Positions 1 to 64,000 of a stretch of DNA of 64,000 nt are shown in pieces. Each line of letters begins with the position of its first letter. Positions within the stretch are counted from its first letter, which is position 1. Source of the stretch: Apostichopus japonicus (Eukaryota; Echinodermata; Holothuroidea; Aspidochirotida; Stichopodidae); NCBI RefSeq assembly GCF_037975245.1, contig NC_092582.1:5124001-5188000 (forward strand). Direction: 5' to 3'. Below the pieces are notes generated by a model. It was given only the letters and a program-made list of their open reading frames with translations, was not told the DNA's origin and did no database searches. Both the position numbers and the translations under genes were made by a program.

Positions 1-69
1 GATAGTGTCGAAAGCGCCCCTACAGACCATTCTCGCCCCTCCTGACCAATGCCCCTAGCTCCGCCACTG
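1..69. mobile_element. 3' end of a hAT-like MITE, cut by the window edge
   Basis: Ends in GCTCCGCCACTG and matches the 3' part of the complete element at 29192-29596 (shared block from 'agcgcccctacagaccatt' onward). The 5' part lies outside the window. Confidence 0.75.
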
Positions 70-1307
70 GGTGACCCCCCCCCCCTTCCCGGTGAATCCC
101 CGGCTTTAGAATTTCTTGGGCCACTCCTAATCTGTCATGGTCATCGTTCACAATGTGGCATAAATAGTTACCACACTGAATGACGACAAATGCGCAATTG
201 CTAAAATGCTAGATACATGAAAACCATCGTTTAAAGATACGTTAACAGTCAAGCCTTGAAGATGGAATTTACTGCTACTGTACCAAAAACATACAGAAAA
301 TGATAGCTTTCAGATTTTGACGTTTTGCCGACTTGAAGCATAAACGAATGTACATATTGCGTACAGTTTCAGATTTTGTAGATTTTTCGACCTTTCATAC
401 CAAACTTTCCATTTTCGTTCTCCAACTTGCAAACATTTCATCTCGACATTTTCTCTGATTATCGCAAGTGAACATTTCTCAGTTCAGTGAACTTTTCGAT
501 AAACAAAGTGGAAATGGTGACTTTCTACATCTTTCGAGTTTCGACTATGTATCTCGAAATTTGGACTTTCGTCTCAAACAGATTCACGGTATTTTATGTC
601 ATTGTATATTTAGATCGAAATTTTGACTTGTTTCCGGCTAATTTTCATATCAAATGTTGACTTTTTCTCAAATCTTCACTACTTTTTTACTATCAAAATG
701 TAGATTCATCTTGAAATTTCGAATTTTATTTTCCTCGAAACCTCGTCTCTTTATGTGCAAAACTTTGACATTCTCTGTAGAAAATTCGAGATTATTTCTC
801 CTCTCTCAAAACGTGGACAAAATGTATCTCAATATTTATTCCTAATTTCGTTCCTTTTTTATCGAGATTGTCAAATTTCCACAAAACTGGGCAAACTGAA
901 AGATACAATGCCTACTGAATAAAACAGATGTTTAGACCAGTGTGTGGCCTACCTTTAATTATGTACCACGGATGCATATCTATTGCATAACACATTTAAA
1001 GGATGTATCTATAGGCCCCAAATTATAGCACGCTATAATTACTAGAAGTCTCCAAAAAGTACTTTCCTGGGTGGGGGGGGGGGGGTTCTTCAAATTGTTC
1101 TCAGACATTCTAAATGAACACACGAGATGACTGAATGTTGAATTCCAGTGAGGTACATTTCTTCCAAGGTGGTAATAAAACAGTTTAAGAATTTTGACCC
1201 AATGTGACCATATCGGCTATTTGAATATCTGGCATGTTTGGGGCCAAAACAGCATTACCATTAAGCGACCAAAAACAGTGAGTTAACGTTTATAAATGAC
1301 AATTCCC
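70..1307. other. Non-coding AT-rich stretch
   Basis: No supportable gene. Between about 300 and 860 there are loosely recurring words such as 'tcgaaatttcgactt', 'atctcga' and 'caaaac/tgttgac', as in a very old degenerate tandem repeat. A 12-base G-run is near 1074. Confidence 0.5.
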
Positions 1308-2650
1308 CAGGCGTATCCAGGGGGGGGCGCAACAGGCGCGCGCCCCCCCTATTGGCCGTCACCAAAAAAAAAAAAAAAGTTTAGCAAAAAAAAAAAAAAA
1401 AAAAAAAAAATTGATGACGACCTTTATGTGAGATGTCGGTGATCGCTCAACCCCCCCCCCCTCCCGTATGCTTTATTTTTTGTTTGCCAAAAAAAGGTTC
1501 TGGCGAAGTTCGGCGGCATAATAGTTTTAGAAACATAGATGGTAATTGTGTTTGTATTATCACTATAAACACTAAATGACATGCCAGCCATACTAAATTG
1601 TGCATTTTGTGTCCATATTTACTGGAAATGTTGCTTATTATTAAGGTCGAAAAATGGATCACATATGGCCATGGGCGGCGATCCTGGGTGGAGGGGGGAT
1701 ATATCCCCCCATGAAAATGGGTGGAGGGGATGTAATGCACCATATCCCCCCCCCCCCCACCAAATGCCAGGGATAAGAACATTTTCATGCCTACATTTAT
1801 GCATCTTCGTTAATGTACGGCTCTTTTTTAGCTTCATTTCTCGCCTACCATAAACGCAGTGCGATCTTTTCAAATAAAGCGTCTTTATAAAGCAAAAATA
1901 GTTGACTGTAGGCTTCATTGGCCCTATAACAACAAAATGTATTATTGCGCCCACGGTATTGATATACATATATGCACGCTCATATAGTATTCATATAGGC
2001 CCTATAGTAGGCCTACACACGTACATGTTCCCTCGAACAGCTGAGAATCTCATGTAACCAGGGTAATGCTTAATACACGTTTCACCTGGATGCCCTAGCA
2101 ATCGGTACCTAGGAATGTAACTATGTGTAATTGTGTATTGCATGTGTATAGGCCTATAATAGCCTGCATGAGGCCATTTTCTTCATCGAATAATATAACA
2201 GAGCTCTCGAACATTCTAACGTTGCGCCTGAAACAAGATTGACAGGGGCAATTTTCCCAAAATAACACCCGAAATTAAAAAAAGTATTTTGGATCCTGAT
2301 TATGAGATATTTCGGACATCACATCCCTATTTTAAAGTTGGGTATATGCCGCTTGGAAACCTCGGGAAGTGCCGTTTCCGGCCATCTAGAGGGTTTGTTA
2401 ATCCCAAAATTTTCTTGTACGCTTCGCGCCAACTCATGGTCGCGCTACGCTTAGATAGTCAACAAGGTCATATCCCCTCCCCCCCCCCACTCGGAAGTAC
2501 GGATCGCCGCCCATGCATATGACACCATTTTGCATTTCAGCCCTTCTTTGAAAGCAAAAATTGTACACCCCTCCCCTTAGACCCATCCCCTAGGACGGCG
2601 ATCATTCATGCCTGGCGCCCCCCTATTGGAAAATCCTGGATACGCCCCTG
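1308..2650. mobile_element. hAT-like element, 1.34 kb, with nested inverted-repeat element
   Basis: The left end CAGGCGTATCCAGG and right end CCTGGATACGCCCCTG are inverted copies. ATTCCC flanks both sides (imperfect target duplication). Poly-A and poly-C/G runs are inside. A second inverted pair (ATGGGCGGCGATCC at about 1671-1684 and its complement at 2497-2512) marks a nested insertion of about 0.86 kb. No transposase frame is seen. Confidence 0.65.
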
Positions 2651-4430
2651 ATTCCCCGTCCCTCAAATCGACGCCCATGATTACGAGAATTTCCGTCTGT
2701 GTGGACCACAATTAATATCTCTACACAAGTCAATTAATTTCTCAACGAAAGGGCATTATTCAAATAACAAACGGACATTTTTTCATTGCAGTAATGGAAA
2801 AGGAACTGTACTTTTCAAAAAGGGTGCTTCCAAACATGCAGAAACCGTTTTTTGAGGTTTCTCATATTAACGATGGAGACGTTGAGGGAAGTCTCCGAGT
2901 ACGTTACTGTGATGGACTAAAGGGGTTAAGACTTAGATATGGTTCTTCGTATTTCAAGTTGTTGAACTGTTTGAATAGTCAAGTTAATTTGAATTTGAGA
3001 AGCAATTTTAACATTATGATTCGATCATTGTAACAACCAAAAGTATGATTTACAACTTACCTCAGTGTACGTAGCAACAACAGTTGTTGATTGGATGTCA
3101 AATTCTTTGATGAATAAAAGAAAATGGACGGTTTAGGTGTTCTCAAACTTCTAATACAATAGGCATACCAGTTAGCTATGTCATCACACATTATGTGACC
3201 CAACGTTGATAAAAAACGTTTACACCCAGAGGCCATAAATACAGTATCAGTGCCATTAGAAATACCCGACATTGTGTAATGTTGTTTCAATATATTTATT
3301 ACATTCTATGCAATGGTGTAATGTAATTCGTTATCGTGTTTACCTACTTCCATTTGGTTGCTAAATTCCGTAAAATTTACCAACATAATTCCCCTTTATT
3401 TCTTTAAATCTTGAAGTTTGAACTACTCATGCCCGTAGCTAGGAATTCTGAGCTGGAAGGGCAAAAGCAATTTAAAGAGGGGGTACAACAATTTAAGGAG
3501 ACGCAAAAATTTAAAAAGGTATTAAACATAATTTGAAATTTATTATACCAAATGAATGTTAATAAGCCAGTAATTTATTGCTACAGTCGATCATTTTATG
3601 CTATAGTTTCAATGCATAAAGGCAATCAAACAAATTCAACATTTCCGATCTTTTTTTTTTCTCCATCAACTTTCAACTCTTCAAGCACTTATGCTATACA
3701 CCGTTATGAGAATAGTCCACATGTTTACCCTAATTCATGTTTGTGTCACACAGCAATGCATACATGTAATATATGTATACCGGTCAATATCCCTGTATAT
3801 ATAGGCTTTACTGCAGTTACTTCGCCTATTCCAATGAAGTTCCATATTGACATAATGAATGCTATGACCTTGTAATGGGACCAAGCTTGTGGGGCATTGC
3901 TTGGATGATTGGACCACAATGTGTTGGGAGTGTGAGTAAGAGGGTTTATGATACAGGGAAATTAAAGCAGTTGTGAGTGGATGGGGGTGTGGGTTGGGGG
4001 GTAGGGGAGAGAGGTAGCAGCTGAAACTCCAACATGGAAACACAATTGCATACGACAAGGACTTATAGTTCAACCCCATTCCCAACCCTGCCCCCCCCCA
4101 CCCGCCCCTCCCCACATATGCTCCTATCTCCTGTATAAATATTATCATCCAGCAAATTCCATTCTACTCTCAGAGTAAGCAGAGTTAACAAATGCATCCC
4201 TCTTTTCCATATCTGTTCAGCAAATTCAAAAAGAACCCAAGGGCAGACAGTTGGTGAAAATGTCGGTTACAACTATCCTAAGCTTTAAGCAATTATATTG
4301 TTCATTTCACCATGAAAAGAGTTCCCCTCTCTTAGACATTGTGAGCCCTAGTTCAACAAGTTCCAACTTTACACAGTAGACTGCTAAGTCCATGTCAGAG
4401 TAAATAAAACAGATGACACCAAGATGGAAT
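2651..4430. other. Intergenic DNA downstream of KYAT
   Basis: No supportable gene. It contains low-complexity C-rich and T-rich runs and a short hAT-like fragment near 3429 ('gcccgtagctagg'). Confidence 0.5.
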
Positions 4431-4436
4431 TTTATT
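4431..4436 (-). terminator. Candidate polyadenylation signal of KYAT
   Basis: AATAAA on the minus strand about 490 bases beyond the KYAT stop codon. It is the clearest such hexamer I noticed downstream; other sites are possible. Confidence 0.4.
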
Positions 4437-4925
4437 CCCCAGGTGATCGGCAAGACACAATCTGATTCCCATTTGCCACCCCCACCCTACCCCCCCCCTT
4501 CCGTCCCCCACGTACTCTCAATGCCAGAACTTTTGTTTTCACAAAAAAATATTACAGCTGCATTTGGGCCACGTTAATTAATATTTCAATAAGGCAATTT
4601 GGCGATAGACAAGAATACAAAAGAAAGACAGAAGCTAGTTGAAACTTCAAACTCTTCCACTCCAAACTGAAAACTATACTTTAAGGGTTTGAAAATAATT
4701 TCTTTCATAGATTTTAATAATAATGATAATAATATTTTCTCTACATCCCAAATTGCAAACTACATCTTAGAGTTAAATATAATTTCTTTCATAACTTTAA
4801 AGAATAACTTTCTCTCCTATTGTCGATACACAGGTTGAAGTACTGAACGGTTTTGGGCCATTTAAATTTGATGAAAAATTGGCTTTGAAGATCCTGTCAA
4901 ATACCGGCGAAAGCCTGCAGACCCA

Positions 4926-4997
4926 TCAAGTTGACTTCTGTAAAGTTTTGCTCCATTCTACTAGTCTCTGGCCAGCTGCATCGATCGTCTCATCCTC
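4926..4997 (-). CDS. KYAT3: KYAT exon 14 and stop
   Basis: Contains 23 codons from EDETIDAAGQRLVEW to KTLQKST followed by TGA, matching the C-terminal 'D.TLDAA..I..W' helix of KYATs. The acceptor is ttgctttta g. The 3' UTR follows to lower coordinates. Confidence 0.93.
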   Translation of the reverse strand, partial: EDETIDAAGQRLVEWSKTLQKST

Positions 4998-7900
4998 CTA
5001 AAAGCAAAATATCAGAAGAAGAAAAAATCAACAAACTATGACTGAGGGTAGTATCAAAATAGACTTATTTGTCAAATTTTTTAAATTTCTTTCATTTCTG
5101 TTAAAAAATTTAAATTTTCGTAATATCGATGTTAGTCATTAGATGTTATATAGTCAAGTATCATATTTCATAATAGGAGAACAAAGAGTTACAATATTGA
5201 TTTAATTAGCCAACTATTATTAACACATGATGAAAAAAAAAACGCCCTTAAGAACCATTTTTGTTTGTTTTGTATCTTCTTATTTTGAGGCATACTTTGC
5301 CTACCCAAATGGAAAACAATGTCTTTAATGATCACCGATATAACTGCAAAAATATGCCAGAAAAAGCAGCAACCACCATCAAAGTTTGGTCAGGGATAAT
5401 TTAAGTTTGTTCTACCTCTCTCAGAGTATGTTTATACTCACTAAGATATTTATTGGTATCGTTTCATTGACTCCAGTATCTCAAAATAACTTTTGGAAAC
5501 ATGTTCTGGAAGGCTGGAGAACTTGAAAAATGCTGTCTAGAAGTTTATACAAAATTACCCTTCATTCAGCCAGCTATTATCAGGAAACAAAAAAGTCAAA
5601 CTAGCAATCTGAAAATGTTGCCAGATTTTCAACCACTGAGATCAAAATAACAATAACATGCTTTTTCTCACCTTGATAAAACAGAAACGTATATATTTCT
5701 CTCCAATATCTTTATGGGCAGGACCAAAGAAAGCACTGCAAGGTATGGTTGCGACCCCCTGAAACAATAAGACAAAGTAACCGACCATTTATGGTTAATT
5801 AGCGACACTAGTCTTTAATAAATTAACTAATTCAGTATATATCTCTATCCAATATCTTTATGGGCAGGACCAAAGAAAGCACTGCAAGGTATGGTTGCGA
5901 CCCCCTGAAACAATAAGACCAATTAACCGACCATTTATGATTAATTAGCGACACTTGTAGACTTTAATAAATTAATTCAATTATGTTAATTGCTTGCTAT
6001 TTATTCGTAAGAGAGGGAGGGAGGGGAGATATTGGTTAGTGTAAAGCAAGGTACCCCCAGCAAAGAATGGCCATATAGGGATAGCAACCAACTGAGGACC
6101 GGATAGCTCAGGTGGTAGAACGCTGGAGTCATATGTCGCTGGTTCGAATCCCATTCTAGAGGTGTCTGGTTCGAATCCCATTCTACAGGTCCCATATGTC
6201 CCTAGAGGACCCATATGTCTATTCTAGAGGACCCATATGTCGCTGGTTCGAATCCCATTCTAGAGGTCTCTGGTTCGAATCCCATTCTAGAGGTCGCTGG
6301 TTCGAATCCCATTCTAGAGGTCACTGGTTCGAATCCCATTCTAGAGGTCTCTGGTTCGAATCCCATTCTAGAGGTCGCTGGTTCGAATCCCTTTCTAGCC
6401 ATAAACGTCTTTGCTCTATTCCATCGCCTAAACTTTCCCCGTCACTCTTCTGTTTTATTAATTTGCTTATATTGTATAAGATTCTCAATGAGCCAGTGAG
6501 GATGTGAAGATATTGTAAGTTTCATAACCATACACTATGTGACCTGTGAAATCTTAGTATTAATGTACCAATACTACATGGATTTTATTGATATGAGTGT
6601 ATGCGTTATAACCATGCAGGGCTCCAAAGATACTCTAATGGTCAAACTTAGGAATACGGGGAAACTAAAAGCGGCAATCATCTAGCTACTGCCGCCACAA
6701 CATTCTGTTATATCCTAAACCTAATACAAACAAAAGTCTTTCGACAAAAGTCAACAATCTTTAAAACGAGCTTTTACCTGAGTCTTCATCAGGTATCTGA
6801 CAAATTTATAATCTCTTGGTCCATCTCCAAATCCACTCAAATCGACATCTATTAATAAAAATTAAAAAATAAAAACAATAAAAACAATAAAAAACATTAC
6901 TTTTAATTTTAACTGCATGAACATGTGATTGACTGACTTCCAAATTGGCTGTTTGATTGCTAACAGTGCAAAAACTTAATCTTAATCTTTAAATATCATA
7001 TAGCGACCAAGACGACTTACTGTAGATGAGACGGCCAATTATAAAGAAGGAGCAAAGGTCACCTTCCAGATTAGCTAACCGCTTTACTGAAGAGTTTTGT
7101 ATAATAAATCAATGGAAAACTGGACAGGAAATTATAGACACAGATTAAAAAGTGCAAAGAAATGTTAGCTTCAGCAGGATATGACAATGCATATGAAAGA
7201 TTATATGATATGCAAAGTACTGTGGAGTCTGACTTGCACCCCTGCCTTACCCCTCCTCATGAAAGAAATAGTTAATATACGCTTCCCCCACCATTTAACT
7301 GGTGTATAGAGCTAGAGCATAGAATTAGAACCCTAAATGTCACTACATTCGAATCCCACTCTACCCAAAAACTTTGTTTACTCTCCCCCCCCCCCACCCC
7401 AGGCTTCATTTTTTCTTATGTGATTCCTCCCAGAGGTCACCGATTGGACAAACTGATCCTGTATCGCCCGAAATTGAAAAATATTCATTCAATAAACCAA
7501 CGGAAGCAAAGCAAATATAATTACAGCTTTTCACAAATTTTTTTAGTTCGATTGACCTTTATCATCGATCCTGGCAAGCATGAAATATCCTCCTTCTGGG
7601 ACCATCGGAGATAAGTTTGCCTCCCTTAGCCACTTCTCCATCTTGGTTCTCTTGGCATCGAGAGCTGACACGGTGGAGTTAAAGAAGCACTCTGGTGTAT
7701 CTCGTCGAGACATCTCCAACTCTAGTCCTCTCGCGACTGCTTCCTGAGATGAAGAGAGAGACAGAGAGAGGATGGCTAGGTTTACAGTACCACGTCCATG
7801 CATATTGACATTTTTTTTTATATGACACCAGACAATTTTTTTTTATTGTCCTTGTTCTAACATTGAATTTTTTTTCTTATTTTTTGGCAAATTTAGGTGC

Positions 7901-10900
7901 AGAATTTGCTTTGTGATGAGTACTTCATGGAATAAAGGTACAAAGTTGTTAAATATTTGTGGGTTGCACAGACATGAATCTTTACATTAAACCATTGCAT
8001 TCAAGGTATACTTGAGTGTTCAGGATGGGGTTTCCCCACTCCCTGCCCCCCCCCCCCCACATACCCACCCCCAAAAATATTTCTGGTAAAATAGCTCAAA
8101 GTTCTGCAAAAAAAAACTGTGTCCAATTTTCAAGCTATCAAGTCCTGTCTTTCTGCTGTTGCTACACACCACTATCATGTGTCACTATCATGTTTCACTA
8201 TCGTGTGTCACTATCGTGTGTCACTATCGTGTGCCACTATCGTGTGTCACTATCGTGTGTCACTATCGTGTGCCACTATCGTGTGTCACTATCGTGTGCC
8301 ACTATCGTGTGCCACTATCGTGTGCCACTATCGTGTGTCACTATCGTGTGTCACTATCGTGTGTCACTATCGTGTGTCACTATCGTGAGTCACTATCGTG
8401 AGTCACTATCGTGTGTCACTATCGTGTGTCACTATCGTGTGTCACTATCGTGTGTCACTATCGTGAGTCACTATCGTGAGTCACTATCGTGAGTCACTAT
8501 CGTGAGTCACTATCGTGAGTCACTATCGTGAGTCACTATCGTGTGTCACTATCGTGTGTCACTATCGTGTGTCACTATCATGTGTCACTATCATGTGTCA
8601 CTATCATGTGTCACTATCATGAGTCACTATCATGTGTCACTATCATGTGTCACTATCATGTGTCACTATCATGTGTCACTATCATGAGTCACTATCATGT
8701 GTCACTATCATGTGTCACTATCATGTGTCACTATCATGTGTCACTTTCATAAACCATTGCACCTTTTCTTCTTTAAATTTTGAACTAATTCGATAGATAA
8801 CCGGCTGACGGTCCATACAGGAAAACACAGATAGAAGTCAAACATCATACTATTGTACCTGAACAAAATTGCATAACTTTTCATCCCTGTATCAAACCAA
8901 ATCTTTATCTATGTCTTTACCACCGGCTGTAATTGCTTTGCAAAAAAGACAATTTCTATTGGATTCGGGCAGTGCAGTGTAATTACATTTAATTAGTCTT
9001 CCCACCGTGGTCTGACCCAAAATCAATTAAATTCCCAGTTTCTCTATCTGCATCATTAAAGGGTGTGAAGACTTGCGCTAAAAGAAATGTCTAATGCCGG
9101 TAATCTGACCTAGTTTCGAATGAGGTGTAACAGAAGTGTTAGACACCACCATCGATCCCAGAAAATACACACACAGCTTGCTACCATCGGTATTAGACAC
9201 TAGTGTACAGTCAGTACATACAGCTGCAGTCAATACCCACAGCACGGTGTATAAACGAAACAGCGATGGAAATCTCAAATCCAGCTAAAGATAACAAGGT
9301 ATCACGTTTCATTACTGTCTGCATTTTGTAGCGACACAAACAAAACGTCACTTGCAAGCAACAGAAAAGTTAACTTTTTCAGATGGCCACACAAGATTTG
9401 GGGCGAGTCTTCAATGCCTTTAACCTGATAAATCCTGGCCAGCGAATAAACCGACTGGCGATTTTTGGAAGCAGTTTTAAGTTAGCTACCTGAAGAGGAG
9501 TAGCACACGTAAAGACACAATTCTGGTGAATGGTCATCATATTCTTAATGAGATGAGGTGGACCAATACTCCAGCCCAACTGTGGAAAGAAAAAAGAATA
9601 AGTTAGAAAGGTCTCTCTCTGTTTGTATGGACACTTACATGGAAACGGACCAATTACTGTATACTAAAGGAGTTTAACCCCTAATTGACCTCTCAAGAGG
9701 TCCTGCCGGGGATAATACAGTAGCTATTATTAAAGCATAGACAACAAGTTCTTTTTTTTTTACCAGTTGCTTCAAATAAGAATATACTCCAGTGAACTGT
9801 TTCTCTTCAACTTCTAAAATCTGTTTCAGATGTTTCGACTCAGACCAGTAAATTGTTCTTTTCTAAATTGTTCGACAATCTGATTATGCAGCACGTTTAT
9901 AAGGGTCCATTATAGCATAGTTTTTGCATATATTAGTTTCACATGCCCTAGGAGTTTCAACTTTCCATCCTCGCAAGATTATATCCCATCACTAGCAAGA
10001 AAAAATAAAACGAGAGGAAACAATACAGCAAGATCGCCCTCTCTGTTGAACAACCACACTCTGGTGAATTTATTATTATAATTTCAAACTGATAATAGTT
10101 AGGACACCTAGACAAAAGCTCTAGTCGCTTCAGAATTATTATTATTATTAAGAGAACATATTTCTATTACTGTATTAAGTGTTCTTAATTGTCTTATAAG
10201 ATAGATGGCAATATTTATATTGATATATTAAAATTGATGGAGTTATGTGTTAAGAAGGTGAAAAATGGGGAAAGGTGAATAAGGCAGATGCGAGTTTTGT
10301 GAATACGAAAAAGAAGGTTCAAAATAAGGGAGTGGCAATGAACGGTATGGAAGAGAACCTATTGGCCACGACAAGATTTTATCGGAACGATATGGAATGC
10401 ATGCATGCTATCAGGGAAAGCAAAGTTTAGGGTAATGTCACATGGTCGACACATTAATGATTAACCAACGAGTAGTAGCTATTGACAAATTAATTTATTG
10501 GCAGGAAATTAATTACCTTCCAACTTTGGAATTTAAACTTTTGTCAGTACTGTACAGATGTCAGAAAACGATACATACATTTGAATAGCTAAGGATCCGA
10601 ATTGTGTAGGATTGCCATGTTACCATTGTAACCAAGCGAAATACATTCAACTTAAAAGTATGATGCCAAAAAGAGTGGTTTTCTTCTTTATATTTCCTTA
10701 TTGAAAGATGTGTCAAAGTAAGTTGGCCTGACGTTTTGATCCTTGCAGGATCTTCTTCAGAGGCTAAATGACAAGTAACAGTAGCAGAAGGGACAAATTC
10801 ACGCACAGAACACAGACAGGTTAATGAGCAGGGTGAACGCAAAGATATCTTTTTTTTTTTCGAAACAATTCTCTAGAAGATATTCAATTGAGTACATCTC

Positions 10901-13768
10901 AAGTTGAGACTATATAGCTTAAAGTTGCCAACCATTGCTCTTTGTGTAAGGCAATAATTAATGTTCCTGTATCATGTTAAGCTGTTAAAACTAAGAAGAA
11001 TTGACAATTGCCTAAGATGGTTCATTTTTAACCACAAATCTGATTGAGTAAAACTCTTAGTTATTTGCTCCCTCTTAATTACGCTAAGAAAATAGCAAGC
11101 GCTTCCCAAAATAAAAGAAATGATGAAAATGAAAGACACCCTCATAAAGTTTGTAACCAAATGAACAAAGTTGGTGATAGTAATCAATAAATATATTTCA
11201 TCCTATAAATTTTGAAAAAAAATTATATATGTTCAGATATAAACGGGTTTGGTCAAACCTGTGGTATTTTCCTTTTTTGTAACAAAGTTTGCTGTTAGAG
11301 CTCTGCTGTTAAAACTCTGAATTTGTCACAATTTGCCATTCAAAATTGGATTAAAAAATCATAAACTAATGTCATTAAAATATCTGTGATATGTTCTATG
11401 TAAAATAAAATACAGAAGCTGAGGGATACAAAAAAAAAAAATGGAAATGAGAGATATGGATGTTAGCAATGAGCAGCAAAAGCAAAATATATAAATTGTT
11501 TGGTTAAAGATAGAAAGAGTAATTAAAGAAGATTGCTTTCTTAACAACATAGCTTGATATAAGCGCATTGTTAAAGTGAGCTGAGGTTTTTTTTCTTGCG
11601 GGGAAGGGATGGGGGTGGTTAGACACATCATTGACACTTAACAGGCAATTCTCTGATAGTTACAGCATCCCTTGTCCAACAAAGTTTGCTCATGGAAAAA
11701 TAAATGTTGATTAAACCCACCCGCCATCCCGTGGCACAAAATATCTTCCCTGCGCTGTATGTTGTGATGGTCCGCTCCCACATGTCTGGGAAACAGCTTG
11801 CTGCCGAGAAATTAGTGGTTGAAAAATAGACGGAATATGGCACAGGTACATATTAGCAAATGGCATTAAAGTGAACAGAATTAATAGCACTTATTTGGGG
11901 CATAACTTAACTGTTTTATTCTTAAAGTGACATAATTCAGCTGCTTGTGTTAAGTTGATGAATTACACTAAGATACAAACCGGAGAGAAGAATTCCACTA
12001 CAAAATGTTCCCTATGCCAATAAATAAAGCAAATTCTACCCTTTGCAAGACCACAGTTACCACATAGTACTATAACTGTGCATCAAAGTATGAGAGGCAA
12101 AAGAATGGCCACACTTTAAAAGAATTATTAATTATTAATTAATTGAAAGTGATTAAATGAAGTTTACTACATCCATAAAAAAAATAAAAAAATGTTATTC
12201 ATAGAGATTACATTTCCTTGTTGTGTGATTTTGTAATTAAAACAAACAAGTCTTTCATACAGTGTAAGCTCATCAGTATTGTAGTTTGATACCATCAATA
12301 TTGCCAATTTTCCTTTCTATCAACATTATCCATCGCCATCCCAGTCAATGCTCTCTTAATTGCGTGTTGACAAGATGATTTCCCCATAATGTCAGTCTTT
12401 CTATATAAAACAGCAATTTTAAACTAGTCACTCTACATACCAAACAATGTGTTGCAACCAAGCACCAATTTCAGAACATCAAAGTTTGATATCTCGCAGT
12501 CTTATCTACAGAATGTTACATCTCGTTAATTTCCTGGAAAAAAGATGCAATCTACCACCAGAGGATAGAGACGAGAAAGGAATTTCTAGAGCTAAGCTTT
12601 ATAAAACGCAGAGAAGCCAGCAGAAGTCATGGCGCTTCAATTGAACTGATGGCATGTTTAAAGAAAGTTGAGTATGGGGTAAAGGTTGGCGGCTACGATG
12701 GCATAAACAACAGGAGGTAAAAGTTTGATATTAAGAAGTTGTAAGTTATAGAGAATTAAAACCTGATTAGAATAAAAAATTGCCTGTCATCAATAGTCCT
12801 TTCACAGTCCAAGAAAAACTTTGGTAAAAGAACCGATGACTTGCATGCATGTCGTTCATTCGTGAATGCATGTGATATGTATGTATATTAGATCCTCCTA
12901 CAAGCAGGAACTTGTGAAGAAGCCTCAATGGCTTATCAAAGCCGCAAGCTGACCGAAGTCAGTCTCTTACATTCATATCCAAAAGGGTGTGGAAAGGGGA
13001 TGGGGAGGAAGTTGGGGGGGGGAAGAAAGTGGGGTTGGAGGAAGGCGAGTGGAGGAGGTGAGTAGCAGAAGATATGCCTACTTTCGCTTTCTTTACATTT
13101 GTATTTTGTTTGTATTTTTTTTACTTTTGGAAAATTTAGAAAAATCAAGGACTTGTCAATGCTTCCTTTCTCAGTTTATGATTTTGAGCGTTTCCATGAT
13201 GATTTTCTGAATGACCAACATGCAACCACTATCCCGGTCGACTTTTACTGTTTAGTAGGTTTTTTTAAATTTTTTTAGCCCCTGAAGAAGACCCTGCTAG
13301 GATCGAAACGTCAGGCCAACTTACTTTTACACATTCTCCTTCACAGGCTCTCTAGTGGATAAGCAGTTTGCTTACAGTTTCATTTTTATTTCAGAAGGAA
13401 GAGAGTATGGAAGAGAGCGTAAGAAGAGCAAAGCTGGTCAGTTGATTCAATTATTTAAACCACAGAAACCCATGTTATTTTTCTACAGACCTTCCATCCT
13501 GTAGCACTGAAAATTTTTCCAGCGCTAAAGATTGATATGGTCCTTTCCAACATATCGGGGAGATTTGCTACATGAGAGAACAAAAGTGCAAATAGAGAAT
13601 GGAAAGAAACCCATATTAGACTCGTTTGCTGAAAAACAGTACCTGTTAGAAAAATCTGCATATTGAATTTGACACTGCTTCTATTGCTTTCGGACCACCT
13701 GTGACCAACTTAAAGTCCTGCAGAAATTCTACCAGACGGTTAAACATTTGCGTCTAGTTTAGTTTTAG

Positions 13769-13845
<77 letters not shown>

Positions 13846-16800
13846 CCTGGTCTCTACCGTATTAATAATTGGTCAGTGGTTGTCACAACTCCTTCTGGGA
13901 TAACCCCCTCAAGTATTTTATTGATTACTTTACGTGTTTAGTTAATTGGATGCTAATTATTTAGCCATGGTTTTGTGCATCCTTAAGCATTACGTAATCA
14001 TTTTTTTGTTAACCAGTATCGGAATTCCATTGGCATGGGGTATAAATAGAACAGTAAAGCCACGTGCTCTCTCTTTTCAATCTCGGTCTTGAACCGAAAA
14101 CAAAACCGTAAGTTGGTCTTGTTTAATTATTAAATGTCAGAATTTTAGTTCAAAAGAAACCAATTTCCACCTTCACTGAAATAACATGGACTCATTACTT
14201 TACAAATTAAATTCGGTGTTTTTGGTACTTTTATAGATGGCAAAAGAGGCAGGGAAAAGGCTAAATTAAAGCTTCAACGAGGAAAGAAAGAGAACGTGAA
14301 ACTAAGAAAAGGATGACGCTCATATAGAAAGAAAGAACATTCATTTGAATTAACCATAAACGTTGACAGAACCCTCAACGAAACAAAACTAGGACCATAA
14401 GAAGGAAAGGATGCCATATGAAGCATAGAAGTTTAAAAGGATATATATAGAAAATGATGCCTTTTTTTTTTGTTCTATGTAACCGCCATTAATTTTATTG
14501 CTGTTGTTAATAATTATATTGAACCTTTGAAACTCATATACTCTCTCTGTCCGTATTTACGCCGTTGTCGACTGCTCTCTTGAAAAGAATCCGTGACAGT
14601 GGTTAATTACCATCACATGTTATTACAATAAATCCATTTGTCTTTTTCTTGCTGAGTAATGCAATATGATCAAATACAACAAACAATGAAAGGCCTAATG
14701 ATCTTCTCCCACCTTGTAAAACACTCAAATTTGCAACAAATTTTTGAAGGATCACTTTACCCATTCTCAGGTGTTTATTGCCATCGTACACCATGTGTTC
14801 ATAAACCTCATCACTGATACAGAGGATGTCGTATTTCTTGCATAAATCTGCAACGGTTTCTAACTCCTCGTATGTAAACACCTACAGAGTGAAGTTTAAA
14901 GAAAATGAGTCACTTGCATACTACATGATCTTTTTGAGGTTGTGGGATTACAGGGGAAAGAATCAGCATATCCTCTGAGATGATATCTTACAGGTAAACT
15001 GGATTTTGCTGATTAAATTAATTTCATATAAGTGATGTCGGATAAGTCATGGATCAGACAACCAAATTTACTTTTCCTGACAGACATAGAAGAAAGTTGC
15101 CTTGCAGTGGACAAGAAGAGTTCTTTAAACTGACAAATTGAGACACCAGCCCAACAAAGAACTGTCCCATTTAGTAAATGATACTGTATACTACCAGAGC
15201 TGAAGTGATTCTGTTCTCAAATTCTTATTCAAGCAGATCTACCTATATCCACACTCTTCCATGATGATTTGTATACATGCATGCTCCTGCTCAGGATATT
15301 TGCACTAGTGGTATAGGAATCAGTCGATGACAGATTCTTACTCACGCTTTCATAGAGCCTTGCACTCGTTGTTGTACTCAAACCATAGGGCAATTCTACT
15401 TGCAATCATAATCATGCTGTTGTACTCATACTCATAATGTTGTACTCATGCTCAGGCTGTTGTACTAATGCTCATGATGTTGTAATCATACTCATGTTGT
15501 ACTCATGCTCATAATGTTGTATTCATGCTCTAATGTTGTACTAATGCTCATGTTGTACTCTTGTACTCAAAATTCAAACTTCAGTTGTATAAATTCCCAA
15601 CAATTTATGTTACACAATAGCCGTAAATGTTTATATCTGAAAACAAACTAACCTTTCCGAGTGGATTATTCGGTGAGTTCACAACAATCGCTTTTGTCTT
15701 TTCCGTAAAGGCAGCTTCCAGTTCGGCCTTGTCAAGTTTCCAGTCAGCAGTCGATTCAACGTCATCTCTGGCCTGCAAGACAAAGAAATTTCTTTTTTGG
15801 AGGAGAACTTCAAGAATAACGAATAAATTCTGTGTTCTGTTTGCAGGCATTTTAATATCATTCCAAGAATTAATTTGTTGGCTTTAAGAATTACTGATCT
15901 GGCAGAGGTGTCCATGTGTGCTTGGGAGGGGGCAAGGGGGGGGGGGTGAAGGTGGAGGATACTCACTGGTCTTAGAGGTACATGTCTTGGTTTTCCTCCA
16001 GCCATGAGAACCACCGGTTCATAAGAGTCAAATGAAGGCTCAATGATAATGACCTGGAAAAGAAAGCAAGAAAATATTAAATGATTAATATGAGAAAAGA
16101 TACATGTTTACAGTTTCAAGATTTCAACGACTCATATTAATTTCTTCATTAATGAACTCAACATATAAAAACTGCAAGAAGCCTTGATGGAGGAAAGTGA
16201 ACGATGAATTAACTGCACAAAACACCAACTTAAAGTTGCCTGATTTATCGCCAGGAATGACATCACCTCCTCTCAATGCAAATTTACTAGTAACCTATAT
16301 AAAATTAAAATAAAACTTTTAGCAAACTGCTTATCCACTAGAGAGCCTGTGTAAAAGAATGTGTAAAGGTAAGTTGGCCTGACGTTTCGATCCTACAGTA
16401 GCAGGATCTTCTTCAAAGGCTAAATGACAAGAAACAGTAACAGAAGGGACAAAAACATGCACAGAATACAGACAGGTTAATGAGCAGGGTAAACACAAAG
16501 AGATAGATGTAAGGGGATTAGAAGACAAGGGATGGAGAGAAGGAAGAAAGAAAGCAACAGGGGAAGAGGAGAAGGAGATAAACAGTGGAGGGACAAAGAG
16601 AGGATTAAGGGAAGGGGGTAGGGAATAAACTGGAGAAGACCAAAGACTTTGTCTTTGTGTTTACCATGCTCATTAACCTGTCTGTATTCTGTGTGTGTTT
16701 TTATCCCTTCTGTTACTGTTACTTGTCATTTAGCCTTTGAAGAAGATCCTGCTAGGATTGAAACGTCAGGCTAACTTACTTTTACACATTCAAGTTACCT

Positions 16801-19800
16801 ACATACACGTCTTCCAGTATTAACATTGACTCACAAGATAAAGTAACTAGCAACCTATCTCTTCTCCAGCAACTTGGGCCGGCTCAACCAGGTCAACTTA
16901 TCATTTACCTAGTACCTCATATCCAGGGTTAACGTGGACGGACAAGGTGAACTATCTACCAGTCCAAGTTCAACATGGCACTTAATATTACTTTACTTGA
17001 TCTCTGGGATAAACACAGACATAAAGGAAAGACTTCCAAGTTACCAACCCTATATCCAGGATTAACATGGAATTAACATGGGAATCACAAGGTAAACTCA
17101 CAACTGACCAACCTCACCTTGAGAATAAACATGGGATTTGTTAGTTATCTCCCTTATCTCCAGGATTAACATAGCTCATGCAGTCACCTGAATAGTTACC
17201 TACCTCATCTCCAGGATGAACATGTGCTTGCAAGGTAACCTTACTAGTCACCTAGCTTATTGCCAAGATAAATATATTCTTTGAAGGTAACCTATAGTTA
17301 CCTACATCATCTCCAGGATGAACATATGCTTGCAAGGTAACCTTACTAGTCACCAAGCATATTGCCAAGATTAACATATACATATATGCTTGTAAGGTAA
17401 CACAAAATACCTACATCATCTCCAGAATTAACATATGCTAGCAAGGTAACCTTACTAGTCACCAAGCTTATTGCTAAGATTAACAAATATATATATGCTT
17501 GTAAGGCAACCTTAATAATTACCTACCTTATCTCCAGGATTAACATATGCTTGCAAGGTAACCTTACTAGTTACCTTGCAAGGTTACCTTGCAAGGTTAC
17601 CTTGCAAGGTAACCTACCTATTTTATTGCAAAGATTAACATATATATATGTTTGTAAGGTAACCAATAGTTACCTACCTCATCTCTCAGTTTACCATGCT
17701 TGCAAGTTAACCTTACTAGTCACCAAGCTTATTGCCAAGATTAACAAATATATATATGCCTGTAATGTAAGCAACTTTACGTACCTCATCTCCAGGATGA
17801 ACATATGCCTGCCAGGTAACCAACTAGTCACCTAGCTTATTGCCAAGATTAACATATATATATATGTTTGTAGGGTAACCAATAGTTACCTACCTCATCA
17901 CCAGGATTAACATATGCTTGCCAGGTAACCTTACTAGTCACCAAGCGTATTGCCAAGATTAACATATATATACATGCTTGTAAGGTAACCTTTATAATTA
18001 CCTACTGTACCTCATCTCCAGGATGAACATATGCTTGCATGGTAACCTTAGTAGTTACCTATCTTATTGCTAAGATTAACATATATATATGCTTGTAAGG
18101 TAACCTTAATAGCTACCTACCTCATCACCAGGATTAACATGGCTCATAAGTGCATAGTACAGAGATCCATATGCGCCTACTGATACCAATACTTCAGTCA
18201 TGGGATCAATCTTACGATTGAAGTATTCCCCGTACATTTCAGAGACAATCTTCACCAGTCTTGGATGTCCCTGGTGAAAAAGAAACCAGAGAAAATGAAA
18301 TTGATAAAATATCTAAAAAATATCTATAACATACCGTATATCATATAACTATTACAAATATCTATAAAGTGCTATAAGGGAGTGTTAATTAGCTCAGTGG
18401 TTCAAGGAGTGTTAGCTCAGTGGTTAACACTGGTGCCTTCCAATCATAAGGTCCCTGGTTCGAGTCACTCCAAGATTAATGTATGTCGTCCAGTACTTAC
18501 AGAATTGTTGACAATTCATAATCATGGACTTTAAATATGAATCTAAGAGACTGACTTCAGTCAGCTTGAAGCTTTGATATAAGCCAATTAGGCTTCTTCG
18601 CGAGTTCCTGCTTGCAGGAGGATCTTAAATACATACATACATATATACAGTACATACTGTACAACACTGGGGGGGGGAGGGGGAAGTAACTGTACCTTAG
18701 GGGAGTTTGTATAGTGGCCTAGGGCCTAACTCGTGATAGGTCATTCAAGAGAAAAGATGGAAAAATTGTTGTGGCTCAGAGATTGAGTATAAAATTTCTG
18801 TTTGGCCTGCAAGAGCCATTTAATGGGTGCATCCCTGAACAAGTAAGTATAGCATATTATTATGATACTAAAAATGCAAGGTATGTTGTATATAAATCAG
18901 AAATTAGCCTCATATTTTAAATCACAATTTAATTTTTACCCCTGCTCGTGTATACTGGTTCATCAGTGGTCCACTGTTAGTGGTGGCTTCTACCAAGTCG
19001 GTTACAATGTTGTCAGGTGGTGCAAAATTGGGGAAACCCTGCAAAAAAAAAATATCAATTTGTTTGTTTTGATATAGAAACTGAAAAAATTTGCACCAAA
19101 AAAAACAACATATGTTGACTTCTCTTCTCTATGTTCACACGATGATAAAATTTAAGGCAAATACAAGGCTTTTTCAAAGTATAACGTACATCAAATTAGT
19201 TATGCTAATTCATGCAAAAGAATCAAAGAACAGAGTAAAATATTTAACACACTGAACAGTGAAAAGTTCAACAAACTCCAGCCTTTTTGAAACCACATGA
19301 GTCTAGTTTGACTCCACCAGCCCTACAAACTAAGGTAGGTAAAAGTTAATTATATGACAAGGAACGTTACTGAAGTGGAATTTTTTAATTGTAGGTACTC
19401 AACCATCATTTACTCAACCATCTCATGTACAAGGTATTGTAATTAAAACTGATTGTTCTAGCATGACAATTGAAATTTTTTAAAGAAATGGCAAAACAGC
19501 TATAGCAAGTCTTTTATTCCATTATTTTATTTATTTTGTTTGGTATTTTATTTAATGTATGACCATCATAATTTAATCAAGCTGAATATTTATAAGCTGA
19601 AAAAAAAAGTAAAAACTTCATATATTTCTTAGCTTTATAGTTACTTTATCAACTTACTTGTCCCAAGTTGATCGACTTTGTCTCGTTGGCCAAGGCAATA
19701 AATTCAACCCTATTTGCATAAAGAAAACATGTGAAATACTGTGTCAATGTCATTCCATCCATCCATCTATCCATTCATTTATATATTTCTTTGTTTCTGT

Positions 19801-22800
19801 ATGCACATTTTCGTTCTGAAAATTTGCTACAATTCTCTGGTAATGTAAGGTTTCTGGTGTGCAACTGAAGATACTATGGCTCCCTGGAATTTGGGATGTT
19901 TACTGGCTCAATGCCTTGTGAATTAAGCCGTTTGCCAGAAGAGAGAAAAAAGGCACTTGGGTATTTCTGCCAGTAAACATTAAGAACATACTTGGCATGA
20001 TTTCGGCCTTTTTGAAACATTTATGCTCTGTAATCACAACTTATTTTAACAGCAAATATTATTAGGCTGCTTTCATAGGCATTGGGCTAGCTGTTCTCAT
20101 TATTGAGATTATTATCATTAAGCAGTGATTCTTTCTTTCTTGCTTGTTTTTCTATGTTCTTTTCTCTTTTCTTCTTTCCTCTTACTTATCCTTTGTATTC
20201 TTCCGTTTATTGTCTTTGTAAAAGGGGGACTGCTCGTAAAAGCTCTGCTTCTTCAGTCCTCCTCCACCTCCTTATATATTAACTATTCACTATTGTATTT
20301 ATATTATGTGGAAATCAATCAAACTCATAGGCATTGGGCTGCTCGCATAGGCATTGGGCTGCTCTCATAGGCATTGGCTGCTCTCATAGGCATTGGGCTG
20401 CTCTCATAGGCAATGGGCTGCTCTCATAGGCGTTGGGCTGCTCTCATGGGCCTAAATAGCACCTGATGTGTGTTGTAAATAAGGAGAACTTGAGTTTAGC
20501 TGGTAGATGTTTGCATTTTTTAGCAAGTGGCTCAAAAAAGGGTTGGGTGGTGAGGAATACTTTGATTGAATATTCAGTCTAAGAGGCTTAGATTTGAATA
20601 ACCATTAAGCTTACCAGACACTGCCAGGTTGCCCAGACAAACGATCGGCCGCTTTTAGTGAAGTCATTTTCTTCTATGAACGAGAAAGCAGACAAATAAA
20701 ATGTAAGTATTTCAAAGATAAAACTGCCAAATGCCCAACAGAAGCTGAACGGTATGTTGAGCCACAATTGAAATGGTCGACAATGGTGCATATCGTGCAC
20801 ACATTTAAACCAAGGCTGGTGTGCGCAACAACTTTGATGTGGAAATTTTCTCCATGGTTGATAATAACAACTTGGTATCATGTAGCCAATGTGATGCTTA
20901 AAATGGAAGTCATTTATTATGCACATTTACATCTCATTTGCATAAAATTACAACCCATCTTTTCTTCTTTTAATTTGCTGCTCATTACTACAAATACATT
21001 TGAGCCTAATAATAGTCCTGCTTAGCATTCATTGACTCTCGTCGCTTTTCTCCTGGGATTAGTGGCTTGCATATTTATCTTACAATGTTTTCAATTTTAA
21101 TTTCAATTCAACTTAAAATTATATCAGCCAACAATGTTCCAAGAATTTACAGTACGTGACACGTTCATACACATAAAACTTAAGACTTCAAACATGATAA
21201 ATGGTTGAGGGATCACACAATATCATTTAATATGCTAAGCAGATGTATGGCTATAATTGAGATAATAATGAACATAAAATGTTAGGCAATTGATAATGAA
21301 AAGTCAAATAGTATGATTTGGATGGATCTTGTGTGGGGTATACTGTAGCATGAATATAGCCATTGTATATGATCTTCATATGCAGTAACAAACTGTACAC
21401 TGTTTCATATGGGTGTGATAATATATATATGCTATGAAATTGATAGTCATTGAAAAGAATTCAACGATAACATTTATTATGTGTAACAGTGTTTAGGGGT
21501 TTGAATTTTGTTGTTTGGTATCAAATACTAAAGATATTAAAATTCTGTTTAAAACAAAATTGATGCTATACATTTTTGCATAATTATAAAGCAGTGAAAT
21601 GCTATGGCCTTAAATCATTTGAAGTACTGTAACCATTTACTATAAGCCCAAGATGCACCTGCATATGAACAAACTACCTTTTCCTATCAGCCCCTCCCCC
21701 CCCCCCCACCCCTTACAAAACAAAGGCCTCCTCCTGGATATAACCAAAAATAGAGAGACTGATTTAGTAGAGAGAGTCTATTATACTAACATCAACAACT
21801 ACATCAGTACACAGCATCATACGTTATCTTTAAACCAGCATCTGTAATCGCCATGATGGTTACAAGTATCACAAAACATGAGGCCCAGAATTTTTTTTTT
21901 TCCTGCCTTAATGTTTAATTTTAGCAAAACTTCAAGATGACGTATTAAAGATGTGTAGAAGCAAAATAAAACAAAATGATCCTCCACTTGTTGCTGACAA
22001 TATTGAAGTAATTTTCGAGAAGTGGTTGGGATTTATCTCTACACTGAAATGATTCCTCACCACAAAAAATTAAAAAATACAGCGTGAGACAAGTTGCAGG
22101 TGGTAAAAATGAACGGAATATTGATAACTAGCTGCATAACCAACCAACCATTCATTTGCACTGATATTATAAATTAATAGTCTATGTGATTTTGCTAGAT
22201 AAAATTTAAATCTGATGGTAGTAAACACCGTGGAGTGAATACTTAATTCACTGTTCATGTCGTGAAGGCGAGTTTAAGAATTTATATTAGGAGGCAATGA
22301 AAACACTTAGGATTTTGTGTGCAAAACTACGATAAGGTAATATGTAACCCCTTGCCAGAGAAAAGTTTGGTCTTGTATCTGAGAAGTACCAATTTGTTCC
22401 ACCCATCTTTCATATTGTGAAGAACTGAAAACTCTTTGTGTTTTAAAAGCAGCCTTTGAATGGTTTTGAATGTTTTTCTTACTCAAAAGTCTGCATACTC
22501 AGTTGGTGATGCAGACTTAATTTATCAGCAAATAACAATAACAGCTACAGAAAATGGTACAAATTTAAGGTTAGACACGACTGTTTATATCTGCTGTGAA
22601 AGTGTTGAAGGAATGCTCAAATTTAGATATTATCATTTTAAAAGGTTTCGTTTCTTATTGTTCAAAACTTTAAGCAACTGCTGCAATAAGCTAGAAATAT
22701 ATTTATTCGCACATGTATTTGCATGGCAGGATATGTTACAAGGCAAACCCAACTGAATAGATATTTGACCTTCTCTGTGGGGACTTCGGACATGTTATTT

Positions 22801-23385
22801 CACCCATGGACTTCACTACATATTTATTAAATTAACCACAACACAGTTTTATTGAATTAAACTATAATATTTACTCTAGATAGCCTAATTATTTATACAA
22901 TAACATATACATAGCTTTTTAAAATATTGTCACAAATGGCACCGTACAATGTACAATGATTAATGGTTACCGTACAATAGAATTAGATGCAAACACCATG
23001 ACAAATTACAACATGAACTTTTGTACTAAGTACTCTCTTTGTTTCTATACATGATGGCAATCTTCCCATTGAGTATGCACTGTATCTTTCTGATAGTACC
23101 GTTTAATTCAGAACTTATTTAAGTTACTGTATCTATTGGATGTCAAATTATTTGTTTAATATTATTGCAGGGTGGAATCTATTTGTACAGTACAGGAAGC
23201 TGAGACTATGGGAATTTTTTGTGACGTGAGTAACAAAAAGGTGATGCTATTGTAGTAGAAACTGAGCTGAGACTACTCACACTTGTAGAAGACAAATATC
23301 TGAGCAAATATGGAGATGTTGGCTTGAAGAAATGACTGACACGACTCGACTTTGCCAATCTAAAAGCATGTGTAAACAGTGGCAT
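4926..23385 (-). CDS. KYAT3: Kynurenine aminotransferase / cysteine-S-conjugate beta-lyase, KYAT3-like, 14 coding exons plus one duplicated exon
   Basis: PLP-dependent class I/II aminotransferase that converts kynurenine to kynurenic acid and can cleave cysteine S-conjugates. Coding exons read on the minus strand: 23385-23281 (presequence), 20673-20615, 19709-19658, 19038-18940, 18270-18121, 16053-15967, 15772-15653, 14881-14761, 13567-13491 (9A) or 11800-11721 (9B), 9579-9490, 7743-7557, 6848-6778, 5758-5672, 4997-4926. All junctions are GT/AG and the phases agree. The product is 421 residues from the internal ATG at 20667, or 458 with the presequence, close to the human KYAT1 and KYAT3 lengths as I recall them. 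Visible motifs are NLGQGFP, NNPLGK, SDEVY, SAGK with the Schiff-base lysine, TGW and YIRFCF. KYAT3-like traits are CATPLQEA, PECFFNS and the presequence; KYAT1 is the alternative name. The exon model is my reading and has no transcript support. Confidence 0.93.
5672..5758 (-). CDS. KYAT3: KYAT exon 13
   Basis: Contains 29 codons from GVATIPCSAFFGP to YIRFCFIK. The Arg of YIRFCF (about residue 393) is the family carboxylate-binding arginine. The acceptor is attgtttcag and the donor gtgagaaa. A tandem copy of its first two thirds lies upstream at 5904-5846 with a stop codon. Confidence 0.93.
5835..5980 (-). pseudogene. Tandem duplicate of KYAT exon 13 with premature stop (decoy exon)
   Basis: A 146-bp tandem duplication: the block at about 5688-5834 recurs here nearly unchanged. 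It includes the intact acceptor attgtttcag and the first 19 codons of exon 13 (GVATIPCSAFFGPAHKDIG), then TAG where exon 13 continues with Glu-Lys. The exon donor is not included. In transcription order this copy comes first, so its acceptor competes directly with that of the true exon 13. Use of it would truncate the enzyme before the substrate-binding arginine. Confidence 0.85.
6100..6400 (+). repeat. tRNA-derived SINE with amplified B-box array (27-bp period)
   Basis: An A-box-like TAGCTCAGGTGGTAGA at 6103-6118 is followed by eight copies of the Pol III B-box word GGTTCGAATCC (starts 6141, 6168, 6245, 6272, 6299, 6326, 6353; the eighth at 6380). The last six are spaced exactly 27 bp. The tail 'tctagccataaacgtctttgctc' resembles that of a single-copy relative at 7311-7390. 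It lies in the KYAT intron between exons 12 and 13. Confidence 0.8.
6778..6848 (-). CDS. KYAT3: KYAT exon 12
   Basis: Encodes D-VDLSGFGDGPRDYKF and VRYLMKTQ. DYKFV matches the family 'YDYKFVKWM'. The acceptor ttattaatag is pyrimidine-poor and the donor is gtaaaagc; it ends in phase 0. Confidence 0.9.
7305..7400 (+). repeat. Degenerate relative of the B-box SINE
   Basis: Contains 'agagctagagcatagaattagaa', then a single ATTCGAATCCCACTCTA and a tail 'cccaaaaactttgtttactc' like the SINE at 6.1-6.4 kb, ending in a C-run. Confidence 0.5.
7557..7743 (-). CDS. KYAT3: KYAT exon 11
   Basis: Contains 62 codons plus one base from EAVARGLELEMSRRD to MLARIDDK, including PECFFNS and PEGGYFML (family 'P.GGYF'). 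The acceptor is tctcatctcag and the donor gtcaatcg (weak). It ends in phase 1. Confidence 0.93.
8170..8747. repeat. 13-bp minisatellite in KYAT intron 10
   Basis: About 44 head-to-tail copies of TCACTATCGTGTG. Copies before about 8196 and after about 8577 carry CATG in place of CGTG, while the middle carries CGTG, with GTGTG/GTGAG/GTGCC variants in blocks. As 13 is not a multiple of three, all forward frames stay open and give spurious proteins. Confidence 0.97.
9056..9422. mobile_element. TTAA-flanked MITE, copy B (367 bp)
   Basis: The left end TTAAAGGG.TGAAGACTTGC and the right end GCGAGTCTTCA..GCCTTTAA are inverted. Both ends have TTAA, as expected of piggyBac-type insertion. It shares ends and internal blocks ('gccggtaatctgacctagtt', 'gtctgcattttgtagcgaca') with the copy at 24981-25215. 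Confidence 0.75.
9490..9579 (-). CDS. KYAT3: KYAT exon 10
   Basis: Contains 30 codons from LGWSIGPPHLIKNMM to FTCATPLQ. GWSIGP follows TGWK/TGWR of either exon 9. CATPLQ is shared with vertebrate KYAT3 rather than KYAT1. The acceptor is tttccacag and the donor gtagctaa. A TTAA-flanked MITE ends 67 bases past the donor. Confidence 0.94.
10680..10850 (-). repeat. Dispersed 'AAACGTCAGGCCAAC' repeat, copy 1
   Basis: On the minus strand it carries 'cctctgaagaagatcctgc', then 'aaaacgtcaggccaactta'. It belongs to the family also at 13280, 16322 and 16655. Such 3' ends are common in Penelope-like or related retroelements of marine animals; this family assignment is tentative. Confidence 0.6.
10851..11720. 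other. KYAT intron sequence
   Basis: Part of the intron between exons 9B and 10. AT-rich, with no exon, RNA or recognised repeat. Confidence 0.5.
11721..11800 (-). CDS. KYAT3: KYAT exon 9B: catalytic-lysine exon, copy B
   Basis: 80 bases encode, with the split codon, A-SCFPDMWERTITTYSAGK and then IFCATGWR. It is one codon longer than 9A, retains the family MWERT motif and the Schiff-base lysine, but has Cys for Ser and Arg for Lys in the following motif. The acceptor is ctcggcag and the donor gtgggttt. It lies 1.69 kb downstream of 9A in the same orientation. Intact frame, intact splice sites and amino-acid-level conservation despite base divergence argue against a dead copy. Confidence 0.85.
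12840..12985 (-). repeat. SINE copy 2 (body and tail, minus strand)
   Basis: The reverse complement matches the body of the SINE at 18378-18650: blocks 'gactgacttcagtcagcttg', 'ggcttcttc', 'ttcctgcttgcaggaggat' and a TACATACA-type tail. The tRNA-like head is missing or replaced by a G-rich stretch at 12986-13060. Confidence 0.75.
13280..13375 (+). repeat. Dispersed 'AAACGTCAGGCCAAC' repeat, copy 2
   Basis: Contains 'cctgaagaagaccctgctag', then 'gatcgaaacgtcaggccaac', then 'acattctccttcacaggctc'. It is the same family as the copies at 10680, 16322 and 16655 and lies between exons 9A and 9B. Confidence 0.65.
13491..13567 (-). CDS. KYAT3: KYAT exon 9A: catalytic-lysine exon, copy A
   Basis: 77 bases encode, with the split codon, A-NLPDMLERTISIFSAGK and then IFSATGWK. 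Lys in SAGK (about residue 245; human Lys247) forms the Schiff base with PLP. The acceptor is ctcatgtag and the donor gtctgtag. It is closer to vertebrate KYATs around the lysine (IFSATGWK against TFSATGWK) but has Leu instead of Trp in the 'MWERT' motif. It enters in phase 1 and leaves in phase 0, exactly like exon 9B, so either can be used but not both in frame. Confidence 0.85.
13770..13841. repeat. (TA)n microsatellite
   Basis: About 35 uninterrupted TA units in the intron between exons 8 and 9A. Confidence 0.97.
14761..14881 (-). CDS. KYAT3: KYAT exon 8
   Basis: Contains 40 codons plus one base, from VFTYEELETVADLC to GNKHLRM. SDEVY carries the Asp that binds the pyridine nitrogen and the Tyr that binds PLP (about residues 211 and 214; human 213 and 216). 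It ends in phase 1 at the donor gtaaagtg, so exon 9A or 9B must supply two bases of an Ala codon. Confidence 0.94.
15365..15570. repeat. Degenerate tandem repeat, 'tgttgtactcatgctca'
   Basis: Roughly nine imperfect copies of a unit of about 17-24 bp built on TTGTACTCATGCTCA, in the intron between exons 7 and 8. Confidence 0.8.
15653..15772 (-). CDS. KYAT3: KYAT exon 7
   Basis: Contains 40 codons from ARDDVESTADWKLD to NSPNNPLGK. The second Asn of NNPLGK (about residue 183 of the 421-residue form) corresponds to the PLP O3'-binding Asn185 of human KYAT1. The donor gttagttt is weaker than its neighbours. Confidence 0.94.
15967..16053 (-). CDS. KYAT3: KYAT exon 6
   Basis: Contains 29 codons beginning VIIIEPSFDSYEPVV and ending HVPLRP, matching the 'VIIIEPFFDCYEPM..MAGG' block of vertebrate KYATs. 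The acceptor is ttttccag and the donor gtgagtat; both ends are phase 0. Confidence 0.93.
16322..16505 (-). repeat. Dispersed 'AAACGTCAGGCCAAC' repeat, copy 3 (left arm of inverted pair)
   Basis: Reverse complement of the unit at 16655-16795, sharing 'aacctgtctgtattctgtg', 'cccttctgttactgttt' and 'gaagaagatcctgct'. A purine-rich spacer of about 150 bases separates the arms. Confidence 0.75.
16655..16795 (+). repeat. Dispersed 'AAACGTCAGGCCAAC' repeat, copy 4 (right arm of inverted pair)
   Basis: Plus-strand copy ending 'gaaacgtcaggctaacttac' and 'ttttacacattc', in head-to-head arrangement with the copy at 16322-16505. Confidence 0.75.
16796..18120. repeat. Minisatellite built from KYAT exon 5 end and donor site
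   Basis: About 13 copies of 'ctcatctccaggattaacat' (starts near 17150, 17203, 17308, 17412, 17530, 17677, 17791, 17891, 18011 and more diverged copies down to 16800), alternating in most of the array with a sister half-unit 'cttattgccaagattaacat'. The dimer period is about 110 bp. On the minus strand the first word is the end of exon 5 (ATGTTAATCCTGGTGATGAG) followed by the donor gtaggtaac. The half-units are joined by 'gcttgcaaggtaacctta'. A palindromic run of alternating ttgcaaggtaacc/ggttaccttgcaa lies at about 17555-17610. Confidence 0.9.
18121..18270 (-). CDS. KYAT3: KYAT exon 5
   Basis: Contains 50 codons beginning GHPRLVKIVSEMYGEYF, with the VSVGAYGSLYYA motif (family 'VTVGAYGSLF', contacting the cofactor phosphate) and ending NPGDE. 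The donor is gtaggtagct. The last 20 or so exonic bases plus this donor are the apparent seed of the minisatellite that fills the next 1.3 kb of intron. Confidence 0.93.
18378..18650 (+). repeat. tRNA-derived SINE with duplicated A box
   Basis: The A-box-like TTAGCTCAGTGGTT occurs twice (near 18388 and 18411), then a B-box-like GGTTCGAGTC near 18456, then a body ('gactgacttcagtcagcttg', 'ttcctgcttgcaggaggatc') and a TACATACATACATA tail. The T-arm does not pair, so it is not a functional tRNA. A second copy lies at 12840-12985. Confidence 0.75.
18940..19038 (-). CDS. KYAT3: KYAT exon 4
   Basis: Contains 33 codons beginning GFPNFAPPDNIV and ending MNQYTRAG. It completes the QGFP motif and carries the NQYT motif of the family. 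The acceptor is a T-run followed by gcag and the donor is gtaaaaatt; both ends are phase 0. Confidence 0.92.
19658..19709 (-). CDS. KYAT3: KYAT exon 3
   Basis: Encodes W/VEFIALANETKSINLGQ and ends in phase 0 at the donor gtaagt. NLGQ begins the NLGQGFP signature of the kynurenine aminotransferase N-terminal segment, which lines the active-site entrance. The acceptor is tttatgcaaatag. Confidence 0.9.
20320..20455. repeat. 20-bp tandem repeat, 'ctgctctcataggcattggg'
   Basis: Six copies with single-base variation in the KYAT intron just downstream of exon 2. One lone copy ('gctgctttcataggcattgg') sits about 250 bases earlier near 20068. Confidence 0.9.
20615..20673 (-). CDS. KYAT3: KYAT exon 2: N-terminal helix and cytosolic start
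   Basis: The acceptor follows a strong pyrimidine tract (tttgtctgctttctcgttcatag). The exon reads KK, then M at 20667, then TSLKAADRLSGQPGSVW, with the Trp codon split across the donor gtaagctt. This matches the family pattern 'AKR..GL..NVW' that precedes VEF in exon 3. Translation from the internal ATG gives a 421-residue form without a targeting sequence. The exon lies inside a longer spurious reading frame in another phase. Confidence 0.85.
20930..23280. other. KYAT intron between presequence exon and exon 2
   Basis: AT-rich, with short C-runs near 21695. No convincing exon, RNA gene or transposon end. Open frames here are short and lack family resemblance. Confidence 0.5.
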
Positions 23386-23422
23386 TCCAAATGTAACAGC
23401 AACGTTAGGAAGGGAAAGCGGC
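23281..23422 (-). CDS. KYAT3: KYAT exon 1: mitochondrial presequence exon
   Basis: The acceptor at 23423-23424 follows a pyrimidine tract (tctctctttcacag). The first ATG of the exon is at 23385 and the strong donor gtgagtag begins at 23280. The 35 codons contain several Arg/Lys and Ser but no Asp or Glu, and end in RYLSSTS, which is typical of a mitochondrial matrix presequence. The exon ends in phase 0 and joins exon 2 in frame through two extra lysine codons (KK) ahead of that exon's own ATG. Human KYAT3 likewise has a presequence ending in a similar Ser/Thr stretch. Whether the exon is constitutive or alternative cannot be seen from DNA. The acceptor implies a further upstream 5' UTR exon. 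Confidence 0.7.
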
Positions 23423-24980
23423 CTGTGAAAGAGAGAATGGACCATGAATTGATGAGTAGTGGCAATGTCTGGAAAAGCAAGTGATCTCCACTTAAAATAC
23501 AAACTTCACACATTGCCCATCCTTCCAGCAATTACCTCACAAAATTTTCATAATTGCTGCAAATTTTAAATGAGAAAGTTACAAGCTCCCCAAGGAAAAA
23601 AATGTGTACAGTAACAAGAAAGCCTACATATATATTAGCAGCAAAGTGGCAAGAGATTTCCCCCAAATGTACATTCAGCTTGCCTATAGATTAATTTCAA
23701 TGAGACAGTTCTTCAGGTGAAGGTTTGGGTTTGTTACTGCTGTATCGTGTTGTCGTGTTACGTACATAAGAGTTTGTTATTGGATTAGGGCAGATCTACA
23801 TGACTACAGAGGTGCCCAGCTAATTTTAGTTTAGGACTAGATTTTTTGCTATGCAATTCTTTTTTAGAAGAGAAAATATGCAGAATGGCCTAGATTTATA
23901 GAAGTAGACTTTCAGATACTGTACATCTCAGATGCCGCATCCCATGAGCACTGTTGGTACACACCCTCCGGTATCACACAGGTCTCTTTTAACTCCTCAA
24001 TTCTGTAGGACCTGACACACACACACATACTGTATACACATACAAATATACACACTTGTGCATGCACATATCACTCGGTGGAAAATAGTGAAATTATGAA
24101 GTATATATCATGAGGTTGAAGTTTGTATACAACTTGCATGATTGATAGTATAGAGAATGTGCATCTTTCGCCTGTTACGTTATTGTTTTGGCAACTTTTA
24201 TAACAAAGCGGTTTTACAAAACAATATGGTTGTCTAATTAGATCTACATGATCAGCAGTTGACCTCAGCACATAGATTGTGGTATTACGTGCATTGTATG
24301 AGCCAAATTTAAAATCATGTCTCACATTTTAACATCTCATTTATTTTACAGAGCATTTCATAGAAACTTGTTTTTTCCACACATATATGTACTTGAAAAA
24401 ATTATTGCTTCCAAAATATGCTAGCAAGGCAAATTATGGTAACTCACATTCAAACTTCATCAAGCATGTTTCTGCCAACCTCAAAGAAGTTTTCACTAAC
24501 TGAGTCATATATGACATACTGTACAAGTCTACTTTAAGATTTCTCAATATCTGGGACAGACAGAACCTATGGCTAGATTTTATACTCAAGCCTTATGGTA
24601 AGACAATAAGGTATTATAAAGAAGATATCACTCCATCGATCTTTGTGCTAGGGATTATAGAAAACCGATGATGCACCAACACAAGCTGAAGGATACAGTA
24701 GGACTAAATAGCAAAGCTAAACCAGACAGTATGTCTTCTTAAAGAACAAATATTTCTCACATCTTGAAATGATAACATTAAACATTAAGTCATCTATACT
24801 CAGTGCACATCTGCTGATTTGCACTAACACTTTCACACAAGCGTTTGATATTGAATATTGGGAGCTGTACATAACAACTGTTGCTCATGAGCATGCTATA
24901 CATGTATGCAAAGTTAGGATGGTATGTTACAAAAACACATACTGTATCCATAACATAACTTACTAACTTGTGAATATCAT

Positions 24981-25215
24981 TTAAAGGGATTGAAGACTCG
25001 CACACAAAGAAACATCTGCCGGTAATCTGACCTAGTTTCAAGTTTCCCAGCAGGGAGTTGTTATGGAACTCCCTGATCTTAGGTCGAGATAGAAGATACT
25101 GTAACAAGGTATCATGTTCTGTCTGCATTTTGTAGCGACAAGCAACTAACCATAACGGGAAGTTAACTTTTTCAGAACGCGGCACGCAGTTTGGGGCAAG
25201 TCTTCAAGCCTTTAA
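24981..25215. mobile_element. TTAA-flanked MITE, copy A (235 bp)
   Basis: The left end TTAAAGGGATTGAAGACTCGC and the right end GCAAGTCTTCAAGCCTTTAA are inverted and carry TTAA at both borders. It is a shorter relative of the copy at 9056-9422. The piggyBac-type assignment rests on TTAA only. Confidence 0.75.
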
Positions 25216-25282
25216 GTGGAGAAAGGGTACAACTAGGTGCTATTCAGAATATAACACTACGCTTAACCCTTTCTCCACTTAA
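25212..25282. repeat. 71-bp inverted-repeat insertion sharing a TTAA border
   Basis: TTAAGTGGAGAAAGGGT at 25212-25228 and its perfect complement at 25266-25282 enclose a 37-base spacer. Its left TTAA is the right TTAA of the neighbouring MITE. Confidence 0.85.
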
Positions 25283-25769
25283 ATATTGCTGATTCCATAA
25301 GTTAGCAGTATTAGGCTAATGTTTAATTATACATTTAGGCCTAGCCTTTGCCGGTTGAATAGTTCTACAGCTAGCACAGGGCTACAGTTTAACACATTAT
25401 TCCAAAATATAATTTTGGGGCGCGTATAAGGCTGCAGACCAGTGCCTCTTTAGGTCTATGCCTACAGTAGGCAAGCTCGGTTAAAACAACAAGCTTAGTC
25501 TAGGCTTATCTCTGTAGGTTTTAATGGAACGATAGGTATATGGTCACCTGACTTAGGCTACACATTCGACTAGCGACTGTCATGTAGTAACACATGTAAC
25601 GACAGTCATCTACGTACCACTACCAGTGTTACCATGCACAAGCCAGATCGGATTATCACAGCGTAAACTCTAGTACTGATATCCAAAATCGATAAATAAT
25701 TTGATATGCACCTTCCACGTATAGCACTTCTCTGTAAATTTTGTTCAAGTTTTAGGTTTGCAGCGTTCG

Positions 25770-25850
25770 GTGTTTCTTTCCGTTTTATGACGTCTACACA
25801 AACATTGGGCGAAGACCAATCAACTTCTATGATTACTGACACACCCCCAC
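25770..25850 (-). promoter_or_regulatory. Possible KYAT promoter region
   Basis: On the minus strand a GGTGGGGGTGTG (CACCC/KLF-type) box is followed by two CCAAT boxes in opposite orientation (near 25804 and 25816). The region lies upstream of the exon-1 acceptor, where a 5' UTR exon is required. No TATA box or mapped start is evident; the assignment is an inference. Confidence 0.3.
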
Positions 25851-25899
25851 CACAGCTTCATGAACTTTGAACGAACTTTGCCAGAGATTGGTCATTACA

Positions 25900-27950
25900 A
25901 AGAGACTCGGAAATTATCGTAATGTAACAGTTTATTTATCAATGTCGAAAAACGACGGGGCGGAATTATTAAGAAAAAAAATTAAACTTGTAATTTTGGA
26001 TGACTGCTCAGGCACTAAATATCAAAAGAAAGACTTTCTTCTTCACACTTTTTCAACGACTATGAACGCTGTATTCATTTGTAGTACATTTTTCTGCACT
26101 AGGCCTATATGACGTTTGACGCATATATTTGGAGCTTACATGTACTTGCCAGTGTGAAAAGTTGATTTCTTTCAGGTATACCTTCCGGCATTTTCTCTTT
26201 TCTCGCTCCCCCAAAGGCGTAGGAGCCCCATTGAGGGGGAGGGGGGCCTGTATAACGACTTGCCGAAAAATATAACCAACATTTTTCGCGCGTCCAACAT
26301 CTTAACATATAGGCATGCATCGTTTATTACATCGCATGCCAATTACATACAATCATTTGCCGTGTTATTACCCTTCCATATTGGTTATCACTTTTGGCTA
26401 AGATCATGTGTAGTATCTGTTCCCTTTCGAGGGGAATGGTGATCCACAGTTGCACACCCGACGATGATCACACAGTCACAGTCCCGATGCAAGGGGACTG
26501 GGGCTGAGAGCGGATCAGTCGTTTGGTAGTTTGGTTTTCGTGCCCAGGTTCTTTCCTGGGTGACTTTTTCTTAAAAAGTATCATTTTTGGGCAATTCGTT
26601 TACAATAATAATGATAATAATAATAATAATATTATCAGTCCCCTAGCCTCCAACTCCTATGCCCCCCCCCCCTTGTTTTTTTGTTGATATCCCGTTTATG
26701 GAAAACTAAATAAAAAAAATTCAACCGATTGGGTCGAGGGGTGGAATGAGATCAATTTTCAGTGAAGAAATTAGGCTATGTGAATTTGCAACTTGTAGCC
26801 GGCGGCAGCTGCAAGGCTGGTGTGAAAATCATGGTTGCTTTGAAACTTGGAGAGAGGTAGGCGGGGGGGGGGGGGGGGGTAACCTTCTTCTTCTTTTAAA
26901 TTTGGTTCGTTAAATTTTCGACATAACCGCATCATCATTTCCAACCAAGTTAATTTACCAATGAAGGTTTTCTATTACTAATCTCTGGAGGTTTTCAGTG
27001 TATAGCTTTAACTAATCGCGTGTAATTAACTAATGATTAAAGCTTATAACAAACAATATCAGATTCGAAAGCTCAGAGGCTGAGTCGGCCAATATGAATT
27101 ACTCATAGGTTAGGTCTAAAGTAGTTTTATATGCCATGTTTGAAACAGAATGGTTTTTCCCCAAAAAATCATTAGGTTCACGTACTGTTCAAATCCTTGC
27201 CAGGAATCAGATTCTTATGAGCTTTTTAAGATCTCTGTTACTTTTCAGTATCTTCCATTATGGATTTGCTATTTCTTTTTTTTTTGAATTGATAAGCGTC
27301 GGTTTTGTTTCTGTTCGACCGTGACCGTTTCGAAAAAAAGCTGTAGGCTACAGGGGTGACGGAATGGGGTACACGTTCAAACTACCTCAGTATTTGAGAA
27401 ACTGGTTATATGCTCACGAGGTACACTTTCGCCTGTCGTATGGGAACAGGGTGGGCTAGGTGCCACAATTAAGTCACACTAATGCCTCATAAATAATAAT
27501 TCTCTGAAACCTTATCGACAAGATATGGCTAGATAAACGTATATAGCGACCTCTAAAGCGGCATGCATCCACGACTATCACATAGCTATGGTTTTCAATA
27601 AGCTTTCAAATATTAAGCTTAACTTAAGGCTAAACTAATCAACGATAGGAAGGCAACGAATTAAACTATCACGGGTTTCAGTACCTGTATATGCATGAGA
27701 ATGCGGGGAGTTGTCATTCCAAAATTTAAAACTATCAATTAATACGTCTCCGCGCGTGACACTATTATGGCGATATCTTCAGAATTTTACTGCCCCGAGT
27801 CATTCTTCAAAAATAAGTGTATAACTAATTAAAGTTTAAATATGATCTCTTAATGACGCTTAAGTTTAATTATCAAGAAAACTTAATCGTCAAAGCAAGG
27901 CTTGTGAAACCTACAAATAGGTACAAGGATTAAAATTCGGCATAAACTTA
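25900..27950. other. Intergenic region between the divergent genes
   Basis: No supportable gene. It holds short G-runs, a hAT-end-like fragment near 26212 ('aggcgtaggagcccc') and an ATT/ATA-rich microsatellite near 26605. Confidence 0.5.
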
Positions 27951-27958
27951 TTTTCTAA

Positions 27959-28282
27959 CAGGCGCGTAGCCAGGAATTTGCCAAGGGAGGGGCGAAAATG
28001 TAGGCAAACTATCAGAGCCGTAGATATGGCATTGCAAACTATCTAAGCGTAGTGCCACCATGTATTGGCGCGAAGCGTACAAGAAAATTTTGGCTGCAGT
28101 GCCTCCCAGATCGCTGGAAATGGCACTTCCCAGGCCTTGTAAGTTGTATTTTAGCATTTTCTCTTTTGAAATTACTAGCGATATCATAAAAACATTTAAT
28201 AAAAAAATAAAAAAATGCTCAAGGGGGGGGGGGGGGTCGGCGGTTGCCCCCTTCGCCCCCCCCCCTTGGCAACGCGCGCCTG
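27959..28282. mobile_element. hAT-like MITE, 324 bp, perfect 8-bp TSD
   Basis: Begins CAGGCGCGTAGCCAGG and ends TTGGCAACGCGCGCCTG. TTTTCTAA directly flanks both ends (27951-27958 and 28283-28290). It contains, in minus orientation, the core block found in other elements of the window ('cgcttcgcgccaatac'). Confidence 0.92.
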
Positions 28283-28799
28283 TTTTCTAATAAGGTTGTG
28301 ATCGAATGAGTGGAACGGTTTGCTTGAGAAAGTTGTACACGCAGGTAGTGTAAATGGGTTTAAGAATGCTTTGGAGAAGCACTTTAAGCATTGTAATCGC
28401 CGTAGGGTCTGATTTTTTGTGTCTTCGATTTTTCCCTTTCCCATAGGGTCCTTGATGGGGACATGTTTGTCCCTCCTGATCCTATTTTTTCTACTAAACT
28501 AAGTACAGTAACCACCGTTACGTGAATAGACTTCAGGATCAAACCCACCTTTGTTTTTTAAATCTTATGGATCCGTCCCCAGCCTGTGTTTCTATACTCT
28601 ATGTGATTTAGTGCCTCTCGTATTTCATATTGTTTCCGGTCCATATATAACTTAAGTTCTAACATGTTTGCTAACTATTTTCTCTTTGAATTGATTCAAT
28701 TTATTTGATTGATATGGTCGATCATGATTGAAATGAAATTGGAAAAAAAAAAACGACCAGCAAAATAGGCTTAGCTATCTTATAACATTCAGCGCTCGT

Positions 28800-29914
28800 C
28801 AGTGGCGGCGGAACCGGGGGGGGGGGGGGCTTGGGGGGGGGGGGGGGCTCAGCCCCCCAATGAAAAAGTTGAGGGGGCAAATGCATGATAAGCCCCCCCA
28901 ATATTTACCAAGGCTCCGAAACGTGCATCTGCCCATTTTTCAATGCATACTTGTCGATCTGTCCGATGCACACGTATACTATATACAGTAGGTGTAATAA
29001 TTTTAGTAATTGCTGGGGACCCTGGTCCCTCAGCCCGTCCCCTGGCTATAGACCACATTGTCACCCCAACCGCGTCTTCACGCCCCGTGAAAAGTGGAAG
29101 CAGTGAGTGTGAGTACCGGTAAGCGTAACACAACTTCGTCTTAGGCCAATGACTTGCCTCATTTCAGCCAGTTCTCCAACATCCCCTTACTTAGTGGCGG
29201 AGCGTCCGTATATACAGTCAGGGGGCGGATCCCCCCCCCCCCTCCTGACGGACTCAAATGGACTGCTGGCGCCCTTTTCAGCTTTTCACTACTTTTAACT
29301 TATTCGCGATTATTGACTATTTTATTGCGCTCTCATATACCTATTGACATTTGTCATATTCTGTTGGTGTAATTTTCCGAAAAATGGCGACGACACCTAT
29401 TTATTCTCCGTTTATCTGCAAATTAGCAAGGCCCGGAAAGGGTCATTTCCTGCAATCTAGGGAGTAACTTTACTCAAAAATTTTCTGTACGCTCCGCGCC
29501 AACCTGTGGTGGCGCTCCGCTTAGATATTGTCATAAGCGCCCCTACAGACCATTCTTGCCCCCCCCCCCTGACCAATACCCCTAGCTCCGCCACTGCCCT
29601 TACTACACTCAAAAACGTCTTTGCGAGTACACTACGGGTAATAGCTACTCTCTTAAAACACCATCGAATATACAAATTACAATGTTTTTACAGACTTTTA
29701 CGTGCAATCTGAGAAATTGCAGGCTTGAGACCCATATTTTAGGGCTAGGTATTCGCAGCATAAAACACTCGGGAAGTGCCGTTTCCGGCCATCTGGGGGT
29801 TTGAAAAAAACCCAAAATTTTAGTGTACGCTCCGCGCCAACCGATGGTTGCGCTCCGTTTAGATAGTCTCCACACATTAGCCCCCCCAATAATTTTTCCG
29901 TTCCGCCGCGCCTG
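28800..29914. mobile_element. hAT-like element, 1,115 bp, perfect 8-bp TSD, with nested insertion
   Basis: The terminal inverted repeats CAGTGGCGGCGGAACCG and CCGTTCCGCCGCGCCTG are bordered by GCGCTCGT on both sides (28792-28799, 29915-29922). It has long G-runs at the left and no transposase frame. It carries the complete 405-bp element at 29192-29596 inside it. Confidence 0.93.
29192..29596. mobile_element. hAT-like MITE, 405 bp, nested, perfect 8-bp TSD
   Basis: Begins TAGTGGCGGAGC (the usual initial C is T) and ends GCTCCGCCACTG. CCCTTACT flanks both ends (29184-29191, 29597-29604). The 3' half is nearly the same as bases 1-69 of the window. Confidence 0.93.
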
Positions 29915-30130
29915 GCGCTCGTTATCAGTACCGGATTTCCGTACTTGTCTAGTTGCCTCTGATTAGCAGTCTCGAAATGTATCTTGAAAAAAACATCATT
30001 CATAAATGCAAGTAGTTGGGTTCCTATTTGTGGTTTGATGGAAATGTAGCCACTATAATCCGTTTAGATTTATTTTGAAACGGGTGGATTACTTTGATAT
30101 GTAACCCTGCTAGTATTTCACGGTAATACA

Positions 30131-30149
30131 GTGACGTCACGCCGGAAGC
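30131..30149 (+). promoter_or_regulatory. CRE plus ETS box, likely promoter of the taperin-like gene
   Basis: A full CRE palindrome inside GTGACGTCAC is directly followed by GCCGGAAGC (ETS/GABP consensus). This is a common arrangement in TATA-less promoters, about 0.5 kb upstream of the first coding ATG. A donor-like gtaagtatt near 30345 could end a non-coding first exon. Confidence 0.45.
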
Positions 30150-30652
30150 TTTGGTCGTCTGTATGGAATGAGGAAGTGGCTATACAGTACTTCCATAACA
30201 ACTCCCTGGTACTACTGCACGTAATTACTGCAACTGGCTGGCTGTCTAACTTCTTACACATGTGTCATGGATTGCTGAGCAGATCGCCTGAATGCACTCG
30301 GCAATTTTCAATCGATAATAGGAGCAACCCGAATGCAACCGATTGTAAGTATTACAGTATTGTGTATTTATGAATAGAATACATAGAATAAAAACACCTC
30401 CGTTCAATGCGTACAACTCATAAAGGATTCTGATTTGGTAAATTTTTGACAAACGTTAGTCAACATCAAATGATGACAGTTGCGGACAGTGCTTAGTGTG
30501 GTAATGGTCGTGATGTTTAGGTACTGATAGTTACTTGATAGGGTTTTTGTGTGCAACTGGTATTATATCTTACTAACGAAAGCTTACAGGCTTATTGGAA
30601 ACGTTGTCATAGAAATTCGTTTCTTTCGGGAATTGTAAAAAGTGGGGAGAAC

Positions 30653-30668
30653 ATGGCTTGGCGTGCCG
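30653..30668 (+). CDS. TPRN: Taperin-like exon 1: short first coding exon
   Basis: ATG GCT TGG CGT GCC G followed by the consensus donor gtaagtact. The phase-1 end joins exon 2 in frame to read MAWRAAKK before MTSSVPSW. A 5'-only alternative is that this exon is untranslated and the Met at 31778 is used. Confidence 0.6.
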
Positions 30669-33600
30669 GTAAGTACTGCTGGACCTAAGTATGACAATGC
30701 AATTGCAAACAACATAAGTATTGTTACAGTAGCTGGCTACAGTACGTTGCTTTGAAATTGGACACCTGATTCAGCCATGACAAAATGCATGACAGTATGT
30801 GGGGTGTCAGTATAGCCTCCTCTCGTTATTCCATTAATGCTAAAAGCGTCTTACTAATGCGTAAGTTAGACCATTGACAGCTAGGAATAGTTAACATTTT
30901 TTTCTGTGGTAATTCAGAAGTGATATAGTTTAGTTTATTAGAAGAAAAGGACCAGGAAAGGCACTGAAGTCTCTTTCAATGACCCTATAGGAGTGAGAGA
31001 AAAAACAGAAGACACCAAAAATCAGACCTGATTACAATGCTTAAAGTGCTTGTACTAGTACTACTACTGCCTAGATAAACAAGACATGATCAAAATGTAG
31101 GCTAAACTAGTCAGGGAATTAATTTTTTGTGCAACTAAGTTAGGTTTCATATTTTTTTCTGATCTTGTACGTTGCCCTACATAACTGTACTACTGTAGGT
31201 ATAAACATAGGCGATGATAATTTACATTGTGAGTCCTGTGTGTAAGTTCACACTTTCATCTTATTTGATTGTGTATGACCTGAAATCAGGTCTACAGGAC
31301 TTGGAAAGTATAAATTTGTCTTCACAGTCCATGGAATATCAAGTAGTGATTTCTTGACACCTTTATTGACCTTGTGGTACTGCGTACTGGCTCCTGGACA
31401 GTTAAGCATTGTCTTACATTGTTGTTGTTATCATCTGTTTGTGTGTGTGCATGATCTTGTATTCTTCATTACATGCAGCATTGAGATCTAGACGGTTTCA
31501 CTCGTATATTAGGATACCGATAGTAATGATGGCCAATTTCACTGAGAGTTTAAATATTCTAGAAAAAAATCATTCGGATTCTGCTAATTTTTCTATTTTC
31601 AAAAAAGCTAGGTTTAACAAATTAATACACATTTTGCATATCATGCCTAAACAGAGAAGCTGAATGTAAGTTAGTACTTTAAAGTCTTAAATAGGTTTTT
31701 TTGGTTTCAACTTCTTGTGTACATATGTTCTGCTTCAACACATTTCTCTCCTGGTGTTACTTCTTTTAGCAAAAAAGATGACTTCCTCTGTCCCCTCGTG
31801 GAAAGCTGAGCTGCAGCGAAAAAAGAGGGAGAAATCCAACAAAGATTCAGAGAAGGGAAAGGTACCTTGGAAGAATGAATTTAATGAAACAGTTAATGTG
31901 ATAATAATTTCTGCCAATGAGATAGACCCAGATAAAGAAGAAGTTGATCCGTTAGGTAATAATCATCAAGATGGATCATCCCCTGAACCATCAAAGAACT
32001 CGACCAATGGTGTCTCGGAAGAGCACGTCGCATCAGTTAGGAACAATCCATTTCTCAAGTTTGATCAGATGATTAGTTCGAAAGGCAGTAACGATTCCCC
32101 ACGACCCAAGTATCTACGCAGGCAGAGTTCTGGATCTCTCACGCAATCGTTTGACAAGGATTCGCCCGAAGAAGAGCCGCCGTCCAATTTGAAATCTAGA
32201 AGCAAATCTGTTGACAATTTAAATTTCCAACTTGAGAACCATATGCAGAGTGACCAATCAGGCAATGACACCACAAAGGACAGAGGGCAGGGTAAGGGAA
32301 TCATCGCATCGCTTCGTGCCAAGTTCGGTAAGGCTGCTTCATCAGATGAGTACAAGGCAATAGTGAAAAGACCCCGTTCAAAGTCACAAACTTTATCTGA
32401 TGCGACAGAGGCTGAAAATTCCAGCCAGAATACATCATCCAGACGTTTGGCTGGTTCTTCTAAGTCAGAGAGCAAGCAGGAAGTCTCTAAGCCTACTGTC
32501 AAAGAGACAGGTCACGTCAAACCCAGGGACAAGGCTGACGTCACGAAGGGTTCAGACCCAATCCCTTCAGTGATTGATAAAGGTTTAGATATAACTCCTC
32601 CAGGGCATCAAAGTCTTTCCAACCGAGAGGTTCAAAGTAAACCCGCAGAGGAGCCCAAGCTCACCATCCAACCTCCAGAAGCAAAGGAAATCCATCCAGT
32701 GCCAACTGAGACACAACTTGTTAAGAAGAAACCTTCCAATCTATCTGCATCGGCCCTGATCAAGTTAAGCAACGACGACGATGAAACATCTCCAAGCCGG
32801 ACCTTGAAGAGACCACCGTCGATTGTAGATGGCGGAGAGGATTTCCACTCTGTGGCAAGCAGACCAGAAGGTGATGCAGAAACTCGGGAAGGTAAGGACG
32901 AGACTGACTCGGTCGGGAAGAGGTCGTCCAGTGCAATAATCCATCGGTACGAAACCCAGGCAAAGGCTGATGTAACCACACCGGGTTTGGTTTCTAATAA
33001 CATCACAAATGATATCGATGCACCTAAGGGTCCGGTTAGTGAAAGTAACAAAAGTGCACAAAAGGACCCGCCTAAGAAACCGACCATCTTGAAAGAGAAA
33101 CCACAATTAGGGAATCGGACTAACACGTCTCACAATCTGACCAAGAAAGAAAACAAGCGGGACGATGGAATTAAAGTAACGACTATTACCAACACTTCTG
33201 GTAACTCTTCAACCAAGCCAGCAGAAACTGTCAAGAAAACTACAATAACAAACGTTGAAAATATTCAAAGCAAAGAAGAGCTAAAGAAAGCCCCTGCTGA
33301 ACAAGAGAAAGCAAAGTTCACACCCAGCGGCTCCAGCTCCTCTAAGGTTAACCTCATACCCGGTGCAGATAGGCAAGTTCACAGTACTGTCAGGTCACAA
33401 AGTTCTGTGCCAGTTAATTCATCTCATGAACAAGAAGAGCAGCGGGCATCACCTTTTCCAATTAAGCTTCGTAAAGTGGAAAAGCCGTCGTCCGCCGGAG
33501 TCAAGATCGTCAGATCGACAAAAGGAAAGGAAGTAAACCAGCGCAAAGAGAAACAAGATGTCCAGACTCGCCTGAAACAGCAGGTCAACGGAGAAATACC

Positions 33601-36600
33601 AGTCACCAACATCGATGATATTGAATTGAATGAAACAGAAGAAAAGAGGGATCCTGTCGTAATCGATAGGGCCAAGTTTGGCGTGATTGGTTATAACACT
33701 CCCACAAATTGTCCATCGATGTTGAAGGGTACGAGGAAGGCGAAGTCGAAGGTGAGTGGAACGTTTTTTGAAAACTTACTCCGCATGCATCTGAGGCAAA
33801 GCTCGGAGATGGAGATTCATGTGCCTTTTTCATTTCATCGGGGATTCGTACAAGCCCTTGCAAATGACACAGATTTGTTCCTTAACTTAATGTTCATAAC
33901 AATTAATAACTTCCCTTTGAAAGCTTGTTCAGATTCTAGAAAAGTTTATAAATTGCTGAATACTGTAGGATTCCTTTGCTCATAACTGGGACAATCTGTG
34001 TCGAATGCCAAACAACTGGTATAATATCTTGCAGTCTAAAATCTACAACTGCATTTTCACCTGCAACTATGCCTTAAAGCCACCATTCTCCCTCCGGCCG
34101 GTGAAAGGCTACCCTAAAGGGCTCTCTTCCCCCATTTCACAGCCTACAGTATTCAAATTTTAACAACTTGTTTATTCAATCAAAACCAGTGCCAGCAGAA
34201 TGCTTTTATCATCAAACAAAATATATCCTTGTCTTTTGAATAATTCCATTAATAAGCATAAACGTTTCCTTTTACTGTACCAAGAATTTCAGGAATGGTT
34301 GCATATAACCATTGTTTTTGCTGCCAAAAACTTATTATTTTCTGTTTTTATTGCTTCCTCGTTTTCTTTACATTGTTGTTGTAAATATGATCGATCACCC
34401 ACAGTCAGCCAGTACTGGCAATAAAAGCATACTGTACTGTAAATCCCCTTAACAACACAGTCTGAACTTCAACTTAATACTGAGTAGAAATACCGTCCAC
34501 ACTGTTATTATGTTTTAATATAACTTGCACAGTTTAGCAATATAGCGCCTTTTGTCTGAAAAACAGAAACTGTTAATCAGACCTTCAAACTTTGGCCTTC
34601 TGATCAGGTGTGGTCTTGACCATGTCAGCAACAGATGATACTATTGTTTGTTATTATATGAGCTGCAAGTTCAAGGATGGCTTTTTTTGTTTGTCAGTTT
34701 TGTATTTATTTTTGGGCAACCAAGCAGATTCTCAAAACTAAGCAAAGATTTTTCCCTTGTAGACCGTGTAGGCCTATTAGTGAAATAAATCCACAAGTTA
34801 TCATATAGTATTTGGTGTCCTGAAAAGAAAAAGGGGAAAAAATGTCATATATGAATTCATTATCCATCAATTGTCTGCCCTGAACTAAGATCAAATTTTC
34901 ACAATGAACTGATCTTAATGTAAACTGTACTAAGTAGTGTCTTTACACAAGTTTGTTAATTTACAGTTCTTGTTTAGAACAGTAGCATATAACTCATGAA
35001 TCTCTGTCTAATCCCCTCCCCTCCCCCTCCCCCTCCCCCCGTTGGTGCTGTAGTTTTAAAGCTCAGTGTTTTAAAGTGCACTTAGCTCTGTGAGTTTATT
35101 GCAGGGACTTGATTTTCTACTTAAGTAGGAACCTCTGTGAATTAAAAATTGCCAGATTAACTTGCATTAGAAACAAAAATTTGCTTAGTTTCAGATCAAG
35201 CAGTTGTGATGTGTAACTAGAACTGGTTTAATAAGTTAACAAGGAAGCTAATGAGTGAAGAACTGTGGTCTACTATATCCTGTAGAATGTTTATATTACA
35301 ACTTGACAGAGTGTTTACTGTACAGGCCAGCAGTACAGTATCTTTGTTTATAATACTGTATGATATGCCAGGATAGTACAGTATGTAGCTTGTGCATGCA
35401 CTGTACAAACTACCGTATCAATGTATCAGACTACACTACAGTTAAGTACTGTCCTTTATCCTCAAATTTATGGACCTATTAAGAGTTTATGGATTCCCCA
35501 TCAACCTATCTTGAAGTGACTACAGTAGATCTATAAAATGCACAAAAACAGAAAGAAAAAAGAGCCATCCTTTTGATGATGCTACATTGAGAACTTGGTG
35601 GTGTGCAGTTAAGTGTACTGTATGTCCCCATGAAAGCCTGTGTGCCCACAAAAGGATTGTCAAAAAATTGATTAACTATTTTACGTGTGATTATTCTGGT
35701 AATATGAAAGATTGTCAAAGTTATGATACTGTAGCTTATATGAAACTTTGATCAACTCCATATAGTTGCAAATATTTTGAAAAATTCTGTGTGTTAATTG
35801 TTTGACCAATAATTCTTACTTACCATATTTTGAACAATGCTGTATCTACAGTAGTCAGCATAAGTTCAATATAACTGCCAAAACGTAGGACAGTATGTTC
35901 TAAATATATCCATTGCAGGTACAGGTAAAATGTAGACCACGTTCAGTTTGCCTAGAACCTATACAAATTGTCAGAAAATGTGTTTTGCTTTTTTTCGAAG
36001 ATACCTGTAGGTCATGCCTGCTTCACCCCCGCCCAAATCTTCCCCCATCATAAGCCCCTGCTCTCACCTACCTCCATTCCACATGTACAATGTATACAGT
36101 ATACTGTAATTATTATTAATACATCCTCGGGATAATGTAAAAACTCAACTTTTGATATCAATTGTCAAATACCTGGAGGAATTGAAAACAAACAGTTCAT
36201 AATGACATCAAATATTTGTTTTGTGGACCATAAATACAATCATTACGGTACTTCGAATCACTAAAGACGAAATTCTCCCCAGGGATGTAATGTTTATCTT
36301 CCCCACCATATACAGCTTGTAAATTCCACGAATGGGTCTAATTATCGGTAGTTTAGTACCAAGTGGACATACATTTTACAAACTCTAATATTATGCAATT
36401 GCAGAGTACTGCATGCATGCGAAGAATGGTATGGGTGGAGGGTTCAGGCCTTTGCATTGGGGCACATAAACTACAGTAAACCCTGCAATTGTCTGTGCAT
36501 TTCAAGATATAGGACATGTACTGTAAATACATGATGTGCAGAAAGTACTAAGAGTTTGTATAGTTTTTTACAAGTTTTTTAGCTGATGATGACTCTAAGA

Positions 36601-39600
36601 CTTACCAATCACCTACCTGTTTCTCCCCAGCCCCCTCCACCTTCCTCCCTCCCCCGATCCTTTTCTTTCACCCTATATCGAAATGGGACAAGCCATGTCC
36701 TTATTTTCATCATATTCATAAATCTCAGATCCCTTGTAATGTGTATCGTTGTGAAAACTCTGAAAGACTAATAATTTCAACAATACCATATACTGTAGCA
36801 GGGTTTCCCTAACTTTATCCCCCCCACGAACCCCCTGTGGATGTCAGTTGTCCACGAACCCCCAACTTTTCGAGACACGATCTGAGTCATTATAATACTA
36901 TAATACGCATAACAGCCTGTGTCTGTTTGATAATTCAGTTATTTATCACATGCAGGGTACGGCCATGGCAACATACAGTATTGCGTATGAGTTTGTCAAT
37001 ACAGTAGGTACGACTTTTGTACATTACTAACTTATATGATATATCAGATTTTAGTTAAACAAAAAGGACTCCAGTTTGGTTTTCAGGAAAGTGTCACGAA
37101 CCCCTGGGATGGACTCGCGCACCCCCTGGGGGTTTATGCACCCCAGTTAGGGAACCCCTGCCATATATACAGTAGGAACATACCCAAAAGAGAAAGAATC
37201 TTACAGTACAGTACATTGAAGCAGTTGTACATTAGAAGCTGCATTGCATTGCACCATGGATATCCCCTTAAATTTAATATTTCAATATCATAAAGTACAT
37301 AAAAACAGCTGTTTTGGTACTTCATTTGTGCAGAGAGATTTTGCAATCATATTGAAAAACAGCAGAAAATATCTTTTCAATCTATTTTTTTTTTTAGCTG
37401 GAAAGTTATCCAATTTGATATAATTGAGGTTTGCTGAGACAGTGTGGCGACACTGTTTTTTGCGCCATTGATTCAACTATAAAAGATTGACAAGTGGCAT
37501 CCAAACTCACAAATTTCTGGTGAGACACCCCATGGTTACTAGTCTTTTGCCATGGGTGTATTGTTTACTTTTGTTTCGACCTCAATACAGTAGGACACCT
37601 TCAGAGTTTCTGTTCAACCCGGCTTCTATTATTGTTCACTGTTGAACCAAAAAAGTTTTAAAAAGTGGGAGAATCCCACCAGCTCAGATTAAAAACTACC
37701 ACAATAAGTTTGGAGGCTGGTAGCATGATTGTAAATTTGTGATGTAGGTCTACAGTGGCTTAATAAATTCTGTATGTACATCGTCCAACCAAACCAATTA
37801 TTAATCAAGTACAGTACAGTAAAGTGCTACATGTGCTATATGTGCAGTGCTATACTGTATGTATATCTTTATGTAATAATAATAATAAATGAGACTTATA
37901 TAGTGCCAAATCAGTAAACAAAGTCACTGCTCAAGGCGCTTTACAAAGAAAATTGAAGTAAATTAATTTACAAAAGAACAAGTGAAAAAATGGGTCTTAA
38001 GTAGACTTTTGAAAGTAGAAATTTTATAGCATGTTCAAATGTGATCTTGTAACTTGTTCCATAGATAAGAGCCAGAGTATTCGAAGCTTCTGTAACCATA
38101 GGTCTTTAAGCGTGGTTTAGGAACAGTTAAATACAGTTTGTTGGAGGAACGAAGTGTGCGAGTTGGAATAGCTATGTACAGCTATGTGCTATATGTAAAG
38201 CTACAGTAAGGTGACCAGACGTCCCCGATTTTCGGGGACAGTCCCCGATTACAGTGTGCTGTCCCCGATGAACAAGTGTCCCCGAAAATGTCCCCGATTC
38301 GTCAAAATGTTCAGGAATTTCGAAAATATCCCACATTATTAGTAAAATAATTGTAAAAACAGAATTAAGTAAAGTGTGCAGTCGCAGAACGGAACTTATA
38401 ACCAGTATTTCAGGTGAGCCAGTGTAAAGTGGCATATGCTAGATCGATTTAGCCTAGCACTCTTTTGTAAAGTAAGTAAATTTCATCTAAGAAAAAGCTA
38501 CATTTTTTGAAATAAAATTGATTTAAAAAGTGCTTCTTAGTATCCCCATTTTACATCTAAGCACCTTAGGCACTTGAAAATTTTCCAAAGGGGGAGGGGG
38601 ACACCACCTCCCCTTATATCCCTCCCCCATATCAGTCACGCAATAAATGTCCCTGATTCCAGTCAGGGAAATATGGTCACCTTAAGCTACAGTAAAGTGC
38701 TACATGTTGTATCTACAAATAGCTTGACAATGAAACCATCAATTAGTACAGTACAGTCATCTTATATTCTGTATACAGTAGCCTATGGTTTTGATTTCTC
38801 TGGTGTATTCAATTGTAGATATATACTTGAAACATTCACAAATTGCTGACAAATTGCTTTAGATATTTACTCTCAATTTACAGCTGTATGCAAATTCCTG
38901 ATCTCCTCGCAGAACAGTACAATCAGTGTTTTAAAAGCGCTGAAGTGAGCATTTTAGCATGCTTGCTAAGAACTGTAGTCTTACAGTACAATTTTTTTTG
39001 TTCCCATTCCACTTTTGAACATTTTAATATATTTCTTGGTTTTCCGTTCGTTTCATTTTGCTCCATTCAACTTTAATATCCACAACTTTTCAAACATGTT
39101 ACAATACTTTTATGTTTACAGTGTTTTTCTGCAATATATATGAACCCAAGTGATTGCTTTATTTTATATAATATACAGTATAAATAAATTGTAAAATCAG
39201 CTGCAGAAATATATACTATGTTATATAGTGTAAACTAAATTGAGAGAAATCACCCAACCAATCACCAAACAATATTTATTGTGCCCCCTCCACCCTCCTC
39301 CCTCCTATTGCTGTGGTGTTAGACATACTGTACAGTATATGGAATTGAGACAAAAAGTGCCCATATAAAGGTATTTGGCCTTGTTCATTCAGTTAGCAAG
39401 GAAAGGGAACCAACAATTTTGCCCTTGAAATATTAAGCAATTTAGGTAATACTCTCGGTCAAGGTCGGATTAAGTTTAGTTATGGTAGATTTATTGTACA
39501 AGCTACAGTATTGTGTTGTGAGTTGTGACCATACTGTCTGTAGATAATGTTTCGATAATCAGTTTTGAAACTTTACTGAGCACTGCACTATTTTAGCTCT

Positions 39601-42600
39601 AGGATTTAACTCTTGCGCAATAAAATTGACTAAAACCCTGTCATTAGCTACAGTATATTGTAAAGTAGAAGTAATATTAGGTAGTAACCAAGAATATCTA
39701 GAACTGTATTGTACTAGCTGTATGCTGTACAGCTTTTAGAGTCAATTCTGTAAAGTTGCTTTCACTTACAATGCTTTGTAAACTGTACAAATGAATTCTG
39801 CCCTCACCAGAAATGACAGCCAATAAAGGCATCTTGATATTTTTAACACGTGCCAACTGAGATGAAATAAAATCGTGAGAGGTACTCAGGTACACTGTAA
39901 GGGTGGCAGAAGACACAGGCAAGAAAGCAGGTAGTGACAGTTTATAAAGTTCAAAAATGGTATACAATAGATCATCTTAACCGGAAGTTTGCATGGGAGA
40001 AATGATGAAATTATTGTACTACTGTATGTACAGCAGCAATGTCATACTGTGCTGGTGTGTGTATACTGAGCAGTGTGTGTACTGAGCAGTTCACTGTGCA
40101 GTGCATTGCACTGTACAATATGTTATTTGATACAGTAGTGAAGTGCACAAAATGCAGTCACTTATGCGAACAGTTTTGTCCAAAAGTGTGACATGAAAGC
40201 TAAAAACTTGTATAACTTTTCACCTTGGTAACACCAAATTTGGATTGACGCAGTAAAGATGTAACACAAACTCAATGCAAACATACAGTAACACTTACAG
40301 GCTTACAGTAGACCTATGTTTGTTAACTGCACACTGAAACACACACCTTTCTGTAACATGTACAGTAGTTTACAGTATCGACATCGAGTTGGCAGGTATG
40401 GCATACTATATATAGCATACTAGGTACTGTATAATTACTACAGTATATCAACTAACATACTGTACCGTTACATGAACGTGTTAAACAATCATTAGTGTGC
40501 TTATTTACTAATTAAGTCTCTGTCCTCTTTGGTAGGCTGTAGCAAGAAAAAGTATTGATTAACAGCAAAAAGTGGTAATTAAGTAACCTGTATATCGTCA
40601 AAGATACAACATTTGGCCTGTACACATGACGATGACAGCTTTTGGCTGATAGTGGAGAATCTAGTTTGAACCGTGTATTGTCGTTAGATGTTCATTAAGG
40701 TCGTACAGTATCTTGCTGACATTCAGGAACATGCCGATGGCAAATTTAAGAAACATTACAGTTATGATAAGAAACTAATGAAAACTGTGGCTTGCTACAC
40801 ATGTATACCACTATCCTTACAGTACAGCTACAGTAGCTCACCTTAATTCATTAAGAAAAGTAAATTTAATATCAAATCACCACTGATTTAAAAAATTTAA
40901 TGAAAAAGAAAGGATAAGCATTCAAGATTTGACAGCTAGGAACATTTTACTCTATTTTCTTTTGCAGTTTCGGATACGCTTTAATGACAACAGGAACCAA
41001 ATCCATGAATACCTATCAGAGGACAGCGCCCTCAAAGAGTACGTTGCCGAGCACGGATACGAACCTGAGGAGGAAATCGTCCGAGAGAATGGCAACGAGG
41101 AGGAAGAAGATGAAGATGACGTCGACGAAGAAACAAAGAAAAAGACAATGAATAACAACACATCCTTATTTGCTGAAGGTGGGTTAATTCTCTTTGTTAA
41201 TTTTGTTTTCATCTTTGCATGTTGTTTTTTAGAATCTTCATCATTTCCATAACGGTCAAAATGTTTGCATACATTTTTTTTATCATCACTGATACACTAA
41301 AAGTGCCACTGTTTTAACGTTTATATTTCATAATAGGAAGTAACAACCTCGAATATAAGATTGCCAGATAAAAATATCTTCTCACAATTGCTTCATGTAT
41401 TTAACAAGGCGAAATTCCACAGAAGAACTTATAGTATAATTTGTGATAAAATCCTGGAATGTTTAGATAAAACTTGTCAAAATCTTAATATAAAAATTTG
41501 AAATTGCAAAGGAACCAAATTTTGCCATTTTTTACAGGACATTGTTAATAATTGGAGAAACATTAAAAAAAAATAGAAAATGTTATACAGGGTTTTAAGG
41601 CAAAATTTCCAGAAAAAATGTTTCTTCCATTGATATCTCACAAACAGTATAATATTGCAAATATCATTAGCCTCTTGTACCAAGTGCTGTGTCACTATAC
41701 GTCACATAATACACAACAGTATTGTGAATTCATGCTGGTATATTCATTAGCTATGTACAGACAATACATTCATTTTCTGCTTGCCATCATTATGTGCTGC
41801 TGACCTTGCTTGCAAGCCACTTCATGTACAGTTGCCTGTTTTGTTGCATGTTTCAATCATGTGCCTCAACACAGAGCTGATTTTATTTTGATTGAATTTT
41901 TCTGGAGGATATACCTGGGATGTAAAGCAAATTATATGTTTGCTTAGATTGAGGTTGCTATAGGCAGCAAAGCTACATTTTGCATGTTTAAGGTTGGTGA
42001 ATAAGAAAATGAAAAAAAAAAATGGGAATAAGTGAAGAAAAAAAAGTTTGTTCGTTAATGCTGTATGTACAATAAATGAAACTGGCTTGTCCTTCTAACA
42101 ACCTGAAAGTCATAATACGTCTTAGCTACAGTATAAGTCGTTCAAGAAGTTGTGTCAGACAGAATTGAACCTTCTGTCGTATAATCAACTCTAATTGAGT
42201 AGAATGTCATTGGCCGTAATGAAGATCTTTAGTGGCCAATATGCATAACTGAGTCCATTAGCTGCTACTCTATGTAAAGTCCTATGGCTGCTCTCATTAT
42301 ATCCCATATTTATTGCTCTCATCATCTCCCTTATAAATATTTATATTTAAACAAGTTCAAAGGAGAGGGAGAGATTGAATTTAGGATGTCAGATTTAGCG
42401 ATCTTGAGGAAGAAACTTTGTGTAAAAGTTAGGTCTCTTGAAACACAGTACAAAATACTCTCAATACTGCAGTACTGTGACCTGCTGCCTTTGTATCGTA
42501 AGTTGACCTAAGTGTCTATTAAAGGCGGTTTTGCAAGACTGAGTCCTGTACAGGAACTAATACAGATGTATTATGATCGACTTAAACTGACAAAAATATT

Positions 42601-43948
42601 TCGTCATATGCAGTATTAGTAAGTTTACTTCAATTGAAATTTTTGGTCAAAGCTTTTAAAAAATCAAATGGGTGTGCACAGTCTCCATTTGTTGGAGATT
42701 TAATTTCTAGGAGGTTGATTTGAGTTGGGGAAAAATGCTTAAACAAAGTCTAGTAAGCCATACAGTTAATCTTATTGTTACAAGACCTTGTAGACAGATT
42801 TATTATATCCCAAGTCTAATTTCCAATGTGCTTCCATTCTTGATTCGGTCAATGTATCGTTACAGCAATTTCCTGATATGGTACAGTACTGTAGTTCACA
42901 GTGACAATTTTTCCCAGGGAGATGAGGAGATTCCCAGGTCTTTTATTATTTATCAAATAACTCCCCCCCCCCACCACCCATGAATCATACACAAGAGGCA
43001 CCACATAGCAAGTAAATTGTATCACCTCCTTCCCTCCCCCCACAAAAGTTAATACTCTGTAAGTACTCTTGTAAAATATTCACACTAGACTACTAACTCA
43101 CCAAGTGAGAGTTAAATTTCAAATATGTAGCCACTGCTACACACTTTTGAGGTTACTGTCAACTGCACAGGCTACTTGTTAAGCACTGCCAAATATTCAC
43201 ATTACTGCCATGCATACTGTATGTATATACATATATTCATCTATTTATCATAAAGATGCCAAATAATACATATTTTGGTATGCACTACACATACGTACAG
43301 TACTGTAAATTGAAAAGCATACAGGGACAATTTCCGCCTTCAGTTGTCTTTGGAAAGTTTGTAATATTTTAAAATGTATCGTACAAGTGTATATATTTGA
43401 TATCACAAAATCTCATATATTCCTATTGGTTTGTTTGTTGATTGTCATTTGTGGGTAGTTGGGCTTATATATAATGGTTGCTAGACTGTGCAGACTAGCC
43501 ACTTTGATTGACGATCCTTTTTACACAGGTATCTGAAATTCTGAATCATGCTTTAGATGACTAAGAAGATGCAGATGAAGCAAATAATGAAGTAGATGCT
43601 TTATTTCTGTTTTTATTTATTTTAGTTATTTATTTACTCTTTAGTTTTTGACCAAACATTTTCTTAACATTCATCCTTGCTCTATAAATCATCATCCTCT
43701 TCTACCGCATCTTTCTCCTCTTCTAATCCCTTCTCACGTCAGGTCTCCAAAATATAACCAGGTCTAACAACACCGACCTCTCCGCTTTCCTTGGTAGGGG
43801 TCCCCATAAAAAGGAACCTTCTAGAACTGCATCAAGGCCCCATCCCGTTTCGGTGACCCCAACAGAACCCGAACCGGAGTTGGTAGCTACACCCTTGGAT
43901 AGTGGTGATGGGTTCTCAATGGGCAGTTCATCTGCTATGCTATTTTGA
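30653..43948 (+). CDS. TPRN: Taperin/phostensin-like PP1-binding protein, four coding exons
   Basis: Coding exons: 30653-30668, 31770-33751, 40968-41178 and 43743-43948 (TGA). All borders are GT/AG and in phase, giving about 804 residues (796 if translation starts at the Met at 31778). The N-terminus has two W-K motifs (SWKAELQRKK, PWKNEF) and RNNPF, as in taperin/phostensin. The middle is Ser/Lys/Glu-rich and presumably disordered. Near residue 660 IGYNTP..CPSMLKGTRK precedes RIRFND, an RVxF-type PP1-docking site, followed by an EYLSE segment and an acidic stretch, as in taperin (KISFND..EYPSE..Glu-rich). The C-terminus ATPLDSGDGFSMGS..AMLF resembles the taperin end. Human taperin sits at the stereocilia taper and binds PP1; the role here is inferred. 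Phostensin (PPP1R18) is the alternative name. Confidence 0.78.
31770..33751 (+). CDS. TPRN: Taperin-like exon 2: long disordered-region exon
   Basis: The acceptor cttcttttag ends at 31769 and the donor gtgagtgg begins at 33752. From the Met at 31778 there are exactly 658 codons, phase 0. It encodes the W-K motifs, RNNPF, several RS/SKS phosphosite-like clusters and the conserved IGYNTP segment at its end. The frame stays open for some 230 bases into the intron, but that part has no family resemblance. Confidence 0.9.
36799..37160. mobile_element. hAT-like MITE, 362 bp
   Basis: Begins CAGGGTTTCCCTAACTTT and ends CAGTTAGGGAACCCCTG, inverted ends typical of 'CAGGGGTTCCC' hAT MITEs. It contains repeated 'cacgaacccc' words. 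No clear 8-bp target duplication is visible. Confidence 0.75.
37870..38175 (-). repeat. Probable LINE/SINE 3' fragment with (ATT)n tail
   Basis: On the minus strand it runs to GTAAAGCGCCTTGAGCAGTG and ends CACTATATAAGTCTC followed by a (TTA)n tail. This 3' end is widespread in marine invertebrate genomes. The exact family is not certain. Confidence 0.5.
38208..38683. mobile_element. Inverted-repeat DNA element, 476 bp, 10-bp TSD
   Basis: Starts AAGGTGACCAGACGTCCCCG and ends CAGGGAAATATGGTCACCTT. AAGCTACAGT flanks both sides (38198-38207, 38684-38693). The interior has repeated GTCCCCGAT words. The duplication length suggests a Mutator-like or related family rather than hAT. Confidence 0.75.
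40968..41178 (+). CDS. TPRN: Taperin-like exon 3: PP1-docking and acidic exon
   Basis: The acceptor is ttttcttttgcag and the donor gtgggtta; it starts in phase 0 and ends in phase 1. It encodes FRIRFNDNRNQIHEYLSEDS (RIRF is the RVxF-type PP1 site) and then an EEEEDEDDVDEE acidic run. Confidence 0.88.
41179..43742. other. Intron between taperin-like exons 3 and 4
   Basis: AT-rich, without a convincing exon, RNA gene or complete transposon. It has TACAGTA-type words and a C-run near 42961. Confidence 0.5.
43743..43948 (+). CDS. TPRN: Taperin-like exon 4: C-terminus
   Basis: A strong pyrimidine tract leads to cacgtcag; phase 1 entry. It encodes GLQNITRSNNTDLSAFLGRG through to GDGFSMGSSSAMLF and TGA. 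A strong donor (TTCAAG|gtgagttt) lies 34 bases after the stop, so a spliced 3' UTR or an alternative downstream exon is likely. Confidence 0.8.
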
Positions 43949-44335
43949 AAAAGAGAAAAATTTAAAACCAAAAAAATTCAAGGTGAGTTTTGGTGACATT
44001 TGTGTTTGTGTATATATACTGTATATATGTATACCTGGGAATATAATCCAACAGTATCTGCATTCATGTTGTACATGGACCCTCTGTTGCTAGGAACATA
44101 TAGGATTTAACTAACTTATGCTTAATGGTGGCCACTTTCCTTGCAAACTATTTTAAGGAAACTACTCATTGGTTTAATATAGGTGTGTATAAGCTAGTAC
44201 TGTAGGAAGGGGAATGGGCAGCTCGATTTGTATAGCACGTTAAGTACTGTATGCAGCAATATGACAGATTTATGGGTGGGGGACGGAAGGGGGGGGTCAC
44301 AAATGTAGGAATGGCAGAAGTACATTGCTTATACC

Positions 44336-44341
44336 AATAAA
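44336..44341 (+). terminator. Candidate polyadenylation signal of the taperin-like gene
   Basis: AATAAA about 390 bases after the exon-4 stop. It would serve a transcript that does not use the donor at 43982. Confidence 0.35.
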
Positions 44342-44819
44342 TGCCACTTTCTAAATTACAAAAAGTATTCGAATTCCTGAATGAATGATCAGAAAGATCA
44401 CCTTAAAATTATCAATTCCCATACCATGCTTGTCAAGAGTTGTGGTCAAGCTTTAAAAGCAAAATTTTGCAAAAAAGTGTCTAATAAGACTGGTTATGGC
44501 CCTTTAAATATTGTTCCGCATGTGAACTTTAATTGTTTTCTTGTTGTTGTTTTTAATTGTTTACATTTCTCACTCTGCATACTCTTTGATTCATTTTGTT
44601 TAAACAGTTCTAAGTAGTGTCATATTGAGATGTTGTTCATATTTGCATTAATGTCAAGAAGTGCATGCATATAGCTTATATATATATGTGTCAATGAAGT
44701 GATAGAGCATGATGTTCAGTAGCATCTGTAGTACAGTCTAACCATGCATGCTCTGTGTAAGTACTATGTTATTATGTCTATATAGAGCTAACTATGAGAT
44801 TTCATACTTTGTCTGTGAT

Positions 44820-45300
44820 TTGACAGTTTATAGTTATACACATGACTATGTACAGTAGTATGTATAGTACAGAGTCACTCATGTCTACAGTATGTAGCAT
44901 ATATATGCAGTATGTACAGTAGTATGAGTCAGAAATGACTATGTAGTATAGAGTCACACCTGCCTGTGTAGTATAGAGTCACACCTGCTTATGTAGTATA
45001 GAGTTACCAAACATCACGATGTAGTATAGAGTCACACCTGACTATGTAGCATAGAGTTACATCTGCCTATGTAGTATACAATAGAGTCACCACATCACGA
45101 TGTAGTATAGAGTCCCACCTGCCTATGTAGTATAGAGTCACCACATGACTATGTCGTATACATGTATTAATATAGAGTTATGACTGTACACTAGTAAAGA
45201 GTAATGACTTGTTGTACAGACGCACCCATGTCTACTGCATGTACAGTAGTACAGATCGAGCCATTCATGGCTATTTAGTGCATTGACTTTACAGAGCCAC
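44820..45300. repeat. Minisatellite, 'tatgtagtatagagtcacac'
   Basis: About ten degenerate units of 25-31 bp ('tatgtagtatagagtcacacctgcc', shortened or extended by 'aacatcacga'), strongest from 44937 to 45145. Confidence 0.85.
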
Positions 45301-46404
45301 TCATGACTTCTGTATGGTTGTGTTCAATGTATAGTACTACTGAACCACTTAGGGCTGTACGAAGTGGAGGGCCTACCATGATTACATAAATGTGCAGAGT
45401 CACTAAGGCCTTGATACGTATCATACAGAAACCCTCAAGCTGTCATTCAAAGTGTAATGTTTGCCTGATTCAGTGAATATGATAACATCGTAGAGTGACT
45501 TCTAGAGATGTTTAGTTGATAAACACAAAGTATCCAAGTTAAGCTTTTACCTTCTCTGACTCACAGTCCCACACCACAGTTCATGCCAACATGACTTGCA
45601 ACACCACTATGTATACTTACTGTAGGTGTACATACAAACATTGATTTGTCAAAACCAACATGTCTATTACTGTATGTAAGGATTTGAGTGTCAAACTCCT
45701 GCCCATGTGTTTAGACCAAACTTGATGAATCACTGAACCGCAGCCACTCATTGCCAGAGAATCTGTTTGGTTTAGTCATCAACAGCTGGGTGGCTGTCTA
45801 CGCCCAGAATGGTGAATGCAGTCAATGCGTAATCTAACTGAGACAGGTGGCTTTAGCTATTTCTCTTGTAAAGTAAATAACCACAAAGTTAAATGATGAC
45901 TGAGTGAGGACTACAGTAAGCCCCAGTAAATCAGTTTAAAGACCAAGATATTGAAGTGAAATTTGAAGTTGTAAATCCACACTATGGCTACTATCAGTAA
46001 ACAAAAGCAGCAGAAATTCCATGGTACAGTATATACACATAGAACAAGCTAGAGAGTTTAGGTTCATATCAGCTCATTGAGAAGTGATTTGTGTTTGTGA
46101 GGCTGGATGAAGAAATAGTTGCGGGTGGTGTTGAGAGCGGAGCAGGGGATCAGTGGTAGTGGATGCGAGTTTGGAAGTTAAGATATGCATGTTTGGAGGT
46201 TAAGTTAAAACGGAAAAGGTCGAAAGGAATGGCAAGTCTCATCTACGGTAGTACATTTCTATAATTGCAAGTACAGTTCTCAGCAATTTAAAACTTTCAA
46301 AATGCGGCTGTTAAAGACTTTAATAAAACATTAATACTTAATCAAATAAAATTGACTTTGTAACTGGAATATTTACCCCATTTGCATAAATCTTTTACCT
46401 GCAG

Positions 46405-46511
46405 ATGAGTCAACTACATCAAGCCGACAATCTGGTGCTTCAAGCGATGAAAAATTCCAGACAGAGTCGAAGAAGAAGGAGTTTAGAGGCATCCTTAATA
46501 CTCGACTGTAG
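46405..46511 (+). CDS. Possible alternative last exon of the taperin-like gene
   Basis: The acceptor tcttttacctgcag is followed by a frame that, entered in phase 1, reads DESTTSSRQSGASSDEKF, then QTESKKKEFRGILNTRL and TAG. Exon 3 ends in phase 1, so skipping exon 4 would join here in frame and give a different C-terminus. Otherwise it may be a 3' UTR exon. It has no homology that I recognise. Confidence 0.4.
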
Positions 46512-46635
46512 CACAGTGGCTCCTCCCGCAGTTGTACCAGTTGTGTCACCTTTGATGCAGCTAGATGGATGAGTCTCTCCTTGCCTTTGAGGTGTGAGAT
46601 ATCGAGAATCTCTAGTAAGACATGTCATTGTAGCT

Positions 46636-46672
46636 AGAGTTACAGTACAGTACAGTACAGTACAGTACAGTT
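46636..46672. repeat. (ACAGT)n pentanucleotide microsatellite
   Basis: About six ACAGT units. It is the perfect tandem form of the word that is scattered widely across 30-48 kb. Confidence 0.9.
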
Positions 46673-49600
46673 TTGGTTATGAGGAAGCTGGAAAGATATA
46701 TACATGCCAAGAGCTATAGTCAGTTAGTCACTTTACCTGATTCCCTTGCACTGTTGTTCCCATGACAGATGGCCAATGTGCTGTCAAATGTGCTGTCAAC
46801 ATGTGTGGCAGTATTTCCTTCACAGTGTTAGGGTATTATGATACAGTGGTTTCCACTCTATCCCTTCCTTGTCGATGTCCCCCTCCCTACTACTACTTAT
46901 TCCTATCTACCTCACTTGGTAATACAAAAAAATCAATATTTGCACTTCACACTAGTGATGTACCCTATCCTTCATAATTCTAGTTTTACCTACAGATCTT
47001 CAGGATTTTTTTTTTTTTTTTTTTTTTTTTGGGGGGGGGGGCTCACACCTAATATAATTTCTTCCTGTAAGATTCACACATTTTTACTGTGTGCATTGGG
47101 TTTTAATAGTCTGCAACCATTTCACAATAAGCCATAATGCTTTCAACCTCATTCTTCCTTGTACATGTAGCTCTTGAAATCTTGATAAAGAGTTCATGTC
47201 CAAATCACTCTGGCATATTTTCCTCATGGTAGCATTTTGTTATGCCTACCTTAGAATACTCATGTGCAGTAGTTATTTCAGAACTTTTCTTCTTCTCCTT
47301 CTGTTGTTTTTTTAATTGTCAAATAGAGTTTTAATTATTCCTAATCTTCAATTTCACGCCCAAGGCAAAGTTCTGTTTTAACTCAGTGTGGTGCTTTGTT
47401 TGTCACTGTTGAAAGAAGTTTTAATTACCATGTGAGCATTTTGGAAATGTTTCTTACAGTTTCCAAATTTTAAAGGTTTTTAAACATTTCTTTTTTGCCA
47501 TGATATACTCTACAATTAAAGATAGAAATGACTTTTTTATTGGTAGAACCATAGGAATACCCCAAATTTCAAGTTGTTCTGAAACATCCTCGGGACCCAA
47601 TCGGTCTGTATACCTAGCAAAACAGTGTAATAGAACGAATTGCAGATGATTTAACTGGGGGGGGGGGGGTGGGAGCTGGATGGAGGGGAAGCAGAGAGAT
47701 ATGCAGATATGTCCTCACTCATTTTTATTTAAATCCCCCATGGTATCTGATGCCTACACTGTTTACTACACTTTGTGTGCTTGACTGTAACCATACAGTA
47801 GCTTTCAAACATCTTATTTTTGTGCTCCAGATCGCTGTAAATGAAGCTTCATAGTTTATAAGTTTGTTATTACAGTATAGGCAGATGCTTTCAAGTTTTT
47901 GTGGTAAACATAAAGAGAGAAATGTTCCCTTTAAACATTTATTTGACATTTTGTAGTTTTTAATATATAAATAACTAAATATTACAACAAAGAATATTTT
48001 TGAAAACCCTGGACATAGCGATAGCATTTGTTGTGTTATGTTTTCGAGTAGTGTTGAATTTACAAGCCAAGAGTCGGATTCAATAAACTACAGACGACAA
48101 CTGATGTGTATTAAAAGGGAATTTATTCTAATTTCTTTCCATTTTGTATAAGCAGCTTCAGTAGCCTAACACACATGGTATATGGACAGTTTGATCCTAA
48201 GCTATGGTAATACAGCACTTTTATACATGTATCTTCCAGCATTCAAAGATTGGCATCCTTGCTCTCCTTAAGATGCTTTAAAAGTATTCAGCTATAGTCT
48301 TGATAAGTTGCTAGAATATGTAACTGATAACAAATATATATATTTTTGCTTATATTAGATATAATTTTTTTTTATTCTTGCCGTGTTAGAATATTGAAAA
48401 TTGCATGTTTTTTTTCTTCTTTCAAATTAATACATAGTTGTATATATAGATGACAGTGTCAAAACTGCCCTAGAACAGTACATTAGTATTCAACCGTGAC
48501 AGATCCAATAACAGTTACACACACTATATATCTACAGTTGAGTGATAGACTCACATTCCTCAAGCTTATATTCCAGTGATAACGTAAAGGCCAATTTCTT
48601 TGTTCTGAATTAGTACGACTGCGTCTCACTTTAAAATTTAGTTTGCATTCAACATTACTGTAGTTTCTAAATCTTGTGGTTGCTGGTTCAACCTAGCTGT
48701 TTCTTGTCTGTTTCATCTATATCTACACTTTTGAAAATGTCAGTGTTTTTTCTTTCTTCAAAACTTGATAGTAATGGGCGATTTCCTATCGATGTAGCAG
48801 CATCAGAGTTGATATTTTATATGTATTTGGATTGTTCTCACATTATCGACCAAACACTCTCAAGCAACAGAACTCGGAGGCCATTTGCATTTCTGTTCAG
48901 AACAAGAATCTACAGTACAGTTTGGCAGTAGGGCTTTGTGGCAAACTGATTTATGATTTACAGTATGTATATTAAGTCTTGTCCTGAGAATTTACCATAT
49001 TGCAAGTGTTGCAAACATGCATGTTTTGAGATTTGGTTTGGTTGGTTGAGTGTTGCATATATAACTGTTGGGATGACCATTATTATGAACGGGTTATAAT
49101 TAGTTTGACTATACAGTTTAATGTTACATCGGACCTAGAAGGTTTTTTAAGGAATTTTTTTTTTTTTTTAAAGTTGTGGTCAAGCATCAGAATGCATTAC
49201 TGGCATTGAATTATATTAACACTGTTAAATGTCCACACCAACAACATTAACTTAAACATACAATAGAAGACGAAATATTTATGTTAAAAAGATTTAAGTT
49301 ACAAAATATTATTATTGTTGCTGTTTTGACTGAAGGTGACATCTTTAACTTAAAACTTTTTTCATAACAGAAACATTATTTGCACATTGAGAGCTAAATT
49401 CGGAGAGAAAGAAAGCAACCACCTAGATTATGACCATTTTCTCGAGTAACGAGGCCCACAAATTATGTACCTTCCTGGATGGGATGTTAATACACGGAGG
49501 TATTTCACAGCAGGCACTAAGAACAAAGGATATGGCCTCATTGTATTACCAGAACAGATATTAGTTGTGCTTTTGTTAGGATAAAAAAAAATGATTGCAG

Positions 49601-52600
49601 CCCATCCTCTTTGATATAAATCATTCAAAGTATTAGAACTTATGAAGTGGTATTAAAATTAAACTTATTAACTTTAATTTTATGAACATAATTTTGGAAA
49701 TTATATTAGAGAACAACTCAATCTGTGTTTAAGAAAGAAAGATTTATTGGCGCCATAGTGTTCGCCTCAGTTTGAAATAACAACTGGACATATCTAACAA
49801 AATCATGCCCATTGCGCTCTGCTTTGATTTGGAAAAGTATTTTTATACTGTCTTACATAATATCATGCAAATAAGCTGATAATATTCATCAAAATGTCTC
49901 CATGACAAAATTTTTGTGAGGTCAATTTTCGTCAGAAAGTAATTGTGGCCGCATCGATCCTAAGTCTCAAAGGTAAAGGGAGGTGACTATTCTTTCAATT
50001 GTTTACCCTTTTAATCATTAAATTCTATTGTCTTATATTTAAGTTATATTGTACTCGACAGAATGAGTTTAAATTTTTACAGACTTTCAAATTCAGTCCT
50101 TGTAATGATTTCCTTGACAAGTGGCTGTTTTTAACTTTTTTATGACCTCTCTACAGTTAAAACTCTGAATTTTAATGAACAAAGAGCAAAGCATTGGTTC
50201 TCATGGTCAATATTTCATATTTGAAAAATATTGCTGTGTCTGCGATGTAATATAATCTCTGGCATCACAAATTCATAATAACTTGTAATGTTTGAAAGTT
50301 TAAGAAAGTTGATCCCATTTCAAAGTTACACACTCTACACTTAACTACTGTATTACACTTCCAACGCAGGTGTTTCTGCAGGGTCTCATCTAGCTCTCCT
50401 GAAATTGAGTAGGAAGTCCCCACTGATTGCAATGTTTTGGCTGATATGGAAATAGTTATATCCATTTGGTAGTATAAGTATGATTATGCCAACTGATAAT
50501 TTGAAGGCAATTCTCCTTAATTCGCAATTTTTATATGCCAAGTTACCAAGAACATTATGAACTGATTAAATGGAGGCTGCTATATTGAGTTTGTTTCGTC
50601 TGCCAACACCGTAAACTGGCTAGAAATCTTAGCAATAGACATGGAGAATTTACAGTGTTGTTTTATATACTCCTTTATGTTTAATTGAACTCGGTCACTC
50701 AGTTGTATAGAAGGTTAATATTTGTATTTCATAGTGGACGAAATTGAATGGAAAATAGTTTTGACAAAAGTGCAGTGTTTTAGTGTCAGAAGTATTAACA
50801 ATACCAGATAGAAGCAAATGGGTGTAATTTCCCGTTCGTCAAAACACTTATCCATTTCATGTCGTATGGATGGATTTAGCCACAGCAATCACAAACTTTT
50901 ACATCATTTGTCCACTTAATCACACAATTTAATTCCCATAATTACCCAAAGAGAAAGAGTTTTTTGGGAAATAATATTTTATATAAAATTGGAGATAGTG
51001 CCATTTTATGAAAAAATGATAATAATAATAATAACGTTGAATTCTTGCATGTGGTCAGTTTCTAATTCCAACAACAAAGAAACTCATTGGCAAGCACAAA
51101 TTCAGATGATTACAGTATGTACGGCAGCTGTATGATTCTTTTATCCTTTCACTGTCTCCATAGCAACCTTCTTGCCGTCAAGGTACAATGTCTGTTCGTG
51201 TCTGTCGATGTTAACTGTATGAACAGGTCTGAAGGCCTTGTGTATAGGTTTCTTCACTTTGAGAATTTTTTACAAATGTAGATAAAAAATGAATCATCCT
51301 TCAATTACTGTTTTGAACACAGCATGCACCTTCTTTTTTTGTTTGTCATGAAAGTGTGATTTTAATTGAATTTTTGAAGAGTTGATGGTGAGGACGAGCC
51401 AGGGTCTGGTTCGTAAATCCAAGGCCTGTTAGGTTTTTATTTAGTCCGACTCAATCTGGGAGATTAATATTCGAGGAATCGGTCTCCTTACTCTCCCTTC
51501 TGTACAGCAGTGATTCCTAACAAGTTTTGGCCTGGGATGATTGTCTCAATAGTTGTAATGTTTTATTTGAATGTTTTGTTAGAAGATTGGTGTCCTCGGT
51601 CTTGATTTTGTGCTTGTGTGGTCATCCTATGTGAGTGAGTTTGGGGGTGGGGGGGTGGGGATCCAGTTATTCTCAGAAAGGGTAGGGGGCATGGCAAGTG
51701 ATGGAAGATAACAAAATTACTACCAAAAGAGTGTTTCGTAACAAAGCCAGGAATGCTAGGGTTCATGAAGTGTGATAGAAAATCAGTCCATTAGGCACCT
51801 GCTATGATCTAAATCACATTTGTTGGTATATTTTATAGTGCCAAAGGAGGGCCTCCAGCCCCACCCCCTGGGGATCACCCCCTTGGAAGTATACAAAGAC
51901 AACGATTGGTAGATATCACCTACTTTAATGATGCACTCAACATTACGTTCTGACTTTGTACCAAACCAACATGTAAACATAACAGAAACTTGTATGTCTA
52001 CATTAATAAACAAAAAATATGAATATATGACTGTAGGATGTGGTAGATTGGAGTGGGGTGGCAAGATGCTACAGATTAATATTTCCAAACCACCAGCTTC
52101 CTAAGTTTGGTGGTACATTTTCTTTATCTTATGATCTAAATGAGAAATATAACTCCAGCAGATAACCAAACACTCTTCTTAACACTATGCTTTCCTTCAA
52201 CTTCCACAATGGAAGCACGAAAAGACCTCACATAGGTTCTTTATAAACTCTTTATTGTTTATTAATTCACAGGATATGTACAAGGTACAGGAAATATCAA
52301 ATTACAGGATGTATCACACTGGTTTGCAGGATTAAACTTAAGAAAGGATGCATATATATGTGTGTATATGTATGTGTGTATGTGTGTGTGTCATATTTCG
52401 TACTAAAGCCACACTGAACTCTTCCGGATGTGTTTCTCAGAGCTGGGAATGCAGTATAATTTTGGCCTTTTTTTTATTATAAAGTTGTTACTGAATCGTC
52501 TTTCATAGGACATGCTATTTTAAGATTGTGTGAAGTTTCTTTAGTGGTCTGTCGATGGGTAAACTTGTCGAAAAACTAAGCACAAAATCATTGAATATTA

Positions 52601-54045
52601 CTGAGTTATGCAGCAAATTTACGAGTTATAAAACACACAGTTTAATATTTTACATTCCTTTCCCTGTTAATCAAAACTGAGACCAAATTCCCATGGTTTT
52701 GAACATTCTTGGTTGTAGGGAAGTTATTTTGTCAACATTTCCAGTTGTAAATGAAATGCTTTCTCTCTGTTGAAATTTGGAACATTTGCAAACCTAACTG
52801 AATGACACAACTTCCCCCCCCCCCCTTCATTTGAAATGGTTCAGTCCAATTTTATTAGAATGTACTTTGTGGTTGTTCCGACTCAGCAAATTATTTGCAA
52901 CTTGCTGACTGTTCCACTTTTCTTAGGGATGTATGTATTTTTTTAATAATTATATATAGAGTAATGAACTAGTTCCTTGTCTGTTCACAATCTGTAAAGG
53001 TCTTAATTAAATTGTTTGCAGTACTGTGTATATTAAATATAATTAGTAATTAATTGATGAATAATATTGTACCATTTAATCAAGTACTAACTGAAATTTA
53101 GCCAAGAAAAAGGTAATAATTAATTTCTGTCTTTCATATTCAATTGTAATGCCTTATTTTGATGTCTCTTTTCTCTTTCTTTTTTTGCAATGATTTTGCT
53201 ACTATTTTGTAGATATCAAGCAAGTAAATTTTGTTGTGATATTTGTAGGAAGATGCATGATATTATGTAGAATATGAGTTGTTTAGGTAAGAAAAACACT
53301 GAAAGATAATGGCCAAAAATTTTAATTTATCATTTCACTCATTTCTTGTAATTAGCCGCATCTATTGAGAATATGTCAAGTGAAGCAAGTTATACAACGC
53401 TGGAACAAAACACAATTTGAATAAATGAGGATTTTCCAATATGTTTAATGAATTATGTGTTTTTGATTCGATAATCAAACATCAACTTTCGCTCAAAATG
53501 TGTAGGATGCCCCTAGGGGTGAGGGGGGAGGAAGGGGTGAGATTGTGTGTGTTAGTCAAATGATATGCAGATGGTGGACAATTAGTTAAGTATCCAAATA
53601 TTAATTAAAAAAACACAATCTTTCGGATTCAGAGTTACATCTTTGTGTTTTTTTTCATTTTCAATATTTACAGGTCTTCCACAGTTTTGTGTAAATTTAG
53701 TGGATTTATTGCATATGATGGATTTAGTGATACAAAGCTCTTTTGCATCTTACAGTATTGGTTGAGTCCTTATTTACAAATAGCAGTATGGTGTGATGGT
53801 ATCATGTTTTTTTTTAAATGTGTAAAATGTTTATATTATTATATAATATTTAACTCAGAAACTAAACAGTGTTCTTTCTTTCCATTATTATTTTGTTCTC
53901 TTTTCCTTTTTTGTTTAATTTTTTTTTTTGAATAAAAATAAATTATTATTAGCCTATTAATCCAGCCTGTTAATCTGTATTTCTCTCTGACATTTCTTGT
54001 TTTACCTTTGCAACAAAATTCATCATTCAGTTGACAGATCAACTT
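46673..54045. other. Gene-free region
   Basis: No supportable gene. Contents include a T23 plus G10 homopolymer junction at about 47008-47041, TG-rich runs near 52350, and many short AT-rich open frames without family resemblance. Confidence 0.5.
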
Positions 54046-54051
54046 TGATGA

Positions 54052-54113
54052 TTTTTGGTTCCTTGCTTTTTGCAAAGCAAGGAACCTATGCATTCAACTT
54101 GGCGTGTGTGTGT

Positions 54114-54146
<33 letters not shown>

Positions 54147-56740
54147 ACGCTTGGCTTGTGTACACGATATCTCAATAAGGAAATGATGTATCATGATGAA
54201 ACTTGTTGGGTGGATAGCCCATAGTGAGAGGAAGATCCCTATTGTTTTTGGTGCCCGCAAAGGTCACCAAAGGTCAGTTAGATGCCAAAAACCAATATAT
54301 TAAAAACAGCAATAACTCCCATTGACAGGGTCCGACATGGTTGATATTTTGGGAGTAGTTGTGAATGGGGTAAGGCATCGTTTCCAAACATAACGGTAAT
54401 GTGATAGAAGGTCAACAAAGGTCAATTAATGATAAAAAACTAGTATTTTTGCGATAACTTGAGAACGAAATGTCCGTTAGGGTTGGGAGTTGCTTCAATG
54501 CAATCCAATTGTCGACCCGCATCTGGGTGACCCTTGACCTCAATTTGACCTCTGGTGACCTTTACGTGTTTTGGGGGATTTTTACAGTTTTGATGCTATT
54601 TTCAGATGTCAAAGGTACCTTCTGAACATAAATGTCAATAGGTTGACCCCGTGTGACCTTTATGTGCAAAGTTATATGGGGTCAAAGTTTTTTGGTCGGA
54701 GTTAGAATGGTTGTACAGACTTGTCGTTTTGTTTTTTGGAATCAGGAGATTAAACTACATCTGAAACCAAGGTCAAAAGGTCAAAGGTCACATTAGAAAA
54801 AATGTGCTTATTTTGGGAGGAAACAAGCAAAAAAGAAAATGTTTGGTTTTGATGCTAGATTTGGATACCAAAGGTACCTTCCGATCAAAAATGTCAATGG
54901 GTTGACACCCGTGTGACCTTCGTGTGCGAAGTTATACGAGGTCAAAGTTAATTTTCAGACATTTAATGCAATAACTCCCAGTTCCAAGGTGTGACACGGT
55001 TGATATTTTTGGAGTAGTTGCAAATGGTATAGGGGAATATTTTCAAACTTAACGGTCATGTGATCCGAGGTCACCAAAGGTCAATTAATGTTAAAAAACT
55101 AGTATTTTGGGAGGAGAAAATGGGCAAAGAAAAAAATGTTTAAATTTGTATAGTTTGATGCTCTATTTAGGTCTCACCGATCAAAAATGTCAATAAGTTG
55201 ACCCAAGGTGACCTTTGTATGTTAAGTTATATGAGGTCAAAGTTAATTTTCAGACATTTAGTGTAATAACTCCCAGTGCCAAGGTATTACGCGGTTGATA
55301 TTTTGGGACAAGTTGCAAATGGTATCGGGGAATATTTTCAAACTTAACGGTCATGTGATCCGAGGTCACTAAAGGTCAATTAATGATAAAAAACTAGTAT
55401 TTTTGCGATAACTTGAGAACAAATTGTCCGTTAGGGTTGGGAGTTGCTTCAATGTAATCCAATTGTCGACCCGCATCTGGGTGACCCTTGACCTCAATTT
55501 GACCTCTGGTGACCTCTGGTGACCTTTTTGTGTTTTGTGGATTTTTATAGTTTCGATGCCATTTTCAGATGTTAAAGGTACCTTCTGATCATAAATGTCA
55601 ATGGGTTGACCCCCGTGTGACCTTTGTGTGCGAAGTTATACGAGGTCAAAGTTAATTTTCAGACATTTAATGCAATAACTCCCAGTTCCAAGGTGTGACA
55701 CGGTTGATATTTTTGGAGTAGTTGCAAATGGTATAGGGTAATATTTTCAAACTTAACGGTCATGTGATCCAAGGTCACCAAAGGTCAATTAATGATAAAA
55801 AACTAGTATTTTTGCGATAACTTGAGAACGAATTGTCAGTTAGGGTTGGGAGTTGCTTCTATGTAATCCAATTGTCCACCCACATCTGGGTGACCCTTGA
55901 CCTCAATTTGACCTCTGGTGACCTTTTCGTGTTTTGGGGATTTTTACAGTTTTGATGCTATTTTCAGATGTTAAAGGTACCTTCTGATCATAAATGTCAA
56001 TAGGTTGACCCCTGGATGAGCTTTGTGTGTGAAGTTATAGGAGGTCAAAGTTAATTTTCAGACATTTAATGCAATAACTCCCAGTGCCAAGGTGTGACAA
56101 GGTTGATTTTTTTGGACAAGTTGCGAATGGTATAGGGGAATATTTTCAAACTTAGCGGTCATGTGATCCAAGGTCACCAAAGGTCAGCTTAAATGTTAAA
56201 AAACTAGTATTTTGGGGGGAGAAAATGGGCAAAGAAAAAATTGTTTGAATTTTTACAGTTTTGATGCTCTATTTAGGTCTCACCGATCAAAAATGTCAAT
56301 TGGTTGACCTACGGGTGACCTTTGTGTGTGAAGTTATGTATACAAGTTCAAAGTTAATTTTTTGACATTTAATGCAATTAAATCCCAATGCCAACGTGTG
56401 ACACGGTTGATAATTTGGGACAAGTTGTGAATGGGGTGGTGGAACAGTTTCAAACTTAAAGGTCATGTCATCTGAGGTCACCAATGTTATCATATCTGTT
56501 GACCCGCTTGTAGGTGACCTTATATTTCTTACATTTTCGACACCATATTTAGATCTCAAAAGTGCCTTTTGATCAAAAATCCGATCACATTTTGTGATCA
56601 CAAAAGTGTTGGCATAGTGTTGGTTACTTTATGGGTACATGTAGGACCACAATTACTTGGACTATTTGAGCCCAATCTTGCTTGATAATATTATGTGTAT
56701 TGTCATATACCCCAAGCAAGGAACCACAGTGCCCTTGGGC
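54052..56740. repeat. 2.7-kb complex repeat rich in AGGTCA words, flanked by inverted GGTTCCTTGC
   Basis: The left border TTGGTTCCTTGC plus an internal complement (GCAAGCAAGG-type palindrome at 54056-54093) is mirrored at the right by CAAGCAAGGAACCACAG near 56720. Six diverged copies of a unit beginning 'aataactcccagt' start near 54307, 54970, 55265, 55672, 56071 and 56377. Long units (about 400 bp) include 'gcgataacttgagaac' and 'ttgacctcaatttgacctct'; short ones (about 300 bp) lack that part. No open frame suggests a transposase. Confidence 0.8.
54100..54148. repeat. (TG)n microsatellite
   Basis: About 22 TG units with one TA interruption, just inside the left border of the 2.7-kb repeat. 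Confidence 0.95.
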
Positions 56741-57010
56741 TCTTGTTTTCATCAGTTTCAGGGAATACTTGATCCGGTTTAGCATCGCAAAAACCTATGC
56801 AAAGCGGTCCAGCTGCTGCTCTACATGTTCAAGGTATAGCAAGTGTTTGTTGTTGGGTTTTTTTTAACACAGTAACCATAGGATTTTGTAAAAAGCTACC
56901 AAATTCAGAGCTTTGAAAACTGCTACACAAAATTTGTTTTGCCTTTTCTTTCTCTCTCACTCTCTATTAGGAGTGTTTGTGTGGGTGTGTGTGTGTGTGT
57001 GATCTGTAGG

Positions 57011-57409
57011 CAGGGGGGAGGGGGTAGGAAGCTTCCAAAAAGTGGGGGGAACAACATCAAAGGGGCACCTTCTCATTCCACAACCACCACTCGTTATGCT
57101 ATAAATCGATACACATCGGCCATGTCACTTAAATATATATGTGTTAGTATGCTATCAATACTATTTATTGAGATTGTTTATTGTTAACCGTGCTACAAAA
57201 AGATATGGGATGCCATTTTAAAAATAGCGTGTACAGACTAAAAATAAAAAAAATGAAATAAAATATTAAAATTTACAAAGGCTTCAGATATCCAAAAGAC
57301 AGTTCTTCATCAACGGGGCTCATTTTATTTGCCAATAGGGCACATTTGCTAATTTAGAAAGAAAGTGGGGGGGGGCACGTTCCCCCGGCTCCTACCCCCC
57401 CCCCGCCTG
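57011..57409. mobile_element. hAT-like MITE, 399 bp, perfect 8-bp TSD
   Basis: Begins CAGGGGGGAGGGGGTAGG and ends in GCTCCTA, a C-run and CGCCTG. TCTGTAGG flanks both ends (57003-57010, 57410-57417). Confidence 0.88.
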
Positions 57410-58590
57410 TCTGTAGGATCAACCCTTCCATCAATCATACGGTAGACCAGTAGGGACATTGTCGCCTTTTTGGAAAGAAAAGACGGCAGACTGCAATGCT
57501 TGCTCTGTATATAAAATATAACTTTGGGAAAGATTTCTAAAGTTAGCGTTAGACATTAAATTGTGTATTCATAGGTTTATTTAGATAAATATTTCTAATA
57601 ACTAACTTTGAATTTTGTTGAGATTGAAAGGAGAGGATGGGGGGGGGGGGATAACCTATACCTGCTCACACCCTGGATCTGCTTGTTTGTCACTTATTTG
57701 AAAGATGGATTTAGTCAAAAAATTAATTTCGATGTGTTTCAGATGTTTGCAAAGAATCATTAAGTCCGCTCAAAACGCAGAAAAGTATCTTGCAACTGGA
57801 GTAGCTAAAGAAACAGAGATTCAGGGTTTTCTGTTTACGTATACTATAAGAGACATGACAAGACTAATATTCTATCTCAAGTCATCCTTTATTAAAAGTT
57901 ATCAAGGATGAACCATGACAAAGAAATCCAAGTATGTTATTTTTGTTTACCGAGTTTCCGTACCATTTTAAGAGTGACGATCACCTAGTACATATAGCGC
58001 AGTACCTTTCATAAGGGGGCGACATACACACAATTAAGATCACTCACATTTATCGCGAAGTGGAAAAAATATCCCTACACTTTGAGTCCCAAGTTGGACC
58101 AAAAACGTTTCTGTTAAGCCGGGAATGGGTCAGTGCGGTTGTTGGAGGCTGCGTGGAACTCTTTCTTAACGTGGAAGTAATTGTTAGAATGAGGATATTT
58201 TACCTGCTGCGTTTCCTCCAAGGAAAAGAACGAGTCCGCGACAGATCAAAGTGGCTGTTTGTTTTATGCTCGACATAAACGTGTACAGCCAGTTGAGACA
58301 ATTTCCTACTGCTAATACCTCTCTAAACTGTCCTCTTCCTATTCATACTGCTCGTACTGACAATACGAGTTCTCTGAAAGCGGGACATGTCACTACAGTA
58401 TAGAGAAAAAAATTGTCCTAACTGGGTGACGTGTAGACCCACGTAATGAATATTCATAATTTGAACCAGTCAGTTGGGACAATAATATTAATGTCTCTCT
58501 AAACTGTCATCGCATATCATGCTTCAAAGCACTCGTATTGACAGTACAAACAATTCCTAACACACAATTTATATATCTATATAAACTTCT

Positions 58591-58662
58591 AACCTCCACC
58601 GGGATTCGAACCCGGGCCTCCTGCTTTATATGCGGACACCCTAACCACTAGGCTATGGACGC
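58591..58662 (-). tRNA. tRNA-like sequence, probably pseudogene or SINE head
   Basis: Cloverleaf by eye: acceptor GCGTCCA/TGGAGGT (one mismatch), D-arm with GCCTAGTGGTTAGGGT, T-arm CCGGG-TTCGAAT-CCCGG perfect. The anticodon stem has one mismatch and the loop ATATAAA would give the unusual anticodon ATA. A and B boxes are intact. The two mismatches and odd anticodon argue for a pseudogene or SINE head. Confidence 0.45.
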
Positions 58663-58799
58663 TGATTGTATGTCCAGAGGTTCGAAACCGGTAAGGAAGG
58701 TCGTAATTCCACTGTAGGCGTTCGTCACCTGTTTCGAGCAATAATATTAAATTATATATATATATTTGGTGGACCATGCGTTATTCGGATGTAGGCTAC

Positions 58800-60155
58800 T
58801 ACAGATAATCAAAATTAATGTTTTCTCATGAATATGGAAACTTAAATTTGCAAACATGAGCACACTTCACAGAGAGCAATTCTACACTCTTCTCTTCTTC
58901 AGGTTTTCTTCACACTTGATCACGAATCATTTTAAATAGTCTACTGGAACAAAAACACACTTGTATATAGAGTATGGTTTTGCCAGCGTCCACACTAAAA
59001 TCTCTCTCGGCGTTTCCCTCCCCTTCTCTTCCACTCGTTTTTGGCCAATTTCGTGACTGAAACTCGTTTTCGAGGGCGCTCCTTCAAAACAACCTTTCTA
59101 CTGCATACATTTTGACGTGCACATCAATGAAGTCAAACCGTTTTCGGATGCAAGCGGCATTATCGGAATCTAGATTGGTGGCATTCCTGTAAGTTTTTCT
59201 GTCAAATAGTATGGAAGGGGAGGGCGGGATTTCAATTCCTGAAGAAAAAGCTTCTGTTATACGAAGTGTTGAATTGTTATACATTAATCCGATACAAATA
59301 AAAGCGACGTCGTAATCCACCCCTCCCCCTTTGTAATTCAAGAATAATGCTCAAACATTCCGAAGTTCTCGAATCTTTTATTTAAAATTGTTTACATATT
59401 TGTTTTTCAATAAATGACGTATAATTGAGACCTCACGTATTTTGCAAACAGGACAACTTTCTGCAAAGTTTTCAGTACTCCGTTTCTAGGAAAAAGGTTA
59501 CATGATATTATAGATTGAATTTATCAGAATACATAATTAATCTACTTATCAAGTTAGCCTTTATTTGGTAAATTTAACATTTTGTCGCAGAAAGAGGAAT
59601 ATAACTCAGATCAGAGGTTAGAATTATTATCACTACTTCATGTTTATTAATTGTAGAAATGCGGATAAGATTCGTATAGTGATCATTCCATTCAGCATCA
59701 TTTCAGGTCATTGCAAAATTCACATTATTGCAGTAAAGTGAATGATTAATTGCTCGCATTATAAATTTCTTTCTATTTCCTTGGACATCATTTGCTGATT
59801 CTTAACTACCCCAACCCACCCACCCACTCACCCCCCCCCCACCCCCAAGCGCAAAAAAAAAACACATTAGCAGAAAAGAAATGAATGACTAATTTTTCTC
59901 ATCTTAAATTGAACAAATCGATCAATTTTGTTGAAAATTCCTTGGACATCTTACCCCCGTCCTCCCCCATACCATCCTCTTACTTGAAGACTTCGTAAGT
60001 AGCATATGAAAATGAAGTGAAAATGTTATGAGAATTAATAATTATTCACCCATATTTCCCGCACCCCTGGCAGATTCTCTACCCCCCCCCCCCACCCACC
60101 TCTCCCAGCAATTTTTGTTGTGCGTGTGTGTGTGGGCGTCATTTATATTGTCCCA
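58800..60155. other. Gene-free region
   Basis: No supportable gene, only C-rich runs near 59830 and AT-rich sequence. Confidence 0.45.
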
Positions 60156-60163
60156 TGCCCGCA

Positions 60164-60514
60164 TGCAAGTTTTTTATGCAGGTAGGTTCGTACCATTGTG
60201 TATATTGAATAGCCAATCACAGCCAAGTTCATTTTGACGTCATCAAATATGCACGTGTCACTCGCTCTAAAGCAGTAAGATTTGTAAACAATGTCAATCT
60301 GATGCTGTATGAGCATTGTGAGTTCGAATCTCGAATCTTTAAATATTAAGTGTTTCATGCTCAGGCTAGCACGTCAGGTTGAACTTATCGACTTTAAATA
60401 TTAAGTGTTTCATGCTTTCCTTATCATATTTGATGACGTCAAAATGAACTTCGCTGTGATTGGCTATTCAATATACACAATAGTACGAACCTACCTGCAT
60501 AAAAAAAAACTCGC
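60164..60514. mobile_element. MITE with long inverted arms, 351 bp, perfect 8-bp TSD
   Basis: The arms of about 90 bases (60164-60252 and 60428-60514) are near-perfect inverted copies. TGCCCGCA flanks both ends (60156-60163, 60515-60522). Each arm carries a CRE palindrome TGACGTCA (60235-60242, 60434-60441) and a CCAAT box. The centre has a direct repeat 'tttaaatattaagtgtttca' at about 60339 and 60394. Confidence 0.9.
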
Positions 60515-60522
60515 TGCCCGCA

Positions 60523-62770
60523 CGTACAGTATTGATATCAACAACATTTGTGGACCAGGTTTTTTTTTTTTTTTTTTCTAATTGGAAACAATGTAAAGAC
60601 GAACCGTATCGTCCTGCCAAACCATTACATATACAGTCACGGCTCTACCACATAAACGAATACATAACATCATATTGTTAGATTAACGTAACGGTACATA
60701 TAAATAAACTGATATATATATAGAGAGAGAGAGTGTGGAGAGGTGGAGGTGGAGATAGAGAGGAGAGAGAGAGAAAGGATAGAGAGAGTTGTCTGATGAT
60801 CGCTCAACGCGTGAAACTCTGAGTAACAACTACTAGTGTTCCACTAATCTCCAACTAATTCTCACATATACTTCGCTCCGTCCACCGGACATAGAGCACT
60901 CTGCCCCAACGGTCCAACCAACCAAACGGATAAGTGCGTCAGTGGGGTAAGTGTTAAAATTGTCATCACACCTCTCTGCAAATGACATCATGTCACGTTA
61001 CCTCACTGAATTAATATAGAAACATGCCCTGCTGGGTTTTCGATTATTCCATATATACGACAATCGAATTAACTCATTGTTTCTCTACGTTTTTGTGTTT
61101 GTTTTTTATGTAAGCACATAAATTGCCAGGGCATATATATGCCATTTGTAGTTAAAGTACCGTATATGTCTCGTATCAAGACGAGGGCCTTCTCATAACC
61201 CCTGCAGAATTACTGGTATCTTGTCACAGTCGCACATAATTCGAACAGACCCCGTCACGGCTATCCTTTGTATCGGCCATGATTGCCTTGCCAAATGCGC
61301 TGGGTCGATCCTTACTGTTCATCACGCGAAGAGCGATTCGTTCCTGTTATTGCGCCGGGCCTCTGTGAAGCGTATGTAGAAAGGGTTAGGAAAATATAAC
61401 AGCCGTAGAATTTTCCTATTTTTATGTAGGGAGACTCATTCGTTTCGCTGAGCAGACTCAGTCGACTCTATAACTCACGGTAGGAGCGGGCACTTCAGTG
61501 CGCCCAGTCTACGCGTCGCCTGGGGGACATCCCACTGCAGGGGGCAGTCACAATCCGACAAACGCAACTATATTTCCAAGTTTCCTCAAGTGTCCCCAGC
61601 ATTTATACACCATGTGTTTTGCAACGGTTTGATGTTGGCGACGCTTAACTTCATATGTGAAGGTGTTCTTAAAAAAGTGAGTGTAAAGCCCCATCATATA
61701 ACAATGCGTTATTCCCGCCAAGTAATTATAGACATATTCATTCAGCCTACTATTTATTTCGGCCTCAATTAGGCAGTTAGTTTACGACGCTACAGAGTCA
61801 CATAAATGCATGTGGGAGAGGCGTCGGGTGGTTATCAAATTTACATTTTCCCCGCATTTTGGGGTCTTTGTATAAAACTTGGAAGGCCATGTCAGATGGG
61901 AAAACCGTGGATTTCTCTTGGATGAAAAGTCCATCTTACTTTGGCCGGACAGGGATGAAACCCACGGCCTCCCAGATGCTATAGGTTTCAGTGCTTCAAA
62001 TACCAATGCCGAGGGGGAGGGGGGGGGTGGTAGTTTAATACCGGAACATCCTGCATGCCACTCAACGGTGTCGAGCAGTATATCAAATGGTACAGTAAGA
62101 TATTGATCTGGTGTAATATATTAGACATAAAGCAATTATATGTTATGCACGCCTGATGAAAAGAGGTTTAGGGGCTAAATCCATGGGCCTGAGTAAATAT
62201 GAGATAAACAGACACAGATACTGAAGGAAAATGTAAGACTTAAACAGGATATCGCAACTATCCCTGGGCCCCGGTCTGGGTCTTGACGTTACCAAATTGT
62301 CTTAAGAGGAGCAGAGGTCAGTCATGGGAAACAGCCTGGAGTCAGGGGTCAATTATTTGACCCGGGAAAATATGGACGGGATGAAGAATACCGTAGTGTA
62401 TGTTGATATCATGCTATACGGTAATTAAGGTAAAATGATAAGTGCAAATGGGACCCCCGTGACCTCCCCTCCCTGTCCCCCACTCCTTCCCAGGTGCATT
62501 TGTTTAATGCCACACATACCAACTAACGATAATGTCTTCCAAATATAGCTACTAAGTATGGGGCTCTAAGTCTATCAATATTTTGGTGCTCAAATCTCCA
62601 CATTCATGACCAACTCAGCACTTGATCTATATGCACGCTTGTCATCATGATATGAAATTCGAGTAGTATATTCCGTGGTTTATAGCTGCAGTATCAATGG
62701 AAATGTCCTTCTTGGCTGAGGAAGGTGTGGGTATACTGATGATATTGCGAATATGGCGTGCAGTATTCGC
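60523..62770. other. Gene-free region
   Basis: No supportable gene. It has GA-rich microsatellite sequence near 60720-60790. On the minus strand near 61950, 'ggaggccgtgggtttcatcc' resembles a decayed tRNA-derived B-box region. Confidence 0.4.
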
Positions 62771-62773
62771 GCA

Positions 62774-62799
62774 TGCCCTCAAACTTCCGTTTGAGGGCA
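62774..62799. repeat. Perfect 11-bp hairpin, TGCCCTCAAAC
   Basis: TGCCCTCAAAC, a 4-base loop TTCC, then GTTTGAGGGCA. A third copy TGCCCTCAA follows at 62803. Confidence 0.85.
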
Positions 62800-62873
62800 C
62801 TCATGCCCTCAAGTTTATAATAATCAAGCTGAATTTCACGAAGCTGTCTTAGGTTTCTAACTGGATTTCCAGC

Positions 62874-63117
62874 TATGTATGTATGTATGTATGTATGTAT
62901 GTATGTATGTATGTATGTATGTATGTATGTATGTATGTATGTATGTATGTATGTATGTATGTATGTATGTATGTATGTATGTATGTATGTATGTATGTAT
63001 GTATGTATGTATGTATGTATGTATGTATGTATGTATGTATGTATGTATGTATGTATGTATGTATGTATGTATGTATGTATGTATGTATGTATGTATGTAT
63101 GTATGTATGTATGTATG
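62874..63117. repeat. (TATG)n microsatellite, about 60 units
   Basis: About 244 bases of uninterrupted TATG, giving open frames of MYVC or YIHT repeats on both strands that are not genes. Confidence 0.98.
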
Positions 63118-63363
63118 CACCATACCTTGAATGTCAGGACATGAAAAAAAAAACACACCTATAAGGTCAGGACATTTTGAAAAGTCAGGACAAAATTTGA
63201 CGTCCCGACTTTTTTAACGGTGGAGGATGTCCAAAGTGGGGTCCTTGTAGCTCCCAAGGCGTTTTCAGCCGTGTCCCGGGATTGAGGGTAATTTTCCAAA
63301 TATGTGTTTCTGTGTCTTTTTCCCCATATATGTGTGTCTTTCAAAATTTCACTAAATTGATAA

Positions 63364-63413
63364 CAGCGCCCTCATTTTGAAAGCGCCCTCATTTTAACAG
63401 CGCCCTCATTTTA
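63364..63413. repeat. Short tandem repeat, 'agcgccctcattttna'
   Basis: Three units of about 17 bp (CAGCGCCCTCATTTTGAA type). They share GCCCTCA with the hairpin at 62774. Confidence 0.85.
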
Positions 63414-64000
63414 ATGGCTTATAGCCATTACTTTTGCTCATTATGGTGAAAAATTGAATTTCTAAGAGCAATGACATCACAACTGATGGGTAAAAAGTAT
63501 TCTTTGACAAGGGAATCAGGAATAGGGGTGGTCGAATTGGTAATGTCATTGTGAATAACTTCATTTCCAAACTTTACTGGTTGGACTTAGGTATACTAGA
63601 ATGCAGTGACAGGATGGGCTGGACCACTGTGAGTCCCGGGAGAAACATTTAAGTGCTGTTTGGTCTTTCTTCCAAGTTGAAGCGTAAAAAATATAACCTA
63701 GATTTTTTCATGCAGTGATGCTCTGCTCTCTTCGGGAAGTGGTTGATTATTAAATCATTTGTTACGACCAACCAATTGAACTAATACTTAAACCTTTTTC
63801 AATTCGTCAGATTTAACGCTTATAGACCCAGAAACCGCATATACTGCATGATATTAAGAGTTTTATCATATGCCATTAAACTGGCTGATTATTCTGAAGC
63901 ACAACGGTACATGTCCTGTATTTGCATGTGTATAAACACTTTCAGTACATGTCCCGTGTCTGTAGGTGAAATTACCAAAATTGTCTTTGGTTTGCAGGTA
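63414..64000. other. Window end, nothing recognised
   Basis: No supportable gene or repeat. Confidence 0.4.

Follow-up and report, generated by a model that had tools for sequence, protein, structure and literature searches.

The window analyzed here, a stretch of 64,000 nucleotides from Apostichopus japonicus, carries on its minus strand, from 23385 to 4926, a complete gene of 14 exons, in the spliced model of which all boundaries are AG/GT (Table 1). The spliced open frame is 458 amino acids long with one version of exon 9 (9A) and 459 with the other (9B). Judged by its sequence, the gene is a kynurenine aminotransferase (KAT) of the KYAT1/KYAT3 type, a member of the class I/II aminotransferases. 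The Pfam model PF00155 (Aminotran_1_2) covered most of the protein, at 2.2e-54 (185.4 bits) for the 9A form and 5.1e-56 (190.8 bits) for the 9B form, and the solved relatives included 1yiy (E 9e-144), the KYAT3 entries 2zjg/5veq (1e-135), and the KYAT1 entry 4wp0 (7e-125), which we take to be mosquito, mouse, and human entries, respectively. Identity over the alignment was 52% to the mosquito row and 51% to the mouse row, and the top 7 of the 60 solved matches listed were all named kynurenine aminotransferase or kynurenine-oxoglutarate transaminase 1 or 3. Against NCBIfam, the 9B form matched general aminotransferase models, all 25 of those shown (of 76) lying below their cut-offs. Kynurenine transamination and beta-lyase activity of the encoded protein are putative, assigned by family membership. 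A search of positions 4500 to 24500 of the window against Rfam at gathering thresholds gave no match.

Table 1. Features of the KYAT-type gene, in positions of the window
Feature	Position	Strand	Remark
Exon 1	23281..23385	-	from first ATG used; encodes basic, Ser/Arg-rich N-terminus
Exon 2	20615..20673	-	internal ATG, Met38, just ahead of conserved domain
Exon 3	19658..19709	-	spliced model
Exon 4	18940..19038	-	spliced model
Exon 5	18121..18270	-	spliced model
Exon 6	15967..16053	-	spliced model
Exon 7	15653..15772	-	spliced model
Exon 8	14761..14881	-	ends in phase 1
Exon 9A	13491..13567	-	ANLPDMLERTISIFSAGKIFSATGWK; first Ala codon split with exon 8
Exon 9B	11721..11800	-	ASCFPDMWERTITTYSAGKIFCATGWR; first Ala codon split with exon 8
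Exon 10	9490..9579	-	starts in phase 0
Exon 11	7557..7743	-	spliced model
Exon 12	6778..6848	-	spliced model
Exon 13	5672..5758	-	ends RFCFIK; Arg there aligns with human KAT I Arg398
Exon 14	4926..4997	-	includes stop codon
Repeat arm	13274..13334	.	intron 9A-9B; pairs with 10708-10768
Repeat arm	10708..10768	.	intron 9B-10; 92% complementary to 13274-13334

The number of loci was estimated by a six-frame search of the 671.6-Mb assembly with the 9B form as the query, in which the best candidates were scored. Fifteen of the 16 matches lay within the locus and a single weak one elsewhere (C3, E 0.08); no other KYAT locus was found among these candidates, and within the limits of this search the gene appears to be single-copy. 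The 15 matches corresponded to exons 1, 2, and 4 to 14, with both 9A and 9B, plus a second, partial exon 13; no separate match was obtained for exon 3 (52 nt).

Several further features of the gene were noted. By eye, the N-terminus encoded by exon 1 resembles a mitochondrial targeting sequence, and since exon 2 has an ATG of its own, Met38 is a candidate cytosolic start, with which the gene could give a mitochondrial as well as a cytosolic form. The exon 13 acceptor and the first part of that exon are duplicated in tandem on the minus strand (5975-5835 and 5826-5689), the copies being 93.6% identical over 141 alignment columns with one gap. In the upstream copy an AG acceptor is present, the exon part begins at 5904, and an in-frame TAG follows after 19 codons (5847-5845, by hand count; the TAG was seen in the assembly search as well), so that use of this copy would truncate the protein ahead of the RFCF segment. 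Intron 5 (17200-18100, minus strand) holds many degenerate tandem copies resembling the exon 5 end and donor (catatgttaatcctggagatgaggtaggtaact..., by eye), which are possible decoy donors, and the intron between exons 10 and 11 contains a long tandem array with a unit of about 13 bases (tgatagtgacaca..., window positions 8180-8750, by eye).

The gene has two versions of exon 9. Exons 9A (77 nt, 13567-13491) and 9B (80 nt, 11800-11721), whose coordinates the earlier note had given exactly, each encode the segment with the catalytic SAGK lysine. Both contain the Schiff-base lysine of SAGK and the TGW(K/R) motif, with the peptides near the lysine correctly quoted in that note as IFSATGWK and IFCATGWR, and each matches the same segment of the solved KATs. 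They found each other reciprocally by tblastn within the window at an E value of about 3e-9. No third copy of the exon was detected by tblastn in the window, where further matches had E values of 0.5 or above, or among the best candidates scored in the assembly. The splice sites are intact in both, the acceptor and donor being ...ctcatgtag|C and AAG|gtctgt for 9A and ...ctcggcag|C and CGG|gtgggt for 9B. Open frames, splice sites, and matches to solved KATs agree in this respect, and they bear out the earlier description of a KYAT-type gene with two intact lysine-segment exons.

Both exon lengths leave a remainder of 2 modulo 3, and both copies are entered after exon 8 in phase 1 and left in phase 0, as the note had stated. 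Inclusion of 9A and 9B together, or of neither, shifts the frame, and the first stops then lie 395 and 403 nt ahead of the final exon junction. The frame consequently forces exclusive use, which had been proposed on the same grounds, and double inclusion or skipping is predicted to yield a non-productive transcript.

With the extra codon of 9B removed, the two exons agree at 54 of 78 bases, and their peptides at 18 of 26 residues. Such a likeness is not attributable to chance, given the shared residues, the tblastn value, the correspondence of both copies to the same KAT segment, and the concentration of the divergence at silent sites. By the Nei-Gojobori method, 15.5 of 17.1 silent sites differed (pS 0.91), compared with 8.5 of 60.9 replacement sites (pN 0.14), and the Fisher P for silent versus replacement change was 3e-8 or 6e-10, depending on which of two roundings of the counts was used. 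Silent sites are therefore saturated and replacement sites conserved, so that the dN/dS-type comparison suggested in the earlier note came out with replacement change far below silent change. The excess of differences at third positions taken alone was modest (13 of 24, P 0.028; 14 of 24 when the gap was put in its alternative place).

We then simulated the history of the pair with one copy neutral and the other frozen in its protein sequence, starting from a common ancestor and running until the observed number of third-position differences was reached, a stopping rule that is lenient to the null since silent sites are saturated. Over 18 settings, which combined three values of kappa with three positions of the extra codon and two sequences to start from (8000 runs each), the probability of an open frame with no more than 8 differences was 0.0003 to 0.014, and it fell to 0.0001 to 0.005 when the splice AG and GT had to survive as well. 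A first simulation of 20,000 runs from each of 9A and 9B had given P values of 0.0095 and 0.0087. The pattern is that of purifying selection acting on 9A and 9B alike for the greater part of their history, as far as the two sequences record it; a copy that had died only very recently would give the same pattern. The duplication itself looks old, as no similarity remains within 400 nt of either copy: when these flanks were compared, the sole match below an E value of 1 lay inside the exon (68 nt, 72%, E 4e-6). The same 400-nt flanks gave no sign of shared selector elements.

We also considered that the pair could be an artefact of the assembly, in which two alleles were placed in tandem. The 93.6% identical duplicate of exon 13 does show that recent duplications, local or introduced by the assembly, occur in this gene, although nothing of the kind points to the exon 9 pair, where 24 of 78 bases differ and the flanks within 400 nt are unrelated, a distance far beyond allelic difference. 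We regard such an artefact as having next to no chance of being the explanation. Frame incompatibility, the saturation of silent sites with conserved replacement sites, and the simulated probabilities together make it very probable that 9A and 9B are real, frame-enforced mutually exclusive exons.

Splice site strength was scored with a matrix built from the gene's own 12 constitutive introns, a small set whose scores are weak evidence. The donor of 9B ranked at the 97th percentile of all GT in the gene and that of 9A, middling, at the 87th; the acceptor of 9A ranked at the 95th percentile of all AG, and that of 9B at the 60th, the lowest of 14 acceptors. Exon 8 had the lowest-scoring donor among the 12 constitutive donors scored. 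These weak scores hint that 9B may need help for its inclusion. The low rank of the 9B acceptor would also suit a gene in which a single copy works and the other is a relic, recently silenced or barely used and still intact because its death is recent, and so would the residues that both copies carry but that are absent from 79 prokaryotic relatives (among the best 80 of 575, described below). Such a relic is nevertheless improbable, since the silent sites are saturated with the protein conserved, neutrality of either copy is rejected over most of its history, and the two open frames are undamaged, as are all four splice dinucleotides.

The stops of the frame-shifted products, 395 and 403 nt ahead of the last junction, are at a position expected to trigger nonsense-mediated decay, and the pair could be mainly a means of dose control, in which transcripts with double inclusion or skipping are degraded and both forms of the protein are equal in function. 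A dose switch, however, needs no second copy constrained in its protein, and 8 of 26 residues around the lysine have diverged while under constraint; we give this explanation slightly less credit than the relic.

The mutually exclusive use of two working exons calls for a mechanism of choice. The introns around the copies measure 1193, 1690 (between 9A and 9B), and 2141 nt, and all are GT-AG. Steric exclusion and mixed U2/U12 introns were rejected, as the intron between the copies is 1690 nt long and all donors are GT and all acceptors AG. With introns too long for steric exclusion and uniformly GT-AG, the most likely scheme would be a regulated choice of one exon, with nonsense-mediated decay clearing the wrong products.

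We also considered RNA pairing between intronic repeats. The 61-nt inverted pair listed in Table 1 brackets 9B, with a duplex energy of -99 kcal/mol, and could loop 9B out, in which case its role might be that of a modulator. Stronger competing duplexes are formed by 10708-10845 with 16652-16789 in intron 5 (-201 kcal/mol, bracketing exons 6 to 9B), by 13298-13391 with 16302-16395 (-143 kcal/mol, bracketing exons 6 to 9A), and by two arms inside intron 5 (-171 kcal/mol). Copies of a dispersed repeat occur in both orientations in intron 5, in the intron separating 9A from 9B, and in that separating 9B from exon 10 (16302-16506, 16647-16791, 13274-13391, and 10708-10845), and the assembly holds at least 43 rows of this repeat, a number that includes the query and some short partials, with 40 of 790 first-look candidates scored. 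Since the arms belong to an assembly-wide dispersed repeat, the insertions look unspecific and are probably later than the exon pair. RNA looping is for these reasons unlikely as the ancestral mechanism, and the arms may modulate splicing today.

The two copies differ at 8 of 26 residues, from K-16 (in the 9A count) to K+8 relative to the lysine, and 9B has one extra residue. The exchanges, given as 9A/9B, are Lys/Arg at K+8, Ser/Cys at K+3, Phe/Tyr at K-4, Ile/Thr at K-5, and Ser/Thr at K-6, followed in the printed alignment by Leu/Trp at K-11, Leu/Phe at K-15, and Asn/Ser at K-16. We assume that K+8 and K-3 are binders of the PLP phosphate. The lysine aligns with Lys247 of human KAT I, and exon 9 covers about residues 230 to 255 of that enzyme. 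Lys247 binds PLP (PMC4926479), and a docking paper lists Gly253 and Lys255 of KAT I among the site contacts (PMC11582277). Lys255 is K+8, inside exon 9, where 9A has Lys and 9B has Arg.

For comparison we used prokaryotic relatives, the best 80 of 575 that had been confirmed. The motif could be read in 79 of them, all but L040. Five of these motifs lay in stretches that have an in-frame stop at another place, and they were retained; the motif finder required the Lys and TGW, and the constancy of those among the 79 carries no meaning. At K-4, these relatives had Ser (42), Gly (29), Asn (6), or Gln (2) and an aromatic residue in 0 of 79; the solved animal KATs among the matches listed have Gly there, and the Phe of 9A and the Tyr of 9B lie outside the prokaryotic range. 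Cys at K+3, as in 9B, likewise occurred in 0 of the 79. Within the same set, Gly or Ala at K-1 was paired with Lys at K+8 in 68 of 79 and Ser with Arg in 11 of 79, without exception, so that the combination of 9B, Gly at K-1 with Arg at K+8, was seen in none. Yeast Bna3 may have the same two residues together, and the break in 9B is perhaps not unique.

Both copies have in common an aromatic residue at K-4, Ile at K+1, and PDM in place of PGM. These shared features suggest a common origin of the two in a single exon that, within this lineage, had already been altered; among them just the aromatic K-4 is unusual, as Ile at K+1 (11 of 79) and Asp at K-13 (3 of 79) do occur in the best 80 of 575 prokaryotic relatives. 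The unseen residues (aromatic K-4 in both copies and Cys at K+3 in 9B) could also mean relaxed constraint. Against the solved KATs, the 9A segment scored 77.3 bits and the 9B segment 73.5 bits, an order that is reversed for PF00155, where the 9B form scores higher, so that the two comparisons disagree on which copy is closer to the canonical enzyme.

Taken together, the reading that we favor, with a probability of roughly 0.8, is that in one KYAT1/KYAT3-type gene the exon bearing the Schiff-base lysine and, at K+8, a basic residue was duplicated in tandem long ago; both copies would be expressed, exclusively of each other, and would tune the same chemistry. The tuning of PLP and substrate handling would then act through K+8, K+3, K-4, K-5, K-11, and the one extra residue of 9B, within the same basic chemistry and without a switch of reaction.

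The substrate contacts of human KAT I named in the accessible part of PMC4926479 are Trp18, Tyr63, Tyr101, Phe125, Asn185, Phe278, His279, and Arg398. As the named residues other than Lys247 fall outside exon 9, these contacts would be common to both isoforms, and the suggestion of the earlier note that the two enzymes might divide transamination and beta-elimination between them finds no sequence support here. The docking contact Lys255, unlike those contacts, falls within exon 9 (PMC11582277). It is rather unlikely that the exchange of the exon with the Schiff-base lysine and K+8 produces two PLP enzymes with different catalytic preferences chosen by tissue or state, for example kynurenine/glutamine transamination versus lysis of cysteine conjugates, or use of different keto acids.

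Mutually exclusive exon pairs are known from genes such as those of muscle myosin heavy chain and PKM. The pair described here resembles them in its tandem homologous exons, matching phase, and non-productive double use and differs in the enzyme family and in the location at the PLP lysine. The enzyme shares its catalytic motif with KYAT1/KYAT3 (glutamine transaminase K/cysteine-conjugate beta-lyase), whose solved animal members among those listed, five in each of two alignments, have GSAGKTF and TGWK, compared with (F/Y)SAGKIF in 9A and 9B. The nearest known analogue of the pair is the exon switch of COQ-2. According to PMC7434440, exons 6a and 6e of coq-2 in nematodes, other helminths, annelids, and molluscs are mutually exclusive and switch synthesis between ubiquinone and rhodoquinone. 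There, too, a single gene for a metabolic enzyme has a pair of homologous exons used one at a time, and their exchange, which includes two invariant residue swaps, reshapes the protein core close to the active site. The enzyme and cofactor are different, the COQ-2 exons are of equal length whereas those of the KYAT pair have 77 and 80 nt, and the effect in COQ-2 was shown there by exon removal and RNA-seq, whereas expression of both KYAT exons is predicted from sequence. Unlike in COQ-2, the swapped segment of the KYAT pair includes the covalent catalytic residue itself.

No report of such a KYAT exon pair was found in the open-access literature by title or the start of the abstract. No open-access paper had both 'kynurenine aminotransferase' and 'mutually exclusive exons', and a search joining mutually exclusive exons, aminotransferase, and pyridoxal gave nothing on such a pair by title or abstract start. 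By term search, the main text of the Holothuria glaberrima genome preprint (PMC13228809) contains none of 'kynurenine', 'aminotransferase', and 'alternative splicing'. The assertion that no such exclusive pair was previously known in this family is thus uncontradicted by the open-access literature, which is weak evidence. The kind of arrangement is already known: in COQ-2, too, homologous exons used one at a time remodel a metabolic enzyme at its core.

It is likely that one gene here encodes two expressed versions of the enzyme. If both forms are made, the pair would be a natural paired experiment on the surroundings of the PLP lysine, with the other 13 exons constant, and would stand beside COQ-2 as an example of a metabolic enzyme whose core is rewired by splicing. 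The pathway of kynurenine and kynurenic acid is tied to nervous and immune signaling, and with the gene apparently single-copy, paralogues cannot do the job. Should a switch of catalytic preference be true after all, this would perhaps be the first exchange by splicing of the segment with the covalent catalytic residue in an aminotransferase.
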